In this document: positions 1 to 64,000 of the stretch, one piece after another
Layout: each line of letters opens with the position of its first letter
How positions within the stretch are numbered: position 1 is the stretch's first letter
Origin: Crossiella sp. CA-258035
Lineage (GTDB): Bacteria; Actinomycetota; Actinomycetes; Mycobacteriales; Pseudonocardiaceae
Assembly (NCBI RefSeq): GCF_030064675.1
Contig: NZ_CP116413.1
Coordinates: forward strand, 1,211,001-1,275,000
Reading direction: 5' to 3'
DNA length: 64,000 bases
Translations under genes and position numbers: made by a program
The notes under the pieces: model-generated
What the model was told of the DNA's origin: nothing
The model's input: only the letters and a program-made list of their open reading frames with translations
Database searches by the model: none

Positions 1-98
1 AGGCCAGCATCGCGCTGCGCTCCGGCGAACACGTCAGCCCCTCCGCCCAGGCCTTCCTCCGCCTGGTCCTCGGCAGCGACACGCTCCCGGTCACCTGA
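1..98 (+). CDS. 3' end of a probable LysR-type regulator (partial)
   Basis: An open frame enters at the left edge and stops with TGA at 96-98. The readable tail contains ALRSGEHVSPSAQAFLRLV, which resembles the last helix of the LysR substrate-binding domain, where a phrase like LRxGEHxSPxAxAF is common. Only about 31 residues are visible, so the DNA-binding domain and the target cannot be judged. The gene converges on the GH5 gene across a repeat array and a strong hairpin. The family call is tentative. Confidence 0.5.
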   Translation, partial: ASIALRSGEHVSPSAQAFLRLVLGSDTLPVT

Positions 99-111
99 CC
101 AACCCCCCGGA

Positions 112-262
112 GTGTTGGCCGTTGTGGACGCCGTGTTGGCCGATCTCGTACGCCTCGTTGGCCGTTGTGGGCGGTGCCGGCACCTACGAGCCGAAAGCCG
201 GTGTCCCACAACGGCAAACGCACCGTCCACAACGGCCAACGCACCGTACGAGATCGGCCAAC
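112..262. repeat. Palindromic array of a 21-22 bp repeat unit
   Basis: The core GTTGGCCG recurs at 114, 135 and 157. Its reverse complement (CGGCMAAC) recurs at 212, 233 and 255, with the same 21-22 bp spacing. The two halves can fold on each other. The array lies between convergent genes and is followed by a strong terminator-like hairpin. The same unit occurs at 34183-34313. There is no spacer pattern, so it is not a CRISPR. Confidence 0.75.
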
Positions 263-274
263 ACGCGGTAAAGG

Positions 275-315
275 GCCCGGGGGACCGTCTGGTGTGGACG
301 GTCCCCCGGGCTTTT
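275..315 (+). terminator. Strong terminator between convergent genes
   Basis: The 15-base arms at 275-289 and 297-311 are perfectly complementary, with a 7-base loop, and are followed by TTTT at 312-315. The hairpin sits between the stop of the LysR-like gene and the stop of the GH5 gene, so it probably serves both directions. Confidence 0.85.
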
Positions 316-331
316 CCTGTGGAGGTTCGCC

Positions 332-1423
332 TCAGAACTCGTCCGGGGTGCGCATGCGCTCCCGGATCCAGGCGCCGGCCGGCTTCAGCACGCCGGTGCC
401 GCTGAAGTTGTTGCCGGCACAGGTGCCCGGCTTGAAGACCGCGCCGGAGCGGTTGTCGTCGGAGAAGTTCCAGTTGGTCCAGCTGATCTTCTTCTGCTTC
501 ATGAAGTCGAGGTACTTCTGCGACCAGGTGAAGTCGTTGCCGCCGTCACCGGTGGCGGTCTGGGTGCCGAACTCGGTCACGAACAGCGGCAGCTTGGCGG
601 CCGCGCGGGTGAACGCGTCCAGGTACTGCTGCTTGTGCGAGGCCGCGTAGAAGTGGAACGTGTACATGATGTTCGGGATCTTGATCTGGTTGTTGATGAT
701 GTCCTGCTCGTTGCGGCCGTCGGAGATCCCGAGCGAGCCCCAGCCGTGCGTGCCGACCAGGATCAGGCTGTCCGGGTCCTCCGCGCGGATGGTCGGCATG
801 ACGGCCTCGGCGTAGGTCTTGATCTTCGCCCAGGACACCCCGTTGGGCTCGTTGGCGATGTCGTAGATGATGTTGGTCTTGTCCTTGTGCCGCTGGGCGA
901 TCTCCTTGAAGAAGGTCTTGGCCCGCGCGGTGTTGTGGTTCGGGTCGCCAGGGTTGAGCTGGTGCCAGTCGATCAGCGCGTAGAGGCCGCGCTTGGTGGC
1001 CTCCTCGATGTACCCGTGCACCATGTCGGTGAACTTCCGGGGGTTGGTCTCATAACCACCCTCCTGGATGTACATCGCGATGCGCAGCACGTCGCCGCCC
1101 CAGTCCTTGGCCAGCGCGTCCAGCGAAGCGGTCTTCAGACACTGGCTGTACCACTGGATGCCGTGCGTGCTCATGCCGCGCAGCTGGATCGGCTTGCCGT
1201 TCTTGTTGCACAGTTGCAGGCCACAGACCTTGAGCTGGCCGTTGATCGCCGCGGGGGTGCCGGGTGGCAGGGCGGCCGGCCCCAGCGGTGCGGTGGCGGC
1301 GTTCGCCACCGCCGGTTCGGGGGTAGGAGAGCCCTGTGCGCTGGTGGCAAGCACACCGGTTGTGGCCAGTGCGGCGGCGGCGATGACGCCGAGTGCACGC
1401 CTGACTACCTTGAGCCGTCCCAT
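332..1423 (-). CDS. Secreted glycoside hydrolase family 5 endoglucanase-like enzyme
   Basis: This 363-residue protein starts with a Sec signal peptide (basic MGRLKVVRR, then an Ala/Leu-rich core to about residue 30). It continues as a single GH5 (beta/alpha)8 barrel without a carbohydrate-binding module. The proton donor is the Glu in DIANEPNG and the nucleophile is the Glu in LFVTEFGT. HFYAASH and TNWNFSDD are further GH5 barrel landmarks. It should hydrolyse beta-1,4-glucan outside the cell; the exact substrate (cellulose or a beta-mannan) cannot be read. A 20-bp palindrome shared with the ricin-B gene lies about 100 bp upstream of the start. Confidence 0.88.
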   Translation of the reverse strand: MGRLKVVRRALGVIAAAALATTGVLATSAQGSPTPEPAVANAATAPLGPAALPPGTPAAINGQLKVCGLQLCNKNGKPIQLRGMSTHGIQWYSQCLKTASLDALAKDWGGDVLRIAMYIQEGGYETNPRKFTDMVHGYIEEATKRGLYALIDWHQLNPGDPNHNTARAKTFFKEIAQRHKDKTNIIYDIANEPNGVSWAKIKTYAEAVMPTIRAEDPDSLILVGTHGWGSLGISDGRNEQDIINNQIKIPNIMYTFHFYAASHKQQYLDAFTRAAAKLPLFVTEFGTQTATGDGGNDFTWSQKYLDFMKQKKISWTNWNFSDDNRSGAVFKPGTCAGNNFSGTGVLKPAGAWIRERMRTPDEF

Positions 1424-1520
1424 CGTTTGCGCTCCTCTCGTCCGGAGCCCCAGGGCAGGGTGGGGCCGCCGAGCTGTGCGAGTTTGCGGCGGTGCGTGGC
1501 GGCGGTTGGTTCACAACATT

Positions 1521-1540
1521 GTTAGGTTAGTTTCCTAACA
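1521..1540. promoter_or_regulatory. Operator-like palindrome upstream of the GH5 gene
   Basis: GTTAGGTTAGTTTCCTAACA has inverted ends (TGTTAGG/CCTAACA, counting the base before it). It lies about 100 bp upstream of the GH5 start. A version with 17 of 20 identical bases sits at 20716-20735, about 80 bp upstream of another secreted-protein gene. A shared transcription factor is inferred. Confidence 0.6.
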
Positions 1541-1557
1541 GTGGGACGGATGTTAGT

Positions 1558-1604
1558 GACCCCGCTCACCGGCCGTCAAGGGTTGATGGTCGGCAAGCGG
1601 GGTC
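1558..1604 (-). terminator. Probable terminator of the GH27 gene
   Basis: GACCCCGCT at 1558-1566 pairs with AGCGGGGTC at 1596-1604. The hairpin lies directly after the GH27 stop on the minus strand. There is no clear U-tract. Confidence 0.5.
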
Positions 1605-1613
1605 CGATTTGTC

Positions 1614-3647
1614 TTACTCGCAGCTCAGCCGGACATCGGCCCAGTCGGCGTGGTCGTTGCTCTGCCCGTCACCGGCGTCGGTGACCACCAGCCGGAGCAG
1701 GGTGGCGCCGGAGACGTTGGCCTGCAACGGTTCTGCCGGGTCTGCCGCGGTCAGCACGCCGCTGTCGGCGACCTTGGCCGCGTCCGCGTAGACCTGGAAG
1801 ACCACCGAGCCGGCGTTCTTCTCGTCGTCCACGCCGACCTGCGCGGAGACCGTCGAGCAGCGGCCGCCCAGGTGGTACTCCACCGTGCTCGGCGCGTGCA
1901 CGCCGAGACCCTTGGCGAAGACCACCCCGTTGATGGTGATCGGCCTGCCGTCGCCTGCCTTGCTCTCGCCGTTGCTGGTGTTGACCTCCACCGGCCCGAA
2001 CCCGTTGGCCGAGCGCAGCCACCTGGTCTCCGACAGCTGCACGGTGCCGCTCGGCGCGGGCTCGGGCACCAGCAGGTCGAAGGTCTGGGTCCGGGTCACC
2101 GGCCGGTGCCCGTGGTAGGTGACGGTGCTGGTCACCGGGTAGCTGCCGGGCTTGGTCCCGGCCGGTGCGGTGATCGCGAACCGGGTCTGCCAGGTCTGTT
2201 CCGGCCGCAGCACCGGGGTGCTCGTCCCTGACTCCGCCCGGACCGTCCAGCCCTCCGGCGCGGTGATCTTGGTGTTGGCGAACAGGGCGGGCAGCCTGCC
2301 CGCGTTGTGCACCGAGGCGGTCACCTTGGCCGGCTTGCCCGGGGTGACCACCGGCGCGGCGCCGGGGTAGAGCAGCTCCAGGTCGGTGTGGCTGTCCACC
2401 GCGGGCGGGTACAGCGGCCAGCCGCGGTCGGCGGAGACCCGGTAGATCGCGGTGCCGTGCGGCGGGACCGTGGCGGCGATGGTGCCGGCGGTGTGCGCGT
2501 CCTGCCCGGTCCACAGGTCGCGGATCTTGTACCCGGCGGAGGTGGGCAGGCCGGCCTCGGCCGCGGTGGCGCTGATCCGGGCGGGCTGGTCGGTCTCGTT
2601 GAACAGCGCGACCGCGCGGTCGCCGTTGGCCAGCGGCTTGACGAAGACGTAGTGCCCGTTCGCCACCCGGATCGGCTTGCCCTGCCTGCCGAGCTTGTCC
2701 TGGTCGATCGCGATGATCTCCTTGTTGGTCAGGATCTCGAAGTGCTCCGGCGAGACCTTGCGCAGGTCCGCGCCGATCAGCAGCGGGGCGGCCATGATCG
2801 ACCAGAGCGCGAACTGGGACCGGTACTCGGTGGTGGTCTGCCTGCCGTTGCCCACCTCCAGCATGTCCGGGTCGTTCCAGTGCCCCGGCCCGGCGTGGTC
2901 GGCCAGCACCATGTTGCGTTTCAACAGGTCCACGGTCTTGGCCCAGGTGTCGTTGATGTCGCCGGTGGTCCGCCACAGGTGGCCGACGTCCTTGGCCCAC
3001 TCCCAGGGCTTGTTCTGGCCCCACTCGCAGATGGAGAACACGATCGGCCTGCCGGTGGCCTTGAGCGCGTCCCGCATCGCGGTGTAGCGCAGTTTCGCGT
3101 CCACGCCCTGGTTGTTGCAGTTGTCATATTTGAGGTAGTCCACGCCCCAGGAGGCGAACAGCGCCGCGTCCTGCCGCTCGTGGCCGAGGCCGCCGGGGAA
3201 GCCGCCGGCCTTGTTGCAGGTCTTGGTGCCCGCGCTGGTGTAGATGCCGAACTTCAGGCCCTTGCCGTGCACGTAGTCGGCCAGCCACTTGATGCCGCGC
3301 GGGAAGCGCACCGGGTCGGGCACCAGGTTGCCGTCCGCGGCGCGCTCCGGCAGCGCCCAGCAGTCGTCGATGTTGACGTAGGAATAGCCCGCCGCCCTGA
3401 GGCCGCGGTCGACGAAGATGTCCGCCATATCGGTGATCATCTTCTCGTTGAACTCGGCCCGGCAGTGCGTGGTGTTCCAGTTGTTGAAGCCCATCGGCGG
3501 GGTCAGCGCGAGCCCGTCGTCGATGGTGGTGGCCGGGGGTTCGGGGGCGGCGGCGGCCCGCGGCGCGGTGGCCGCCACCCCGCCGCTCAGGGCCACGGCG
3601 AACGCGGTGGCCAGCGCGGCGCACCGCCGTCCGGTCAGCGAAGTCAT
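1614..3647 (-). CDS. Secreted GH27 alpha-galactosidase with C-terminal NPCBM domain
   Basis: The protein has 677 residues. I chose the ATG at 3647 because GAGGAGA precedes it and a signal peptide (MTSLTGRRCAALATAFA...) follows directly. The catalytic barrel opens with LALTPPMGFNNWNTTHC. The nucleophile is the Asp in WGVDYLKYDNC and the acid/base is the Asp in HWNDPDMLEVGN, both GH27 hallmarks. A beta-sandwich and a NEW3-like segment follow. The last 135 or so residues are an NPCBM module (ITINGVVFAKGLGVHA). It should release alpha-galactosyl units (or beta-arabinopyranosyl, a known GH27 variant) from plant polysaccharides. The gene follows the CtpE-like gene but has its own long upstream region. 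Confidence 0.92.
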   Translation of the reverse strand: MTSLTGRRCAALATAFAVALSGGVAATAPRAAAAPEPPATTIDDGLALTPPMGFNNWNTTHCRAEFNEKMITDMADIFVDRGLRAAGYSYVNIDDCWALPERAADGNLVPDPVRFPRGIKWLADYVHGKGLKFGIYTSAGTKTCNKAGGFPGGLGHERQDAALFASWGVDYLKYDNCNNQGVDAKLRYTAMRDALKATGRPIVFSICEWGQNKPWEWAKDVGHLWRTTGDINDTWAKTVDLLKRNMVLADHAGPGHWNDPDMLEVGNGRQTTTEYRSQFALWSIMAAPLLIGADLRKVSPEHFEILTNKEIIAIDQDKLGRQGKPIRVANGHYVFVKPLANGDRAVALFNETDQPARISATAAEAGLPTSAGYKIRDLWTGQDAHTAGTIAATVPPHGTAIYRVSADRGWPLYPPAVDSHTDLELLYPGAAPVVTPGKPAKVTASVHNAGRLPALFANTKITAPEGWTVRAESGTSTPVLRPEQTWQTRFAITAPAGTKPGSYPVTSTVTYHGHRPVTRTQTFDLLVPEPAPSGTVQLSETRWLRSANGFGPVEVNTSNGESKAGDGRPITINGVVFAKGLGVHAPSTVEYHLGGRCSTVSAQVGVDDEKNAGSVVFQVYADAAKVADSGVLTAADPAEPLQANVSGATLLRLVVTDAGDGQSNDHADWADVRLSCE

Positions 3648-3781
3648 CCGGTCTCCTCGGGTCGGCGTGGCGGTCAACCGGTCAGAAATCAACGGAAACA
3701 GACACAAGCACGCACAGTGCAACGAGGGCGGACCGAGCTGTCAATACGGCATGGCCCAGGTTGGTCAACATGGAGTAGCGT

Positions 3782-3805
3782 CCGGATGACAACGTATTCA
3801 TCCGG
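3782..3805. promoter_or_regulatory. Inverted repeat in the GH27 upstream region
   Basis: CCGGATG at 3782-3788 and CATCCGG at 3799-3805 form a 24-bp imperfect palindrome about 135 bp upstream of the GH27 start. The 317-bp stretch 3648-3964 holds no gene. Besides this repeat it contains only the hairpin at 3899-3934 and an AT-richer stretch near 3840-3860. A sugar-responsive operator is possible but unproven. Confidence 0.4.
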
Positions 3806-3898
3806 GGCGCTTCTTGACGAACCGCAGGTCCAAGGCTTACTGTCTGATCAGTCAGTCAGAATGAGCTCCCTGGATGGCTACCGCCGATCCAGGGTAGG

Positions 3899-3950
3899 GG
3901 TGAACGCACCGAGTGGCGGCTCGGTGCGTTCACCCTGTTTCTTTTTGTTG
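3899..3950. terminator. Terminator-like hairpin downstream of the CtpE-like gene
   Basis: Perfect 15-base arms at 3899-3913 and 3920-3934 enclose a 6-base loop. The T-rich tail (3935-3950) is on the plus strand, whereas the adjacent gene that ends at 3965 is on the minus strand. The stem alone may still end minus-strand transcription, which is common in high-GC actinobacteria. Confidence 0.6.
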
Positions 3951-3964
3951 TACTTTCGGCCAGG

Positions 3965-6403
3965 TCAGGCGGCCTCGGCCAGGCGCTCCTTCTCCTGGCG
4001 CAGCCAGCCGTCCAGCCACCAGCTCAGCTCGATCAGCAGCATGCCGACCCCGGCCACCAGGAAGGCCAGCAGCAGGGTGGGCGAGTGGTTCGGGTCGATC
4101 TTGAAGAACTCCTGGCCGAACGGGATGAGGGTGGCGAAGGCGAAGCCGCCGGCCATCACCAGCAGCAGCGCGACCTTCCACCAGGCGTACGGGCGGGCGA
4201 TCACCGCGAGCACCCAGAAGGCCACCAGGAACAGCGTCACCACCGCGGCCGTGCTCTGCTGGTCCTGGGTCGCGGTCGAGTCGTTGAGCGCGAGCAGGTA
4301 GCTGGTGAAGGTGGCCACCGCGGCGATCGCGCCGGCCGGCACGGCCAGCCGCATCACCCTGGCCACGAAGCCGCTGCGGGCGCGTTCGGTGTTGGGCGCC
4401 AAGGCCAGGAAGAAGGCCGGGATGCCGATGGTGAAGGCGTTCAACAGGGTGGAATGCCTGGGGTAGAACGGGTACGGCACCTGGGCGATGATCACCAGCA
4501 CCGCCAGCAGCACCGAGTACACCGTCTTGGTGAGGAACAGGTTGGCCACCCGCTCGATGTTGCCGATCACCCGGCGGCCCTCGGCCACCACGTACGGCAG
4601 GGTGGCGAACTTGTTGTCCAGCAACACGATCTGCGCCACCGCCCGGGTGGCCGGGCTGCCCGCGCCCATGGCCACGCCGATGTCGGCGTCCTTGAGCGCG
4701 AGCACGTCGTTCACGCCGTCGCCGGTCATCGCCACGGTGTGCCCGCGGGACTGGAGCGCGCCGACCATGTCCCGCTTCTGCGCCGGGGTGACCCGGCCGA
4801 AGACCACGCCGTCGTTCACCGGCCCGGCCAGGTTCTCCTTGCCCTCCGGCAGGGTGCGCGCGTCCACCGGCCGGTCCGCGCCGGGCAGGGACAGTGAGGC
4901 GGCCACCGCGCCGACGGAGAGCGCGTTGTCGCCGGAGATCACCTTCACCGCGACGTCCTGCGCGGCGAAGAAGTCCAGTGTGTCCTTGGCGTCCGGGCGG
5001 ACCTTCTGCTCCAGCACCACCAGCGCCACCGGGGTGACCACGCCGGGCGCGGCGCCGTCGTCCACCGCACAGCTCGCCCGGCCCAGCAGCAGCACCCGCA
5101 GGCCCTGCGAGCCGGTCTGCTCGGCCTCGGCGCGCACCGGGGAGTCGTTGTCCAGCAACACGTCCGGCGCGCCGAGCACCCAGTCGCCGTCGCCGTGGAA
5201 GCTGGCCCCGCTCCACTTGCGGGCCGAGGAGAACGGCGCGATCGCGCTGACCGTCCAGTCCGCGCCGCCGGGGTGCGCCTCGGCGATGGCCTGCAGGCTG
5301 GCGTTCGGTCGTGGGTCCACTGTGGACAGTGCGGCCAGCGCGGTGCCGATCTCGGCGGTGGCGTGGCCGTCCAGCGGCCGGACCTCGGCCAGTCGCATGC
5401 CGTTCTCGGTCAGCGTGCCGGTCTTGTCCGCGCACACCACGTTCACCCGGGCCAGGCCCTCGATCGCGGGCAGCTCCTGCACCAGGCACTGCCGCCGCCC
5501 GAGCCGGACCACCCCCACGGCGAAGGCGATGCTGGTCAGCAGCACCAGGCCCTCGGGCACCATGGGCACCAGCGCGGCCACCATGCGGCGGATCGCGTCC
5601 GGCACGTCCTTGTTGTCAGCGAGCTGGCTGTAGATGGTGAGCGCGCCGATCGGCACGATCATCCAGGTGATGATGCGCAGGATCTTGTCGATGCCGGAGC
5701 GCAGCTCGGAGGAGACCAGGGTGAACTTGCTGGCCTCCTCGGCCAGCCGGGCCGCGTACGCCTGCCGCCCGACCTTGGTGGCCTGGTAGGCCCCGGTGCC
5801 GGCGACCACGAAGCTGCCCGACATCACCTCGTCGCCCGGCTGCTTGACCACCGGGTCGGACTCGCCGGTGAGCAGCGACTCGTCGACCTCCATGGCCTCG
5901 GCGGCGAGCACCTGGCCGTCCACCACGATCTTGTCGCCGGGCCCGATCTCGATCACGTCGTCCAGCACGACCTCGTGCGGGGAGACCTCCACCGCCTGCC
6001 CGTCGCGGCGCACCGTCGGCTTGGCCTCGCCGACGATGGCCAGCCGCTCCAGGGTGCGCTTGGCGCGCACCTCCTGCACGATGCCGATCAGCGTGTTGAT
6101 CACGATGATGACGCCGAAGAGGCCGTCCTGGATCGGCCCGATGACCAGGATGATCGCGAAGAGCACCCCGATGATCGCGTTGAACCGGGTGAACACGTTG
6201 GCCCGGATGATCTCGCCGACACTGCGGCTGGCCCTGGCCGGCACGTCGTTGGACTGGCCGGCCGCGACGCGCTGCCGTACCTGCTCTGCGGTCAGGCCAC
6301 GGGCGGGGTCAACCCCGGCGAGCGCGACCGGTTCTTCCGTCGTCGACACTGCGCGAGGGTACGCGCCGGAGGTGGCCGGGAAGTGGACCGCGCGCAGGTC
6401 CAC
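3965..6403 (-). CDS. ctpE: P-type cation-transporting ATPase, CtpE-like
   Basis: The protein has 812 residues from the GTG at 6403; a second GTG at 6349 would give 794 and may be the true start, since neither has a clear ribosome binding site. All P-type ATPase signatures are present: LLTGESDP in the actuator domain, the phosphorylation site DKTGTLT near residue 320, and [17 protein letters not shown] in the hinge. The membrane motif reads MVPEGLVLL, without the second Pro of the PEGLP form, which is the pattern of mycobacterial CtpE, a calcium importer. About ten membrane segments are visible. It probably moves Ca2+ or a similar divalent cation. It follows a multi-span membrane protein gene by 30 bp, so co-transcription is likely. 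Confidence 0.85.
5315..5327. repeat. 13-bp dispersed palindrome, copy 1
   Basis: GTCCACTGTGGAC lies inside the CtpE-like gene, where the minus strand encodes S-T-V-D. It is one of five exact copies in the window. Confidence 0.7.
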
Positions 6404-6433
6404 TCCGGCGGGCTACCTGGGGGAGTAACAGAG

Positions 6434-7717
6434 CTAGCTCCGCTGGGTGACCTGGGCGAGCTTGGTCCATCCTTCGGGGGACTGCGGCCCGTCGACCTCC
6501 AGCAGCCGGAGGTAGCACTCCCTGGCCAGCAGCACCTTCTGCAGCTCCTCCAGGATCTCCTCGAAGAACTGCTCCCGGTAGCCGGCGTCGTTGACCGCGT
6601 AGACCGCGAAGTACAGCGCGGAGAAGGCGGCCATCACGATGGAGACCTGGATCAGCTCGTTGCTGACCCCCTCGATCGGGATCGGGATGGTGAAGAAGGT
6701 GCCCTCGGTGAGCGGATGGCCCACCCAGGCCTCGGCCACCGAGTCCTTGATCGCGATCGCGCCGAAGGTGACGAAGAACAGGAACACCAGCAGGCCGAGC
6801 AGGGCGATCTGCAGGCCCTGGCTGACGAAGGCGATGAGCAGCACGTTGAGCCGCTCGCCCAGCTTCATCGGGTGCCGGTCGAAGTTCAGGTCCTCATCCG
6901 GCAGCTGCTCGGCCAGCCTGCCCAGCTCGGTGCCCGCGCAGGCCGCGCGCACCGAGTCCGGGGTGATCTCCACCCGCAGCTTCTTCAGCTCCTCGGGCAG
7001 CCGCACGCACAGGAACAGCGCGATGATCACGATGAAGAACCAGGCGATGCCCCACAGCCGGGGCCGGTCCAGGTTGCCGGACATCTGCCAGTTCTCGGTG
7101 TTGATGAACAGGAAGGTGACCAGGAGCAGCAGCAGCGGCACCGCCCTGGTGACCAGCCTGCCCAGGTTGCCCAGGTGCGGCACCAGGTGCCAGCAGGCCC
7201 AGTGCACCAGCGAGCCGATGCCCGCCCTGGTGAAGGCGTAGACCACCAGGATCAGCGCGGCGCCGATGACCAGGTCCTCCCGCGCGCCGGCCAGGTTCCA
7301 GCTGGTCAGCACCTCCAGCAGCGGGGGCAGCAGCAGGGTGGTCACGGCGCCGGTGATGCCCGCGGTGCGGCTGCGCAGGTAGCGGCGGCCGGTGCGCAGC
7401 CAGAGGAACAGCAGCGCGAAGCCGACCGCTGTGACAGTGGCCACACCCAATCCGGTGAGCGAGTAGGCGTCGGACTCGGCCATCAACGCGTCCGCCTGAG
7501 CGTTGGGCAGGTGGCGGTAGGGCGGGCTCCAGCGCCAGGCCACGGTCACCGCGGTGTAGCCGAGCACGCCGCCCAGGAAGAACATCAGCGCTGGAAGGGA
7601 CCGGGCGAGCACCGGGTGCTTGCGCATGTTCCGGACCACAAAAGGCATGCCCTCGCGCAGGAACCAGCGCTCGACTTCCTTGATCGGCAGGGCGTTCCGC
7701 TGCTTCTCACTCGCCAC
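6434..7717 (-). CDS. Multi-span membrane protein of unknown function
   Basis: The 427-residue protein starts at a GTG. It has a basic N-terminus (VERWFLREGMPF), then about eight to ten hydrophobic segments with a soluble, acidic stretch in the middle (ELGRLAEQLPDEDLNFDRHP). The C-terminus is amphipathic and rich in Glu and Leu. I see no catalytic motif and no transporter signature that I recognise. It lies 30 bp upstream of the CtpE-like ATPase on the same strand, which suggests a shared transcript and possibly a shared role, but that is inference only. Confidence 0.75.
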   Translation of the reverse strand: MASEKQRNALPIKEVERWFLREGMPFVVRNMRKHPVLARSLPALMFFLGGVLGYTAVTVAWRWSPPYRHLPNAQADALMAESDAYSLTGLGVATVTAVGFALLFLWLRTGRRYLRSRTAGITGAVTTLLLPPLLEVLTSWNLAGAREDLVIGAALILVVYAFTRAGIGSLVHWACWHLVPHLGNLGRLVTRAVPLLLLLVTFLFINTENWQMSGNLDRPRLWGIAWFFIVIIALFLCVRLPEELKKLRVEITPDSVRAACAGTELGRLAEQLPDEDLNFDRHPMKLGERLNVLLIAFVSQGLQIALLGLLVFLFFVTFGAIAIKDSVAEAWVGHPLTEGTFFTIPIPIEGVSNELIQVSIVMAAFSALYFAVYAVNDAGYREQFFEEILEELQKVLLARECYLRLLEVDGPQSPEGWTKLAQVTQRS

Positions 7718-7816
7718 CCGGCTGAGGCTATCCGCGTCCGCTCGATCGGGTGCGGTCGGTCGAGCCGGGTGGGAACCCAGCGGTCAAAAATGAGACATCG
7801 GTGTATCGTTTGATGC

Positions 7817-9094
7817 GTGGACGTCCAATCGGACCAGGGGGCCGCGCGCCCCTCCCGGGTACCTGTCTGGGGCCTGCTCGGCTCGACGGCGCTGTCCGTC
7901 ACCGGTAACGCGATCGTGGGTGTCGCGATGCCGATCCTGGTGTTGCAGCGCACGGGTAGCGCCGTGCTCGCGGGTGTGGTCGCGGCCGCGGCCGCCGCTC
8001 CGCTGGTGCTGTCCGCGCTCTTCGGCGGGGCGCTGGTGGACCGGTTCGGGCGGCGGCGCTCCAGCGTGGCCGCCGACCTGCTCAGCGCCGCCGCGGTGGC
8101 CGCGCTGCCGCTGCTGGACATGACCGTGGGCCTTGGCATCCCGGTGATCCTGGCGCTGGTCGCGCTCGGCGCGGTCTTCGACGGCCCCGGCATGGCCGCG
8201 CGCGAGTCGCTGCGGCCGGATGTGGCGGCCCGCGCGAAGCTACCCCTCGAGAAGATCAACTCCTGGGGTGAGGCGGTGGACGGGATCGGCGGCGTGGCCG
8301 GTCCAGGACTCGCCGGTGTGCTGATCGCGGTGATCGGGCCGATGAACACCTTGTGGGCCACCGTGATCATGTTCTTCCTGGCCTCGCTGCTCACCTTCGC
8401 CGTGGTGCCCTCCACCGAGGTCAGGGGCGCGGACCGGCCGCCTGCCGAGCCGTACTGGCAGTCGGTGTGGCAGGGCCTGAAGTTCGTCTGGACCGAGGGC
8501 GCGCTGCGCGCCACCGCGCTCACCGGCATGCTGATCGTGCTGTTCCTGGCCCCGATCACCTCGGTGATCATGCCCGCGATGATGTTCCAGGCCGGGCGGC
8601 CCGAGCAGACCGGTTTTGTGCTCGCGCTCTTCGCCGTCGGCGGCATCATCGGCGCCATCGGCTACGGCGTGATCGCCAGGTGGGCCTCCCGCCGCGCCTC
8701 GCTGCTGGGCGCGCTGCTGCTGACCTCGGTGGCCTTCTGCGGTTTCGCGCTGAGCACCGAGTTCGGCTGGCTGCTCACCCTGGCGCTGATCACCGGTGTG
8801 GTCTCCGGCCCGATCAACCCGGTCACCGCGGTGGTCATGCAGGAGCGCACGCCGGAGCACATGCGCGGCCGGGTGATCGGCACGGTCGCCTCGCTGTCCC
8901 TGGCGGCCAGCCCGCTGGGCGCGGTGGTCGCCGGTCCCATCGTCGAATTCTCCGGTCCCGCAACGGCTTTCGTCATCATCGGCGCCGGCTGCCTGCTGGC
9001 CACCGCCTACGCCGCCCTCACCCCGGGGCTGCGCCGGATCGAACCTTCGCAGGCGCCGTTCGCTCCGGCGCCGGAGAAGGCGAACACTCGATGA
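7817..9094 (+). CDS. MFS exporter (MFS_3/EntS-like)
   Basis: This 425-residue protein, starting at a GTG, has about twelve membrane helices. The MFS loop 2-3 motif is seen as GGALVDRFGRRR, and a second copy in the other half reads YGVIARWASRRAS. The layout is that of the drug/siderophore exporter branch of the major facilitator superfamily. The P450 gene starts 10 bp after its stop with its own AGAGGA ribosome binding site, so the two are probably one transcript. Export of a compound related to the P450 substrate is a reasonable guess, but the substrate is unknown. Confidence 0.85.
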   Translation: MDVQSDQGAARPSRVPVWGLLGSTALSVTGNAIVGVAMPILVLQRTGSAVLAGVVAAAAAAPLVLSALFGGALVDRFGRRRSSVAADLLSAAAVAALPLLDMTVGLGIPVILALVALGAVFDGPGMAARESLRPDVAARAKLPLEKINSWGEAVDGIGGVAGPGLAGVLIAVIGPMNTLWATVIMFFLASLLTFAVVPSTEVRGADRPPAEPYWQSVWQGLKFVWTEGALRATALTGMLIVLFLAPITSVIMPAMMFQAGRPEQTGFVLALFAVGGIIGAIGYGVIARWASRRASLLGALLLTSVAFCGFALSTEFGWLLTLALITGVVSGPINPVTAVVMQERTPEHMRGRVIGTVASLSLAASPLGAVVAGPIVEFSGPATAFVIIGAGCLLATAYAALTPGLRRIEPSQAPFAPAPEKANTR

Positions 9095-9104
9095 GAGGAC
9101 ACCG

Positions 9105-10397
9105 ATGAACAACCTGGGCCCCGCCGCCTCCCTTCGGCTCGGCTCGCAGATCCAGGCTGCCAAGGCCGCGAACTGGCTGCTCGGCGGACTCGGCGATCTG
9201 CTCGTGCAGGTGGAGCACCCGAAATGGCGGGACGACCCGTATCCGCTCTACGAACGGATGCGGGAGAAGGGCCCGCTCTACCGCGGGCTCAGCGGCACCT
9301 GGGCCACCACCTCCTTCGCCCTGTGCAACCAGGTGCTGCGGGACCGCCGCTTCGGCATGAAGAACGCCGACGGCACCGCGCCGCTGGGCGGTGCGATGGC
9401 CGTGGTGTCGCAGAACTACCCGGAAAGCTTCCTGGACATGGACCCGCCGGACCACACCCGGCTGCGCAGGCTGGCCGCGCCCGCGTTCAACCCGCGCCGG
9501 GTCGACGGCTACCGGCCGAGGGTGCAGCAGATCGTGGACTCGCTGCTGGACGAGGTGGAGCAGCAGGAGAGCTTCGACCTGGTCCGCGACCTGGCCGCGC
9601 CACTGCCGATCACGGTGATCAGCGACCTGCTGGGCATCCCGGAGCCGGACCGGGCCGCCTTCGCCGAGTACGGCGCGATGATCGGCGAGGGCCTCAGCGG
9701 CGTGCACTCCATCCGCCAGGCCAAGGATCTGATCGAGGTCGGCGCGGACCTGGTATCGCTGTTCGACCGACTGTTGCATGAGCGTGCAAAGGAACCCGGC
9801 GACGACGTGATCAGCAGCCTCGCGGGCGCGGTCGGTGAGGAGAAGATGACCGCGCACGAGCTGCACGGCTGCGCGCTGCTGCTGCTGGTGGCCGGGTTCG
9901 AGACCACGGTGAACCTGATCGGCAACGGCGTGCGCGCGCTGCTGGCGCACCCCGAGCAGTGGGCTCAGCTGCGCGCCAAGCCGGAGCTGGCCGCCTCCAC
10001 GGTGGAGGAGGTGCTGCGCTACGACCCGCCGGTGCAGGCCTCCATGCGGGTCGCGCACACCGACGTCGAGCTCGCGGGCGAGACCATCAAGGCCGGTCAG
10101 CTCGTCGGCGTGCTGCTGGCCGCGGGCAACCGCGACCCCGAGGTCTACGAGGAGCCGGCCAAGTTCGACATCACCCGCGGCACCGGACCGGAGCACCTGG
10201 CCTTCTCCAGCGGCATCCACTACTGCCTCGGCGCGCGGCTGGCCCGGATCGAGGGCGAGCTGGTCTTCCGCACCCTGGCCGAGCGGATGCCGTTGCTGCG
10301 GCAGGCCGGTCCGCTGGAACGGCGGGAGACCAACTCCATCCGGGGACTGCGCAAGTTCCCGGTGGCCGCGAACTTCCCCGCGCAGCGCTGTCAGTGA
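9105..10397 (+). CDS. Cytochrome P450 monooxygenase
   Basis: The 430-residue protein has the full bacterial class I P450 set: the I-helix AGFETT (oxygen activation), the K-helix EVLRYDPP (ExxR), and the heme loop FSSGIHYCLGARLAR with the heme-ligating Cys at about residue 374. DPPDHTRLRRL is the usual C-helix motif. No redox partner is fused or adjacent, so it relies on ferredoxins encoded elsewhere. The pairing with an exporter suggests specialised metabolism or detoxification; the substrate cannot be predicted. The 3' end carries a tandem 20-bp duplication covering its stop codon. Confidence 0.93.
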   Translation: MNNLGPAASLRLGSQIQAAKAANWLLGGLGDLLVQVEHPKWRDDPYPLYERMREKGPLYRGLSGTWATTSFALCNQVLRDRRFGMKNADGTAPLGGAMAVVSQNYPESFLDMDPPDHTRLRRLAAPAFNPRRVDGYRPRVQQIVDSLLDEVEQQESFDLVRDLAAPLPITVISDLLGIPEPDRAAFAEYGAMIGEGLSGVHSIRQAKDLIEVGADLVSLFDRLLHERAKEPGDDVISSLAGAVGEEKMTAHELHGCALLLLVAGFETTVNLIGNGVRALLAHPEQWAQLRAKPELAASTVEEVLRYDPPVQASMRVAHTDVELAGETIKAGQLVGVLLAAGNRDPEVYEEPAKFDITRGTGPEHLAFSSGIHYCLGARLARIEGELVFRTLAERMPLLRQAGPLERRETNSIRGLRKFPVAANFPAQRCQ

Positions 10398-10422
10398 CTG
10401 CCCAGCGCTGCCAGTGACTGCC
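10383..10422 (+). repeat. Tandem 20-bp duplication across the P450 stop codon
   Basis: The 20-mer CAGCGCTGTCAGTGACTGCC at 10383-10402 is repeated at 10403-10422 with one change. The first copy contains the P450 TGA stop at 10395-10397, and the second copy carries the same TGA downstream. A slippage duplication is the simplest explanation. Confidence 0.9.
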
Positions 10423-10426
10423 TGAA

Positions 10427-10472
10427 CCGGCCCGTGTCGCCCCGCTCCGCCCGGCGGGTCGCCACGGGCCGG
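10427..10472 (+). terminator. Terminator hairpin after the P450 gene
   Basis: CCGGCCCGTG at 10427-10436 pairs perfectly with CACGGGCCGG at 10463-10472. The loop is long and GC-rich and there is no U-tract, as is common for terminators in this group. Confidence 0.65.
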
Positions 10473-10580
10473 TCGGCTACCCGGTCGTGAGCGTGTCCCC
10501 GGCCACCTTCACCAGGGGTTTTGCCCGATCGCGCACTAGCATGCGGGGCGTCACGAGTTGTCGTCTGAGGGAGCAGGTTC

Positions 10581-11522
10581 GTGCGGGACATCGCGGTCTT
10601 CAGTGGCAGTGCGCACCCCGAGCTGGCCGCGGAGATCTGCGCCCAGCTGGAAGTGCCGCTGCGGCCGGTGCGGACCCAGCGCTTCGCCAACGACTGCATC
10701 GAGGTGCAGTTGCAGGCCAACTGCCGGCAGCGGGACGTGTTCCTGATCCAGCCACTGGTGACGCCGGTGCAGGAGAACCTGGTCGAGCTGCTGCTGATGC
10801 TGGACGCGGCGCGCGGGGCCTCGGCGGCGCGCACCACCGTGGTGATGCCGCACTACGCCTACGCGCGCTCGGACAAGAAGGACGCGCCGCGGATCTCCAT
10901 CGGCGGGCGGCTGGTGGCCGACCTGCTGGTGGCCGCGGGGGCCAACCGGGTGCTGGCGATGACGCTGCACTCGCCGCAGGTGCACGGGTTCTTCAGCGTG
11001 CCGGTGGACCACCTGCACGCGCTGCGCGAGCTGGCCGGGCACTTCCGGCAGCACGACCTGGGCAACACCACCGTGGTCTCGCCGGACCTGGGCAACGCCA
11101 AGGAAGCCTCGCACTTCGCCCGGCTGCTCGGTGTGCCGGTGGCCGCGGGGGCCAAGCAGCGCTTCGCCGACGACAAGGTGACCATCAGCTCGGTGATCGG
11201 CGAGGTGGCCGGGCGGGACATCATCGTGCTGGACGACGAGATCGCCAAGGGCAGTACCGTACTGGAGCTGCTGGACCGGCTGCGCGAGCTGGGCGCGCGC
11301 ACCATCAGGGTGGCCTGCACGCACGGGCTGTTCTCCTCGGGCGCGCTCAAGCGGATCGGCGACCAGCCGGACGTGCTGGAGATCGTGTGCACCAACACGG
11401 TGCCGATTCCGGCCGGTGAGCGGGTGCCCAAGCTGAAGGTCCTCTCCATCGCGCCCGCGCTGGCCGAGGCGATGCGGCGCATCCACAACGGCGAGTCGGT
11501 CAGCGCGCTGTTCGACGCCTAG
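10581..11522 (+). CDS. Ribose-phosphate pyrophosphokinase family protein (divergent paralogue)
   Basis: The 313-residue protein starts at a GTG after GAGGGAGCAGG. Its fold markers match PRPP synthetase (ribose 5-phosphate + ATP to PRPP): RFANDCIEVQL near residue 35, MPHYAYARSDKKDAPRISI, TLHSPQVHGFF, and a PRPP loop read as VLDDEIAKGSTV. It differs from housekeeping Prs in the flexible catalytic loop (AKQRFADDKVTIS rather than the usual Lys-Arg form) and in LHSPQ for the usual LHAGQ. I therefore see it as a second, divergent copy whose activity needs testing. Its TAG overlaps the TAG of the convergent lipoprotein gene. Confidence 0.82.
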   Translation: MRDIAVFSGSAHPELAAEICAQLEVPLRPVRTQRFANDCIEVQLQANCRQRDVFLIQPLVTPVQENLVELLLMLDAARGASAARTTVVMPHYAYARSDKKDAPRISIGGRLVADLLVAAGANRVLAMTLHSPQVHGFFSVPVDHLHALRELAGHFRQHDLGNTTVVSPDLGNAKEASHFARLLGVPVAAGAKQRFADDKVTISSVIGEVAGRDIIVLDDEIAKGSTVLELLDRLRELGARTIRVACTHGLFSSGALKRIGDQPDVLEIVCTNTVPIPAGERVPKLKVLSIAPALAEAMRRIHNGESVSALFDA

Positions 11523-12307
11523 ACCGGGAACAGCTGCTCGGCTACCTGGCGGCAGACCGAGGCGCCGTGCGCCTGGCCGAGCTTGGCCGGGTAGCTGACC
11601 AGCACGGCGAGCACCTTGTCCTCCCACACCGCGAGGCAGTTCACCGCCCAGTTGTTCGTGGCCCCGTGCTCGGTCCAGCCGTTCTTGATCGCGAGCGGCT
11701 TGCCGGCCAGGCCGCGGGCCTCGGCGATGCCGAAGGCGTTGCTGCGGTCCACGGTGCGCATCTCCTCGCGCAGCCACTTCGTCCACTGTGGACTGAGCTG
11801 GCGGCCGTCGAAGAGGCACTGGCCCATCCTGGTCGCGTCATCGGCGGTCATCCTGGTCTTGGACCACCAGCCGGTCTTGATCGTGGTGCCGGTCAGGCCG
11901 CAGGTGCGGATCAGCCGCTGGATCACCTGGTCCGAGCCGCGCTGGCGGTAGAGCCGTTGCGCGGCCTGGTCGTCGGAGACGTGGATCATGCGGTGCAGGC
12001 TGGTCAGGTCGGCCGGGCTGGGCTTGGCCTGGCCGAGGCCGTTGAGGAAGTCGAAGGCGATCCAGGCCTTGATCATCGACTCCACCGTGTTGGCGAAGCG
12101 GTCCTGGTTGGCCGAGCCGCGCACCGCACCGGTCTTGGTCTCCCGCAGCGACCAGGAGTACTCGCCAGGGGTGTCCACCCTGACCTCGGGGCTGACCACG
12201 TGCGGCTGGGCGCCGAACCCGGCCACGCCTGGTTCCGGCGCTCGCTGGCAGCCGGCGACGGCCACGGTGAGCAGGACGAACAGGGCGGCTGTCCACTTGC
12301 GACTCAT
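11519..12307 (-). CDS. Lipoprotein with class A beta-lactamase fold
   Basis: This 262-residue protein has a lipoprotein signal (LLTVAVAGCQ, with the lipidated Cys near residue 20). It carries the three serine-hydrolase motifs of the beta-lactamase/DD-peptidase fold in order: SMIK (SxxK), SDD (in place of SDN) and KNGWT (KxG). It lacks the usual omega-loop ExxxN that I would expect of a true class A lactamase. A cell-wall peptidase or an altered lactamase is therefore as likely. It is divergent from a two-component system, which may control it. Its stop overlaps that of the PRPP synthetase gene within the tetranucleotide CTAG. Confidence 0.78.
   Translation of the reverse strand: MSRKWTAALFVLLTVAVAGCQRAPEPGVAGFGAQPHVVSPEVRVDTPGEYSWSLRETKTGAVRGSANQDRFANTVESMIKAWIAFDFLNGLGQAKPSPADLTSLHRMIHVSDDQAAQRLYRQRGSDQVIQRLIRTCGLTGTTIKTGWWSKTRMTADDATRMGQCLFDGRQLSPQWTKWLREEMRTVDRSNAFGIAEARGLAGKPLAIKNGWTEHGATNNWAVNCLAVWEDKVLAVLVSYPAKLGQAHGASVCRQVAEQLFPV
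11781..11793. repeat. 13-bp dispersed palindrome, copy 2
   Basis: An exact GTCCACTGTGGAC lies inside the lipoprotein gene. Here it is read in a different frame (S-P-Q-W-T on the minus strand), which argues for a DNA-level rather than a protein-level signal. Confidence 0.7.
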
Positions 12308-12330
12308 GACCGCGAAGCTAGGAACGGCGT

Positions 12331-12427
12331 GATGAAGAACTGACGAAGAAGCCGTGCGGGGGCGGTGCGATCAGACGCGGGCGGGTGATTTCACGGCAAC
12401 CGCGGCCGCCCTTCACCATTTCTTCAC
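12331..12427. promoter_or_regulatory. Two pairs of 11-bp-spaced direct repeats between divergent genes
   Basis: GATGAAG at 12331 and GACGAAG at 12342 are 11 bp apart, and CTTCAC at 12411 and 12422 are also 11 bp apart. Read on opposite strands, both are CTTC-type half sites. Direct repeats with one-turn spacing are the usual binding pattern of OmpR-family regulators. They sit next to the start of the lipoprotein gene and just upstream of the response regulator gene. Confidence 0.55.
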
Positions 12428-12460
12428 GGCGCCGGGCGGGGCGGCTGCGACACTGGGCCG

Positions 12461-13147
12461 GTGAGCGCGCGCATCCTCCTCGCCGAGGACGACCAGAAGC
12501 AGGCGCACCTGATCCGCGTCTACCTGGAACGCGCCGGGCACAGCGTGCTCGCCTGCGCGGACGGGCGGACCGCGCTGGAACTGGCCCGCTCCAGGCGGCC
12601 GGACCTGATCGTGCTGGACGTGATGATGCCCGAGGTGGACGGCCTGGACGTGTGCCGCATCCTGCGCGCGGAGTCCAAGGTGCCGATCCTGATGCTCACC
12701 GCCCGCTCCACCGAGTCGGACCTGCTGCTGGGGCTGGACCTGGGCGCGGACGACTACATGGTCAAGCCGTTCAGCCCGGCCGAGCTGACCGCGAGGGTGC
12801 GCGCGCTGCTGCGCCGCGCCGCCGACCGGACCGCGCCGGAGCTGATCACGGTGGGGGAGCTGGAGATCGACCCGACCCGGTACACCGTGCGGCTGCGCGG
12901 CGAGCTGGTGGAACTGACCGCCAAGGAGTTCGACATCCTGCACGCGCTGGCCCAGCAGCCGGGGGTGCCGCTGACCCGCGCCCAGATCCTGGAGCGCGCC
13001 TTCGGTTTTGACAACCACGTGCTGGAGCGCACGGTGGACGCGCACGTGAAGAACCTGCGCCGCAAGGTGGAGGACGATCCGGCCCGGCCGCGCTACCTGC
13101 TCACGGTGAGCGGGCGCGGGTACAAGCTGGCCGAGGACGCCGGATGA
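12461..13147 (+). CDS. OmpR-family response regulator
   Basis: The 228-residue protein has a receiver domain (acidic pocket LLAEDD, phosphorylated Asp in VLDVMMPEVDG at about residue 52, signalling Thr in LTAR, Lys in MVKPF). A winged-helix effector domain follows (ELTAKEFDILHAL, VDAHVKNLRRKVE, LTVSGRGYKL). It starts at a GTG and its stop overlaps the kinase start as ATGA, so the pair is translationally coupled. It likely binds the 11-bp-spaced repeats just upstream and may control the divergent beta-lactamase-fold lipoprotein. Confidence 0.93.
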   Translation: MSARILLAEDDQKQAHLIRVYLERAGHSVLACADGRTALELARSRRPDLIVLDVMMPEVDGLDVCRILRAESKVPILMLTARSTESDLLLGLDLGADDYMVKPFSPAELTARVRALLRRAADRTAPELITVGELEIDPTRYTVRLRGELVELTAKEFDILHALAQQPGVPLTRAQILERAFGFDNHVLERTVDAHVKNLRRKVEDDPARPRYLLTVSGRGYKLAEDAG

Positions 13148-15009
13148 GTCCGCGCTGGCACGGCAGCCTGCGGTTCCGGCTGCTGATGCTCACCGCGGTG
13201 GTCGCGGTGCTGTCCGCGGGGCTGACCGCCTGGCTGACCGTGTACCAGGCCAGCCAGCAGGTGTCCTCCGAGGCGGCCGCCGAGCAGGCGGTGTCCAAGT
13301 CCATTGTGGACGAGCTGGTCGGCTACGGCGCGGTGCGCGGCAAGTGGGACGGCGTCGCGGGCACCGTGCGCGCGCTCAGGGACCGCACCGGGCAACGGAT
13401 CCGGCTGACCACCATGGCCGGTCAGGTGGTGGTGGACAGCGACACCCTGGACGGCGGCCCCGCGCGGCCGCTGGGCAACCGGACGCCGTTGCTGATCGAC
13501 CCGGTGCCCACTCCGGTCCCGCCGCCGGAGGCCTTCTCCGGCTCGATCTCGCTGCCCACCCTCACGACCTTCAGGACCGTGCCCCCGGCCAGCACCCAGT
13601 CCATCCCGTTCACCACCGGGACGACCTCGGCACAGGGCTACACCACCGCCCCGACGCAGACCTGGCTGTCCCGCTTGCTCAACTACCGCAAGGACGTCGA
13701 GCTCGCGAGCTGCCTGATCGACAAGGGCTTCGCGGTGGAGCAGCAGGCGAAGCCGGACGGGATCCCGGTGGTGGACCTGATCGGGCCCGATCCGGATCAG
13801 GGCCGCAAGCAGGCGCTGGCGGAGTGCGCGGGCAAGTTCCGCGCCGCGGAGATGGTCAGGGCGGAGGGCGCGGCCTACGAGGCGTGCAAGGTCAATCCGG
13901 GTGGCAGCACCGAGCAGTGCGTGCTCAGCAGGTTCCGGAGCAAGGTCCAGGAGATCATGCCCGCGCCGCTGCTGCTGTCCATGGGCGCGGGCGAGCCGCT
14001 GTCCGCGCGGACCGTGCCGCTGCTGCCCGCGCTGCTGGCCGCGGCCGGGGTGGCGCTGGTGGCGATCCTGGGCATGTGGCTGGTCAGCCGCCGGGTGCTG
14101 CGGCCGGTGGGCGCGCTGATGACCGCCTCCACCCGGCTCGGCGCCGGTGACCTGGCCGAGCGGGTGCCGGTGCGCGGCCACGACGAGATCGCCGACCTGG
14201 CCGGGGCGTTCAACCGGATGGCGGACTCCTTGCAGCGCAGCGAGGAACGGCAGCGGCGGATGATCGCCGACATCGCGCACGAGCTGCGCACCCCGCTGGC
14301 CAACATCCGCGGCTACCTGGAGGCGCTCAAGGACGGCGTGCTGCCGCCGGATCCGGACCTGTTCGACTCGCTGCACGAGGAAGCCCTGTTGCAGCAGCGG
14401 CTGATCGAGGACATCCAGCTGCTCGCCCTCGCCGACGCCGGATCGCTGTCCTACCAGCACGAACCGGTGGACCTCGGCGAGGTGGTGGCGGCCACCCGCA
14501 CCGGCTTCCAGGCGGTGGCCACCGCGGCCGGGGTCGACTTGGTGTCCACTGTGGACGATCCAGCGCCGGTGGTGACCGGGGATCCGAACCGGCTGCGGCA
14601 GGTGCTGGGCAACCTGGTGAGCAACGCGATCAGGGCCACCCCGGCCGGTGGTGTGGTCGAGCTGGCCGCGCGGGCCGAGGGCGGGATGGCGGTGCTCACC
14701 GTGACCGACACCGGGCGCGGCATCCGGGCGGCGGACCTGCCGCACGTGTTCGACCGGTTCTGGCGGGCCGACGACGCGCGCACGCGGGCCACCGGGGGGA
14801 GCGGGCTGGGGTTGTCCATCGCGCGGGAGATCGTGACCGCGCACGGGGGCGCGATCGCCGCGGAGAGTCCGGCGGTCGAGGGCGCTGGGGGCGCGGTCGG
14901 CGCGGCGGGCGGGAGTGGCTCCCGGTTCAGCGTGCGGCTGCCGCTGCTCACCGGCACGGCGGGCGGTACGGGTAGTCCGGGAACCGCGCCGACCACTCCT
15001 CCGCGGTGA
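13144..15009 (+). CDS. Sensor histidine kinase with large extracellular domain
   Basis: The 621-residue kinase has one membrane helix near residues 10-32 and a long extracellular region of about 250 residues. A second helix (LLPALLAAAGVALVAILGMW), a HAMP domain, HisKA with the phospho-His in DIAHELRTPLANIRG, and an HATPase domain (N-box GNLVSNAIRATP, DTGRGIRAADLPHVF, GSGLGLSIA) follow. The extracellular part carries four Cys residues and a Pro/Thr-rich linker, and I do not recognise it. The last 20 residues form a low-complexity tail (TGTAGGTGSPGT). The coding frame runs 62 bp into the 3' end of the convergent STAND-WD40 gene. Confidence 0.9.
   Translation: MSPRWHGSLRFRLLMLTAVVAVLSAGLTAWLTVYQASQQVSSEAAAEQAVSKSIVDELVGYGAVRGKWDGVAGTVRALRDRTGQRIRLTTMAGQVVVDSDTLDGGPARPLGNRTPLLIDPVPTPVPPPEAFSGSISLPTLTTFRTVPPASTQSIPFTTGTTSAQGYTTAPTQTWLSRLLNYRKDVELASCLIDKGFAVEQQAKPDGIPVVDLIGPDPDQGRKQALAECAGKFRAAEMVRAEGAAYEACKVNPGGSTEQCVLSRFRSKVQEIMPAPLLLSMGAGEPLSARTVPLLPALLAAAGVALVAILGMWLVSRRVLRPVGALMTASTRLGAGDLAERVPVRGHDEIADLAGAFNRMADSLQRSEERQRRMIADIAHELRTPLANIRGYLEALKDGVLPPDPDLFDSLHEEALLQQRLIEDIQLLALADAGSLSYQHEPVDLGEVVAATRTGFQAVATAAGVDLVSTVDDPAPVVTGDPNRLRQVLGNLVSNAIRATPAGGVVELAARAEGGMAVLTVTDTGRGIRAADLPHVFDRFWRADDARTRATGGSGLGLSIAREIVTAHGGAIAAESPAVEGAGGAVGAAGGSGSRFSVRLPLLTGTAGGTGSPGTAPTTPPR
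14544..14556. repeat. 13-bp dispersed palindrome, copy 3
   Basis: An exact GTCCACTGTGGAC lies inside the histidine kinase gene and encodes S-T-V-D with the codon ACT, which is rare in such GC-rich DNA. Confidence 0.7.
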
Positions 15010-18000
15010 TCGGCGTCCCGGTCAGCGCGCACAGCCGGTTCACCGCGGCGTCCGGATCGGTGTCCCAGAACCGCAGGGTGTGCCCGCCCGTGGCCAGCGC
15101 GATCCGCCTGCCGCCGGTGTGGAAGACCGCGGTGACCGGGGCGTCCGGGCTGGTCAGTGGGGCGTGCAGTTGGGGGTTCGCCGGGTCGGCCAGGTCCCAC
15201 AGCCGGGCGGTGCCCTCGCCGCCGGTGGTCACCAGGGTGCGGCCGTCCGGGCTGAACGTGGCGGTGTGCACCGGGCCGCGGTGACCGCTGATCACGGCCA
15301 GCGGCACCGGCCGCGCCGGCTCGCCGACCCGCCACAGTCGGGCGCTCTGGTCCAGGCTCGCGCCGGCCAGTAGCTGCCCGTCCGGGCTGAACGACACCCC
15401 GGTGACCGCCTCCCGGAAACCGGTGATCTTGGCTTGCTGGCGCGGGTTTCCCGGCTCGCCCAGGTCCCACAGCCGGATCGAGCGGTCGGTGTTGCCGGAG
15501 GCCAGGCGGCGGCTGTCCGGGCTGAAGGCCACCGCGTTCACGGTGCGGAAGTCATCGGCCAGGATGGCCAGCCGCTTCGGCGCGCGCGGGTCGGAGATGT
15601 TCCACAGCACCAGGTCCCCGGCGTCGTCGCCACTGGCCAGCAGGTTGCCGTCCGGGCTGAGCGCGACCCGGCCCACGGTCTCGCGATAACCGTCCATAGT
15701 GGACAGATGTGCCGGGTGGTCCGGATCTGCCAGGTCCCACAGCCGGACGGTCCGGTCCCTGGCCGCGGTGGCCAGGCGGCGGCCGTCGGCGCTGAACGCG
15801 GTGTGCTGCACCGCGTCGGTGTGCCCGGTCAGCGTGCCCAGCGGGAGCAGTCCGGACCAGTCGGTGCGCCACAGCCGGACCTCCGGCGCGCGCACCGCGG
15901 TGGTGGCCAGCAGGCTGCTCTCCTGGTGCGCGAACACCCCGTCGATCTCGTTGGGCCCGCCCGCCGGGTTGGCCAGCGGGTCGTGCCACAGGTAGGAGCG
16001 GCCGCCGCTGCTGGCGGAGGCGAGCAGTCGCCCGGCCCGGTCGAAGGCGATGGCGCGCACCCGGTTCGGCTGCCGCAGCCGCTGGATCTCCCGGCCGGAG
16101 ACCAGGTCCAGCACCCGCAGCAGCCCGTCATTCGCGCCCAGCACCACCCGGTCGGCGTCCGGGCCGAAGGCCAGGCCGCGCACCAGCACGTCCGGCGCGG
16201 GCATGGTGCGCACCGCGCCACGCTCGGCCAGCCACAGCGCGTGCGTCTCGTCGGCGACCACCAGGCGGCGGCCGTCCTGGCTGTAGGTGATCGCGCTGAC
16301 CGGCCCGCGCGCGGTCAGGATGTGGTGCGGCGCACCGGGGTTGGCCGGGTCGGCCAGTCGCCAGCCGAGCACCACGCCGTCCTGCCCCGCGGTGGCCAGG
16401 GTCGGGCCGTCCGGGCTGAAGGCCAGTCCGAACACCTCGCCGGTGTGCCCGGGAAGCACCGAGACCTGTTGCGGCGCAGCGGGATCGCGCAGGGACCAGA
16501 GCCGGGTCACCGCGTCCGCCGAGCCCGCGGTGGCCAGCAGTGTGCCGTCCGGGCTGAACTCCAGCTGGTTCACCTTGGTCCGCGGCAGCAGCGCGGCCAG
16601 CTGCCTGGCCCGCACCGGCGCCCCGACCTCCCACAGCGCCACCCCGCCCGCGCTGGAGAGCGCGAGCCAGCGCCCGTCCGGGCTGAACTCCAGGCCGGTG
16701 ACCCGCCCGGTGTTGGGCAGCGTGCGCAGCGGCTCGCCGCGCCGCCCGTCGGTGGCGTCCCACAGCTGCACCACCCCGTCCTGGCTGCCGGTGGCCAGCA
16801 GCCCGCCGTCCGGCCGGAGCGCGACCACGTCCACCTGCTCGCCGCCGCCGTGCAGCCGGGTCGGGTAGGCAGTGGCGAAGGCGGAGAGCACCGCGCCGCG
16901 CGCCGCCGGGGTGCCCGCGAGCTGGTAGGCGGCCAGCCCGAGCTGCCCGGCCAATGAGGGGTCGCTGCCGAGCAGACCGGCGGCCTGCTCACCGACCTGG
17001 CGCGAGGTGGCCTCGTCCCGCGAGGTGAGCGCCTCCTGCCGCTGCACCAAGGCGATCCCGCCGGTCAGCGCCGCGATCAGCACGAACACGGTGAGCGCGG
17101 CGACCAGCGAGCGCAACCGCCGCACCCCGCGCTGCTCCTCGTGCCGCCCGGCCCGCAGGAACTCCCGCTCCAGCGGCGTGACCTCGGCCGGGTGGGCGGC
17201 CTCCCACGCGGTCGCGGTGGCCAGCGCGACGCCCCGGTAGGTCAGCGCGGGCACCCGGCCGGTGCTCACCCAGAGATCGGCGGCCTCGCTGATGTGCTGC
17301 CGGGCGCGCAGCGCGACCCGGTCGGTGTCGATCCACTCCCGCAGCCGCGGCCAGGCCCTGACCAGCGCCTCGTGCGTGATCTGGACCGCGTCCCGGTCGA
17401 GCACCAGCAGCCGGGCCGCGGCGAATGCCTCCATCGCGACCAGCGTCGGGTCCTGCCGGTCACCCGCGCTGAGCTGGGCCAGTGGCACCCGCCGCCGGGT
17501 GTCCTCGCCGTCGGCGCCCACCCGCACCAGCCGCAGCAGCAACCGCCGCGCCGCCTGCCGGGCGTCCTCGTCCAGCTGGGTGTAGACCTGCTCGGCCGCG
17601 GCCGCCACCGCGCCGCGGATCCCGCCGGTGGCCCGGTACCCGGCCACGGTGAGCCGGTCCTGCTCGCGGTGCTCCCAGGTGCCCAGCAGCGCGTAGGACA
17701 GCAGCGGCAGCGAGCCGGGTTCGTAGCCGCGGTCGCCCGCGCCGAGATCGCTGAGCAGCAGCTCGACCAGCCCCGGTTCCACGGTCAGCTTGGCCGCGGC
17801 GGCCGGACCGGTGATCGCCTCGGTGAGCTCGGCCCTGGACATCGCGCCGACCGCGAACTGGTTGTGCCGCACCACTTCCAGCAGCTCCGGCTGGGCGAGG
17901 CACTGCGGGAAGAAGTCGGCCCGCACCGCCAGCACCACCCCGTCAGCGCCCCGGCGACACACCTCCGCGATGAACTCCGACCGCTCCGCCGCCGACTCAC

Positions 18001-18505
18001 AGAGGGTGAAGACCTCCTCGAACTGGTCCACCACCAGCGCCGACCCCGGCTCCGGCAGCCCACCGCCCGGCGTGACCACCTCCACCGCGCCCAGCCGGGG
18101 CGCCAGCCCAGCCCGCAGCAGCGAGGACTTCCCCGCCCCCGAGGCCCCGAACACCACAAGCGGCCTGCCCCGCCCGCGCGCCGCCCCGAAGGCCGCCACC
18201 AGCTCTGCGGTGAGCCGCTCCCGCCCGAAGAACCACCGCCGGTCCGCCGCCTCGAACGCGGCCAGCCCCCGGTACGGGCACACCGGCTCGGCCGCCGCGG
18301 CCGCCAGCTCGATGAGCACACCCCGCCCGTCGAGCACCTCGTCCAGCCGCCGCGCCAGGTCCGGCGTCGGCGGTTTGCGCTCGTGCTCCAGGTTGCTGAG
18401 GTAGCCCTTGCTGTAGTGCGTGCGCGCGGACAACGCGGCCAGCGACAACCCCCGCTCCCGCCGCAACCGCCGCAACCCAGCGGCGAAACCGGTGCCGCCG
18501 CCCAT
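14948..18505 (-). CDS. HTH - STAND NTPase (nSTAND1-like) - WD40 repeat protein
   Basis: The 1185-residue protein starts at the ATG at 18505 after AGGGGGA. Order of parts: an XRE-type helix-turn-helix (GLSLAALSARTHYSKGYLSN), then a STAND P-loop NTPase (Walker A GASGAGKSSLLRAG, Walker B ALVVDQFEEVF) with helical regions. A probable membrane helix (VAALTVFVLIAALTGGIALV) and about fourteen WD40 units, enough for two seven-bladed propellers, complete it. The C-terminal EEWSARFPDYPYRPPC is typical of this actinobacterial family. STAND proteins are switch-like NTPases that oligomerise on sensing a ligand through their repeats. A role in stress, development or phage defence is possible; no effector domain other than the HTH is visible. 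Confidence 0.9.
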   Translation of the reverse strand: MGGGTGFAAGLRRLRRERGLSLAALSARTHYSKGYLSNLEHERKPPTPDLARRLDEVLDGRGVLIELAAAAAEPVCPYRGLAAFEAADRRWFFGRERLTAELVAAFGAARGRGRPLVVFGASGAGKSSLLRAGLAPRLGAVEVVTPGGGLPEPGSALVVDQFEEVFTLCESAAERSEFIAEVCRRGADGVVLAVRADFFPQCLAQPELLEVVRHNQFAVGAMSRAELTEAITGPAAAAKLTVEPGLVELLLSDLGAGDRGYEPGSLPLLSYALLGTWEHREQDRLTVAGYRATGGIRGAVAAAAEQVYTQLDEDARQAARRLLLRLVRVGADGEDTRRRVPLAQLSAGDRQDPTLVAMEAFAAARLLVLDRDAVQITHEALVRAWPRLREWIDTDRVALRARQHISEAADLWVSTGRVPALTYRGVALATATAWEAAHPAEVTPLEREFLRAGRHEEQRGVRRLRSLVAALTVFVLIAALTGGIALVQRQEALTSRDEATSRQVGEQAAGLLGSDPSLAGQLGLAAYQLAGTPAARGAVLSAFATAYPTRLHGGGEQVDVVALRPDGGLLATGSQDGVVQLWDATDGRRGEPLRTLPNTGRVTGLEFSPDGRWLALSSAGGVALWEVGAPVRARQLAALLPRTKVNQLEFSPDGTLLATAGSADAVTRLWSLRDPAAPQQVSVLPGHTGEVFGLAFSPDGPTLATAGQDGVVLGWRLADPANPGAPHHILTARGPVSAITYSQDGRRLVVADETHALWLAERGAVRTMPAPDVLVRGLAFGPDADRVVLGANDGLLRVLDLVSGREIQRLRQPNRVRAIAFDRAGRLLASASSGGRSYLWHDPLANPAGGPNEIDGVFAHQESSLLATTAVRAPEVRLWRTDWSGLLPLGTLTGHTDAVQHTAFSADGRRLATAARDRTVRLWDLADPDHPAHLSTMDGYRETVGRVALSPDGNLLASGDDAGDLVLWNISDPRAPKRLAILADDFRTVNAVAFSPDSRRLASGNTDRSIRLWDLGEPGNPRQQAKITGFREAVTGVSFSPDGQLLAGASLDQSARLWRVGEPARPVPLAVISGHRGPVHTATFSPDGRTLVTTGGEGTARLWDLADPANPQLHAPLTSPDAPVTAVFHTGGRRIALATGGHTLRFWDTDPDAAVNRLCALTGTPITAEEWSARFPDYPYRPPCR

Positions 18506-18627
18506 GTCATTCCCCCTGGTCAGAGCCTGTGTCCCGGTATCCCTGGCAGACGATACGGGGGAGCGTCCGGCCATCCGGGCGGAACGCCCCTTGGGGCAGT
18601 GATCTCCGCATCCTCGCCCGGACCGGG

Positions 18628-19680
18628 CTAACCGGGTAGCAACACGATCTTGCCGACGTGCCGTCGTTGCAGGAACTGCCGTTGCGCGGCATGCACTTCC
18701 GCCAGCGGAAAGGTGGCCGCGACCGGTGGTCGCACGGCGCCCGCCCTGGCGGCGGCGACCAGCTTGGCGAAGTGCGGGCGGGTGTGCATGGACGAGCCGA
18801 TCAGCCCGATGTTGTGCAGGTACAGCCGTCGCAGGTCGAAGTGGATGGTGGGGCCGGCGACCGCGCCCGCGATCACCCAGCGGCCGTCGTCGCGGAGCAG
18901 GGGCAGCAGGTCGTTGACCGCGGCGCCGCCCGCGATGTCGGCCACCGCGTCCAGACCGTCCGGGGCCTGTACGCGGATCTGTTCGGCCAGGTCGCCCGCG
19001 TCCCTGGTGACCACGCCGGTGGCGCCGAGGGCGCGGACGTCGGTTTCCTTGGCAGCGGTGGTCATCGCGATCGGGTGCGCGCCGCGCGCGGCCAGCAGCT
19101 GCACCAGGGCCGCGCCCACGCCGCCGGAGGCTCCGGTGACCAGCACGGTCTCGCCCGCGCCGATGCCGCCGCGTTCCAGCATGCCCATCGCGGTGCCGTA
19201 GGCCACCGGCAGGCAGGCCAACTGGGCGTCGGTGAGCGGGGAGTCGTCGACCTCGTGCGCCCGTTCGGCGCGTACCAGCACGTAGTCGGCGAAACCGCCG
19301 TCGGCCTCGCTGCCGAGCAGGCCGACCGGTGGGGCGTGCTCGCCCTCGTCCCGGTACAGCGCGGAGTCCACCAGCACCCGCTGCCCACCGCGCCCAGCGG
19401 GCACGTCCGGGCCGGTGGCCTCGATGACGCCGGCGATGTCGCCGCCCTGCACCCTGGGGAAGTCGATCGGGCCGCGCCAGCCGCTGCGCGCGTCCGGATC
19501 ACCCGGCCGCCCGTAGGCGCCCTCCCTGGTCCAGACGTCGGTGTTGTTCAGCGCCGCGGCGGTGACCCGCACCAGCACCTCGCCGAGGCCAGGCGTCGGC
19601 ACCGGGTGGTCGCGGCGCAGCTCGAGGGCTTCCGGGCCGCCGTGCCGGGTGAGGACCGCGGCCGTCATGACCTTGTCCAT
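18628..19680 (-). CDS. Zinc-independent MDR oxidoreductase (quinone reductase-like)
   Basis: The 350-residue protein belongs to the medium-chain dehydrogenase/reductase superfamily. The N-terminal GroES-like domain has AAALNNTDVWTREG and VQGGDIAGVI. The Rossmann domain has the nucleotide loop VLVTGASGGVGAALVQL. The zinc-binding Cys and His positions of classical alcohol dehydrogenases are absent, which fits NADPH:quinone reductase-type members acting on alkenal or quinone substrates. It sits 24 bp upstream of nothing obvious on its strand and ends about 120 bp from the STAND gene start. The substrate is unknown. Confidence 0.88.
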   Translation of the reverse strand: MDKVMTAAVLTRHGGPEALELRRDHPVPTPGLGEVLVRVTAAALNNTDVWTREGAYGRPGDPDARSGWRGPIDFPRVQGGDIAGVIEATGPDVPAGRGGQRVLVDSALYRDEGEHAPPVGLLGSEADGGFADYVLVRAERAHEVDDSPLTDAQLACLPVAYGTAMGMLERGGIGAGETVLVTGASGGVGAALVQLLAARGAHPIAMTTAAKETDVRALGATGVVTRDAGDLAEQIRVQAPDGLDAVADIAGGAAVNDLLPLLRDDGRWVIAGAVAGPTIHFDLRRLYLHNIGLIGSSMHTRPHFAKLVAAARAGAVRPPVAATFPLAEVHAAQRQFLQRRHVGKIVLLPG

Positions 19681-19704
19681 GTCCCCACCCTGGCACAGCC
19701 GGGC

Positions 19705-20637
19705 TCACACCGCGGACTTGAAGGCCCACTTGCTCTCGTTGCCGGAGCACTTGCCCGCCAGCACGTTGCCGCCGGAAGCCCGGTAGCACTTGGTGTTGGA
19801 CTGCATGTCCGAGATGGTGCCGTTCGGGTTGACCGACCACTGCTGCCTCGGCCCGCCGTCGCACTTGTTCAGCACCACCTTGCCGCTGGAGTCCGCGGTG
19901 CAGAGCTTGTTGTGCTCCATGAACGCGCCGTGGAAGCTGAAGCGCTGCGCGGTGGAACCGTTGCAGGCGGCCACCTTCAGCGCGGTGCCCGGCTTGGTGC
20001 TGTCGCCGGGGTTCTCCAGGCACTGGCCGGTCGCGGTGTTCTTGTACTCGCCGACGGTGGTCTTCGGCTTGGCGCCGCCGTAGCACTCGCCGGTGCTGGT
20101 GTTGAAGATCGGCGTCGGGTCGACCTGCAGGTCCGACGGCGGGTTGATGATCGAGTCCTCCATCACCGGCTTGCCGTCCGGGTGGTAGTTGGTCAGCGCG
20201 TCCTCGCAGTCGATGGCGTTCATCGCGTTGCCGCCCTTGCCGCCGATCCACAGGTCGAAGTGCCACAGCCTCGGGCCGCCGTTGGGGCCCTGGCCATCCC
20301 ATTCCTGGTTGCAGGCCGAGCAGTCGTCCTCCATGACGAAGTACTTCTTCACCCTGGGCACCCAGACCTTGGTGCCGGGCTTGAGCTCCTTCTTCGAGGT
20401 GGCCAGGGTGATCGGGTCGGCGTAGGTGCCCTTGCCGCCCGCGGTCTTGTGGATCTGCGGATAGGCGATGGCCCCGCCGGGCGGGGTGTTGTCCCACCAG
20501 CCGTAGAAGGTGAAGAAGACCTTCTGCGCGGCGGCGGGTGCGGCCCGGGTGGCCGGTTCGGCTTGCGCCGCGCCGATTCCGAGCAGGCTCAACAACATCA
20601 GGCCGAGGGTGGACACCGACAACAGGCGACTGCGCAT
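19705..20637 (-). CDS. Secreted protein with C-terminal ricin-B lectin domain
   Basis: The 310-residue protein starts at the ATG at 20637 after GCGGAG, with a signal peptide (MRSRLLSVSTLGLMLLSLLGIGAAQA). Residues of roughly 40-160 form a Cys-containing domain (FTFYGWWDNTPPGGAIAYP, GTYADPITLATSKKELKPGTKVWVP, MEDDCSAC). I know this only as a recurring secreted domain in fungi and actinomycetes, possibly double-psi beta-barrel-like. The last 130 or so residues read as a ricin-type beta-trefoil (ATGQCLENPGDSTKPGTALKVAACNGSTAQRF is the QxW-type repeat region). It should bind carbohydrate outside the cell. The upstream palindrome is shared with the GH5 gene. Confidence 0.82.
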   Translation of the reverse strand: MRSRLLSVSTLGLMLLSLLGIGAAQAEPATRAAPAAAQKVFFTFYGWWDNTPPGGAIAYPQIHKTAGGKGTYADPITLATSKKELKPGTKVWVPRVKKYFVMEDDCSACNQEWDGQGPNGGPRLWHFDLWIGGKGGNAMNAIDCEDALTNYHPDGKPVMEDSIINPPSDLQVDPTPIFNTSTGECYGGAKPKTTVGEYKNTATGQCLENPGDSTKPGTALKVAACNGSTAQRFSFHGAFMEHNKLCTADSSGKVVLNKCDGGPRQQWSVNPNGTISDMQSNTKCYRASGGNVLAGKCSGNESKWAFKSAV

Positions 20638-20715
20638 GGCTACTCCGCGGGGGTCCGGTGGCGTCGGCGGCGGTGCTGATGAGCGTCCCGCGCCCGGACC
20701 CGGCGGACAACCAGG

Positions 20716-20735
20716 GTTAGGTAGGTTTCTTAACA
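20716..20735. promoter_or_regulatory. Operator-like palindrome upstream of the ricin-B gene
   Basis: GTTAGGTAGGTTTCTTAACA matches the GH5 upstream palindrome (1521-1540) at 17 of 20 positions and lies about 80 bp upstream of the start. The common pattern is GTTAGGTNNGTTTCYTAACA. Confidence 0.6.
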
Positions 20736-20752
20736 ATTTGCGGGCGGAAAGA

Positions 20753-20783
20753 AGGGGCTTTCCGGACGAACCGGAAAGCCCCT
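20753..20783 (-). terminator. Terminator of the GH92 gene
   Basis: AGGGGCTTTCCGG at 20753-20765 pairs perfectly with CCGGAAAGCCCCT at 20771-20783. On the minus strand, a T-rich TCTTTCC follows. It lies directly after the GH92 stop. Confidence 0.85.
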
Positions 20784-20789
20784 CTCTCG

Positions 20790-23700
20790 TCAGACCGCGG
20801 CCAGCGCGAAGACGTGCAGTCCGCTGTTGCGCGGGAAGGTGATGCTGGCGATCTGCTTGCCTTCCGGCGCGGCGAAGGGCTTGGTGGCCAGGATGTGCGT
20901 GGGCACCTCCTGCTTGCCGCCGATCCCGTTGCGGTACGGGGTCTTGGCCACGATCACGTTCTCGTACATCAGGCTGCCGCCACCGCCGCCCAGGGTCCAG
21001 TCGCTGAAGCCCAGGTCGTAGGTCCCGGTGCTACCGTCGGTGTAGGTGACCGTGCCCGGCGCGGTGCGGCTGCCGTTGATCGCACTGCCCACAAAGGACA
21101 GTCGGCTGACCGGGGTGGCCAGGTTGACGGTCTGGCCGTTGGCCGCGATGTTGTCCGGGCGGCCGAACGGCTCGTCCGGCCAGCGGAAGCCCAGCCCGTG
21201 CACGGTGCCGGGCTGACCGGCCACCAGGCCCGCGGCGGCCAGCGCCTGCTTGGAGTAGCTGTAGCCGCCGCCGTCGAAGTTGGCCTCCTCGTGCGTGCCC
21301 GGGTCGTCGGAGACCCCGGTGTTGTCCAGCGCGGCGAACCAGGTGCCCGGCGCGGCCACCTTCACGGTGAGCCGGCGGGTGATGGTCTTGCCGCCGCTGA
21401 CCGTGACCGTGGCGGTGACCGGGTGGTAGCCCTGACCGGCGGACTCGGCGGTGATCGCGAACCCGGCCTTGCCCACGCCGTCCTTGATCGGCACCGTGCC
21501 GGAGCTGGGCTCGATCTTCAGTCCGGCCGCCGGCGCGACGGAGTACCGGACCTCCGGCTGCGCGCCGGAGAGGTGGTAGACGCTCACCTCGGCCTTGACC
21601 GTGCCGCCCGGTGTGGTCGCCAGGTGGTCCGGGCCGACGCCGATCTGGTACGGCTGCTCACCATCGCGCCAGGACGGCGGCGCGTCCGAAGGCGCTGCGC
21701 CCCAAGCGGTGTTCGGTTTGGTGTCCATTGTGTACTCGAGGAGACCGCCGCGCTGCACGAAGGACTCGGGCAGCCACGGCTTGGTGCTGCGCTGCCCGTT
21801 CACCCGCAGCTGCTGGATGTAGGGCGCGTCCGGCGCGGCGCCCTTGGCCACGATGGTGATGTCCTTGCCGCGGTCCCGGTTGATCCGGGCGATCGGGAAC
21901 AGCGGGCTGGACAGCACCAGCTCGGCGCGCGAGGGCACCTGCGGGTACATGCCGAGGGTGGCGAAGACGTACCAGGAGGACATCGCGCCGAGGTCGTCGT
22001 TGCCGGGGATGCCGCCGGGGGCGGTGGTCCACAGCGTGTTCACCACCTCGCGGACGGTCTGCTGCGCCTTGTGCGGCGCGCCGGTGTAGTTGTAGAGGTA
22101 GGGCACGTTGACCGAGGGCTCGTTGTCCATTTCGGACTTCTCGTCGCCGGACTTGCTCAGCGCCCAGCTGCCGTCGGCATTGTGGAAGAACTCGTCCAGC
22201 CGCTGGTTCACCTTGGCAGGGCCGCCCATGGCCTGGGTCAGCCCGGCCACGTTGTGCTGCACCATCCAGGTGTACTGCGCGCTGCTGCCCTCCACGAACC
22301 CGTCACCGGTGCCGGGGGTGAAGTTCGGCGTCCAGCCGCCGTCGGCGTGCCGGTTGCGGATGTAGCCGCCGGTGGCGTGCGCAGCCGGGTCGAAGTTGTT
22401 CTGCCACCACTGCGCGCGTTCGGTGAAGGTCTTCGCGGTTGCCTTGTCGCCCAAGCGATCCGCGAGCTGGGCCAGCGCGAAGTCGGTGGTGGAGATCTCC
22501 AGCGTCTCGGCCGCGCCGCCCCAGGCGTTGGACACCGAGGGCATGTAGTTGTGCTTGAGGTACTTGTCCAGCGAGGGCCGCTGACCGACCGACATCACGT
22601 TCCAGCCGTCCCGCTTGAGGTCCAGCGCGGTGGGCACGGTGGCCGCCTTGACCAGTGACCGCAACGAGGTCCGCGCGTCGAAGTCGGTGCCGCCGAAGGC
22701 GTGGATGCCCGCGATGGCGGGCGCGGCCGGGTCGCCGTTCATCACGTGCGTGCCACCGTTGTTGTGCGTCCAGCGGTCCCAGACCCCGCCGTTGCGCTGG
22801 GCCTGGTTGAGCAGCGACTGCGCGATGTCGGAGCCGATCTTGGGTTCCAGCAGGGTGAGCAGCTGGACCTGGGAGCGGTAGACGTCCCAGCCGGAGAAGG
22901 TGCCGTACTGCGCGTGCTGACCGGGCACCGGCCGGTGCACCTTGCCGTCCATGCCCGCGTACTCGCCGTTGACGTCGCTGAAGACGTTGGGGTGCAACAG
23001 GGAGTGGTAGAGCGCGGTGTAGAACTTCCGCCGGTCCGCCTCGCTGCCGCCACCGACCTGGATCTTGCGCAGCTGCCGGGTCCAGGCTTCCCGGGCGGCC
23101 GCCGCGACCTCCTCCACCGCGGCCCGACGCGGGTTCTCCGCGCGCAGGTTGGCCTTGGCGTTGTCCAGGCTGACGTAGGAGATGCCGACCCGGACGTTGG
23201 TGCTGGTGCTCTTGGCGGTGTCGAAGCCGAGGTAGGCGCCGGATCCCTTGCCCACCACCGGCCAGCCGTTGGTGCCGTAGGTGGTGCCGCCGGTGGCGGT
23301 GGTCGCGCCGGGGTTCAGCTTGTCGTCCTGCCAGGTGCCCACCGAGCTGAACGGCTGGTCGAACTCGGCGACGAAGTGCAGCCTGTAGTAGGAGCGGCGG
23401 CCCTCCTTGTCCAGGTAGCCGCAGAAGTTCCCGCTGGTCACCGACCCGGTGACGGTCCGGGCAGCTGGGTCCACCGACACACTCGCGTCCGAGGACCCGA
23501 CCTGGGAGTTGGCGGTGCGCACCAGCAGCGCGGCGGGCTTGCCCGCCGGGAAGGTGAACCGCCCCGCGCCACTGCGCAGGGTCGCGGACAGGTCGGCCCT
23601 GGCCCCGGAGTCCAGGGTCACCGAGTAGCGCCCGGCCTTGGCGGACTCGTTGGCGTGGCTGAAGGTGCTCGCGTACACCTCGTCCTTGCCGTCCAGCGCG

Positions 23701-24080
23701 GGCGAGCTGCTCACCTGACCCACGTGCGGGAAGAACGGGATGTCCCCCGACCCACCGGCACACCCGGTGCCGGACATGTGCGTCAGGCTGAACCCGCGGA
23801 TCTTGGTCGCGTCGTAGTGGTAGCCGCCGGGCGCGGCGGTGCGGGTGGCGTTGCCCTTGGTGTTCTCCGGGCTCCAGGACAGCATGCCGAAGGGCAGCAC
23901 CGCACCGGGGAAGACGTTGCCCAGGTTCTTGGTCCCGATCAACGGATCGACGTAGGCCGCCGGATCGCCCGCCAACCGGAACCCGCTCGCGTCGAGCGGA
24001 TCGGCCGAGGCCGTCCCGCCGACCGTTCCCAGCACCAGCACGGCGGTCACCGCACCGGCCAGAGCCCGTGTCCTTCTCAC
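20790..24080 (-). CDS. Secreted GH92 alpha-mannosidase
   Basis: The protein has about 1096 residues. I chose the GTG at 24080 because a signal peptide (VRRTRALAGAVTAVLVLGTVGGTASA) follows at once and GGGGTCGG precedes. The GH92 domain begins at YVDPLIGTKNLGNVFPGAVLPFGMLSWSP, the diagnostic opening, and includes SLTHMSGTGCAGGSGDIPFF and GIPGNDDLGAMSSWYVFATLGMYP. After it come an Ig-like/NEW3 segment and a C-terminal beta-domain (GTWFAALDNTGVSDDP) that is probably carbohydrate-binding. GH92 enzymes are Ca2+-dependent exo-alpha-mannosidases (commonly 1,2-linked) acting on fungal mannan or N-glycans. Confidence 0.92.
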   Translation of the reverse strand: MRRTRALAGAVTAVLVLGTVGGTASADPLDASGFRLAGDPAAYVDPLIGTKNLGNVFPGAVLPFGMLSWSPENTKGNATRTAAPGGYHYDATKIRGFSLTHMSGTGCAGGSGDIPFFPHVGQVSSSPALDGKDEVYASTFSHANESAKAGRYSVTLDSGARADLSATLRSGAGRFTFPAGKPAALLVRTANSQVGSSDASVSVDPAARTVTGSVTSGNFCGYLDKEGRRSYYRLHFVAEFDQPFSSVGTWQDDKLNPGATTATGGTTYGTNGWPVVGKGSGAYLGFDTAKSTSTNVRVGISYVSLDNAKANLRAENPRRAAVEEVAAAAREAWTRQLRKIQVGGGSEADRRKFYTALYHSLLHPNVFSDVNGEYAGMDGKVHRPVPGQHAQYGTFSGWDVYRSQVQLLTLLEPKIGSDIAQSLLNQAQRNGGVWDRWTHNNGGTHVMNGDPAAPAIAGIHAFGGTDFDARTSLRSLVKAATVPTALDLKRDGWNVMSVGQRPSLDKYLKHNYMPSVSNAWGGAAETLEISTTDFALAQLADRLGDKATAKTFTERAQWWQNNFDPAAHATGGYIRNRHADGGWTPNFTPGTGDGFVEGSSAQYTWMVQHNVAGLTQAMGGPAKVNQRLDEFFHNADGSWALSKSGDEKSEMDNEPSVNVPYLYNYTGAPHKAQQTVREVVNTLWTTAPGGIPGNDDLGAMSSWYVFATLGMYPQVPSRAELVLSSPLFPIARINRDRGKDITIVAKGAAPDAPYIQQLRVNGQRSTKPWLPESFVQRGGLLEYTMDTKPNTAWGAAPSDAPPSWRDGEQPYQIGVGPDHLATTPGGTVKAEVSVYHLSGAQPEVRYSVAPAAGLKIEPSSGTVPIKDGVGKAGFAITAESAGQGYHPVTATVTVSGGKTITRRLTVKVAAPGTWFAALDNTGVSDDPGTHEEANFDGGGYSYSKQALAAAGLVAGQPGTVHGLGFRWPDEPFGRPDNIAANGQTVNLATPVSRLSFVGSAINGSRTAPGTVTYTDGSTGTYDLGFSDWTLGGGGGSLMYENVIVAKTPYRNGIGGKQEVPTHILATKPFAAPEGKQIASITFPRNSGLHVFALAAV

Positions 24081-24227
24081 CTGTCCGACCCCATTCGCAA
24101 GACGTGCGCAGACAACGTTGACAAACGGTGCTTGGCGGCGCGTCAGAACGTACGTGCAGGTGAGAGGCGTGTGAAGAGAAGAGGGAGGAACCTGTCCGAT
24201 TCTGGCCGACAACCTTGACCAGGCGTC

Positions 24228-25142
24228 CTACGAACGGACTACCGCACCCGGCGACCGGACTGGACCACGCAGCACAAGCCGCAGCAACGCCACCCCCAGC
24301 ACCAGCCACAGCGGCGACCACAACCCCAGATCCCACCCCGCGTACCAGCGGGCCTCAGCCGAAGCCGTTCCGAACAAGGTCACCAGCGCCCCCGACACCC
24401 CGGTAACCCCACGCACGAACAGGAACGCGACCGCCAGCCAGGCGGGCCCCAGCAACAGCCACCGCGGCAGGCGCTCCCGCCACGAGGTGGCCAGCGCCAG
24501 GATCACCAGCACCCCGACCCCCGCGATCAGCACCGTCAGGATGTGCACCACCAGCGCCGTCGGGTTGTCCCCCAGCAACAACTCCCGGTCCGCCCCACCC
24601 AGCGGCGTCTCCGCCATCAGCACATCCGACCCCAGCGCCCAAGCCAGCTTCATCGCGCCATAGGGCACCGCACACGCCAGCGCCACCCAGGCCGCCCCCG
24701 GCAACACCGGCCGCCAGTACCGCACCACGAACCGCCACACCAGCCACGGCCACACCAGCACCACCAACGGCAACTGCACCCACCCGGTCCACACCCCGCG
24801 CACCGACAGCAGCACCACTCCCGCGGCCATGGCCGCCAGCGTCAACACCAGCGCACCGAGCACGACCCAGCGCGCCACCGGCCCCCAGCCCCGCAAGGTC
24901 GCCAGCACAATCCCAGCGGCGAACACCCCCAGCCCGGCATTCCCCAGCTGCAACAGCCAGACCTCGCCGGAACCCCAGGCCGAGGAGTCCGCCCCAACCA
25001 TTCCGGGCAGGCCAACCCGGCCGATGGCCGCCATGTAGACCTTTTCGCCGGCGTAGAACAGCATCTGCGCCGCCACCACCAGCGCGGCCCAACGCTCCCA
25101 GCGCGTCCGATCCCGGTTCATGGCCACACCATGCACCGGCAC
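24228..25142 (-). CDS. Membrane protein of unknown function (7-8 helices)
   Basis: The protein has 304 residues from the GTG at 25142, where GGGAGG lies 11 nt upstream; the ATG at 25121 (MNRDRTRWERW) is the alternative. It has seven to eight hydrophobic helices and short loops, with Trp-rich segments (VWPWLVWRFVVRYWRP) and a charged C-terminal end. I recognise no family motif. It lies downstream of the first large structured element, and in the minus-strand direction that element would be in its leader or in the space before it. Confidence 0.7.
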   Translation of the reverse strand: MPVHGVAMNRDRTRWERWAALVVAAQMLFYAGEKVYMAAIGRVGLPGMVGADSSAWGSGEVWLLQLGNAGLGVFAAGIVLATLRGWGPVARWVVLGALVLTLAAMAAGVVLLSVRGVWTGWVQLPLVVLVWPWLVWRFVVRYWRPVLPGAAWVALACAVPYGAMKLAWALGSDVLMAETPLGGADRELLLGDNPTALVVHILTVLIAGVGVLVILALATSWRERLPRWLLLGPAWLAVAFLFVRGVTGVSGALVTLFGTASAEARWYAGWDLGLWSPLWLVLGVALLRLVLRGPVRSPGAVVRS

Positions 25143-25241
25143 TCGCCGAGCAGCCTCCCGATCACGAGGGATCGAACTCCCCCATGAGAGGGAAACCCCG
25201 GGCGCGGCGGGTCTTTGCCTTTGATCGCAACGGAGCGGCCG

Positions 25242-25828
25242 GTCTGGGTGGTTCTGCTTCGACGGCCTGGAAAAAACACACCAGCCCTGTCAAGCGCCCC
25301 ACGTTCCAGCCAACCGTCACAAACCGCTGGGACCGGGGCGCTTGACAGGGCTGGTTTGGTTTTGGAAGGCCGTCGAAGCAGAACCACCCAGACCCCGCGG
25401 AACCACCCACGCTGCTGAAAGCGCGCCAACACAAACTCGCACTGGTCTGCGACTCATCTCGCTGCCTTTGATCTTCCCCCCTGCTTTGATGGTCTGCCCG
25501 TCCGGCGAGGACATTCTTTTCGCTTTTAAAAAACCAAAAGAATGTCCTCGCCGGACGGGCAGACCCCCGGAGGGGTGTGACAAGTCAAAAGCCGGTCGAG
25601 CAGGTTGCGGGGCGGGGCAGGTTGCCGACTCAAGACCCAGCGTGCTCGCGACCCTCTCGTCTTCTCCGCACGACCTTCCGACAGCAAACCACATCTCTCC
25701 ACCCGGCCCCCGTCACGTTGGGCGGGGCGGGCGGCGGCAGGTTGCAGGGGCCGGGTGGAGAGATGCGGTCAGCAGTCTCCAGGCCGTACGGAGAAGACGA
25801 GAGGCCCGCTTTGTGGGTTTTCACCCCC
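25242..25828. repeat. Large structured intergenic element, copy 1 (three hairpins)
   Basis: Hairpin A has perfect 26-base arms (25242-25267/25368-25393), a 13x13 internal loop and perfect 20-base inner arms (25281-25300/25335-25354). Hairpin C has perfect 30-base arms (25491-25520/25536-25565). Hairpin B has 15-base outer arms (25654-25668/25789-25803) and 19-base inner arms (25692-25710/25747-25765). The last bases (25800-25828, GAGAGGCCCGCTTTGTGGG then TTTTCACCCC) are conserved in copy 2 and reach the stop codon of the oligopeptidase gene. Copy 2 is at 46087-46649. I see no protein-coding gene in 25143-25820. Whether it acts as RNA or as DNA is unknown. Confidence 0.85.
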
Positions 25829-27824
25829 GGGGCATCAGCGTGATCCCCAGCTCCCGCATGACGAAGGCCAGCCATTCCGCCTGCAACTCAGCCGCGATCC
25901 GGGGATCCAAACTCCCGTGCCCCACCGCCGTCCACACCCGCAGCAGCACCGGATGCGCGCTGCTGCTCGCCTCCCGCAGCGCGGCCACGAACCGCCGGGC
26001 CTGCTGTGGCGGGCAGCCGATGTCGCTGTTGCCCACCACCACGAACACCGCCGGATACCGCACCCCGGGCCGGATGTTCTGGCACGGCGAGTACCGGGCC
26101 ATCACCGCCGCGTCCGCCGGGTCCGCTGGGTTGCCGTAGTCCAGTTCGTACACCGAGCGGATCATCTCCGCGCCCGGGCCGTCGGGCACCGGGGTGAGCA
26201 CGTCCAGTACCGGCATGGTTGGCACCACCGCTCGCCACAGCTCGGGCTGCTGGGTCACTGCCACGCCAGCGAGTAGGCCGCCGTTCGAGGAGCCTTGGAA
26301 GGCAAGGGTTTCTGGGGTCGCGGTGCCTTGGCGGACCAGGTCCTCGGCGACCGCGTGGAGGTCGTCGAAGGTGTTCTGCTTGTGCTGGCGGCGGGCCGAC
26401 TCGTACCACTCGCGGCCGTATTCGCTGCCGCCGCGCAGGTTCGCGTGCACGTAGATCCCGCCTGAGCGCAGCCACGGGGTCAACGCGCCCAGAAACGTTG
26501 GCAGCTTGGGGATGTTGAAGCCGCCGTAGGCACTCACCAGGGTCGGCTGAGCCTCGGTGCGGTTCAGGTCGGTGCGGGCCAGCAGGTAGTACGGGACCCG
26601 GGTGCCGTCGGCTGAGGTGGCGAAGTGCTGTTCGACGGTGATGTCGTCCAGGGAGTCGCCCTGTGCCAGCACATCCAGCGCACCGGTCTCGGGGTGCAGC
26701 TCGTAGGTGGTGTCGCTGGTGGTGAAACTGCTTGCGCTGAAAGCGAAAGCCTCCGTGCCGGTGGGCAGGCGGGACAGTATGGTCAGCTGCATGCTGGCGC
26801 TGGCCAACGGCAACGCGGCCGTCGCCACCGGTGCGCCGTCCAGGGTGTAGCTGCGGATGTCCAGGGACACGTCGTTCAGCGCGGTCACCACCAGGTGCTC
26901 GCCCAGCCGGTACAGGCTGCGCAGCACCAGGTCGCTCGCTGGGATCAGCTCCTGCCAGGTGGCCGGGTCGGTCGAGGTCGCCACCGGGATGCGGACCACT
27001 CGGCCGCGCGGGGTGTCGGTGCTGATCGCGACATAGGTCTGCTCGTCCAGCCAGTCGCCGTGGAGTTCGCCGTGGAAGTCCTCGGGCGCGAAGCGGCGGA
27101 ACTCGCCGGTGGCGGTGTCGGCGATCATTGTGGCCAGGTGCTCGTGCGGTGCGGTGACCGCCAGCACCCGGCCGCCGCCGGGGGAGACCTGGGGCACCAC
27201 GGACAGCGAGGTCGGCGGGATGCCGGGCACCGCCCAGGTCGCCTCCTGGCCGCCGGTCACCGGGACGAACCGGAGGGTGTGCCCGCCGGTCTCGCCGCGT
27301 CCGGCCAGGAAGAAGCCGGTGCTGTCCGGCAGCCAGGCCGGGCGGATCAGGTTGCCCTGCATCGCGGGCACTGCCACCGGCAGTCGCGCGCCGGAGTCCA
27401 CCTCGACCACCAGGAACTGGCCGAACGGGTCCCCGCCCGCCGCCGCGCTGAAGGCCAGCAGGCGGCCGTCGGGGCTGGGCTCCGGGTAGATCAGCGTGGT
27501 GGCCCGGTCGTCGCCGCGCTCGGCGGTCAGCGCGGCCGCGTCCACCAGCACCTGGCCCGGCGCGTCCCGGTCCTCGGCCACCCGGATGGCCTGCGCGGTG
27601 CCGTCCTCGTTGCGGTCCAGCCAGAACCAGCGGCCGGCCACCTTCCGCCGGTCGGCCAGCGCCCCGGCCAGCTGACCGGCCATCAGCGGGGCGATCTCCT
27701 CGACCAGCTCGGCGAAGCCCGGGAAGTCCCGCGCCGCCCCCATTGCCTTGCTGACCTGCTGTTCCTGCCAGGCCCGCACCTCGTCCGTGTCCGCGTTCAG
27801 CCATGTATAGGCGTCCGTGGTCAC
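25821..27824 (-). CDS. Prolyl oligopeptidase family serine peptidase (S9)
   Basis: This 667-residue cytoplasmic-type protein (no signal peptide) has an N-terminal beta-propeller and a C-terminal alpha/beta-hydrolase domain. The catalytic Ser is in FQGSSNGGLLAG, the Asp in VVGNSDIGCPPQQA and the His in AVGHGSLD. RGGSEYGREWY is the usual S9A segment before the nucleophile. It cleaves short peptides, usually after Pro, although the specificity here is not certain. It starts at a GTG and is divergent from a TetR regulator gene 69 bp away, so that regulator may control it. Its stop codon lies inside the conserved edge of structured element copy 1. Confidence 0.92.
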   Translation of the reverse strand: MTTDAYTWLNADTDEVRAWQEQQVSKAMGAARDFPGFAELVEEIAPLMAGQLAGALADRRKVAGRWFWLDRNEDGTAQAIRVAEDRDAPGQVLVDAAALTAERGDDRATTLIYPEPSPDGRLLAFSAAAGGDPFGQFLVVEVDSGARLPVAVPAMQGNLIRPAWLPDSTGFFLAGRGETGGHTLRFVPVTGGQEATWAVPGIPPTSLSVVPQVSPGGGRVLAVTAPHEHLATMIADTATGEFRRFAPEDFHGELHGDWLDEQTYVAISTDTPRGRVVRIPVATSTDPATWQELIPASDLVLRSLYRLGEHLVVTALNDVSLDIRSYTLDGAPVATAALPLASASMQLTILSRLPTGTEAFAFSASSFTTSDTTYELHPETGALDVLAQGDSLDDITVEQHFATSADGTRVPYYLLARTDLNRTEAQPTLVSAYGGFNIPKLPTFLGALTPWLRSGGIYVHANLRGGSEYGREWYESARRQHKQNTFDDLHAVAEDLVRQGTATPETLAFQGSSNGGLLAGVAVTQQPELWRAVVPTMPVLDVLTPVPDGPGAEMIRSVYELDYGNPADPADAAVMARYSPCQNIRPGVRYPAVFVVVGNSDIGCPPQQARRFVAALREASSSAHPVLLRVWTAVGHGSLDPRIAAELQAEWLAFVMRELGITLMPRG

Positions 27825-27851
27825 AGCCCCTCACCCTCTTCCGGAATATTT

Positions 27852-27870
27852 CAGATGTTGCTATCATCTG
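27852..27870. promoter_or_regulatory. Palindrome between the oligopeptidase and TetR genes
   Basis: CAGATGTTGCTATCATCTG has 6-base arms around a 7-base centre. It is the only clear palindrome in the 68-bp divergent gap and is a natural candidate for the TetR operator. Confidence 0.55.
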
Positions 27871-27892
27871 GATGGTGAGAGTATTTCGTTGA

Positions 27893-28897
27893 GTGGCTAG
27901 GGTTTGTCAAGTGGCCAGACTGACAAGGGCGGAGCTGCAAGAACTCAACCGCGCCAAGATCCTGGACGCGGCCAGGGCCGAGTTCGCCGAGCGCGGCTAC
28001 CGGGACGCCAAGATCGACGACATCGCGGACCGGGCCGGGCTGACCAGGGGCGCGGTCTACTCCAACTTCCCGGGCAAGCGCGCGCTCTACTTCGCGGTGC
28101 TGGCCGGGGCCGCCCTCGGCGACCGGGGCGCGCCGGAACCGGTGGACGGCAGCGTGCGCGGCGCGCTGGCCGGCTTCGCCCGGTCCTGGCTGGCCCGCAC
28201 CGCCAACCCGGAACTGCTCGGCGAGGTGCTCGCCGAGGAGGACACCAGGGGCGTCTACGCGCAGCTGCTGGAGATCCAGTCCGTGCTGTTCGGGCCGCTG
28301 CTGTGCGCGGGCGAGGGCGACCGGGGCGAGCGGCGGGCCCGGCTCGCGCTGACCGTGCTGCACGGGGCCAACCAGCTGGCCACGCTGGCCCCGGAGTTCG
28401 TGGCCGAGGACGCGGTGGTCGCCGCCTGCGCCCAGCTGGCCGACCTGCCGGCCGCCGACACCTGGCGGCCCCCGGCCGACCTGCCGCCGGTGACCAGGCC
28501 GAACCTGGCCTGGCCGGAGCTGATCGCGGTCTGCACCGTGCACGCCACCCCGATCGAGCTCAACGCCGACGGGCTGATCCTCTTCCTCGGCCCCGACCGG
28601 CTCGGCGCGGTCGAGGACCTGGTGCGCGGCACCGACGAGCCGGTGACGGTGGTCGCCGGTGCGCTGGGCTCCTCGGAGCTGCGGCTGCTGGCCGGGCTCA
28701 CCCTGGCCGGCTTCGGGCACAACCTGCGGGCCGCGGGCGGCGGCCCCGGCCAGGTCAAGGTGGTCTGCGACGCCAGCGCGCCGTCCATCGCGGAGCGGCT
28801 CGGCGTGACCGGGCCGGAGACCGCGGTCCGGGTCGAGAACGCCCGGATCACCGCCCGCGCGGACGGTCCGGGAGCGGGCTACGCGCTCACTCGTTGA
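27893..28897 (+). CDS. TetR-family transcriptional regulator (long C-terminal region)
   Basis: The protein has 334 residues from the GTG at 27893; a GTG at 27911 is also possible. The N-terminal TetR HTH is clear (AKILDAARAEFAERGYRDAKIDDIADRAGLTRGAVYSNFPGKRALYFAVL). The C-terminal part is longer than usual for the family (about 200 residues is typical). Its last 120 residues do not look like the usual TetR ligand domain, so a second domain is likely. It is divergent from the oligopeptidase gene and converges with a NarL-type regulator gene, with an 11-bp overlap of the coding ends. Confidence 0.88.
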   Translation: MARVCQVARLTRAELQELNRAKILDAARAEFAERGYRDAKIDDIADRAGLTRGAVYSNFPGKRALYFAVLAGAALGDRGAPEPVDGSVRGALAGFARSWLARTANPELLGEVLAEEDTRGVYAQLLEIQSVLFGPLLCAGEGDRGERRARLALTVLHGANQLATLAPEFVAEDAVVAACAQLADLPAADTWRPPADLPPVTRPNLAWPELIAVCTVHATPIELNADGLILFLGPDRLGAVEDLVRGTDEPVTVVAGALGSSELRLLAGLTLAGFGHNLRAAGGGPGQVKVVCDASAPSIAERLGVTGPETAVRVENARITARADGPGAGYALTR

Positions 28898-29546
28898 GCA
28901 GACCGGCCCGCCACGCCCAGGCGGCGATCTCCACCCGGTTCCGCGCGCCCAGCTTGGCCTGCACCGAGGCCAGGTGCGTCTTCACCGTGGACAGCGACAG
29001 GAACAGCTCCGCGCCGATCTCGGTGTTGGTCAGCCCGCGCGCGGCCGCGCGCACCACGTCCAGCTCGCGGTCGGTCAGCGGCTCGGACGGCTGCTCCGAC
29101 TTCGGCTTGCCGGTGCCGGTCTTGTTGAAGTGCTCCAGCATGCGCACGGTGATCTGCGGCGAGATCAGCGCGTCCCCGCGCACCGCCGCCCGCACCGCCT
29201 CCACCAGCAGCGCCGGACCGGCGTCCTTGAGCAGGAAGCCGCTGGCGCCGTAGCCGAGCGCGGTGTGCACGTACTCGTCCAGGTCGAAGGTGGTCACCAC
29301 GACGACCTTGATCGGGTCGGTCACGCCGGGGCCGCACAGCTGCTTGGTGACCTCCAGCCCGTCGATGCCGGGCATCCGGATGTCCATCAGGCACACGTCC
29401 GGCCGCAGCTGCCGCGCCTGCTGCACCGCGCTGATGCCGTCCGGCACGTCGGCGACCACCTCGATGTCCGGCTGGGCCTCCAGGATCATCCGGAACCCGA
29501 CCCGCACCATCTCCTGGTCGTCGGCGATCAACACCCGAATCGTCAC
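28887..29546 (-). CDS. NarL/LuxR-family response regulator
   Basis: The 219-residue protein has a receiver domain (VLIADDQEMVRVGF, phosphorylated Asp in VCLMDIRMPGIDG, Lys in LLKD) and a C-terminal LuxR-type HTH (LTDRELDVVRAAARGLTNTEIGAELFLSLSTVKTHLASVQAKLGARNRVEIAAWAW). It starts at a GTG that overlaps the TGA of the upstream kinase gene (GTGA), so the two are translationally coupled. The pair is divergent from an ABC exporter operon, which is its likely target. Confidence 0.93.
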   Translation of the reverse strand: MTIRVLIADDQEMVRVGFRMILEAQPDIEVVADVPDGISAVQQARQLRPDVCLMDIRMPGIDGLEVTKQLCGPGVTDPIKVVVVTTFDLDEYVHTALGYGASGFLLKDAGPALLVEAVRAAVRGDALISPQITVRMLEHFNKTGTGKPKSEQPSEPLTDRELDVVRAAARGLTNTEIGAELFLSLSTVKTHLASVQAKLGARNRVEIAAWAWRAGLLNE

Positions 29547-30739
29547 CGCGTTGCCTCCCGCACCGGCAGCCAGGCGTGCACCTCCCAGCCACCGGACAGC
29601 CTCGGCCCGGCGCTGAACCGGCCGCCCAACAGCTCAACCCGTTCCCGCATTCCGACCAGACCGTAGCCCCCCGACCCGCCCGCGGGCGCGGCGGAGGACC
29701 CCTTGCCGTCGTCGGTGACCCTGATGTGCACCATCTCGTCCGCGGTGGACACGGCCACCCGCACCGCGGTCAGCCCGACCGCGTGCTTCTGCGTGTTGGT
29801 CAGCGACTCCTGCACCACCCGCAGCACCGAGCGGGCCAGCTCCACCGACAGCGTGCGCGGCAGGTCCAGGGTCAGGTACACCGGCATCCCGGCCCCGGCC
29901 GCGTCGTCGACCACCTTGCGGATGTCGGCCACCGGGTCGGTGGTGGCCGCGTCGCTGGCGCCGGCCTCACCGACCATCTGGGAGTCGCGCAGGCTGCTCA
30001 CCAGCGAGCGCATCGCGGTCAGCGCGTCCACCCCGGCCCGCTCGATGTAGGGCAGCACCCGTTGCGCGGCAAGCGGATCCTGCTCCGCCACCACCTGCGC
30101 CGCCTGGGCCTGCACCACGATCCCGGTGACGTGGTGCGCGACCACGTCGTGCAGCTCACGGGCCAGCGCCAGCCGCTCGTCCTGCTGCGCGGAGTTGATC
30201 GCCGAGCGCACCGTCCGGCTGCGGTCGGCGTCCCTGGCCCGGAAGTACACCCCGGTGCCGATGGACAGCAGCAGCAACATGCCCGGCACGGCCACCGAGG
30301 CCAGCGTGTCGAACAGGTTGCCGCCCGGCCGCACCACCCCGGAGACGATGCCCGCGAACACGATCCCGGCCACCGCGACGGTGGCCCTCGGCGGCGAGGC
30401 CTGCCGCACCACGGTGGCGATCAGCGCCATCCCGGCCGCGGTCTCCACCGGTCCCATGCCGGAGACCGCGTCCCAGTGGGTCACCCCGGTGTAGCGCAGC
30501 GCCAGGCTCAGGCCGAGCTCGGTGCACACCACGATCAGCGCGGACTCCACCGGCCGCCGCGGCGCCACCACCGCGATCAGCGCGACCAGCGCGTCGGCCA
30601 GCCAGGCCAGCAGCAGCACTTCCCCGTTGCGCGAGCTCGCCGCGTAGCTGAGCTCCACCAGCAGCATGAACCCGAGCGCGCCCGCGATCGGCCACTGCCG
30701 CCGCAACAACGGCCGCCAGCCGGTCAACGTGGTGTCCAC
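29543..30739 (-). CDS. Sensor histidine kinase, NarL-partner type (HisKA_3)
   Basis: I chose the GTG at 30739, giving about 398 residues; an upstream start would add 20 unlikely residues. The N-terminal half has five to six membrane helices and almost no extracellular loops, so it may sense within the membrane or through the adjacent ABC exporter. The dimerisation domain has the phospho-His in ALARELHDVVAHHVTGIVVQAQ. The ATPase domain has ESLTNTQKHA and GGYGLVGMRERVELLGG. Kinases of this layout next to an ATPase/permease pair often respond to antibiotics or membrane stress. Confidence 0.9.
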   Translation of the reverse strand: MDTTLTGWRPLLRRQWPIAGALGFMLLVELSYAASSRNGEVLLLAWLADALVALIAVVAPRRPVESALIVVCTELGLSLALRYTGVTHWDAVSGMGPVETAAGMALIATVVRQASPPRATVAVAGIVFAGIVSGVVRPGGNLFDTLASVAVPGMLLLLSIGTGVYFRARDADRSRTVRSAINSAQQDERLALARELHDVVAHHVTGIVVQAQAAQVVAEQDPLAAQRVLPYIERAGVDALTAMRSLVSSLRDSQMVGEAGASDAATTDPVADIRKVVDDAAGAGMPVYLTLDLPRTLSVELARSVLRVVQESLTNTQKHAVGLTAVRVAVSTADEMVHIRVTDDGKGSSAAPAGGSGGYGLVGMRERVELLGGRFSAGPRLSGGWEVHAWLPVREATR

Positions 30740-30798
30740 AGTGGAACACCGTACGTGTTCGGCCCGCGCGCGCACCTCGGCCGGGTGGCCACCCCGCA

Positions 30799-30818
30799 CC
30801 TCGGCCGATCGGCCGAGG
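30799..30818. promoter_or_regulatory. 20-bp perfect palindrome in the divergent promoter
   Basis: CCTCGGCCGATCGGCCGAGG is perfectly symmetrical. It lies between the NarL-type kinase gene and the ABC operon. CACCTCGGCCG occurs at 30773 and 30797 here, and again at 33845 right after the permease stop. It is a candidate operator for the adjacent response regulator. Confidence 0.6.
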
Positions 30819-30880
30819 ACGGCCGGGCACGCCTGACCCGCTGGCCGAAGTCACCACGGCCGAACTCGGACAGTCTCGTT

Positions 30881-30900
30881 CCTCGTCAGGTCTAACGAGG
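30881..30900 (+). promoter_or_regulatory. Inverted repeat overlapping the ribosome binding region
   Basis: CCTCGT at 30881-30886 can pair with ACGAGG at 30895-30900, which is the 5' part of the AACGAGGAGGACACG ribosome binding region of the TTG-starting ABC gene. Folding would reduce access of ribosomes. Whether it is regulated is unknown. Confidence 0.4.
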
Positions 30901-30908
30901 AGGACACG

Positions 30909-31604
30909 TTGACGGTTCCGGGATTCGGCGCGCAGCCGGTGCTCACCGGCCATCACCTCATCAAGCGCTACGGGCAGACCCACGCCCTGGCCGGGGTGGA
31001 CATCTCGATCGCCCCCGGCGAGGTGGTCGCGATCATCGGACCGTCCGGGTCGGGCAAGTCGACCCTGCTGCACGTGCTGGCCGGCATCCTGCCCGCCGAC
31101 GACGGCGTGGTGATGCTGGACGGCAAGCGGATCGACCAGTTCGGCGAGACCGAGCGCAGCAAGCTGCGCCGCTCCGCCTTCGGCTTCGTCTTCCAGGCCG
31201 GGATGCTGGTGGGGGAGCTGACCGCGGAGGAGAACGCGGCGCTGCCCATGCTGCTCGCGGGCGCGCCCAAGGACCAGGCGCTGAGCGCGGCCAGGGAGTG
31301 GCTGACCCGGCTGGGCCTGGCCGGGATGGAGGGCCGTCGTCCCGGTGAGCTCTCCGGCGGGCAGGCGCAGCGGGTGGCCATCGCCCGCGCGCTGGCGCAC
31401 CGGCCGCGGGTGATCTTCGCTGACGAGCCGACCGGCGCGCTGGACTCGCGCACCTCGGACGAGACCATCGGCGCGCTGCTGGCCGCGGCCAAGGACTCCG
31501 GCGCCGCGGTGGTCATCGTCACGCACGACCCGACCGTGGCCGCCCGTGCCGAGCGCGTGGTGGAGATCCGGGACGGGCTGATCGCCAGGCGGGTCGCCGC
31601 GTGA
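30909..31604 (+). CDS. ABC transporter ATP-binding protein (LolD/MacB type)
   Basis: The 231-residue ATPase starts at a TTG preceded by a strong GAGGAGG. It has Walker [10 protein letters not shown], the Q-loop (FGFVFQAG), the signature [15 protein letters not shown], Walker [14 protein letters not shown] and the H-loop His in [14 protein letters not shown] and the short length place it in the FtsE/LolD/MacB branch that works with FtsX-like permeases. The permease gene starts within its stop (GTGA). Likely role: energy for export or removal of a lipid, peptide or antibiotic. Confidence 0.94.
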   Translation: MTVPGFGAQPVLTGHHLIKRYGQTHALAGVDISIAPGEVVAIIGPSGSGKSTLLHVLAGILPADDGVVMLDGKRIDQFGETERSKLRRSAFGFVFQAGMLVGELTAEENAALPMLLAGAPKDQALSAAREWLTRLGLAGMEGRRPGELSGGQAQRVAIARALAHRPRVIFADEPTGALDSRTSDETIGALLAAAKDSGAAVVIVTHDPTVAARAERVVEIRDGLIARRVAA

Positions 31605-33844
31605 ATCCGTTCCAGCTCGCCCTGCGGGTGTTCCGCGCGGACAAGCGCAGCCTCGTCTCCGCCGTGTGCACCCTGTTCGGCGTCGCCATCGCGGTGACCC
31701 TGGTCTCCTGGCTGGCCGCCGTGCCCGGCGCGCTGGACGCCAGGGCCGCGCACGAGGCGTGGCGCTCGCCCGGCCCTGCCGACAGCGTCGAAGCCGCCAC
31801 TGTCCTGGTCAAGAACAGCGAGGACCGGGTGCGGGACAAGACCATCGTCCGGGTCGACGTCGCCGCGCTCACCCCGAACGCCCCGGCCGCGCCCGGCCTG
31901 CTCCGGGTCCCGCAGCCGGGCGAGGTGCTGCTGTCCCCGGCACTGGCCGCGCTGGCCAGGGACCTGCCAGCCGACCACCTGGCCAAACGCTTCCAGGGCA
32001 AGGTGATCGGCGAACTGGGCGACCAGGCGCTGGTCCACCCCGGCGAACTGGTCGCGGTGGTCGGGCACAGCCAGCAGACCCTGTCCGAGTACGACGCCTA
32101 CCCCGCGGCCGGCCTGGTGCCGACCCGTGAGCCACAGCCCGAGTTCATCCTGCTGCTGCTCTCCCAGGTCGGCCTGGTCGTGCTGGTGGTGCCCAGCCTG
32201 GTGCTGATCGCCTCCTCGGCCCGGCTCACCGCGGCCCGCCGGGAACGCCGCCTGGCCGCGCTCCGGCTGGCCGGGGCGACCCCAGCGCAGGTGGTCGCGA
32301 TCACGGTGGCGGAGATCGCGATCGCCACCGTGCTGGGCACCCTGCTCGGCCTGTTGCTCGGCCCGCTGGCCAGGGGACTGACCACCCAGCTGCCGTGGAA
32401 CGGCGGCACCTGGTTCGCCGCCGACCTGGAACCCAGCTGGCTGCTCAGCCTCGGCATCGCGGTCGGCACCCCGCTGCTGGTGGTCGGCGCGGCCGTGTTC
32501 GGCCTGCGCCGGGTGCTCACCCAGCCGCTCGGCGCGGCCCAGCAGCACGGCCGCAAGGCGCCCAGCGCGTGGCGGCTGCTCATCCTGGTGGGCGCGGGCG
32601 TGGCCTTCGCCGGGGGCATCAGCATCGCCAGCAGCACCGGCGGCACCTCGGTGCTGATCGGCGCGCTGGCCGCGATCGCGCTGGCCGCCTCGGTGGTCGG
32701 CCCGTGGATGACCTCGGTGGTCGGCCGGATCTTCACCAAGTTCTGGCGCCGCCCGTCCACCCTGCTGGCCGGCCGCCGCCTGCGCGATGACCCCAAGGCC
32801 GCCTACCGGGCCGCCTCCGGCGTGGTGCTCGCGGTGTTCACCGGCTGCCTGGCGCTGACCGTGCTGCCCTCGCTGGAGAGCAAGGTGGACCAACGAGTTT
32901 GGGGCCCGTGGAAGGAGGGCGTGCTCTACACCACGGTCTCCGCCGAGGAGGCGCCCACCGCCGCCGAACGGCTGCGGGCAGAGCTGGCCAAGCGCGGGGT
33001 GAACAGCCCGGTCGGCGTGGCCGCGCAGGGCAACCTGCGGGACAGCGCGGACAACCACGTCGGCCGCGCGATCGTGCTCGGCTGCGCGGACGCGGCCCGG
33101 CTGATGTGGCTGGAGATCGGCCAGTGCGGCGGTCAGCCCGGCGTCCGGATCGGCAAGGGCGCGAAGCTGCCCCCCGGTCCGCTGCAGTTCGCCTCCTACA
33201 GCAGCAAGGGCGAGTCGCGCACCCCGCTGCCCGCGCGCCCCGTGGTGCACCAGATGGCCGGGTCCACCGACAAGGCCGACCGGATCATGCTGATCGACCC
33301 CGAGGTGATCCCCAGCGGCGCCCAGCTCAACGGCTACACGCTGACCGTGCAGACCAGCCCGGCCAACGCGGAGCTGGTGCGCACCCTGCTGATCGAGCAG
33401 GTGCCCGGCGGCCGGGTCGGCTCACTGGAGGCCCAGCAGGGCCGCGACGGCATGCAGGTCGCGGACATGCGCCGGATCGCGATGATCGGCCTGATCATCG
33501 CGGGCCTGCTCGGCGGCATCAGCGCCGCCATCACCGCCGCGGGCGCGGTGGTCGACCGCAGGCGCACGCTGGCCGCGCTGATCGCCGCGGGCACCCCGGT
33601 GCGGGTGCTGGCCAGGGCACTGCGCACGGAGGCGGCGCTGCCGTCACTGGTGGCCACGCTGGGCGCGGGCATCGCCGGACTGGTGGTCGGAGCTGGACTG
33701 ATGACCATCGCCGGGGCCCCGCTGACGCTCAACCTGTGGCTGGTCACACCACTGGTCGTCGGCTTCGGCGTCGCGGTGGTCGCCGCGTCCGCCTGCGGCC
33801 CGCTGCTGCGCCGGATCTCTCCTCAGGCCTACGCCGAGGAGTAG
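31601..33844 (+). CDS. FtsX-like ABC transporter permease
   Basis: The 747-residue permease has an N-terminal helix (residues 20-40), an extracellular region of about 120 residues and three central helices. A further large extracellular region and a C-terminal FtsX domain of three helices follow (MRRIAMIGLIIAGLLGGISAAITAAGAVVDRRRTLAALIAAGTPVRVL, which is the mechanotransmission motif region). The two-FtsX-domain layout is that of actinobacterial permeases of the MacB/LolC superfamily. It is translationally coupled to the ATPase and divergent from the NarL-type two-component system. Confidence 0.9.
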   Translation: MNPFQLALRVFRADKRSLVSAVCTLFGVAIAVTLVSWLAAVPGALDARAAHEAWRSPGPADSVEAATVLVKNSEDRVRDKTIVRVDVAALTPNAPAAPGLLRVPQPGEVLLSPALAALARDLPADHLAKRFQGKVIGELGDQALVHPGELVAVVGHSQQTLSEYDAYPAAGLVPTREPQPEFILLLLSQVGLVVLVVPSLVLIASSARLTAARRERRLAALRLAGATPAQVVAITVAEIAIATVLGTLLGLLLGPLARGLTTQLPWNGGTWFAADLEPSWLLSLGIAVGTPLLVVGAAVFGLRRVLTQPLGAAQQHGRKAPSAWRLLILVGAGVAFAGGISIASSTGGTSVLIGALAAIALAASVVGPWMTSVVGRIFTKFWRRPSTLLAGRRLRDDPKAAYRAASGVVLAVFTGCLALTVLPSLESKVDQRVWGPWKEGVLYTTVSAEEAPTAAERLRAELAKRGVNSPVGVAAQGNLRDSADNHVGRAIVLGCADAARLMWLEIGQCGGQPGVRIGKGAKLPPGPLQFASYSSKGESRTPLPARPVVHQMAGSTDKADRIMLIDPEVIPSGAQLNGYTLTVQTSPANAELVRTLLIEQVPGGRVGSLEAQQGRDGMQVADMRRIAMIGLIIAGLLGGISAAITAAGAVVDRRRTLAALIAAGTPVRVLARALRTEAALPSLVATLGAGIAGLVVGAGLMTIAGAPLTLNLWLVTPLVVGFGVAVVAASACGPLLRRISPQAYAEE

Positions 33845-33852
33845 CACCTCGG

Positions 33853-33884
33853 CCGTTCGGCCAGTCCGCCGACTGGCCGAACGG
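33853..33884 (+). terminator. Terminator after the ABC permease gene
   Basis: Perfect 14-base arms CCGTTCGGCCAGTC and GACTGGCCGAACGG enclose a CGCC loop, 9 bp after the stop codon. There is no U-tract. Confidence 0.75.
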
Positions 33885-33979
33885 TCGGGGTCGGTATGGC
33901 TCAACGGCCGATCCGGACTCGGGGTCTACCAGCGCAAACTGGTTGCAGACACAGAGAGCGCGAAGTGAAGGAGACCACG

Positions 33980-34186
33980 ATGCTGGAGATGGTGCTGACC
34001 TGGACGGGCGCGGTGCTGAGCCTGCTGGTGCTGCTGCTGATGATCCTCCCGGCCGTGGTCGACGGCCAGGGCGAGCCGAGGGCGGTGAAGGTCGCTCGCA
34101 CCGAGCGGATCAAGGCCACCCGCGCGGTCCGCGCGGTGCACAACACCCGCCGCCCGGTGCGCCACGCCGGACCGATCGCCGCCTGA
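33980..34186 (+). CDS. Small single-span membrane protein
   Basis: The 68-residue protein starts at the ATG at 33980 after AAGGAGA. One hydrophobic helix (WTGAVLSLLVLLLMILPAVV) near residues 8-27 is followed by a basic tail rich in Arg (RTERIKATRAVRAVHNTRRPVRHAG). I recognise no family. It lies downstream of the FtsX-type exporter and could be an accessory subunit, or independent. Its stop codon lies in the stem of the following palindromic repeat. Confidence 0.6.
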   Translation: MLEMVLTWTGAVLSLLVLLLMILPAVVDGQGEPRAVKVARTERIKATRAVRAVHNTRRPVRHAGPIAA

Positions 34187-34313
34187 CCACAACCGCCAAG
34201 ACTCCGTACGACAACGGCCAACACTCCGTACGACAACGGCCAACACGCCGAGCGGGAAGGACCCGGTCGGTGTGTTGGCCGTTTTGGTACGGAGTGTTGG
34301 CCGTTGTGGTCAG
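34183..34313. repeat. 22-bp repeat palindrome joining two convergent stop codons
   Basis: Three CGGCCAAC-type units (centred on 34193, 34215 and 34237, exactly 22 bp apart) face inverted GTTGGCCG units near 34275 and 34296. The outermost arms CTGACCACAAC (34183-34193) and GTTGTGGTCAG (34303-34313) are perfectly complementary, and each contains the TGA stop of its flanking gene. The unit is the same as at 112-262. It probably acts as a bidirectional terminator. Confidence 0.8.
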
Positions 34314-35560
34314 AGGTTCGGGTACAGCGGGTGCTTGGCGGCCAGGTCGGTGACCCGCCCGCGCAACGCGGCCGCGTCGAAGTCCGGGGTGAGCGCCTTG
34401 GCGATCACGTCGGAGACCTCGGCGAAGTCGGCGTCGGTGAAGCCGCGGGTGGCCAGCGCCGGGGTGCCGATGCGCAGGCCCGAGGTGACCATCGGCGGGC
34501 GCGGGTCGAACGGGACCGCGTTCCGGTTGACCGTGATGCCGACCTCGTGCAGCCGGGCCTCGGCCTGCTTGCCGTCCAGCTCGTGCTGGCGCAGGTCGGC
34601 CAGCACCAGGTGCACGTCGGTGCCGCCGGTCAGCACGTTGACCCCGCCACCGGCCTTGACCAGCGTCTCGGCCAGGATCTTGGCCCCGGACAGGGTGCGC
34701 CGCTGCCGGTCCGCGAACTCCTCGGTCGCGGCGATCTTGAACGCCACCGCCTTGGCCGCGATCACGTGCTCCAGCGGCCCGCCCTGCTGACCGGGGAACA
34801 CGGCGGAGTCGATCTTCTTGGCGAACTCCTGGGTGCACAGGATGGTGCCGCCGCGCGGGCCGCCCAGGGTCTTGTGCGTGGTGGTGGTCACCACGTGCGC
34901 GTGCGGCACCGGGTTGGGGTGCAGCCCGGCCGCGACCAGCCCGGCGAAGTGCGCCATGTCCACCATCAGGTAGGCGCCCACCTCGTCGGCGATCCGGCGG
35001 AACTCGGCGAAGTCCAGCTGCCGCGGGTAGGCCGACCAGCCGGCCAGGATCAGCTTCGGCTGGTGCTCCTTGGCCAGCCGCTCGACCTCGGCCATGTCGA
35101 TCAGGCCGGTGTCCTCGCGCACCTGGTAGGCGGCCACGTCGTAGAGCTTGCCGGAGAAGTTGATCCGCATGCCGTGGGTGAGGTGGCCGCCGTGCGCCAG
35201 CTCAAGGCCGAGGATCTTGTCGCCGGGGGTGAGCAGCGCGTGCATCACCGCGGCGTTGGCCTGCGCGCCGGAGTGCGGCTGCACGTTGGCGTGCTCGGCC
35301 CCGAAGAGGTCCTTGACCCGCTGGATGGCCAGCCGCTCGGAGACGTCGACGTGCTCGCAGCCGCCGTAGTAGCGCTTGCCGGGGTAGCCCTCGGCGTACT
35401 TGTTGGTCAGCACCGAGCCCTGCGCCTCGAGCACGCCCACCGGGGCGAAGTTCTCCGAGGCGATCATCTCCAGGGTGGACTGCTGGCGGCGTAGCTCGGC
35501 GCCCAGGACCTCGGCGATCTCCGGGTCGATCTGCGCGAGCGGAGTGTCCAGAGTGGACAT
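34310..35560 (-). CDS. glyA: Serine hydroxymethyltransferase
   Basis: The 416-residue PLP enzyme interconverts serine plus tetrahydrofolate with glycine plus 5,10-methylene-THF. The PLP Lys is in [14 protein letters not shown] at about residue 230. EMIASENF at the N-terminus and [12 protein letters not shown] are diagnostic, and the length is normal. It follows gcvH by 15 bp and completes a gcvT-gcvH-glyA operon behind a glycine riboswitch. This suggests the operon handles excess glycine by cleavage and by conversion to serine. Confidence 0.97.
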
Positions 35561-35575
35561 GATCGGGTCTCCCTT

Positions 35576-35947
35576 TCAGCCTGCGGTCAGCTCGTCGTAG
35601 GCATCCGGCGTGAGCAGCTCCCCGTCCGAACCCGCGCGGTTGATCTTGATCAGCCACCCGGCTCCGAACGGGTCGGAGTTCAGCAATGCCGGATCCTCGG
35701 CCACCGCCTGGTTGACCTCGGTCACCGTTCCCGCGACCGGGGCCAGCAGGTCGCTGACCGATTTCGTCGACTCGATCTCACCGCACGTCTCTCCGGCGCT
35801 GACCACCGCCCCCACCTCGGGCAGCTGGACGAACACCACGTCGCCGAGCGCCTCGGCGGCGTAGGCGGTGATGCCCACGGTGGCCACCTCGCCCTCGGTG
35901 ATCCACTCGTGGTCCTTGGTGTAGCTCAGTTCACGGGGCACAGACAC
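35576..35947 (-). CDS. gcvH: Glycine cleavage system H protein
   Basis: The 123-residue carrier holds the lipoyl Lys at about residue 62 in [28 protein letters not shown] at the N-terminus and [13 protein letters not shown] near the C-terminus are standard. It shuttles the aminomethyl group between the P, T and L proteins. It lies between gcvT and glyA on the same strand. The P protein (gcvP) is not in the window. Confidence 0.97.
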
Positions 35948-35981
35948 AGCGGTACTGCCTTTCGCGGGGGAGTTTCGCAGG

Positions 35982-37088
35982 TCAGCGGGAACGCTTGTAG
36001 AACGGGACGGCGACGACTTCTGCCGGTTCGGCGTGGCCGCGCACGTCCACGACCACCTGGGTGCCCGCGTCGGCGTGCGCGTGGTCGAGGTAGGCGAGCG
36101 CGATCGGGTGACCGAGGGTGGGGGAGGGCGCGCCGCTGGTGACCTCGCCCACCACGGTGCCGTCGGCGAGCTTGACCAGCTGCCCGGCGCGCGGGCTGCG
36201 GCGGCTCTTGCCGGCCAGCCCGACCAGCGCGCGGGTGGTGTGCGTGCGGGCCTCCAGCGCCGAGCGGCCGACGAAGTCGCCGAGCTTGTCGAAGCGGACC
36301 ACCCGGCCCAGCCCCGCGTCGAACGGGGTCACCCCGACGTGCAGCTCGTTGCCGTAGAGCGGCATGCCGGCCTCCAGCCGCAGGGTGTCCCGGCAGGCCA
36401 GCCCGGCGGGCTTGAGGCCGAGCGGCTCACCGGTCTCGGCGATCCGCTGCCACACCGCGCCGGCCAGCTCGGCGGCCACGTAGACCTCGAAGCCGTCCTC
36501 GCCGGTGTAGCCGGTGCGGGCCAGGAACACGTCATGTCCGGCGATCACCGCGGGGCGTCCGGCGTAGTACTTCAGGTCGGTGAGGTCCTGCCCGGTGACC
36601 GCGGTCACGATCTCCGCCGACGCCGGGCCCTGCACCGCGATCAGCGCGGTCTCCGCGGACCGGTCGGTCACCTCGGCGGCCAGGCCGTGCGCCCGCTCGC
36701 CGAGCAGCGCCCGCACCAGCACCGCGTTGGAGGCGTTGGCCACCACCAGGAACTTCCGCTCGGCCTGCCGGTAGACCACCAGGTCGTCCAGCACTCCACC
36801 GTTGGTGTGGCAGAGCATGGTGTACCGCGCCCGGCCGACCGCCAGCGAGCCGATCGCGCCGACCAGCGCGTAGTCCAGCACCCGCCCAGCCTCGGGACCG
36901 GTGACCTCGATCTCGCCCATGTGGCTGAGGTCGAACAGCCCGGCGGCCTCCCGGACCACCTTGTGCTCGGCCAGCTCGCTGCTGTAGCGCAGCGGCATCG
37001 ACCAGCCGGCGAAGTCGGTGAACTGGGCGCCCAGCGCGACGTGCTGGACGTGCAGGGGGCTGCGGCGGGACGCGCCGAGTCCGGTCAC
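35982..37088 (-). CDS. gcvT: Glycine cleavage system aminomethyltransferase (T protein)
   Basis: I take the GTG at 37088, with AGGAG 7 nt upstream, giving 368 residues. It contains [40 protein letters not shown] and [21 protein letters not shown], all diagnostic of GcvT. It transfers the aminomethyl carbon from H protein to tetrahydrofolate and releases ammonia. It is the first gene of the operon, and the glycine riboswitch lies about 60 bp upstream of its start. Confidence 0.96.
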
Positions 37089-37148
37089 GGGAGGCTCCTG
37101 TGGTCGAGGCGTCCACGGGCATGCGGACGCCGCTGGCGAGCCTCCCCG

Positions 37149-37334
37149 CTCTGTCATGGGACCTGAGAGCTTCCCCGCGCGAACACGGGTTGCACCGTGG
37201 GTGAGGTGGGCGAACCCACCTGCTTTCCAGAGTCGCCTCGCTCGAACGGTGACGTTGCCTGAGAGTTTCCGGGGAGAGGTTGCTCCTTCGGCGTCCCGTG
37301 CGTGCTGCGTGCCGGGATCTCTCCCGCCCGAGCT
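37149..37334 (-). ncRNA. Tandem glycine riboswitch
   Basis: On the minus strand the leader of gcvT reads, in order, GGGCGGGAGAGATC, then CCGAAGGAGCAACC, then CCCGGAAACTCTCAGGCA, which is the complete first aptamer. A short linker and a second aptamer (CGACTCTGGAAAG, a GGTGGGTTCGCCCACC stem, CACGGTGCAACC, AAGCTCTCAGG, GACAGAG) follow. This is the classic two-aptamer glycine riboswitch that turns on glycine cleavage genes. Confidence 0.95.
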
Positions 37335-37389
37335 CAAACGGCCGATATGCGGTTGTGCCGCGAACCTTCCGGGACAGTCGAGGGGTCTG

Positions 37390-38565
37390 TCAACCCCTGG
37401 GCAGCTCGACCTTGACCCGCAGCCCGCCGTCCGGCCGCCGGTGGGCCTTGACCGTGCCGCCGTGCGCGCGGGTGATCGAGTCCACGATGGACAGGCCGAG
37501 TCCGGCGCCTTCGCCCTTGTCGGTGCGGCCCTCGCCGCGCCGGAACGGCTCGAACAGCTGCGGGATCTGCTTGGCGGGCACCTTCGGGCCGGTGTTGGAC
37601 ACGGTGAGCCCGCCGAAGGCGTCGGTGCGCACCCACACCGTGCCGCCCTCGGCCAGGTTGTGCCGGATCGCGTTGGAGACCAGGTTGGTGACCAGCTGGG
37701 TGAGCAGCACCCGGTCCCCGGCGACGGTCGCCTCGGTGAGCCGCACCTGGAGCTCCACCTGCCTGCGTTCGGCCTCGGCCCGGTACTGCTCGACCGCCTC
37801 GCCGACCACCGCGTGCAGCTCCACCTCGGCGCGTTTGGCCAGGCCACGGTCACTGCGGGCGAGCACCAGCAGCCCGTCGATGAGCCGCTCGATCCGCCGG
37901 TTCGCGGTGAGCAGCTGCTCCCTGATCTCGGCCGCCTTCTCCGGGCTGGGATTCCCGGCCAGCCCGATCTGCACCGCGGCCCGCTGCACCGCCAGCGGGG
38001 TGCGCAGCTCGTGCGAGGCGTTGGCCACGAACCGGCGCTGGCTGTCGAAGGAGGACTCCAGCCGGTCCAGCATCCGGTCGAAGGTCTCGGCCAGCTCGGT
38101 CAGCTCGTCCGGCGGGCCCTTGATGGCCAGCCGCTCGTGCAGGTTGGTCGAGGACAGCCGTTGCGCGGTGGCGGTGATGGTGTGCAGCGGCCGCAGCACC
38201 CGGCCGGAGAGCCACCAGCCCGCGGCCACCGACACCCCGGCCACCCCGACCAGGGACAGGATGGACACCAGCAGCAGGGTGTCCAGCGTGGTGGCCTCCA
38301 CCGCCCTGGTCACCTCGCCCGCGGGCAGGAAGCCCAGCGTGCCGTCCGGGTTGTACCCGCGGACCGCGATCGAGGACGGCATGGTGTCCATCGGCACGGC
38401 GCGGCCCATCGTGGTCGCCAGCCGGACCGCGAGCTGGTCGCGCACCAGCAGGTAGATCACGGTGAGCAGCACCGCGCCGCTGCCCAGGAACAGCACGCCG
38501 TAGAGCGCGGTCAGCTTGACCCGGACGGTCAGCCGGGCCGGGCGCTCAGATGCGGTAGCCGGCAC
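37390..38565 (-). CDS. Sensor histidine kinase of the second OmpR-type system
   Basis: The 391-residue kinase has two membrane helices flanking a short extracellular segment of about 45 residues (residues 48-95), a HAMP domain and HisKA (FVANASHELRTPLAVQRAAV). Its ATPase domain has the N-box TNLVSNAIRHNL, FEPFRRGEGRTDKGEGAGLGLSIV. Its coding start lies 20 bp inside the response regulator gene, so the pair is coupled. The small sensor loop fits kinases that detect envelope stress or antimicrobial peptides. The system is divergent from a MacAB-like export operon. Confidence 0.92.
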   Translation of the reverse strand: MPATASERPARLTVRVKLTALYGVLFLGSGAVLLTVIYLLVRDQLAVRLATTMGRAVPMDTMPSSIAVRGYNPDGTLGFLPAGEVTRAVEATTLDTLLLVSILSLVGVAGVSVAAGWWLSGRVLRPLHTITATAQRLSSTNLHERLAIKGPPDELTELAETFDRMLDRLESSFDSQRRFVANASHELRTPLAVQRAAVQIGLAGNPSPEKAAEIREQLLTANRRIERLIDGLLVLARSDRGLAKRAEVELHAVVGEAVEQYRAEAERRQVELQVRLTEATVAGDRVLLTQLVTNLVSNAIRHNLAEGGTVWVRTDAFGGLTVSNTGPKVPAKQIPQLFEPFRRGEGRTDKGEGAGLGLSIVDSITRAHGGTVKAHRRPDGGLRVKVELPRG

Positions 38566-39199
38566 CGGGCACCGTCTCGATCACCGGCGGCTCGCCGAGC
38601 TTGGCGCGCAGCTTGGACATGGCCACCCGCACCGCGTTGGTGAACGGGTCCGCGTGCTCGTCCCAGGCCAGCTCCAGCAGCCGCTCCGAGCTGACCACCG
38701 CGCCCTGGGCGCGCAGCAGCACCGAGAGCACCGCGAACTCCTTGGGGGACAGGTCGATCCGCCGCCCGTCCCGGCTGACCAGGCGGTTGGCGGTGTCCAG
38801 CCGGACGCCGTTGCGGCTGAGCACCGGCGGCAGCGCGGGCTGGCTGCGCCGCCCCAGCGCCCGCACCCTGGCCAGCAGCTCCGGGTACTCGAACGGTTTG
38901 GTCAGGTAGTCGTCCGCGCCGAGCTGGAGACCGTCCACCTTGTCCTCCAGCGATCCGGCCGCGGTGAGCATCAGCACCTTGGTCCGGCTGCCCTGGTTGG
39001 CAAGTTCCGCGCACACGTCGTCGCCGTGCCTGCCGGGCAGGTCGCGGTCGAGCACCAGCACGTCGTAGTCGTGCACGGCCAGTCGTTCCTGCGCGGACAG
39101 GCCGTCGAACACCACGTCCACCGCCATCGCCTCGGCCCGCAGCCCGGAGGCCACCAGCTCGGCCAGCACGACCTCGTCCTCGGCCACCAGAACCCGCAT
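38546..39199 (-). CDS. OmpR-family response regulator of the second system
   Basis: The 217-residue protein starts at the ATG at 39199. The receiver domain has VLVAEDEVVLAEL, the phosphorylated Asp in VLVLDRDLPGRHGDD, LTAAG, and LTKPF. The effector domain is a winged helix (LSPKEFAVLSVLL, NAVRVAMSKLRAKLGEPPVIETVPGAGYRI). Direct and inverted GTTTCCG repeats lie 25 to 65 bp upstream of its start, in the shared promoter with the export operon, and are its likely binding sites. Confidence 0.94.
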   Translation of the reverse strand: MRVLVAEDEVVLAELVASGLRAEAMAVDVVFDGLSAQERLAVHDYDVLVLDRDLPGRHGDDVCAELANQGSRTKVLMLTAAGSLEDKVDGLQLGADDYLTKPFEYPELLARVRALGRRSQPALPPVLSRNGVRLDTANRLVSRDGRRIDLSPKEFAVLSVLLRAQGAVVSSERLLELAWDEHADPFTNAVRVAMSKLRAKLGEPPVIETVPGAGYRI

Positions 39200-39224
39200 G
39201 TCACCGAGTATGCGCGGGCCGGGG

Positions 39225-39264
39225 GTTTCCGGAATGTTTCCGTCGGCGGAGAGCCTCCGGAAAC
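39225..39264. promoter_or_regulatory. GTTTCCG repeats: likely response-regulator sites
   Basis: GTTTCCG occurs at 39225-39231 and 39236-39242, 11 bp apart in direct orientation, and inverted (CGGAAAC) at 39258-39264. The 11-bp direct repeat is the usual OmpR-family pattern. The position between the regulator gene and the export operon suggests that it controls both. Confidence 0.65.
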
Positions 39265-39329
39265 ACCCGTCCGCGTAGACCTGGCGGCACAACGCCGGGC
39301 CGACCGGTCCGACGCGGTGAGGAGGAACG

Positions 39330-39866
39330 ATGAACACGCTGACCCGGCTGGGCCTGGGTGTCACCGCGCTGGTGACCGCCTTCACCCTGAGCGCCTGTGG
39401 TGGCGAGGACAAGGCCGACGGCCCGGCCAGCCTCAACGGCGGCAACAAGGGCACCGAGCAGAAGGCAGGCGCGGACGACGTGCCCAAGGACCCCAAGGCG
39501 GCGATGCTGAAGTTCGCCGCGTGCATGCGGGAGAACGGCGTCGACTTCCCCGACCCGGATCCCAACGGGGGCGGCATGGCGCGGGCGATCCCGATGGAGG
39601 GCGACCACTCCAAGATGGACAAGGCCAACGAGGCCTGCAAGAAGTACCTGCCCAAGAGCGACTTCGACCCCAACGACCCGAAGGAGAAGGACAAGCGGGC
39701 CAAGATGAACCAGTGCCTGCGGGAGAAGGGCATTGACATCAAGGAGGCCGAGGGCGGCAACGGGGCCACCATCAACCTGGGCGATGACCGGGAGAAGGCC
39801 GAGAAGGCCATGAAGGAATGCGGCATGGGCAACGCGGGCATGGTCGGGGCGGAGCCGGTGAAATGA
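39330..39866 (+). CDS. Secreted lipoprotein at the head of the export operon
   Basis: The 178-residue protein has a lipoprotein signal ([11 protein letters not shown], lipidated Cys near residue 23), preceded by GAGGAGG. The mature part is charged, with [21 protein letters not shown] and a second CLREKGIDI and CGMGNAG. The repeated CMRxxGxDFPDP phrase is common in actinobacterial lipoproteins of unknown function linked to MacAB-type exporters. It overlaps the next gene as ATGA. It may help pass substrate to the adaptor. Confidence 0.85.
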
Positions 39867-40954
39867 GCGAACCGCGACGCCCACGCCGCCGCTGGCCGTA
39901 CGTGGTGCTCACCGCGGCCACCGTCACCGCGGTCGGGGTGACCGGGGTGCTGGTGCTGGGGCACAACGAGGACGCCAAGGCGGACAAGGGGAACCAGCAG
40001 CCGCAGAGCAAGACCAGCAAGGTCGTCCGGACCACGTTGCAGGAGCACGAGGAGCTCTCCGGCAAGCTCGGCTACAGCGGCAAGTTCGACGTCACCGCCA
40101 ACGGCGGCGGCGGGGTGGTCACCTGGCTGCCCAAGCCCGGCGACCAGCTCGGCCGGGGCGATGCCGTGTACCAGGTCAACGACAAGCCGGTGCCGCTGCT
40201 GTTCGGGGACAAGCCGTTCTGGCGCAAGCTGGAGTCCGGTGTGGACAAGGGCTCCGACGTCAGGCAGCTGGAGCAGAACCTGCGTGCGCTGGGCTACACC
40301 GGCTTCACCGTGGACGAGAAGTTCGACGCGAAGACCGCGGCCGCGGTGAAGAAGTGGCAGAAGAAGCTCGGCCTGGAACAGACCGGCTCGGTGGACCCGG
40401 CCGCGGTGGTGCTCCAGCCCGGCGCCTTCCGGGTGTCCACTGTGGACGCCGCGCTGGGCATGCCGGCCCAGGGCAAGGTGCTCGCGGGCACCGGCACCAC
40501 CCGCACGGTCACCGTGGAGGTGCCGGTGGAGAAGCAGTCCCTGGCCAAGGAGGGCGCCGAGGTGGAGGTGACCCTGCCCGGCGGCAAGTCCACCAAGGGC
40601 AAGGTGACCTCGGTCGGCACGGTGGCGGAGAAGTCCGCCGAGGAGAGCGGCCCCAGCGCCGGCAAGACCGTGGTCAAGGCCGAGGTGGAGCTGGTCGAGC
40701 CGGATGCGGCGGGCAAGCTGGACGCGGCGCCGGTGCGGGTCGGTTTCACCAGTCGCCGCAAGGAGGATGTGCTCACCGTGCCGGTCGGCGCGCTGCTCGC
40801 GCTGGCCGAGGGCGGCTACGCGGTGGAGGTCGTGCAGGCCGACGGCAGCGGCAAGCTGGTCGCGGTCGAGCTGGGCATGTTCGCCAAGGGCAAGGTCGAG
40901 GTGAGCGGGTCCGGTCTCAGCGAGGGCGCCACGGTGAAAGTGGCCGGGCTATGA
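39863..40954 (+). CDS. HlyD-type adaptor with an inserted peptidoglycan-binding domain
   Basis: The 363-residue protein has one N-terminal membrane helix ([26 protein letters not shown]). It then has an adaptor beta-barrel/lipoyl-like region and a PG_binding_1 domain near residues 125-175 ([36 protein letters not shown]). A C-terminal adaptor domain ([20 protein letters not shown]) ends it. Membrane-fusion adaptors normally bridge to an outer channel. In a monoderm, the peptidoglycan-binding insert probably anchors the complex to the wall instead. It is coupled to genes on both sides by ATGA overlaps. Confidence 0.88.
40435..40447. repeat. 13-bp dispersed palindrome, copy 4
   Basis: An exact GTCCACTGTGGAC lies inside the adaptor gene and encodes S-T-V-D. 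Confidence 0.7.
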
Positions 40955-41634
40955 CTCCGGTGATCGAGCTCTCCGCTGTGTCCAAGGAGTACGCGGGTGG
41001 CGTGCACGCCCTGCGCGGGGCCAGCCTGCGGATCGACTCCGGCGAGCTGCTCGCCGTTGTCGGCCCGTCCGGCTCCGGCAAGTCGACCATGCTCCAGCTG
41101 ATGGGCACCCTGGACCACCCGACCTCGGGCACCGTGCGGCTGCTGGGCCATGAGGTCCAGTCGCTGTCGGACCGGCAGCTCTCCGCGGTGCGGGCGCACT
41201 GGATCGGGTTCGTCTTCCAGCAGTTCTTCCTGACCCCGTACCTGTCCGCGACGCAGAACGTGGCCACCGGGCTGCTCTACCACGGGGTGCCAAGGGCCGA
41301 GCGGATCGCGCGGTCGGTGCACGCGCTGGAGCGGGTCGGCCTCGGCCACCGGGCCGGGCACAAGCCGGCCGAGCTCTCCGGCGGCGAGCGGCAGCGAGTG
41401 GCCATCGCCAGGGCGCTGGTCGGCAAACCGGCCATCGTGCTGGCCGACGAGCCGACCGGGGCGCTGGACTCGGCCTCCGGGCGCGGTGTGCTGGACCTGC
41501 TGCACGAGCTGCACGAGGACGGCACCACCATAGCGGTGATCACGCACGACATGGAGATCGCCCGCTCGCTGCCGCGCAGGGTGGAGCTGCTCGACGGTGC
41601 GGTGCGGCACGACAGCGGGCTGGTGGCGGCATGA
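40951..41634 (+). CDS. ABC transporter ATP-binding protein (MacB type)
   Basis: The 227-residue ATPase starts with an ATG that overlaps the adaptor stop. It has Walker [29 protein letters not shown] at the Q-loop, the signature [15 protein letters not shown], Walker [13 protein letters not shown] and the H-loop VITHD. It is the energy unit of the adaptor/permease complex and probably exports an antibiotic, peptide or lipid. Confidence 0.95.
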
Positions 41635-42860
41635 TCAGACTGAGGTCATCGCCGCCGGGCAGCCTGCCGAAGCTGCCGCGCTCGGCCCGGATCAGCGTGT
41701 TCGACCTGGTGCGGGCCGGGCTCACCGGGGTCTTCGGCCGCCCGGCGCGGGCGATCCTGTCCGCGCTGGGCATCGCGATCGGGGTGGCGGCCATGGTGTC
41801 CGTGCTGGGCATCTCCGCCTCCAGCCAGGCCGAGCTGCAAGCCAAGCTGGAGTCCTTGGGCACCAACCTGTTGCGGGTCGGCGCGGGGCAGACCATGTTC
41901 GGCGAGTCGGCCAAGCTGCCGGAGGACGCCTCGGCCATGGTGCGCCGGATCGGCTCGGTGCAGAAGGCGTCCTCGGTGGCCGCGCTCAACGGGGTCAAGG
42001 TGCTGCGCAGTGACAAGGAGGACCCGCAGAACACCGGCGGGCTCAGCGTGGAGGCGGTCGAGCAGAACCTGGTCGACACCCTCGGCGGCAAGATCAAGGC
42101 AGGCGCCTGGTTCAACGCGGCCACCGCCAAGTACCCGGGTGTGGTGCTGGGCAGCGTCGCGGCGCAGCGGCTGGCCGTGACCCAGCCCGGCGAGCAGGTC
42201 TTCCTGGGCGGCAAGTGGTTCACCGTGCTGGGCATCCTGGAGCCGATGCCGCTGGCCGAGGAGCTGGACCGCTCGGCCATGGTGAGCTGGGAGGTGGCCA
42301 AGGGCCAGCTCGGCTTCGACGGTCACCCGACCACGGTCTACGAGCGCTCGCTGGAGTCCACTGTGGACAAGGTGCGCGAGGTGCTGCCGGGGACGGTGAA
42401 CCCGAAGAACCCGGAGGAGGTCAAGGTCAGCCGGCCCTCCGACGCGCTGGCCGCGCAGATCCAGGCCAAGGCCACCTTCACCACGCTGTTCCTCGGGCTG
42501 GGCGCGGTCGCCCTGCTCGTGGGCGGGGTCGGGGTGGCGAACACGATGGTGATCTCCGTGCTGGAACGGCGGTCCGAGATCGGTCTGCGGCGCTCGCTCG
42601 GGGCGGGCCGCGGTCAGGTGCGGGCGCAGTTCCTCACCGAGGCGGTGCTGCTGTCCGGACTCGGCGGGGTGTTCGGGGTCCTGCTGGGACTGGGCGTCAG
42701 CATCGGCTATGCGATGAGCAACGACTGGCCGGTGGCGCTTCCGCTGGAGGCGATCGCCGGCGGCGTCGGGGCCTCGGTGCTCATCGGCACCCTGGCGGGG
42801 TGGTTCCCCGCCGGACGTGCGGCCAAGCTGTCGCCGACGGTAGCCCTCGCGTCAGCCTGA
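41631..42860 (+). CDS. MacB-type ABC transporter permease
   Basis: The 409-residue permease has the MacB layout. One N-terminal helix ([23 protein letters not shown]) precedes an extracellular MacB_PCD domain of about 210 residues. Three C-terminal helices follow, with the FtsX motif [37 protein letters not shown]. It is coupled to the ATPase gene (ATGA) and ends at a strong terminator. Together with the adaptor and lipoprotein it forms a monoderm MacAB-like export system under the divergent two-component system. Confidence 0.94.
42356..42368. repeat. 13-bp dispersed palindrome, copy 5
   Basis: An exact GTCCACTGTGGAC lies inside the permease gene and encodes S-T-V-D. Confidence 0.7.
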
Positions 42861-42871
42861 ACCGCACACCC

Positions 42872-42923
42872 GGACCGGGTGCCTCTCCCACGGGGAAAAC
42901 AGGGGAGGGGCACCCGGTCCTTT
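42872..42923. terminator. Strong terminator between convergent genes
   Basis: GGACCGGGTGCCTCTCCC (from 42872) pairs with GGGAGGGGCACCCGGTCC (to 42920), with one base unpaired, followed by TTT. It serves the export operon and probably the C39 gene from the other side. Confidence 0.85.
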
Positions 42924-42931
42924 CGCGTTCC

Positions 42932-43597
42932 TCAGGCGGCGTAACCCTTGCCGCCGATCCAGGTGCCCATGTTCCAGGTGCTGACCCAGTAGGCGCGGGG
43001 CACGTTCGCCCAGCCACCGCCACCCGCGCCTTCACCGGCGGGGTCGGCCACGAGCACGGTGTTGCCGTGGTCCTTGTAGCCCACGATCGCGACGTAGTGG
43101 TAGATGGTGCCGCCCGGGTAGCCCGGCGGGCGCCAGCCGCTGATCACGTTGGCCACCAGCGGGTAGCCGTTGTCCAGGTTGAGCAGCACGTCCCGCTTGA
43201 GCAGGTCCCGCTGGGCCGTGCTGGGCGGGTCGGCCATGTTCTTGGCCGCGAACCACTGGGTGTTCGCGAACCGGTTGAGCGCGTTGCGGACCAGGCCGAT
43301 GTGGTCGGTGCCGCCGGTGTGCGTGCCCATGTAGTTGGCCAGGGTCTGCTGGCTGGGCGGGCTGACCCTGGTGCTCAGCGCGATCCAGGTCGAGCCGGGG
43401 CCGCACCAATAGCCGGTCTGCTGTCGTTGCCAGGTGTAGTTGAGGACTCGGCTTTCCGCTTGCACACCCAGCTCGTGTGCGGCGATGGCCGTGGCCTTGT
43501 CCGGTGACGGGGTCTCCGTGGCGCTTGCCAGCCCGGCGCTGCCCATCAGCAGGGCGACGGTGCTGACCAGCACCATCGTGATGAGTCGTCGAGTCAT
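42932..43597 (-). CDS. Secreted C39-family cysteine peptidase-like protein
   Basis: The 221-residue protein has a signal peptide (MTRRLITMVLVSTVALLMGSAGLASA) after a GGATGGAGCG site. The papain-fold catalytic residues are Cys in TGYWCGPGSTW, His in IYHYVAIVGY and Asp in VADPAG. This is the peptidase C39-like pattern. No ABC domain is present, so it is a free secreted peptidase and not a bacteriocin processing exporter. The substrate is unknown. Confidence 0.85.
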   Translation of the reverse strand: MTRRLITMVLVSTVALLMGSAGLASATETPSPDKATAIAAHELGVQAESRVLNYTWQRQQTGYWCGPGSTWIALSTRVSPPSQQTLANYMGTHTGGTDHIGLVRNALNRFANTQWFAAKNMADPPSTAQRDLLKRDVLLNLDNGYPLVANVISGWRPPGYPGGTIYHYVAIVGYKDHGNTVLVADPAGEGAGGGGWANVPRAYWVSTWNMGTWIGGKGYAA

Positions 43598-43624
43598 GCT
43601 CGCTCCATCCTTGCCAGTTGCCGT

Positions 43625-43639
43625 AGTGGAAGTTTCACT
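43625..43639. promoter_or_regulatory. 15-bp near-palindrome between divergent genes
   Basis: AGTGGAAGTTTCACT is symmetrical except at one base pair and its centre. It lies 28 bp upstream of the C39 start and about 95 bp upstream of the DUF5937 regulator gene. It could be the operator of that regulator. Confidence 0.5.
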
Positions 43640-43732
43640 GGAAGGGGACTCTTTTGGCTTTCTTATTCACGTATATCTGAAAAGCGCAGGTCGAGTTAGC
43701 TTTCCCGGTGTTCGGGGGAAGTGAGATGGCGC

Positions 43733-44710
43733 ATGCTTCGAATACATTTCACGCCGGAGGACCTGGGGCGGACCCGGGTGGCCAACGCGCCCGACCCGCT
43801 CTGGGAGTCCATGCTGAGCCTGCACCGGCTGCGGGCCAGGGACGGCGCCCTGGTCTTCGGCCAGTGGCGGGCCAGGGTGCGCGGCGGCCTCGCCACCGCC
43901 GATGCTCGCCCTGACCTGCGCATGCTGCTGCCGCTGGTGCCCCAGCGCGGCTACTTCCCGGACTTCCTCACCCCGGCCGACGCCCGCGCGGGCTGGCAGG
44001 CCGGCATCGACGCGCTGCTGCACACCCCGGCCGCCCGGCTGCGGGCCGAGCTGGAGCTGCTGGCCGGGCGGCAGCACCTGCCGTCCTGGGCGGCCGGGCT
44101 GGCCGAAGGCGACCCGGACCTGCTGCGCAGGCTGGCCACCGCGCTGACCGCCTACTACGAGCTGGCGGTGGCCCCGTTCAGCGGCGCGTTGCAGGCCCAG
44201 CTGGACGCCGACCGCGCGCTGCGCGCCCGCTCCCTGCTCGACGGCGGGGCGGAGGGCCTGCTGGAGAGCCTGCGGCCGATGATGCGCTGGCAGAACCCGG
44301 TGCTGGAGGTGGACTACCCGACCGAGCAGGAGCTGCGCCTGGACGGGCGCGGGCTGCTGCTGGTGCCCTCGTTCTTCTGCTGGCGGCACCCGATCAGCCT
44401 GCTCGACCCGACCCAGCCGCCGGTGCTGGTCTACCCGGTGGAGAAGGACCCGGCCTGGTTCGGCGGCACGGCCGAGGCGGCGGCCCCCGCGGTGGCCGCG
44501 CTGCTGGGCGGGACCAGGGCCGCGGTGCTGGCCACGGTCGGCGTCGGCTGCACCACGGGCGAGCTGGCCCGCCGCCTCCGGATCTCCCCGGCCTCGGCGA
44601 GCCAGCACACCACGGTGCTGCGCAACGCGGGCCTGATCACCAGTCGCCGCAACGGTCCGGTGGTGCTGCACACCCAGACCCCGCTGGGCGCCAGGCTGCT
44701 GCGGCCCTGA
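43733..44710 (+). CDS. DUF5937-type regulator with C-terminal ArsR-like winged helix
   Basis: The protein has 325 residues from the ATG at 43733; a GTG at 43721 is an alternative. About 250 residues of an N-terminal domain (IHFTPEDLGRTRVANAPDPLWE) are followed by an ArsR-like winged helix (AVLATVGVGCTTGELARRLRISPASASQHTTVLRNAGLITSRRNGPVVLHTQTPLG). This order is that of actinobacterial DUF5937/ArsR proteins. The metal-binding Cys of classical ArsR is absent, so the N-terminal domain probably senses another ligand. Confidence 0.85.
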   Translation: MLRIHFTPEDLGRTRVANAPDPLWESMLSLHRLRARDGALVFGQWRARVRGGLATADARPDLRMLLPLVPQRGYFPDFLTPADARAGWQAGIDALLHTPAARLRAELELLAGRQHLPSWAAGLAEGDPDLLRRLATALTAYYELAVAPFSGALQAQLDADRALRARSLLDGGAEGLLESLRPMMRWQNPVLEVDYPTEQELRLDGRGLLLVPSFFCWRHPISLLDPTQPPVLVYPVEKDPAWFGGTAEAAAPAVAALLGGTRAAVLATVGVGCTTGELARRLRISPASASQHTTVLRNAGLITSRRNGPVVLHTQTPLGARLLRP

Positions 44711-44716
44711 CCGCGT

Positions 44717-45946
44717 TCACCAGGTGCGGTCGACGAAGTTGCTGTCGATGTAGATCTCCCACCCGTAGTGCGACTCGGGGTGGCCACCGGTGTGCTGCTT
44801 GATCCGCCTGCGCGGCCACAGGTCCCCGCGCACGTACCGGCTGTCCACGTTGGCCGCGCCGTCCCAGTGCGCCATCCAGATGTGGTCCGGCAGCGGGAAA
44901 CCGGGCGCGTTGGCCATGGCCTGGATGCCGGTGGCCGCGCTGCTGTACACACCGGTGCGGAAACCGAGCTGGTGCACCCGGATGATCCAGTTCCGCAGGT
45001 AGGTCAGCACCGCGTCCCGGCACGGCCCGTCCTCGGGGTTGAAGCTCTCCATGTCGGCGTAGATGGTGCTGCCGTTGCCGATCCCGAGGTGCCGGGCCTG
45101 TTGCGCGGCATCGTTGCCGTCCGCCCAGCCCTCGTGGCCCGCGTGGTCCGGATTGATCTTGTTGCGGAACCCGGTGCACGGGGCCTGCAACCCCACGTAG
45201 ACCGGCAGCACCCGCCAGCCCCTGCTGACCTGCCGGTGCACCCAGTCCCAGTTCAGGTGCCGCTGCCCGCACGCCTTGCTGATACCGCCGATGTAGATGC
45301 CGACCGCGCGGTAGGGCGAGTACCGCAACCAGGTGTCCATGCCCTCGTCCGGCGGCGCGGAACAGGTGTCGAACCCGTGCCCGGTGAAGTCACCCGGCTG
45401 CTCGACCCAGGAGGCGGCCCGCGGCGCCGCCCCGGTGACCGGCCGGGGCGCCATCGGCACTGCGGCACCGGTGATCCGGGCCGAGTCCAGCACGGCCCTG
45501 ATGCCCGCGGCCGAGCTGCCGTAGCTGGCCGTCACCAGCACCCCGGCCGCCGGGACCTGCATCGTGATCTCATGCCCCGCCGACTCCGGCAGCGCGGCCA
45601 CCCGCGCCGAACCGGTCTCCGCGATCACGGTGTCCGCCCGGATCACCCCGTCCGCCAGCGGTTCCACCAACAGCGCCTCGGTCCGCCCCAGCACCCTGGC
45701 CGGGCACCGCTGCCGATCACCCTGCCTGCCGAGGTAGACCACGTTCTGGTCGAACCGCACACACCGCGCCGGCGCGGCACCGAGCTCGACCACCTCCCAC
45801 GAGGCCGGGACCGCCACCCGGTAGCCCCGGTACTCCACCACCTTCAACGGTTCAGCCGATGCGTCCGAAGTGGACACTCCAGTAGTCAGTCCTAATAGGA
45901 CGACCAGACCGCGAATCGCGTGTGCTGACAGGGACCCTAGCGGCAT
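44717..45946 (-). CDS. Secreted DUF1906 (Rv2525c-like) glycoside hydrolase-like protein
   Basis: The 409-residue protein starts at the ATG at 45946 after GGGAGG, with a signal peptide of about 31 residues. Residues of about 35-175 are an unassigned N-terminal domain. From about residue 185 (GHGFDTCSAPPDEGMDTWLRYSPYRAVGIYIGG) it reads as a DUF1906 TIM barrel related to GH25 lysozymes. Further motifs are SRGWRVLPVYVGLQ, TIYADMESFNPEDG (acidic catalytic candidates) and IWMAHWDG. A role on peptidoglycan or another wall glycan is likely. Confidence 0.88.
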   Translation of the reverse strand: MPLGSLSAHAIRGLVVLLGLTTGVSTSDASAEPLKVVEYRGYRVAVPASWEVVELGAAPARCVRFDQNVVYLGRQGDRQRCPARVLGRTEALLVEPLADGVIRADTVIAETGSARVAALPESAGHEITMQVPAAGVLVTASYGSSAAGIRAVLDSARITGAAVPMAPRPVTGAAPRAASWVEQPGDFTGHGFDTCSAPPDEGMDTWLRYSPYRAVGIYIGGISKACGQRHLNWDWVHRQVSRGWRVLPVYVGLQAPCTGFRNKINPDHAGHEGWADGNDAAQQARHLGIGNGSTIYADMESFNPEDGPCRDAVLTYLRNWIIRVHQLGFRTGVYSSAATGIQAMANAPGFPLPDHIWMAHWDGAANVDSRYVRGDLWPRRRIKQHTGGHPESHYGWEIYIDSNFVDRTW

Positions 45947-46086
45947 GATGCCTCCCGGATGCGCTGCGCCGACGTGCAGCGTGACACCGGGTCCACGGTC
46001 GCGCCGGACCGCACCGCGCTTTCCACCCCGAAGGGTGAGCTGCCGAGGAACCAGCGACGGGGTGGCTTTTCGAAAACCTGTCCGAA

Positions 46087-46649
46087 GTCTTGAGGTTCCC
46101 CATGCCCGTCAACCTGGAGACATCGCACCACATCCCAGCGAGCAGACGCTCACAGCAACCGCCGCCAAAGCCACGCCACGCAACGGCGGCTGCTCGCTGG
46201 GATGTGGTTCGATTTCGGAAGGTTGACGGGCATGGGGAACCTCAAGACCTGCCTGCGTCTCTGCCTTTGACTTTGATTTTCCCCCCCATGCTTTGATTCC
46301 TGCCCGTCCGGCGAGGACGCTCTTGATTTTGATCTTCGCCTGAAACCCCGAAGATCAAAAGAATGTCCTCGCCGGACGGGCAGACCACCGGAGGGGTGGG
46401 ACAAGTCAAAAGCCGGGACAAGCAGGTTGCGGGGCTGAGCAGGCTGCCGGGGCCGGTTCCAGCGTGCTCGCGGGCCTCTCGTCTTCTCCACACGGCCTTC
46501 CGACAGCGAACCACATCCCGCCGAGCAGCCGCCGTCACGCTGCTTTGTCTTGGCGGCGGCGCCTGTGAGCGTCTGCTCGGCGGGATGCGGTGCGCGGTCT
46601 CCAGGCCGTACGGAGAAGACGAGAGGCCCGCTTTGTGGGTTTTCACCCC
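46087..46649. repeat. Large structured intergenic element, copy 2 (three hairpins)
   Basis: Hairpin A has perfect 29-base arms (46087-46115/46220-46248), an 11x11 internal loop and 19-base inner arms (46127-46145/46190-46208). Hairpin C has 19-base arms (46300-46318/46365-46383) and a 12-base upper stem (46327-46338/46349-46360). Hairpin B has 15-base outer arms (46475-46489/46612-46626) and 15-base inner arms (46514-46528/46573-46587). The order, spacing and right-hand edge match copy 1 at 25242-25828. The stretch 45947-46086 is the probable promoter of the DUF1906 gene and holds a small hairpin (46023-46065). No coding gene is seen. Confidence 0.85.
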
Positions 46650-46671
46650 AAGCCCCCGATCCCGGGCCTCG

Positions 46672-48510
46672 CTAGAAGTTCGACAGCACCTGGGCCAGCA
46701 CCTTCTCCAGCGACCTCGGATCCTGCGAGTCGTAAGCCTTCGCCCGCGAAGCCCGCGCGATCTGTTCCAGCACGCGCAAATCGCTGCTCTGCCCATACGC
46801 GATTGGGAAAACCCGCACCGACCGCTCCGGGCTGTACTGCCGCAGATCCGCCACCAGGCTCTCCAGGTTCTCGTCCTCCGGGTACCGGTTCGCGCCGTCG
46901 CTCAGCAGCACCACCGCGTTGATCCGTTTCGGGTCCAGGTTCTGCCGCAGTTCCTTCTGCACCTGGCGGATCGTCGCGTACAGCGCCGTGTCTCCTTGCG
47001 CGGTCAGCTTGTCCACCTGCGTCCGGTACCTCGGCAGCACCGAGGACACCGGCCCCGGTTCCACCAAGACCCGCCAGGGCGTGGACTCCGAAACGCTGGG
47101 TGAGCTGAAGGTCCACAAACCCAGCCTGTCGTCCGGTGCCAGGTTGTCCAGGGCCGCGCCGCTTGCTGCTGCCTTGGCTGCGTCCAGGCGGGTGGGGCCG
47201 CCGGGGATGGCGGGTTCGGCCATGGAGCCGGAGACGTCGATGACCATCAGGACGTTGGCGCGTTTGCGGTGTTCGCGCCAGGCTTCGGGGAGTTTGGCGA
47301 GTACCGGGCCGGACGGGGTGCGGATGAGTTTGAGCTCGCGGTCGGGCAGGATTCCTTTCTCCTTGCGGAGTTCCGGGCCTGCCTTGCCTTCGGCGTCGCG
47401 GAAGCCGATGGCGGTGAAGCGGTCCTGTTTGCTCACCAGGAATGCCTGGAAGTCCTTGGCTATCTCCTTGCGCACGGGGTCGGCGTCCGGCCAGTCGAGC
47501 ACCAGGTACGGGTTGTCCGACATCAGGGTGCCGTCGTTGGGGTAGACCGCGACCAGGGGGACCTTGGGCGGGGTGGGTTTGCCCTCGGAGCGGCCCTCGG
47601 GCTGGCCCCGGTTGAAGTCGACGATGGACTTCTCCTCCACCGTCACCGCGCTGATGTAGTCCAGGCCGCTCTCGTTGCGGCCCCGGCCCGCCTCGTACAG
47701 GTTCTGCAGGAAGGTCAGCGTGGTCTCGCCGTAGTGCACGACGCTGTTCTCCACGCCCCGGACGTAGTTCACCGCCTTGGCGTCGGCCAGGTCGGCCTCG
47801 GTCAGGTCGTCCGAGCGGCCGGTGCCGGCGAAGAAGGTGGCGACCGTGGCGTGCAGGCCCGAGGTGGACAGGTTCGGGTTGGTCTTGCCCAGGCGGAAGG
47901 CGCCCCACTCCGGGTGGCCGTACTTGGCCCAGCCCTCCGGGTTCTGCGCCAGCTCCAGCAGGGTGCGCCAGCCGATCGGCTGCTCCGGCCAGCCCAGCGC
48001 CTTCGCCATCGGCTCCGGCATGCCGACCACCAGCGGGGTCTTGGCCAGGCTCACCGCGTCCCGGTCGGCGGTCAGGGAGACGCCGGTCGGCTTGTCCTGG
48101 CAGCGCAGGTGGCGTTGCTGGGCGATCTTGAGCCAGGTGGTGGCCGCCGGGGTCCAGGCGTCCGGGCGGGCCTCGCCCATCTGCTGGGCGTGCCAGCCGC
48201 AGGCCATCGCGTCCACCGAGCCGCCGCTGCCCAGCGCGGAGGAGTTGACCGTCCTGGCCGCCCCGCACCTGTCCCGGACCGGGCGCCGGGCCGCGCCGTA
48301 CTCCTTGGCCAGCTCGCTCATCAGGTCGCCCTTCTCCGGCGACACCACGACCAGGATCTCCACCCGCTCCCCGGCGCACTGCGCGGGCGCCGGTGGCCCG
48401 CCGGGGGTCAGACCGGGCAGCAGCACCGCCAGCAGCAACACCGCGCCGAGCACGGCCAGCCCGATGAACGGCCACCGCAGCCTCCGCAGCAGCAGCCCGT
48501 CTCCCGCCAT
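46672..48510 (-). CDS. Membrane-anchored solute-binding/VWA domain protein
   Basis: The protein has 612 residues from the ATG at 48510 (AGGGGG 7 nt upstream). One N-terminal membrane helix (WPFIGLAVLGAVLLLAVLLP) is followed by a type 2 periplasmic-binding-like domain (EILVVVSPEKGDLMSELAKEY, TSGLHATVATFF). A C-terminal VWA domain has a complete MIDAS (DVSGSM near residue 425, then TFSS and LSDGANRYPED). Both domains should face outward. Such fused proteins are common in actinobacteria but their role is unknown; metal-dependent protein binding is expected from the MIDAS. Confidence 0.88.
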   Translation of the reverse strand: MAGDGLLLRRLRWPFIGLAVLGAVLLLAVLLPGLTPGGPPAPAQCAGERVEILVVVSPEKGDLMSELAKEYGAARRPVRDRCGAARTVNSSALGSGGSVDAMACGWHAQQMGEARPDAWTPAATTWLKIAQQRHLRCQDKPTGVSLTADRDAVSLAKTPLVVGMPEPMAKALGWPEQPIGWRTLLELAQNPEGWAKYGHPEWGAFRLGKTNPNLSTSGLHATVATFFAGTGRSDDLTEADLADAKAVNYVRGVENSVVHYGETTLTFLQNLYEAGRGRNESGLDYISAVTVEEKSIVDFNRGQPEGRSEGKPTPPKVPLVAVYPNDGTLMSDNPYLVLDWPDADPVRKEIAKDFQAFLVSKQDRFTAIGFRDAEGKAGPELRKEKGILPDRELKLIRTPSGPVLAKLPEAWREHRKRANVLMVIDVSGSMAEPAIPGGPTRLDAAKAAASGAALDNLAPDDRLGLWTFSSPSVSESTPWRVLVEPGPVSSVLPRYRTQVDKLTAQGDTALYATIRQVQKELRQNLDPKRINAVVLLSDGANRYPEDENLESLVADLRQYSPERSVRVFPIAYGQSSDLRVLEQIARASRAKAYDSQDPRSLEKVLAQVLSNF

Positions 48511-48593
48511 GGGACCCCCTCGCGACAACTCCACCGGACACCTATCGTCGTCGCGTGGGCACGGTCAGTGGTTACGCATAACCCACAAAAGGG

Positions 48594-49256
48594 TCACGGG
48601 CCAGCCGGTTGTTCCGGTGGCGGCGCCGGGGCCTGCGGCTGCGGGGCGGAGTCCAGCAGGCGCAGCGCGATCGCGGCGAGCAACTGCTGCCGTTCGCGCT
48701 CGTCGGTGAGCTGGGCGGCCATCTCCACCGCGCGCATGGTGTTCACCGTGCGCACCACCTCGGCGTTCAACAGGTCGAACATCCGGGCCGCGCGCTCCCT
48801 GGTGGAGCGGGCCTCGCTCAGGTACAGCGCGGCGACCGCCTCGCAGACCACCCCGCTCACCGTGCCCAGCCACGCGGTGTCCCCGCCCTGGAACACCAGC
48901 AGCGCCACCGAGGCCAGGATCACCATGAACCCGAGCCCGGCCGCGGCCACCGCCAGCCGGAAGCTCAGCCAGCCCTCGGTGCGCGCGGTCTCGTGGTAGT
49001 CGGCGTAGAGCTGCAACTGCCGCGCGGTGAAGTCCGCTTCCGGCCGCCGCGGCCCGCCAGCGGGCTCCGGCTCGCCCGGCGGCGCGGGTTCCCTGCGCAG
49101 CCCGGCCGCCACGCCCTCGGCCAGCTCCCGCACCGGCGAACCGCCCCGCTGCCGCGCGCGCAGCTGGTGCCGCAGCACCGACACGCTCGGCAGCAGCGCG
49201 CCGGCCACGCCGACCACGAAGAACACCAGCCCGGCCACCACGACCCAGTTGTCCAC
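48594..49256 (-). CDS. Membrane protein resembling the TRADD-N-associated 2TM domain
   Basis: The protein has about 220 residues, read from the GTG at 49256 (VDNWVVVAGLVFF). It has an N-terminal helix, a charged linker, then LYADYHETARTEGWLSFRL. Two helices (AVAAAGLGFMVILASVALLVF and GVVCEAVAALYLS) follow, then a helical tail (STRERAARMFDLLNAEVVRTVNTM). The His-containing helix plus two-helix pattern resembles the TRADD-N-associated membrane domain that was described alongside NLR-like and other conflict proteins. This match is from memory of the pattern and needs a profile search. It sits just upstream of the VWA gene on the same strand. Confidence 0.68.
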   Translation of the reverse strand: MDNWVVVAGLVFFVVGVAGALLPSVSVLRHQLRARQRGGSPVRELAEGVAAGLRREPAPPGEPEPAGGPRRPEADFTARQLQLYADYHETARTEGWLSFRLAVAAAGLGFMVILASVALLVFQGGDTAWLGTVSGVVCEAVAALYLSEARSTRERAARMFDLLNAEVVRTVNTMRAVEMAAQLTDERERQQLLAAIALRLLDSAPQPQAPAPPPEQPAGP

Positions 49257-49366
49257 GGCCGGTGACCGTACGCGCACGCACCGCCACAACTCCGGCGAAC
49301 CGGACAGGTTGGGCCGAACAGGTGCGTTCCCGCCCCTGGCCGAACCACTCCAGCTAACCTCGGCCC

Positions 49367-50083
49367 GTGACGCTGCTGGCCGGGGAGTTCGCCCCCTACG
49401 GCGCCTCGCACTGGGGCGCGGTCGCGGTCTTCGCCGCCGGAGCCGCCGTGCTGATCCTGCTCGGCCGCAGGCTGGCGACCGAGGAGTCCCGGCTCCGGTT
49501 CAGCCGGGGGCTGGCGCTGGTCCTGCTCGTCCTGCACCTGCCGATGCAGCTGTACGTGCTGCTGCCGGAGCAGTTCGGCCTCGGCCACTCGCTGCCGCTC
49601 CAGCTCTCCGACCTGGCCTGGATCGCCGCCGTGGTCGCGCTGTGGACGCACGCCCGCTGGGCGCTGGCGCTGACCTACTACTGGAACCTCACCCTGACCG
49701 TGCAGGCGCTGGCCACCCCGGCGCTGCGCGGCGCCGACTTCCCCGACTTCGGCTTCCTGATGTTCTTCAGCCAGCACATCCTGGAGGTGTGGGCCGCGGT
49801 CTTCCTGATCTGGGGCCTGCGGCTGCGCCCCGACTGGTGGGGCTACCGGCTCACACTGCTGGTGACGGCGGTGTGGGCGGTAGTGATGTCCGTCGTGAAC
49901 CCGCTCATCGGGGCCAACTACGGATTCCTCAGCGAGAAGCCGCCGGCCGGCTCGCTGCTGGACCTGATGGGCGGCTGGCCGTGGTACCTGTTCATCGGAT
50001 ACGCGCTGCTCAACGGGGCTTGGGCACTGATGACCTGGCCATGGGCCGTGATCACCGCAAGATCGTCCCGGCCGGTCGGCTGA
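49367..50083 (+). CDS. TIGR02206-family (YwaF-like) membrane protein
   Basis: The 238-residue protein starts at a GTG and has six to seven membrane helices. LHLPMQLYVLLPEQFGLGHSLPLQLSDLAWIAAVVAL, YYWNLTLTVQALATPAL, and NYGFLSEKPPAGSLLDLMGGWPWYLF match the TIGR02206/YwaF pattern of conserved integral membrane proteins. The function of the family is unknown to me. It is divergent from the TRADD-N-like gene. Confidence 0.87.
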   Translation: MTLLAGEFAPYGASHWGAVAVFAAGAAVLILLGRRLATEESRLRFSRGLALVLLVLHLPMQLYVLLPEQFGLGHSLPLQLSDLAWIAAVVALWTHARWALALTYYWNLTLTVQALATPALRGADFPDFGFLMFFSQHILEVWAAVFLIWGLRLRPDWWGYRLTLLVTAVWAVVMSVVNPLIGANYGFLSEKPPAGSLLDLMGGWPWYLFIGYALLNGAWALMTWPWAVITARSSRPVG

Positions 50084-50250
50084 GGCACAAGCGCACCGTT
50101 TTACCACCCCGCCACGCGACATGATCGCGGGGTATGTGTGCTTGCTCCGCTCTGCGCACCAGGTATGCTGCGGCCAGGACAAATACTGAGACGAGCGGGG
50201 CCCGTCGGCGCAGTCCGACCGCCCTGCCCCGGGTACGAGGGGGTCGAGCC

Positions 50251-50427
50251 ATGGGGCGCGGCCGAGCTAAGGCCAAGCAGGCGAAGGTCGCTCGCGAGAT
50301 CAAGTACAGCTCGCCGACCACCGACCTCGAGGCCCTTCAGCGAGAGCTGTCCGGAACATCGAGCGGCGGCCGTCAGGTCGACGACCGATTCGACAACAGC
50401 GACGATCGTTACCAAGACAGGTACTGA
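50251..50427 (+). CDS. DUF3073 small protein
   Basis: The 58-residue protein starts at the ATG at 50251 after GAGGGGG. MGRGRAKAKQAKVAREIKY and SPTTDLEALQRELSG match DUF3073, a short, charged, soluble protein conserved across actinobacteria. The function is unknown. It ends at a strong terminator shared with the convergent ACP gene. The 167 bp before it hold its probable promoter. Confidence 0.93.
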   Translation: MGRGRAKAKQAKVAREIKYSSPTTDLEALQRELSGTSSGGRQVDDRFDNSDDRYQDRY

Positions 50428-50487
50428 GACCGTCCAGCTCACCGGGCCCCGTGCTGGTGCCCGGCGTGTACCTATCGATGCCCGAGT

Positions 50488-50520
50488 CCCGCCGATGACA
50501 CCGCCTGTGTCATCGGCGGG
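50488..50520. terminator. Terminator overlapping the ACP stop codon
   Basis: Perfect 14-base arms CCCGCCGATGACAC and GTGTCATCGGCGGG enclose a CGCCT loop, followed by TTCTC on the plus strand. The right arm contains the TGA stop (50510-50512, minus strand) of the ACP gene, so the hairpin serves both convergent genes. Confidence 0.88.
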
Positions 50521-50764
50521 TTCTCGTGCCGACGAAGGCGGCCAGGCTGGCGATGGACTCCAGCGAGTCCAGGTTCATGTCCTCATCCGCCACATCCACA
50601 CCGAACCGGTCCCGGATCGCGCTGAGCAGCTTCAGCCCGGCCAGCGAGGTCAGGCCGATCTCCGGGGCGAACAGCGGGGTGTCCGCGGGCAGCGCGTCGA
50701 CCGTCGCGCGGTCCAGCTCGACGGCCTCGGCCAGCAGGCCGCGGATCTCCGCCTCGACCGTCAT
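50510..50764 (-). CDS. Acyl carrier protein
   Basis: The 84-residue protein is a four-helix carrier. The phosphopantetheine Ser is in IGLTSLAGLKLLSAI at about residue 40, where Thr replaces the usual Asp of DSL. FAPEIG and DRFGVDVADEDMNLDSLESIASLAAFV complete the ACP pattern. Its ATG overlaps the stop of the FkbH-like gene (ATGA). Coupling to an FkbH-like gene suggests that it carries a glyceryl unit, but a role for another acyl group is possible. Confidence 0.88.
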   Translation of the reverse strand: MTVEAEIRGLLAEAVELDRATVDALPADTPLFAPEIGLTSLAGLKLLSAIRDRFGVDVADEDMNLDSLESIASLAAFVGTRTRR

Positions 50765-51807
50765 GGGTCCACCTTCTCCAGTTCGAGGTACTCGGGGTAG
50801 TCCGGCAACGGGCCGTGGTCCAGCCTGCGGCCCAGGACCGCCAGGCCCTCGGGCTGCGGGCCGGTGACGCGCAGCCCGCACTGGCGGAACAGCACCCGCA
50901 GCTCGACGTTGGCCCCGGTCGGCCGCACCGGCACGTGCAGCTCAACCGCGCCCTCGGCCAGCGCGCGGTCCATCACCCAGCGCAGGAACGCGGGCGCGAC
51001 GCCCCGCCCAGCCACCCGGCAGGACAACGCGAGCAGCCGGACCCGCCAGGCCGCGCCCTTCTCGATCACCGCGGCGCCGATCAGCCCGTAGCCGCCGAAC
51101 CGGTCAGAAAGTTCCGCCACCGGCAAGAACCACCCGTCCGGGTCAGTCAGCCGGGCCAGCACGTCCTCCACCGGCGGCACATCGCCGGTGGTGTTCATCC
51201 GGTGCGTGCGCCGGGCCAGCTCCACCAGCCGCGGCACATCCGCCTCGGTGGCCGCGCGCAGCGTGAGCCGCATCCCGCACCAGCGCAGGAACTCCGCCCG
51301 CGACCCGGTGAACGCGGTCTCCGCGTCCTTGCGCCGGGCCTCCTCGCGGTAGCGCCGGACCCGGCCACGCGCCTCCGGGGTCAGCGCCGAGGGGTCCAGC
51401 TCGGGGGAGTCCAGCAACCCTGCGGCCTGCTCGGGGGCGAGCACCAGCACCTCGGGCAGGGCCGCGGCGACCTCGGCCCGCTCGAACGGGTTGTCATCCA
51501 CGAAGGCCAGCGCGGCCAGGCCGATGCCCAGCTCGGCGCTGATCCGGCGCAGCGCCACGCTCTTGTCCTGCCAGTCCGCCTGCGGCGAGACGAACCGCTC
51601 GGCCAGCGGCTCATCGGCCAGCAGCAGCGCCAGGATGGACGGGTCGGTGCGGCTGGCGATGCTGCTCAGCACCCCGCGCGCGGCCAGCTCGTCGATCAGC
51701 GCCAGCACCTCGGCGCGCGGCGCCGGCAGGGTCTCGGCGGTCTGCTCGACGGCGATCCCGTCCCACAGCGTGCCGTCGAGGTCCCACACCACGCACTTGA
51801 CGCTCAT
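50761..51807 (-). CDS. FkbH-like HAD-IIIC protein (glyceryl-ACP type)
   Basis: The 348-residue protein has the HAD motif VVWDLDGTLWDG (catalytic Asp pair), SRTD, and VDDNPFERAEV (motif III/IV). An acyltransferase-like C-terminal half follows (RLVELARRTHRMNTTGDVPP, ALSCRVAGRGVAPAFL, FRQCGLRV). In FkbH-type enzymes these two parts dephosphorylate 1,3-bisphosphoglycerate and load D-glycerate on an ACP. The usual methoxymalonyl partners (FkbG, I, K) are absent, so the glyceryl unit, if made, would be used in another way. The gene sits between GNAT and ACP genes in a four-gene operon. Confidence 0.88.
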   Translation of the reverse strand: MSVKCVVWDLDGTLWDGIAVEQTAETLPAPRAEVLALIDELAARGVLSSIASRTDPSILALLLADEPLAERFVSPQADWQDKSVALRRISAELGIGLAALAFVDDNPFERAEVAAALPEVLVLAPEQAAGLLDSPELDPSALTPEARGRVRRYREEARRKDAETAFTGSRAEFLRWCGMRLTLRAATEADVPRLVELARRTHRMNTTGDVPPVEDVLARLTDPDGWFLPVAELSDRFGGYGLIGAAVIEKGAAWRVRLLALSCRVAGRGVAPAFLRWVMDRALAEGAVELHVPVRPTGANVELRVLFRQCGLRVTGPQPEGLAVLGRRLDHGPLPDYPEYLELEKVDP

Positions 51808-52272
51808 CTACCGCTTCCGCCGGTCGAGCTTCATGGTCAGGTGCGCGGCCTCGAACCCGAACTGCCGGTACAGCACCCGCATCGGCAGGTTGCCGGCGAA
51901 GACCTTGCCCACCACCTCGGTGACGCCGTGCTCGTCGACGTAGTCCAGCCCCGCCTGCAACAACTGCTCGCCGACCTGGGTGCGCTCCGGGATCTCGGCG
52001 ACCGCCAGCGAGCGGAAGTTGGCGTAGCGCTGCCCGCTCATCGGGTTGGTGTTGACCGTGATCCACAGCCACCCGGCCGCGGGCTCCGCGCCCCGGCAGG
52101 CCACGAACATGCCGTCCGCGGACTTGGCCATCGCCTTGGCCATCCGGCGCTCCTGCACGTCCAGGTCGTCGATCGCGTCGTCCTGGAAGGAGATCCGGGC
52201 GATCTCCGCCTCGAACTCGGCCAGCCTGCGCAGGTCGGACTCGACCGCGGGCCGCACCTGGAAGTCGGTCAC
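51808..52272 (-). CDS. GNAT acyltransferase
   Basis: The 154-residue protein starts at the GTG at 52272 and overlaps the stop of the upstream BpsA-like gene (GTGA). It has the GNAT fold pattern: FQVRPAVESDLRRLAEFE at the N-terminus, GWLWITV, FRSLAVAEIPERTQVGEQLLQAGLDYV (acetyl-CoA or acyl-pantetheine loop) and NLPMRVLYRQFGFEAAHLTMKL at the C-terminus. In this operon it could acylate an amine using the ACP-bound unit, which some GNAT enzymes can do. The substrate is an inference from context. Confidence 0.85.
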   Translation of the reverse strand: MTDFQVRPAVESDLRRLAEFEAEIARISFQDDAIDDLDVQERRMAKAMAKSADGMFVACRGAEPAAGWLWITVNTNPMSGQRYANFRSLAVAEIPERTQVGEQLLQAGLDYVDEHGVTEVVGKVFAGNLPMRVLYRQFGFEAAHLTMKLDRRKR

Positions 52273-53441
52273 GATTCCTCTCCGATGAGCTGGAGCGGCC
52301 GGAACGGTCCCTTGCCGCAGTTCGGGCAGCCCGCGGCGCGCAGGTCGGCCACCGAGTTCCACTCCGCGCCCGCGCCGACCGGGAACTTCGCCCCGCAGTT
52401 GCCGCACTCGTACTCGCGCAGCCTGCTCCGCTTCTCCCTGGTGTACAGCGGCCCCTGGTACGCGCCCGGCACCGAGGAGGCGGTGGCCTCGGTGGTCAGC
52501 AGGTGCTGGAAGAAGCCGGTGCCGCCGAGGATGCCGCTGCCCTGGTACTCGTTGAAGTTGCGGATCAGGCTGTGCGTCACCAGGTTCAGCCCGATGATCT
52601 CCTGCTGCACCGCCAGCATCTCCTCGGGCCCCTTGGCCCCGAAGGAGAAGAAGATGCTCTGCGCAGGCCCAGGCTTGAGCCCCTCGACCGCCCTGGACAG
52701 GAACAGCCGCGCGCCCTCCGCGGTGTAGGGCGGGTCGGTCATGGCCGCGTCGAACTGGCCGACCAGGCGCGGCGGCAGCGGCTCGCGCAGGTCGTGCTTG
52801 GCGAGGTCGACCCGGAAGTCCATGGTGGAGGCGGTGTCGGCGATGAAGTCGAGCACCTCGTCGGAGATGTCGGCCACCGCCAGCCGGGACACCAGCGACA
52901 CGCCCAGCGCCTGCTCGACCACGGCGATCGCGATGGACACCTGGTCGTCATCACCCACCAGCAGCACCGAGGACCCCGGCAGCACCCCGGCCCTGATCAG
53001 CGCCAGCACCCGGCGGACCTTGGTCTCCGCGGTGCAGTGCGACTGGTCCAGCGCCAGGTCCGCCCCCGGCCCCGCCGCGGAGATCCGCCGCAGCTGCTCA
53101 ACGGCCTCCTGCAACGCCCGGGGAATCGGGATCTCCAGCCCGCCGCACCGGGAGCAGTCGGTGTCCAGGTCCAGCCCGAGCCCGAGGTGCGCGATCAGCT
53201 CCAGCCCGCTGTCGGTCAGCCGGGACGGCCGCTGCTCACCCAGCAACCCGTGCCTGCGCAGCTCGTTGCCCACCGCCGCCACGATCGGCACCGGCAACCC
53301 GGTGTGCCTGCTGACATCTCTGGTGGAGGCGGGTCCGATCTGCCGGAACGCGCGGACCACGGCCCGCACCCCCGCAGGTCCTTCCTGAAGCCGGACCGCC
53401 TCCGCGATCTCGGCCAGCACCTCGTTGCCCTGCGTGCTCAC
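52269..53441 (-). CDS. BpsA-like branched-chain aminopropyltransferase (PF01861/DUF43 type)
   Basis: The protein has 390 residues, read from the GTG at 53441. It has an N-terminal winged helix (RAFRQIGPASTRDVSRHTGLPVPIVAAV), a CSRCGG pair and a Rossmann-type catalytic domain (SSVLLVGDDDQVSIAI, FDAAMTDPPYTAEGARLFLSRAVEGL, FNEYQGSGILGG). It ends in a C-terminal zinc-ribbon-like tail with CGNCG and CPNCG. The GDDD and DPPYT motifs are those of archaeal N4-bis(aminopropyl)spermidine synthase, which adds aminopropyl groups to spermidine. It leads a coupled operon with GNAT, FkbH-like and ACP genes, a combination I do not know from described pathways. Confidence 0.82.
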   Translation of the reverse strand: MSTQGNEVLAEIAEAVRLQEGPAGVRAVVRAFRQIGPASTRDVSRHTGLPVPIVAAVGNELRRHGLLGEQRPSRLTDSGLELIAHLGLGLDLDTDCSRCGGLEIPIPRALQEAVEQLRRISAAGPGADLALDQSHCTAETKVRRVLALIRAGVLPGSSVLLVGDDDQVSIAIAVVEQALGVSLVSRLAVADISDEVLDFIADTASTMDFRVDLAKHDLREPLPPRLVGQFDAAMTDPPYTAEGARLFLSRAVEGLKPGPAQSIFFSFGAKGPEEMLAVQQEIIGLNLVTHSLIRNFNEYQGSGILGGTGFFQHLLTTEATASSVPGAYQGPLYTREKRSRLREYECGNCGAKFPVGAGAEWNSVADLRAAGCPNCGKGPFRPLQLIGEES

Positions 53442-53494
53442 AATGGGTCGCCACCCGCGCTGATCTGCATGATTGGCCGAGTATAACGAGCCGA

Positions 53495-55045
53495 TCAGCG
53501 TGGGTTGCGGCACAGCTCCAGCACCGAGTCCTCTGTCTTCGCGCAGGGCAGGTAGCTGGCCGCGCGGAGTTTTTCCCGGGCCGAGTCGGTGGCCAGGTGG
53601 CGGATCAGGTTGCCGAGGATGGAGGCCGGGGGCGGGGTGCCGTTGGTGTAGAGGTACTCGACGGTCCAGAACGGGTAGCTGGAGTCCTGGTTCGGGTCGA
53701 TGTGCTCGTAGATCGGCTCCTTGCCGGCCAGGCGGACCCGGACCAGCTTCGGGTACTTGGCGCGGTCGGCGGCGGTCTGGGCCTCGGCGTAGCCGATGGC
53801 GCCGGAGACCGCGTTCACCCGGTCCAGCAGTTCGCTGGTGCGGGCGCGTTCGCAGCGGGTCCAGGGCACGCCGGGGTTGCGGTCGTTGGTCTCGCAGAAC
53901 TGCGAGGTCAGGCTGGGGGAGAGGCGGTCCTCCGGGAAGCCGAGCACGTACTTCTCGAAGGTGGTGCGGCTGCCGGAGGAGCCGGTGCGGCTGACGATCC
54001 GGATCGGCAGGTTCACCCCCGGCCGCACCTGGCTCCAGTTGGTGTACTCGCCGGCGTAGATCTTGCGCAGCTGTTCCAGGCTAAGGTCGGTGATGCCCTG
54101 CTTGGACACCTCCTCGTTGACCACCACGCTGAACACGATGGCCGCCAACGGTTTCGGCTTCAGCTCCGGCGCCACGTCCCCGGCGTGCCCGTCGGAGACG
54201 GTGGCCAGCGCCTCGGTCGCCCCGGCCGCCTGGAGCTGTTGCAGGCCCTCCAGGCTGCTGTTGGGCTCGACCTTGATCTCGGTGCCCGCGCAGCCGGCCA
54301 GGTGCGCCTTGGTGATCTCCTCGGCGATCGGCGCGAACGCGGTGGAGCCGACCAGCCGCAGCTGCCCAGGGCTGCCGCAGTTGTCCGGCGCGGACCTGGT
54401 CGAGACGATCAGCACCACCAGCACCACCGGGGTCAGCGCCCCGGCCAGCCAGCGCAGCACCCGCTGCCGGGTGATCCGCCGCTGCGCCGCCTCGTCCTGG
54501 ATCAGCCCGCCGTAGAGCTGGCCCCGGCTCTGCCGCACGCCCTTGTCGGTGCCGGAGAGCAGCACCGCGAACTTGAACCGCTCCCGCCGGTTGAGGTGCA
54601 CCTTGGGCAGGGTCACCTCGTTGCCGGAGTGCTCCAGCTCGGTGTTGAACCGCTCCTTGATGTCATCGGATGCCTCGGAGACCTTGACCGCCCGCACCTC
54701 CCGCGGCCCGAAGGTGAACCGCAGCCGGTTGACGTAGTCGGACTCGGCCACGTCGGTGCTGCCGGAGTTGCGGATGGCCAGGATCACCATGGACGGGTGG
54801 TCCACCTTGCGGCCGCGGAAGAAGTGCTCCAGCTCGCCGAACTCGCCGGGCAGGCTCAGGTTCAGCCCCGAGTCGAACACCACCCGCCAGGCCAGTCGGT
54901 TGCGTTCGAACAGGTACCGGTCCACCACCAGCCAGACCACCACCACGGCCAGCCCGGCGACCAGCACCCACAGCCCGGTCTCACTGGTGAGCGCACCCCC
55001 CAGCAGATCCAGCATCCCCAGCACCGTGCCAAAAAACCCACCCAT
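53495..55045 (-). CDS. PstS-like solute-binding protein with N-terminal membrane-bound region
   Basis: The 516-residue protein starts at the ATG at 55045 (ATG at 55015 is an alternative). A first membrane helix (GLWVLVAGLAVVVVWLVVD) is followed by about 120 cytoplasmic residues. A second helix (VLRWLAGALTPVVLVVLIVS) precedes a type 2 PBP domain (LRLVGSTAFAPIAEEITKAH, NEEVSKQGITDLSLEQLRKIYAGEYTNWSQV, IVSRTGSSGSRTTFEKYV) that should face outward. The PBP domain resembles phosphate-binding PstS. There are no transporter genes beside it, so a sensory role is likely. It ends 53 bp before the BpsA-like gene. Confidence 0.85.
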   Translation of the reverse strand: MGGFFGTVLGMLDLLGGALTSETGLWVLVAGLAVVVVWLVVDRYLFERNRLAWRVVFDSGLNLSLPGEFGELEHFFRGRKVDHPSMVILAIRNSGSTDVAESDYVNRLRFTFGPREVRAVKVSEASDDIKERFNTELEHSGNEVTLPKVHLNRRERFKFAVLLSGTDKGVRQSRGQLYGGLIQDEAAQRRITRQRVLRWLAGALTPVVLVVLIVSTRSAPDNCGSPGQLRLVGSTAFAPIAEEITKAHLAGCAGTEIKVEPNSSLEGLQQLQAAGATEALATVSDGHAGDVAPELKPKPLAAIVFSVVVNEEVSKQGITDLSLEQLRKIYAGEYTNWSQVRPGVNLPIRIVSRTGSSGSRTTFEKYVLGFPEDRLSPSLTSQFCETNDRNPGVPWTRCERARTSELLDRVNAVSGAIGYAEAQTAADRAKYPKLVRVRLAGKEPIYEHIDPNQDSSYPFWTVEYLYTNGTPPPASILGNLIRHLATDSAREKLRAASYLPCAKTEDSVLELCRNPR

Positions 55046-55076
55046 ACCTGGACGTTGTCACTCGTTCAGGTGGTCC

Positions 55077-55153
55077 GGGGCCGGGGTTACGCAAGCGGGA
55101 TGGCTTCGCTACCTGGGTGGCCGGTGGCTGAACGCGGGCGGAACTCCGGCCCC
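55077..55153 (-). terminator. Possible terminator before the PstS-like gene
   Basis: GGGGCCGGGGTT at 55077-55088 pairs with AACTCCGGCCCC at 55142-55153 with one mismatch. The long loop makes it a weak call. It follows the stop of the Cys-rich protein gene on the minus strand. Confidence 0.4.
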
Positions 55154-55154
55154 G

Positions 55155-55646
55155 CTACCGCTGCGGGCGGGGACGCAGGTCCCGCTGGCTCATGGTCCCC
55201 ACCACCCAGCGTCCCCGGTGCCGGTAGGTGACCTCCGCCCACCAGAGGCCATCGCGCTTGTCCAGCCAGACCGCGGTGCCGGGGAACCACTCCTCGCCCA
55301 CCCGGACCAGGCAGGGCCTGCCGTCCGCCTCGGCCTTGGCGGTGGTCCTGAGCTGGTCCTGCCGGGCCACCGCGCGCTCGGTGCAGCAGACCTGACAGGC
55401 GGCCAGTCCGCGCGACTGGGCCTCGGCCCAGGCGAGGCGTTCCGGTTCGTGCACGTCCATGCCCTTGTAGCGGGCGAACTGGTGGCCTTCCAGCAGGGCG
55501 GCGCAGTCCCGCTGGTTGTGGAACACCGCGCCGCGCTCGGTGCGGTAGCCCAGTTTCCGGACGCCGGGCGGCGGGGCCTTGCAGTCCGCGCACTGGCCGG
55601 GCAGCAGGTCGTGCACACAGCGTTCGTCAGCGACTGCTCGAGGCAT
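55155..55646 (-). CDS. Cys-rich hypothetical protein with zinc-binding motifs
   Basis: The 163-residue protein starts at the ATG at 55646 after AGGGGG. It has an N-terminal Cys cluster (CVHDLLPGQCADC), then a segment GAVFHNQRDCAALLEGHQFARYKG with a distant Cys pair (LAACQVCC). The C-terminal half (RVGEEWFPGTAVWLDKRDGLWWAEVTYRHRGRWV) looks like a small beta-rich domain. The HNQxxC...C..C order suggests zinc binding. I do not recognise a named family and infer no function. Confidence 0.72.
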   Translation of the reverse strand: MPRAVADERCVHDLLPGQCADCKAPPPGVRKLGYRTERGAVFHNQRDCAALLEGHQFARYKGMDVHEPERLAWAEAQSRGLAACQVCCTERAVARQDQLRTTAKAEADGRPCLVRVGEEWFPGTAVWLDKRDGLWWAEVTYRHRGRWVVGTMSQRDLRPRPQR

Positions 55647-55822
55647 GACGGAGACCCCCTGGTCTGAATGTGCGCACGGTAGGGGAGGCCGGGATGGGGC
55701 GGCAAGAGGTTCGCTGGGCCGGGTGCCTGGGTGGCGATCGCGGGGGTGGGCGTGGCGCACAGTGACGGATTGGGTACGGAGCACTATCTTTCGGGGGATT
55801 TTGGGCGATATTGAGGAGAGCC

Positions 55823-57127
55823 ATGACCGCCGCTCAGCCGCGGGTGGTGCCCGTCGGCGCCGCGTTCGACCACATGCCGTTCACCCGCAGGCACCTGATG
55901 ATCGGGCTGACCCTGTTCGGCGCCTTCGTCATCGACTCCTGGGAACTGGTCGCGCTGGTCTACGTGCAGGCGGACCTGGCCGCCTCGATGGGGATGGACC
56001 AGGCGTCGGTGGGGCTGGTGCTCTCCGCGCTGTCCTTCGGGATGATTCCCGGCGCGCTGCTGTGGGGGCCGGTGGCGGACCGGATCGGGCGGCGGCCCGC
56101 CTGTTTCGGGTCGATGGTGGCCTACAGCGTGCTGGCCATCGCCTCGGCGTTCGCGCCGGAGCCCTGGGTGCTGATCCTGTTGCGGGTGCTCTCCGGGTTC
56201 GCGCTGGCCGGGGTGTACACGGTGACCTTCCCCTACTTCCTGGAGCTGGTGCCGACCAAGGTGCGCGGGCGGGCCGCGGTGTACCTGTCCATGGGCTGGC
56301 CGGTCGGGCTGCTCTGCGCGATCGGGGCCTCCAGTCTGATCCGGGACTGGAGCTGGCAGATCATGCTGGCCGGGGCGGTGGCGGGGGGCTGGGCGTTCGT
56401 GCTGCGCGCGGTGGTGCCGGAGTCGCCGTACTGGCTCATCGCCCGCGGCCGGGAGGAGGAGGCGCGGGTGGTGCTGCGCCAGCTGGCCAGCCCGGACGCG
56501 GAGGCTCAGCTGACCGGCAGTGGTGGCCGGGTGGGCAACCCGCTGGAGCTCTTCCGCGGCAGGTTGGTGCGGGTGGCGGTGCCCGCGCTGCTGGTCAACT
56601 TCGTGTTCAGCTGGGGCTACTGGGGCCTGCAGAACTGGCTGCCCACGCTGCTGGCGCAGAAGGGCCTGACGCTGGACGCCTCGCTGGCCTTCGCCGCGCT
56701 GAGTGCGGTGATGATGATCCCCGGCTACCTCACCGCCTCCTACCTGACCGCGCGGTTCGGCCGGAAGAAGATCTTCCTGCTGTACGTGCTGGCCGCCTGC
56801 GCCGGGGGCTTCGTCTTCGCCACCGCCGACTCGCTCACCCAGCTGTACCTGGGCAACTTCACCCTGGCCTTCTTCAGCCTCGGCGCGTGGGGGGTGTGGA
56901 ACACCTGGAACGGCGAGTTCTACCCCACCGTGACCAGGGGCACCGGCGCCGCCTACTCCAGCGCCATGCAGCTGATCGCCAGCACCAGCGCGCCGGCCGC
57001 GATCGGCCTGCTGCTCGATGCCAACCTCGGGTTCACCCTGGTCATCCTGGTGATCAACGCTTTCCTGGTGGTCTCGGTGCTGCTCGCGCTGGTGCTGCCG
57101 GAGACGGAGGGGCGCACCCTGACCTGA
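55823..57127 (+). CDS. MFS transporter (sugar porter/aromatic acid symporter-like)
   Basis: The 434-residue protein starts at the ATG at 55823 after GAGGAGAG and has twelve membrane helices. The MFS motif after helix 2 is WGPVADRIGRRPACFG, and the motif after helix 4 region is PTKVRGRAAVYLSMGWPVG. LVLPETEGRTL at the C-terminus is the sugar-porter-type ending. It probably imports an organic acid, sugar or aromatic acid by proton symport. No catabolic genes lie beside it, so the substrate cannot be guessed. Confidence 0.88.
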   Translation: MTAAQPRVVPVGAAFDHMPFTRRHLMIGLTLFGAFVIDSWELVALVYVQADLAASMGMDQASVGLVLSALSFGMIPGALLWGPVADRIGRRPACFGSMVAYSVLAIASAFAPEPWVLILLRVLSGFALAGVYTVTFPYFLELVPTKVRGRAAVYLSMGWPVGLLCAIGASSLIRDWSWQIMLAGAVAGGWAFVLRAVVPESPYWLIARGREEEARVVLRQLASPDAEAQLTGSGGRVGNPLELFRGRLVRVAVPALLVNFVFSWGYWGLQNWLPTLLAQKGLTLDASLAFAALSAVMMIPGYLTASYLTARFGRKKIFLLYVLAACAGGFVFATADSLTQLYLGNFTLAFFSLGAWGVWNTWNGEFYPTVTRGTGAAYSSAMQLIASTSAPAAIGLLLDANLGFTLVILVINAFLVVSVLLALVLPETEGRTLT

Positions 57128-57215
57128 GGCCGGGAATCTAGTGATTTCCTGGAAATTTTGGCGTCTTTAGGGCATGTCGGGGCACAACGGCCCCAGATGC
57201 GTTTACAGTAGGTCC

Positions 57216-57289
57216 AGTAGGCCGGGCGGGATCGCCGCAGGGTGGGCCTAACCCCCAGGGGTCCGCCCGCCGCGAGTGCCCGGCCTACT
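57216..57289 (+). other. Long hairpin with T-rich tail in the leader region
   Basis: AGTAGGCCGGGC at 57216-57227 pairs perfectly with GCCCGGCCTACT at 57278-57289. The 50-base interior can pair further (GGTGGGCC with GGGGTCCGCCC). TCTTTCTCTCC follows. It may be the terminator of the MFS gene or a leader of the sigma factor gene that starts 85 bp later. Confidence 0.55.
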
Positions 57290-57373
57290 TCTTTCTCTCC
57301 CCTCTGATACCCAGGTCACACAACCGCGTCGGCGGCCGTGCGCGTCCCCGGGGTGAGGGGAGGTGGTGGCCGG

Positions 57374-57895
57374 ATGCGGGCGGCGGAGGAACAGCGGTAC
57401 ACCGAGTACGTCAGCGCGCGGCTGCCCGCGCTGCGGCGGACCGCGTACCTGCTGTGCGGGGACGAGCACCGCGCGGACGACGTGGTGCAGGCGACCATCA
57501 CCAAGCTCTTCGTGCACTGGCGCCGGGCGTCCGCCGCGGACGACCTGGACCGCTACGTGCGGGCGATGCTGGTCCGCACCTTCATCTCCGAGCAGCGACT
57601 GGGCTGGGCCAAGCGGATCCGGCTGGTCGGCGGTCCAGAGGAGCTGCCGCCGACCGTCGCGCCCGCCGGGCCGGACGTGGAGACCAGGGCGGTGGTGCAC
57701 GCGGCGCTGGCCAGGGTCGCGCCCAGGGCGCGGGCGGTGCTGGTGCTGCGGTTCCTGCTGGACCTGCCGGTGCTGGAGGTGGCCGAGCTGCTCGGCTGCT
57801 CGGCCGGGAACGTGAAGAGCCAGACCTCGCTCGGCCTGGCCGCGCTGCGGCGGCTGCTGGGCGAGTCGGCGCTGGTCAACCTGGGGAAGGAGTAG
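57374..57895 (+). CDS. ECF sigma factor (SigE/sigma-70 family, actinobacterial type)
   Basis: The 173-residue protein starts at the ATG at 57374 (GGGGAGGTGG upstream). Region 2 is LPALRRTAYLLCGDEHRADDVVQATITKLFVHWRRA, and region 4 is RVAPRARAVLVLRFLLDLPVLEVAELLGCSAGNVKSQTSLGLAALR. The layout fits short SigE-family ECF factors of actinobacteria. A membrane protein gene begins 5 bp later and is the likely anti-sigma partner. Confidence 0.92.
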   Translation: MRAAEEQRYTEYVSARLPALRRTAYLLCGDEHRADDVVQATITKLFVHWRRASAADDLDRYVRAMLVRTFISEQRLGWAKRIRLVGGPEELPPTVAPAGPDVETRAVVHAALARVAPRARAVLVLRFLLDLPVLEVAELLGCSAGNVKSQTSLGLAALRRLLGESALVNLGKE

Positions 57896-57900
57896 CGGAG

Positions 57901-58782
57901 ATGGAACCGGAGGAGCTGCTCGCCCCGCTGCGGGAGGCCGGGCCGCGCACCCCGTCCACGGTCGACGTGCCCGCCGCGATCCGGGCCGGGACCCGTCGTC
58001 GCCGGGCTCGGCAGGTGGCCGGGGCGGGAGTGGCCGCGGCGCTGACCGTGCTGGTCGCGCTGCTGGCGCCGAGCCTGGTCAGCGGGCTGTCCACGGTCGA
58101 GCCCGCGCGGCCCGCGGTGACCTTCGACCCGCTGCGCAAGTCCTTCCGGGTGGGCTCGGCCGGTGGGTTCACCCCGGTCAGCTACGAGACCGGGCGGGAC
58201 CGGCAGCGGATCACCCTGGTGCGCGCCGACGGCGGCGGCGGGCAGGCCACGGTCACCATGACCGGCGGCGGTCCCGGACCCGGGAGCGAGGCCGCGCCGC
58301 CGGTGCACGGGCGGCGGGCGGTGTGGCAGGGCACGGGCGTGGCCTGGGAGTGGACCGACGGGGCCTGGGGGTCCGTCGAGGGCACTGGTGACCGGGAGCA
58401 GGCGCACCGGATCGCGCAGAGCGTCGAGTCCGGGGCAGACGACCTGGTGCTGGTGCCGTTCAAGCAGGTCCAGCCGGATCCGCTGCTCGGGGTGCTCAGC
58501 CCGTACGGGAGCAGCGACCGGGTCACCGACGCGGTGCTGCTGGTCTACGGCGGTCCCGGCGGGCGGATCCTGGTCGGCACCCAGCGGGACCTGGCCCGTG
58601 ACCCGGTGACCGGGCTGCCGCGGCGGGCGCCCCGGTTCGACACCGAGCTGGACGGCAGGCAGGCCGCGGTGACCGACTCCGCGGTGACCCTGGCCGGGAC
58701 CGGCGGCGGGCCCGCGGTGGTGGCGCTGTCGGCGACCGCGGGCCGGGCGCGACTGGTGGAGCTGGCCCTCGCCCTGCGCTGA
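57901..58782 (+). CDS. Probable anti-sigma/membrane partner of the sigma factor
   Basis: The 293-residue protein has a short acidic N-terminal cytosolic part (MEPEELLAPLREAGPRTPSTVDVPAAIRAGTRRRRARQ). One membrane helix (VAGAGVAAALTVLVALLAPSLV) follows, then a secreted domain of about 220 residues without recognised motifs. Position 5 bp after the sigma gene and the single helix fit an anti-sigma role. The typical zinc-anti-sigma HxxxCxxC motif is absent, so the assignment rests on context. Confidence 0.75.
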   Translation: MEPEELLAPLREAGPRTPSTVDVPAAIRAGTRRRRARQVAGAGVAAALTVLVALLAPSLVSGLSTVEPARPAVTFDPLRKSFRVGSAGGFTPVSYETGRDRQRITLVRADGGGGQATVTMTGGGPGPGSEAAPPVHGRRAVWQGTGVAWEWTDGAWGSVEGTGDREQAHRIAQSVESGADDLVLVPFKQVQPDPLLGVLSPYGSSDRVTDAVLLVYGGPGGRILVGTQRDLARDPVTGLPRRAPRFDTELDGRQAAVTDSAVTLAGTGGGPAVVALSATAGRARLVELALALR

Positions 58783-58838
58783 ACCGAAGTGGTGGCACCC
58801 CCGTTAACCGGGACAAACCCACCTGACGGGGGTGCCTC

Positions 58839-59285
58839 GTGCGATCGACCGCCAACACTCGCACCCGACTACTGGCGCTGGCCCTGCTCGGGGCCGGCAC
58901 CGCGACCGGCGCGGTCGTGGCCCTCGACCCGCCGCCACCGCGGCCGCCGCGGCTGATCGCCAACCCGGTCCTGGCCCTGCCGCCGCCGCTGGCGGCCGGG
59001 GCGGGAGATCCGGTCTACGCCGACCCGCCCGAGCCGCCGCCGGCGCACACCGGCCCGGCCCCGATCGTCACGGTGCCCATCGTCACCGGGCCCATCGTCA
59101 CCAGGCCGGTCGTGCCCGCCCGGCCCAAGCCGATGCCCCGCCCGGCCAAGCCCAGACCCGCCCAGCCCAGCACTTCCGCGCCACCGCCGCCCGCCCCGCC
59201 CAAGGCCGAGCCGCCGCCGGTCACCTGGCACATCTGCGACTTCTTCCGCTACTGGCTGCCCCGCCGGTACTGCGCGGGCCGTTGA
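58839..59285 (+). CDS. Secreted proline-rich small protein
   Basis: The 148-residue protein starts at a GTG after GACGGGGGTG. A signal-like N-terminus (TRLLALALLGAGTATGAVVAL) is followed by a Pro-rich region with short repeats (IVTVPIVTGPIVTRPVV) and a C-terminal WHICDFFRYWLPRRYC with two Cys. I recognise no family. It is a likely wall-associated or surface protein that follows the sigma/anti-sigma pair by about 55 bp. Confidence 0.6.
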   Translation: MRSTANTRTRLLALALLGAGTATGAVVALDPPPPRPPRLIANPVLALPPPLAAGAGDPVYADPPEPPPAHTGPAPIVTVPIVTGPIVTRPVVPARPKPMPRPAKPRPAQPSTSAPPPPAPPKAEPPPVTWHICDFFRYWLPRRYCAGR

Positions 59286-59395
59286 GCCGCGGCTACGCAG
59301 ATCCGCGTAGCCGGGTTCACCGCCTCAACGGACGACCGGAACAGCGCTCCCGCCGACGATGGGAACCGACCAGACGTGTCGGCGAGGGAGCACCC

Positions 59396-59947
59396 ATGAG
59401 CACGCAAGCAACCGCAGTCAAGCCGGGGGCGACGCCGGTCCGGCGCAGTGCCGAGCGGGAGCGCCTGCTGCCGCGGCGCACCCGCAAGGCCGTGCTGGTG
59501 GCGCACATCGTCAGCGCGGGGGCCTGGATCGGGCTGGACGTGGTGCTGGCCGTGCTGGTCTTCACCGCGGCGGGCACCTCGGACGCCCAGCTGGCCGCGG
59601 TCTGCTACCAGGTGCTGGAGCTGCTGGTCTGGCCGATGCTCACGCTGGCGGCGGTGTGCCTGGTCAGCGGCGTGGTGCTGGGGCTGGGCACCAAGTACGG
59701 GCTGGTCAGGTACTGGTGGGTGGCGGTCAAGCTGGTGCTCAACCTGGCGCTGCTCGCGCTGGTGGCCTTCGCGCTGCGCAGCGGGGTCACCGAGATCGCC
59801 GAGTACGGGCGGCAGCTGGCCGCCGGGCAGGCGTCGCTGCGCGGGCCGGGCGACCTGGTGTACCCGCCGATCGTGTCCACCACCGCGCTGCTGTTCGCCA
59901 CGGTGATCTCGGTGTACAAGCCCTGGGGCAGGCTGCGCAAGAAGTGA
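59396..59947 (+). CDS. Four-helix membrane protein (DUF2269-like)
   Basis: The 183-residue protein starts at the ATG at 59396 after GAGGGAG. After a basic N-terminus (RRSAERERLLPRRTRKAV) it has four helices: LVAHIVSAGAWIGLDVVLAVLVF, VLELLVWPMLTLAAVCLVSGVVLGL, YWWVAVKLVLNLALLALVAFAL and IVSTTALLFATVISVYKPWG. The HxxSAxxWxGxxV pattern in helix 1 resembles DUF2269 proteins. The function is unknown. Confidence 0.75.
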   Translation: MSTQATAVKPGATPVRRSAERERLLPRRTRKAVLVAHIVSAGAWIGLDVVLAVLVFTAAGTSDAQLAAVCYQVLELLVWPMLTLAAVCLVSGVVLGLGTKYGLVRYWWVAVKLVLNLALLALVAFALRSGVTEIAEYGRQLAAGQASLRGPGDLVYPPIVSTTALLFATVISVYKPWGRLRKK

Positions 59948-59952
59948 CCGGG

Positions 59953-59984
59953 GACGAGGCCGCGCTGGCAGGCGCGGCCTCGTC
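59953..59984. terminator. Bidirectional terminator between convergent genes
   Basis: GACGAGGCCGCG (59953-59964) pairs perfectly with CGCGGCCTCGTC (59973-59984), with GCGTTTC following on the plus strand. It lies between the DUF2269-like and chitinase genes. Confidence 0.85.
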
Positions 59985-59989
59985 GCGTT

Positions 59990-61039
59990 TCACCGGCCCT
60001 GCAAGGACTTCACGTTGTTGCCGAAGGTCCAGTTCTTCGAGCCGTCCCAGTTGATCGACCAGGTCATCAGGCCCTTGAGCTTGCCGCCGTAGTGCCGCCA
60101 GGCCTGCGAGACCAGGCTCGGCGACATGTAGCCGCCGCCAGCACCCGGCTGCGCGGGCAGGCCGGGCACCTGCTTGTCGTAGGGCACCCGGATCGTGCTG
60201 CCCTGGATGACCAGGCCCTTGTCCAGGCAGTCGGTCTGCTTGGTGAAGCCCTGCACGGTGCCCGCCTGGTAGGAGTCGCCGGCACAGCCGTACATGGATC
60301 CGTTGTAGTACTGCATGTTCAGCCACCACAGGCGGCCGTTGTCCGCGTACTTCTTGATGATCGGCAGGTAGGCGCCCCAGATCGAGCCGTAGACCACGCT
60401 GCCGCCGGTGACGTAGGCGGTCTCCGGGGCCATGGTCAGGCCGAAGTTCGACGGCATCGCGGCCAGCACGCCGTCGATGATCCGGATCAGGTTGGCCTGC
60501 GAGGGCGAGAGCTGGTTGATGTTGCCGCTGCCCACCAGGCCGGTCTCGATGTCGATGTCGATGCCGTCGAAGTTGTACTTCTTCAGGATCGGCACCACGG
60601 TGGCCACGAACCGGTCGGCCACCGCCGAGGAGCTCAGGTCGATGCCCGCGGTCGCGCCGCCGATGGACATCAGGATGGTCAGCCCGGCCGCCTTGGCCGC
60701 GCACATCTCCGCCGGGGTGGCCACCTTGACCGTGGCGTCCATCCCGTCCTCCCACAGCACGGTGCCGTCGGAGCGGATCACCGGGAAGGCCGCGTTGATC
60801 ACGTTGTAGCCGTGCTCGCGGATCCGCGGGTCGGTGATCGGCGTCCAGCCGAACGGCGGGTGCACGCCGTTGACCGCGCCGTCCCAGTTCTCCCAGTACC
60901 CGTGCAGCACCTTGCCCGCCGGTTTCGACTTCACCGCGCAGGTCTCCGCCGCTTCCGCGCTGCTCGCCGGTGCGGTCAGGCCCAGCGTGGCGCAGAGCAC
61001 CGCGAGCCCGAGTCCCAGCAGTCGTGACATGCCACCCAT
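59990..61039 (-). CDS. Secreted GH18 chitinase
   Basis: The protein has 349 residues from the ATG at 61039 (ATG at 61030 is also possible) and a signal peptide (MSRLLGLGLAVLCATLGLTAPASS). The GH18 signature is FDGIDIDIETG (DxxDxDxE), with the catalytic Glu at about residue 165. SIGGATAG (the SxGG motif), MAPETAYV, and WSINWDGSKNW support it. It should hydrolyse chitin, and there is no binding module. A dre-like palindrome lies about 155 bp upstream. Confidence 0.94.
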   Translation of the reverse strand: MGGMSRLLGLGLAVLCATLGLTAPASSAEAAETCAVKSKPAGKVLHGYWENWDGAVNGVHPPFGWTPITDPRIREHGYNVINAAFPVIRSDGTVLWEDGMDATVKVATPAEMCAAKAAGLTILMSIGGATAGIDLSSSAVADRFVATVVPILKKYNFDGIDIDIETGLVGSGNINQLSPSQANLIRIIDGVLAAMPSNFGLTMAPETAYVTGGSVVYGSIWGAYLPIIKKYADNGRLWWLNMQYYNGSMYGCAGDSYQAGTVQGFTKQTDCLDKGLVIQGSTIRVPYDKQVPGLPAQPGAGGGYMSPSLVSQAWRHYGGKLKGLMTWSINWDGSKNWTFGNNVKSLQGR

Positions 61040-61192
61040 ATCCAACCCCAAATCCCGCGGTTGGCCCCGGCGGCAAGGACATCCCGCGCAAGTTCGAACC
61101 CTTCGCGCCCGTGCGCGCCTTCCATTCGACCAAAACCGCGCCGGTGCGGACACCTACTTCCGGGGGCGGACCAGTCGGCGCGGAGGGCGCCC

Positions 61193-61208
61193 ACTGGTCC
61201 AGACCAGC
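61193..61208. promoter_or_regulatory. DasR-type (dre-like) palindrome
   Basis: ACTGGTCCAGACCAGC matches the DasR site ACTGGTCTAGACCACT at all but two or three positions and is a near-palindrome. It lies between the chitinase gene (155 bp to its start) and the divergent MFS gene (63 bp to its start). In Streptomyces, DasR represses chitinase and N-acetylglucosamine genes through such sites. Confidence 0.7.
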
Positions 61209-61270
61209 GCGAGTTGCCCGCGCGGTCAACTCGTGTGACGACTCGGGCAACAGGAATAGCGTTGCGCCAC

Positions 61271-62578
61271 ATGGAAATCAGGCGTTTGACGCTGCCGGTG
61301 GTGAGCGCGGCCCAGCTGCTGGTGGTGCTGGACGGCACGATCGTGAACATCGCGCTGCCCTCGGCGCAGCGCGCGCTCGGCATGACCGACGCCAGCCGCC
61401 AGTGGGCGATCACCGCCTACGCCCTGGCCTTCGGCGGACTGCTGCTCATCGGCGGCCGGATCAGCGGCGCGCTGGGGCACCGGCGGGCCTTCGGCATCGG
61501 GCTGGCCGGGTTCGCCGCGGCCTCCGCGCTGGGCGGGGCGGCCACCACGCCCGGCACGCTGTTCGCGGCCAGGGCGTTGCAGGGGGTCTTCGCCGCGGTG
61601 CTCGCGCCGGCCGGGCTGGCGCTGCTGAGCACCACGTTCACCGGGACCAGGGAACGCGGGCGGGCGTTCGGGGTGTTCGCCGCGGTGGGGGCGGCGGGCT
61701 CGGCGGCCGGGCTGGTCGCGGGCGGGCTGCTGACCGAGTACGCGAGCTGGCGGTGGTGCCTCTACCTCAACGTGCCGGTGGCGCTGCTGGCCTTGCTGGG
61801 CACGGTGTTCCTGCCGAAGGACCGGCCGGTGAGCGGCTGGCGGTTCGACGTGACCGGGGCGCTGCTGAGCACCGGCGGCTTCGTCGCGGTGGTCTACGCC
61901 TGCGCCGAGGCCGAGTCGCGGGGCTGGGGCTCGCCGGTGGTGCTCGGCCTGCTCGCCGCCGGAGTGCTGCTGCTGGCCGCTTTTGTCGCGGTGGAAAGGA
62001 GGACCTTCTGGCACCGGACGCGGGGCGGCGCGTTCCTGGCCATCACGCTGATGTTCGTCGCGATGTTCGGCTTCTACCTGTTCCTCAGCTACTACACCCA
62101 GCACGAACTGGGCTACACACCCGTGCAAGCCGGGCTGACGCTGATCGTCAACGCGCTGGCCGCGCTCGCCGGGGCCACCCTGATCGCGGGCAGGCTGCAC
62201 GGCAGGGTGCGGCCGGGCACGCTGATCCGCGCCGGCCTGCTCGCCGCGGCGGCCGGGGTGTTCGTGCTCACCTGGCTCACCCCGGACAGCCCGCACGCGC
62301 TGCCGCTGTACCTGCTGCCCGCGCTGGTGCTCACCGGCCTCGGCCTGGGCTGTGTGCTGCCGCCCACCGCGATCCTGGCCACCGCGGCGGCCGCCCCCGA
62401 CCAGCTGGGCTCGGTCTCCGCCTCCTACCACGCCTGCCAGCAGCTCGGCGCGGCGCTGGGCACCGCGTTGCTCAACACCGTGGTCACCAGTGCGGCCGAG
62501 CTGACCGTGGCGGTGGGCATCCTGCTCGCCGCCGCGCTGCTGCACACCTTCCTCACCCTGGAAAGGAAAACCGCATGA
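61271..62578 (+). CDS. MFS drug-type exporter (DHA2-like)
   Basis: The 435-residue protein starts at the ATG at 61271. LVVLDGTIVNIALPSAQRALG in helix 1 is the DHA2 14-helix family signature, with GGRISGALGHRRAFGIGLAGFA after helix 2 and LNVPVALLALLG later. It is likely a proton-driven exporter of a small, hydrophobic compound. Its stop overlaps the start of the oxygenase gene (ATGA), so the two are coupled, and export of the oxygenase product is plausible. Confidence 0.9.
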   Translation: MEIRRLTLPVVSAAQLLVVLDGTIVNIALPSAQRALGMTDASRQWAITAYALAFGGLLLIGGRISGALGHRRAFGIGLAGFAAASALGGAATTPGTLFAARALQGVFAAVLAPAGLALLSTTFTGTRERGRAFGVFAAVGAAGSAAGLVAGGLLTEYASWRWCLYLNVPVALLALLGTVFLPKDRPVSGWRFDVTGALLSTGGFVAVVYACAEAESRGWGSPVVLGLLAAGVLLLAAFVAVERRTFWHRTRGGAFLAITLMFVAMFGFYLFLSYYTQHELGYTPVQAGLTLIVNALAALAGATLIAGRLHGRVRPGTLIRAGLLAAAAGVFVLTWLTPDSPHALPLYLLPALVLTGLGLGCVLPPTAILATAAAAPDQLGSVSASYHACQQLGAALGTALLNTVVTSAAELTVAVGILLAAALLHTFLTLERKTA

Positions 62579-63480
62579 GCCACGTCCCGGTCATCGACCT
62601 CGCCGGACGGCACGGCCCCGGAAGAGCCGCGCTGGCAAGGGAAATCGGCGCCGCCTGCGAGTCCTCCGGCTTCTTCGTCATCGTCGGCCACGGCGTGCCA
62701 CAGCAGCTGATCGATCGCATGTTCGCCGTCACCAACGCCTTCTTCCGGTTGCCTGCCAAGGAGAAGGAGCTCGTGGCCAGCTTCCGGCGCTCCGGCGGGA
62801 CCACCGCGCTGAGCATGGACCAGGAGAGTCCGCCGGACCTGTGCGAGTCCTTCGGCGCGCACGTCACCGGCGAGCTCAGCGAACCGGAGCGCGCCCGGCT
62901 CGGCGACTACTGGGCCACCTGGAAGCTGGCCAACGACTGGCCGCGGAACCCCGCTGAGTTCGAGGAAACCTGGCAGCGGTACCTGGCCGCGCTCACCGAG
63001 CTGTCCGCGGACCTGCTGCGGCTGTCCGCGCTCGCGCTGGACCTGCCGGAGCAGCACTTCGCCGACCGGTTCGACCGGCACGTCTCCGCGCTGGTCGCCA
63101 ACTACTACTACCCGCAGCTGGAACCGCCCCTGCCCGGTCAGCTGCGGCGCGGCGCGCACACCGACTTCGGCGTGCTCACCGTGCTGTGCCAGGAGAACGA
63201 CCTCGGCGGCCTCCAGGTGCGCCACGGCGAGGGCTGGCACGACGTGGCGGCCATTCCGGGCAGCTTCGTGGTCAACATCGGCGACCTGATGGCGCTGTGG
63301 ACCGGCGGGCGGTGGCAGTCGACGCTGCACCGGGTGGTCAACCCGGCGCGCGGTGACACCTCCTCCCGGCTGTCCATCCCGTTCTTCTACCAGCCCAACC
63401 ACGACGCGCCGGGGGAGACGGTGACCGCGGGGCAGTGGATCGCGCGCAAGACGGTGAAGCTCTTCGGCGCGCCCGGCTGA
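62575..63480 (+). CDS. 2-oxoglutarate/Fe(II)-dependent oxygenase, isopenicillin N synthase-like
   Basis: The 301-residue protein has DIOX_N at the N-terminus (PVIDLAGRHGPGRAALAREIGAACESSGFFVIVGHGVP). The oxygenase core has the iron ligands His195, Asp197 (HTDFGVLTVL) and His252 (TLHRVVNP), and the 2-oxoglutarate or substrate-binding Arg265-x-Ser267. The pattern is that of the IPNS/plant-type family used in hydroxylation or ring formation. The substrate is not known. The gene is coupled to an exporter gene, so a modification step linked to export is likely. Confidence 0.92.
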   Translation: MSHVPVIDLAGRHGPGRAALAREIGAACESSGFFVIVGHGVPQQLIDRMFAVTNAFFRLPAKEKELVASFRRSGGTTALSMDQESPPDLCESFGAHVTGELSEPERARLGDYWATWKLANDWPRNPAEFEETWQRYLAALTELSADLLRLSALALDLPEQHFADRFDRHVSALVANYYYPQLEPPLPGQLRRGAHTDFGVLTVLCQENDLGGLQVRHGEGWHDVAAIPGSFVVNIGDLMALWTGGRWQSTLHRVVNPARGDTSSRLSIPFFYQPNHDAPGETVTAGQWIARKTVKLFGAPG

Positions 63481-63486
63481 GTGATC

Positions 63487-63526
63487 GCGCCCGTGCCCGG
63501 GTGTCGAGGTCACCGGGCACGGGCGC
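63487..63526. terminator. Terminator between oxygenase and fabF genes
   Basis: Perfect 14-base arms GCGCCCGTGCCCGG (63487-63500) and CCGGGCACGGGCGC (63513-63526) enclose a 12-base loop. The genes converge here. Confidence 0.82.
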
Positions 63527-63531
63527 AGGTC

Positions 63532-64000
63532 TCAGACCGCCCAGCGGCGCAGCACCAGCACGGCGTTGTGCCCGCCGAAGCCGAAGGAGTTGTTCATCGC
63601 CACCCGGATGTCGTGCTGCTGCGGGGTGTGCGGCACGAAGTTCATCTCCGGGTCCAGCGGCTTGTGGCAGTTGATGGTGGGCGGCACAATGCCCTCCCTG
63701 ATCGCCATCCCGCACACGATCGCCTCGACCGCGCCGCCCGCGCCGATCATGTGCCCGGTCATCGACTTGGTGGAGCTGACCGGGATCTGGGTGGCCCGCT
63801 CACCGAGCACCTCGCGGATCGAGCGCACCTCCCTGGCATCGCCGAGCGGGGTGCTGGTGCCGTGCGCGTTGACGTAGTCGACCTGCTCGGGCGAGATGCC
63901 CGCGTCGGCCAGCGCGGCCCGCATCGCGGCCTTCGCCCCGGTGCCCTCGGGGTGCGGCGCGGTCCAGTGGAAGGAGTCCGCGCTGGCGCCGAACCCGGCC
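63532..64000 (-). CDS. fabF: 3' end of beta-ketoacyl-ACP synthase II (FabF)
   Basis: The C-terminal 156 or so residues are visible; the 5' end lies beyond the right edge. DSFHWTAPHPEGTGAKAAMRAALADAG is the FabF segment before the active-site His in YVNAHGTSTPLGD. The second catalytic His is in STKSMTGHMIGAGGAVEA. The C-terminal MNNSFGFGGHNAVLVLRR is typical. It condenses malonyl-ACP with acyl-ACP in fatty acid synthesis. The catalytic Cys is outside the window. Confidence 0.94.
   Translation of the reverse strand, partial: AGFGASADSFHWTAPHPEGTGAKAAMRAALADAGISPEQVDYVNAHGTSTPLGDAREVRSIREVLGERATQIPVSSTKSMTGHMIGAGGAVEAIVCGMAIREGIVPPTINCHKPLDPEMNFVPHTPQQHDIRVAMNNSFGFGGHNAVLVLRRWAV

Follow-up and report, generated by a model that had tools for sequence, protein, structure and literature searches.

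The window analysed in the present study is a stretch of 64,000 nucleotides from Crossiella sp. CA-258035 (contig NZ_CP116413.1), the genome of which (G000) is 9.17 Mb in size, and it contains two copies of an intergenic element composed of three hairpins. The hairpins lie in the same order, A, C and B, in both copies, at the positions given by a first-pass annotation made from the letters alone (Table 1). Copy 1 is located between two minus-strand genes, one for a DUF3995 protein (24228-25142) and one with Peptidase_S9 domains (25821-27824); the product of the latter ends in PRG-stop, and that of the corresponding gene in the congener G002 in PR-stop, as read by eye from an alignment. Copy 2 is neighboured by an Rv2525c-like gene and a VWA-domain gene. 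A search of the window against Rfam detected two glycine aptamers elsewhere, arranged as a tandem glycine riboswitch at 37141-37336 on the minus strand and over the gathering score, and nothing at the gathering score over either copy, in agreement with the earlier statement that the hairpins belong to no named RNA family.

Table 1. Features of the two hairpin elements in the window.
Feature	Position	Strand	Details	Basis
Entire copy 1 element (hairpin A of type A1, C, B)	25200-25828	+	left end approximate	family matches, empty orthologous sites
Hairpin A, copy 1, unit reads on +	25241-25394	+	outer arms ~25241-25268/25367-25394; inner stem ~25280-25300/25335-25355; arms 25241-25300/25335-25394, 92% complementary	
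a'' of copy 1	25479-25495	+	imperfect third direct copy of the outer arm, immediately 5' of the core	sequence reading
Hairpin C, copy 1			arms 25464-25527/25529-25592, 77% complementary	
Core on + within hairpin C, copy 1	25496-25512	+	GCCCGTCCGGCGAGGAC; stem GTCC/GGAC, loop GGCGA	G000:C1:1236496-1236512
Core on - within hairpin C, copy 1	25544-25560	-	part of the B unit	sequence reading
Hairpin B, copy 1, unit reads on -	25648-25809	-	arms 25648-25710/25747-25809, 83% complementary	inverted-repeat detection, pairing drawing, alignment A2
End of the copy 1 element	25816-25828	-	GGGGTGAAAACCC; TGA inside is the stop codon of gene 25821-27824(-)	sequence, Peptidase_S9 domains
Entire copy 2 element (hairpin A of type A2, C, B)	46058-46649	+	left end approximate	family match
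Hairpin A, copy 2, unit reads on +	46087-46248	+	arms 46087-46149/46186-46248, 90% complementary	inverted-repeat detection, pairing drawing
Hairpin C, copy 2			arms 46300-46324/46359-46383, 92% complementary	
Core on +, copy 2	46302-46318	+		G000:C1:1257302-1257318
Core on -, copy 2	46365-46381	-		sequence reading
Hairpin B, copy 2, unit reads on -	46470-46631	-	arms 46470-46532/46569-46631, 86% complementary	inverted-repeat detection, pairing drawing, alignment A2

Each element consists of two inverted units, the A unit on the plus strand and the B unit on the minus strand, and hairpin C is formed by their two 17-nt cores, which face each other with long hairpins of inverted polarity on either side. 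A unit of approximately 230 nt reads as outer stem, internal loop, inner stem, loop, spacer (approximately 40-110 nt in most units), a'' (which repeats the 5' arm of the outer stem imperfectly), the core stem-loop GUCC-GGCGA-GGAC and a pyrimidine-rich tract. In a test of 33 non-redundant units, including three from Crossiella (L106 twice and L111), a'' matched the outer arm of its own unit at 10.8 of 15 positions and those of other units at 9.3, compared with 8.0 after shuffling, and none of 5000 permutations was as high. Units without a hairpin also exist (e.g., L191 and L192), as do single units with largely different stems in other genera. The motif CTT(T)(T)GA immediately followed the core in 38/117 cases, versus 3.8 in shuffled sequences, but was dropped since a far interval also contained it in 16/117.

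The stem lengths given in the first-pass annotation held for hairpin A of copy 2 (outer 29 bp, inner 19 bp), while those of copy 1 were drawn as 28 and 21 bp rather than 26 and 20 bp. The internal loop of this hairpin, previously described as symmetric, was found to be partly paired instead, with a GGA/GGA mismatch in most of the drawn copies, and both of its sides fold into small hairpins in one relative. The sequence type of hairpin A does differ between copies 1 and 2; however, the difference, which had been attributed to compensatory change, is partly the result of module exchange because, within copy 2, the A region is an inverted match to the B region (46113-46222 and 46496-46605, 82%).

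Rather than a pair, copies 1 and 2 are members of a dispersed family. Copy 1 as the query gave 77 matches in G000, 22 of which were strong (E of 5e-50 or better, the weakest spanning 233 of 588 nt), and many start at position 219 of copy 1 because they carry the other type of hairpin A; copy 2 as the query added four partial places (6529609, 2927212, 6749571-6749779 and 2954041). At least 31 long matches were present in G002 among the best 40 candidates scored, and the copies of congeners are approximately 72-81% alike to copies 1 and 2. According to their coordinates, most G000 copies point in the same direction relative to the presumed origin (contig position 0), which gene orientation could explain. 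A different short repeat (GTGTTGGCCGTTGTNGTACG and its complement) forms arrays next to many elements, commonly just 3' of stop codons (L137-L165; flanks of L004, L008 and L011).

The site of copy 1 is empty in the three congeners G001, G002 and G003, in which gaps of 25, 41 and 117 bp correspond to 633, 648 and 1149 bp in G000. The site of copy 2 is occupied in the same orientation in G002 (G002:C1:2371716-2372946, corresponding to window positions 46058-47273, beside the orthologous left flank) and holds other DNA of 2-3 kb in G001 and G003. Further empty sites, with flanks 63-87 bp apart, were found for L003 (G001 and G002), L015 (G002) and L018 (G001). When 22 flank pairs were inspected by eye in G103, a genome of the same species, no site was clearly empty and no recent movement was seen: in ten pairs the gap was as large as at an occupied site, four had a changed gap (L009, L013, L015 and L022), five had flanks on different contigs, and three were represented by one flank only. 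The elements are thus old within the species, since G103 had no clearly empty site, and have undergone turnover between species, since some of the sites are empty in congeners. In the alignment of the empty sites of copy 1, the sole site aligned, the boundaries were too blurred for a target-site duplication to be called.

Exact matches to a 23-mer of the core were found in named records in 36 stretches, which were from Crossiella, Amycolatopsis and Solihabitans; since these records name the genera and Crossiella belongs to the Pseudonocardiaceae, we use the labels Crossiella-type and Pseudonocardiaceae. When two mismatches at most were allowed, 47 of the 297 genomes of the family, from 12 of its 46 genera, contained the core pattern, and the other 250 genomes did not. 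Beyond the family, the 17-nt core had one exact match in each of 7/395 genomes, compared with 2/396 for the reversed control, and 14 viral stretches matched it, mostly without the pyrimidine tract. In G187 and G307, pairs of cores are oriented outward at a distance of approximately 480-555 bp, which represents another arrangement of inverted pairs.

Compensatory change with conservation of structure, as proposed in the first-pass annotation, was observed both across genera and within the genus. Alignment A1 contained 33 of 40 candidate units, five Crossiella-type units and two of other length having been dropped, and its RNAalifold structure had 43 pairs, 28 of which had changed on both sides. 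In this alignment, 99.1% of cells were paired and the covariation score was 0.460, compared with 0.159 in shuffled alignments (0/500 as high) and 0.123 or less when slid, although the structure was derived from the same alignment that was scored, which favours it. The core stem also changes in step, one of its pairs being U-A in 30 rows and C-G in three, by which an invariant core was ruled out; the first pattern search had accepted two mismatches only. Alignment A2 contained 35 of 47 Crossiella-type B hairpins, one of which was taken on the other strand, and left out three wrong-strand duplicates and nine G001 and G002 copies (to keep it small). Hairpin B differs between copies and yet remains paired, as had been claimed: 98.2% of A2 cells were paired, with a score of 0.262 versus 0.117 in shuffled alignments (0/500 as high) and 0.046 or less when slid. 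The count of pairs changed on both sides was weaker in A2 (15 versus a shuffled mean of 12.7, with 42/500 shuffles as high). A column scan for an alternative in which the 3' arm pairs with a'' reached at best 66% of cells paired.

The units also have a polarity. On the strand that reads from the stop codon through the hairpin to the core, stem mismatches were G.T rather than A.C in a ratio, by column, of 15:3 in A1 and 16:4 in A2. When cells within the stems were counted, the ratio was 15:0 in Crossiella-type A hairpins, 57:0 in B hairpins and 36:1 in Crossiella sp. SN42, and it was 13:5 in AICE-type units and 19:7 in other genera, neither of the latter being significant by unit; all of these counts are non-independent because the copies are related. 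The A and B units are on opposite strands, and yet G.T predominates in each when it is read in its own polarity. As part of the joint explanation developed below, and with the same slightly less than even confidence, we suggest that the unit acts in single-stranded, folded form and has a fixed polarity, with which RNA and single-stranded DNA are both consistent.

A longer version of the unit was found in actinomycete integrative conjugative elements (AICEs). At L123, it is approximately 360 nt long and comprises the hairpin, the core, a second domain and a GC hairpin, followed by CTTGAACAAG and a conserved stretch rich in purines; a phage-integrase fragment lies between two direct copies of it at this locus. 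The long version was matched in 107/297 genomes and 31/46 genera of the family, tail-only and hairpin-only matches included. The position of the rolling-circle initiator RepSA matters more than its presence, because RepSA is present in 235/297 family genomes and co-occurrence at the genome level says little. Among the matches listed, which were 144 of 150 for the long version (six second pieces of listed elements being left out) and 150 for RepSA, 48 of the 144 long-version places had RepSA within 15 kb, downstream in 48/48 and on the same strand in 47/48, with a median distance of 8.2 kb in those 47; the 48 places correspond to 46 distinct RepSA, some places sharing one. Five stretches of 19 kb were inspected, and an FtsK-type protein was present in all five, RepSA within four (L278, L279, L281 and L282) and just outside the fifth (L280), and an integrase and GntR were also identified in L281.

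A CTTGA tail was located 3' of 29/34 AICE-type cores in a scan of the 3' side of the same strand, at 54-227 nt in 27, the match of L276 among these counts being a different CTTGA. The distance between the hairpin and the tail in L276 (1483-2972) is approximately 1.3 kb, and a second a''-core-like copy lies between them. At 11 loci with separate BLAST pieces, the hairpin and tail were on one strand and in the same order. When tail-only BLAST places were used as a test of prediction, 13/20 carried a perfect 4-bp NNNN-GGCGA-NNNN stem-loop 5' of the tail and 7/20 did not, compared with 0/20 on the other strand, 0.09/20 in shuffles and 6/496 pieces of the AICE stretches; in eight of the 13, the best hairpin clearly precedes the stem-loop. 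In a class-wide sample beyond the family, 3/394 genomes matched, all in one genus and in the tail region only. A RepSA-like match was downstream on the same strand at two of the three tail places outside the family and was absent at L309; a long hairpin upstream exceeded 20 shuffles in L306, and did not in L304 and L305.

The explanation that we tentatively prefer, with confidence a little short of even, is that the repeats are dispersed and apparently non-autonomous pairs of inverted units, related to a hairpin of AICEs that resembles a single-strand origin and lies beside the nick region of RepSA. In this reading, RepSA would nick its double-strand origin in the region of the CTTGA tail, and the hairpin-core unit would be the single-strand origin or a similar hairpin, formed by folding of the strand that is displaced. 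The copies in the chromosome would be related to the AICE unit and would have spread as inverted pairs into 3'-intergenic sites. CS-6 is a known motif of single-strand origins. The motif CTTG/A, although short, presumably resembles the nick site of phiX174. It also resembles, within the limits of its length, the nick site of pC194 as described in part of PMC5037232, and RSB is another single-strand-origin motif, which is named in a section of PMC5703833. The single-strand origin is generally just upstream of the double-strand origin (Khan, 2005, in a passage quoted in PMC5037232), and the AICE arrangement, in which the hairpin is directly 5' of CTTG/A on the would-be displaced strand, fits such a pair of neighbouring origins.

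The single-strand origins of rolling-circle plasmids (ssoA and others) are non-coding, functional in one orientation, rich in large single-strand secondary structure and generally just upstream of the double-strand origin, according to excerpts of PMC5037232 and PMC5703833, and the unit may resemble them in these respects; unlike them, the hairpin-core unit occurs within a single actinobacterial family, in AICEs as well as in chromosomes, and its role as an origin is putative. Searches in distant mode gave no match in plasmids (queries: copy 1 and the long AICE element) or in phages (query: the long AICE element only). In L269, an ORF of 243 aa (763-1494 on the plus strand, the element being on the minus strand) separates the hairpin-core unit from the CTTGA tail and runs in the opposite direction to the unit. 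This arrangement is similar to that of qacC between the single-strand and double-strand origins in the model outlined in part of PMC5037232, but L269 is in an AICE setting and any movement of cargo is putative at most. Since hairpin units of the same kind occupy a constant position in the rolling-circle mobile elements of these bacteria, the repeats may share ancestry with a part of the replication machinery of such an element. The chromosomal copies have no CTTGA tail, and the hairpin upstream of the tail at L301 of G103 is of the AICE kind, so that direct descent of the chromosomal copies from an AICE is at most putative.

A role as a single-strand origin leaves the preference of chromosomal units for stop codons unexplained, and this preference is better explained by an RNA element of gene 3' ends, in which transcripts would pass the stop codon into the hairpin, the core and the pyrimidine tract and be terminated or protected there, with inverted pairs serving convergent genes. 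An upstream gene was called for 37 of the 57 single units and was co-oriented in 32, with the stop codon 32-583 nt before the core (median of approximately 215 nt), and 26 of the 38 downstream gene calls were opposing; the 22 G000 loci comprised 11 convergent, eight tandem and three divergent cases, two of the latter (L004 and L016) appearing by eye to be miscalled. These counts rest on gene calls by a simple GC3 method, which weakens them as support for an RNA element. At least seven pyrimidines in 10 nt followed the core in 103 of 110 distinct units from family loci, compared with 5/20 chance core matches, i.e., those outside the family or on viral contigs, and this tract and the excess of G.T over A.C on the polarity of the Crossiella-type A and B units also favour such an RNA. 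However, the core is in our judgement more conserved than that of usual terminators, the family is patchy, with the core pattern lacking in most genomes, and the position of the unit in AICEs is constant with respect to both repSA and the CTTGA tail. We regard a 3'-end RNA as somewhat doubtful, though less so than the alternatives that follow.

The repeats may instead be palindromes of the REP/BIME or MITE kind, moved by some transposase and having no role in replication or as RNA, with the AICE copies also being insertions. This was the concern of the first-pass annotation, which asked whether the copies match a known transposable or REP-type element: the family is indeed dispersed, and its sites are occupied or empty among congeners, which comes close to that case, but it fits the definition of none of the named REP families compared, as these are described, and, as far as its blurred boundaries show, of none of the named MITE families compared. 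REP sequences with GTAG or CGTC tags and BIMEs are also dispersed extragenic palindromes, often in inverted pairs, and CGTC REP families have no dedicated transposase, as stated in passages of PMC3733652. Unlike the REP sequences associated with RAYT, which are 20-40 bp long, the present unit is approximately 230 nt and has no GTAG tag; unlike CGTC REP sequences, which have an 8-9 bp stem, a 4-5 nt loop and an unpaired tag in the description excerpted from PMC3733652, CGTC here overlaps a 4-bp stem. YPAL (approximately 168 bp, with filled and empty sites), RU-2 and other bacterial MITE-like repeats are similarly intergenic and palindromic, are mobile, as the present repeats may be (PMC2229807, in part), and differ from the hairpin-core elements in architecture, core and AICE association, with no target duplication established for the latter. 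A Y1 (RAYT-type) transposase was rejected as the mover, since PF01797 had no match in G000 or G003, though it matched in G001 and G002. The position of the palindromes at gene 3' ends, their inverted pairs, including the outward pairs in G187 and G307, their patchy distribution and the similarity of congener copies would suit insertions of this kind. On the other hand, neither a target-site duplication nor a terminal inverted repeat was established from the aligned empty sites of copy 1, and plain insertions would not be expected to show compensatory changes or a constant position and strand with respect to RepSA, which makes this account improbable.

A trans-acting or regulatory family of structured RNAs unrelated to mobile elements, toward which the first-pass annotation leaned, is in agreement with the strong covariation and with the result of Rfam over the copies; an Rfam search of ten loci of relatives, with E up to 1, gave three tRNAs above the cut-off and three sub-threshold hits, all in L272. 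Dispersal, empty sites in congeners and the association with AICEs argue against such a family, and we consider it very improbable. Among the matches listed, we found no account of the hairpin-core repeat family in the open-licence literature.

A bolder form of the preferred origin-hairpin explanation, which we consider unlikely, though not to the same degree as plain insertions, is that the hairpin of an AICE rolling-circle origin was domesticated in Pseudonocardiaceae chromosomes as a polar 3'-end element, in which structure would be kept by compensatory change, the GGCGA stem-loop would be recognised by a conserved factor, and two convergent genes would each be provided with a separate copy by an inverted pair. 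A relationship between the chromosomal repeats and the AICE unit would link a conspicuous family of intergenic repeats to a module that has a fixed place in the conjugative elements of actinomycetes and supply a testable candidate for the AICE origin region. It would also offer many natural experiments on the strand-specific evolution of structure after a hairpin settles in chromosomes.
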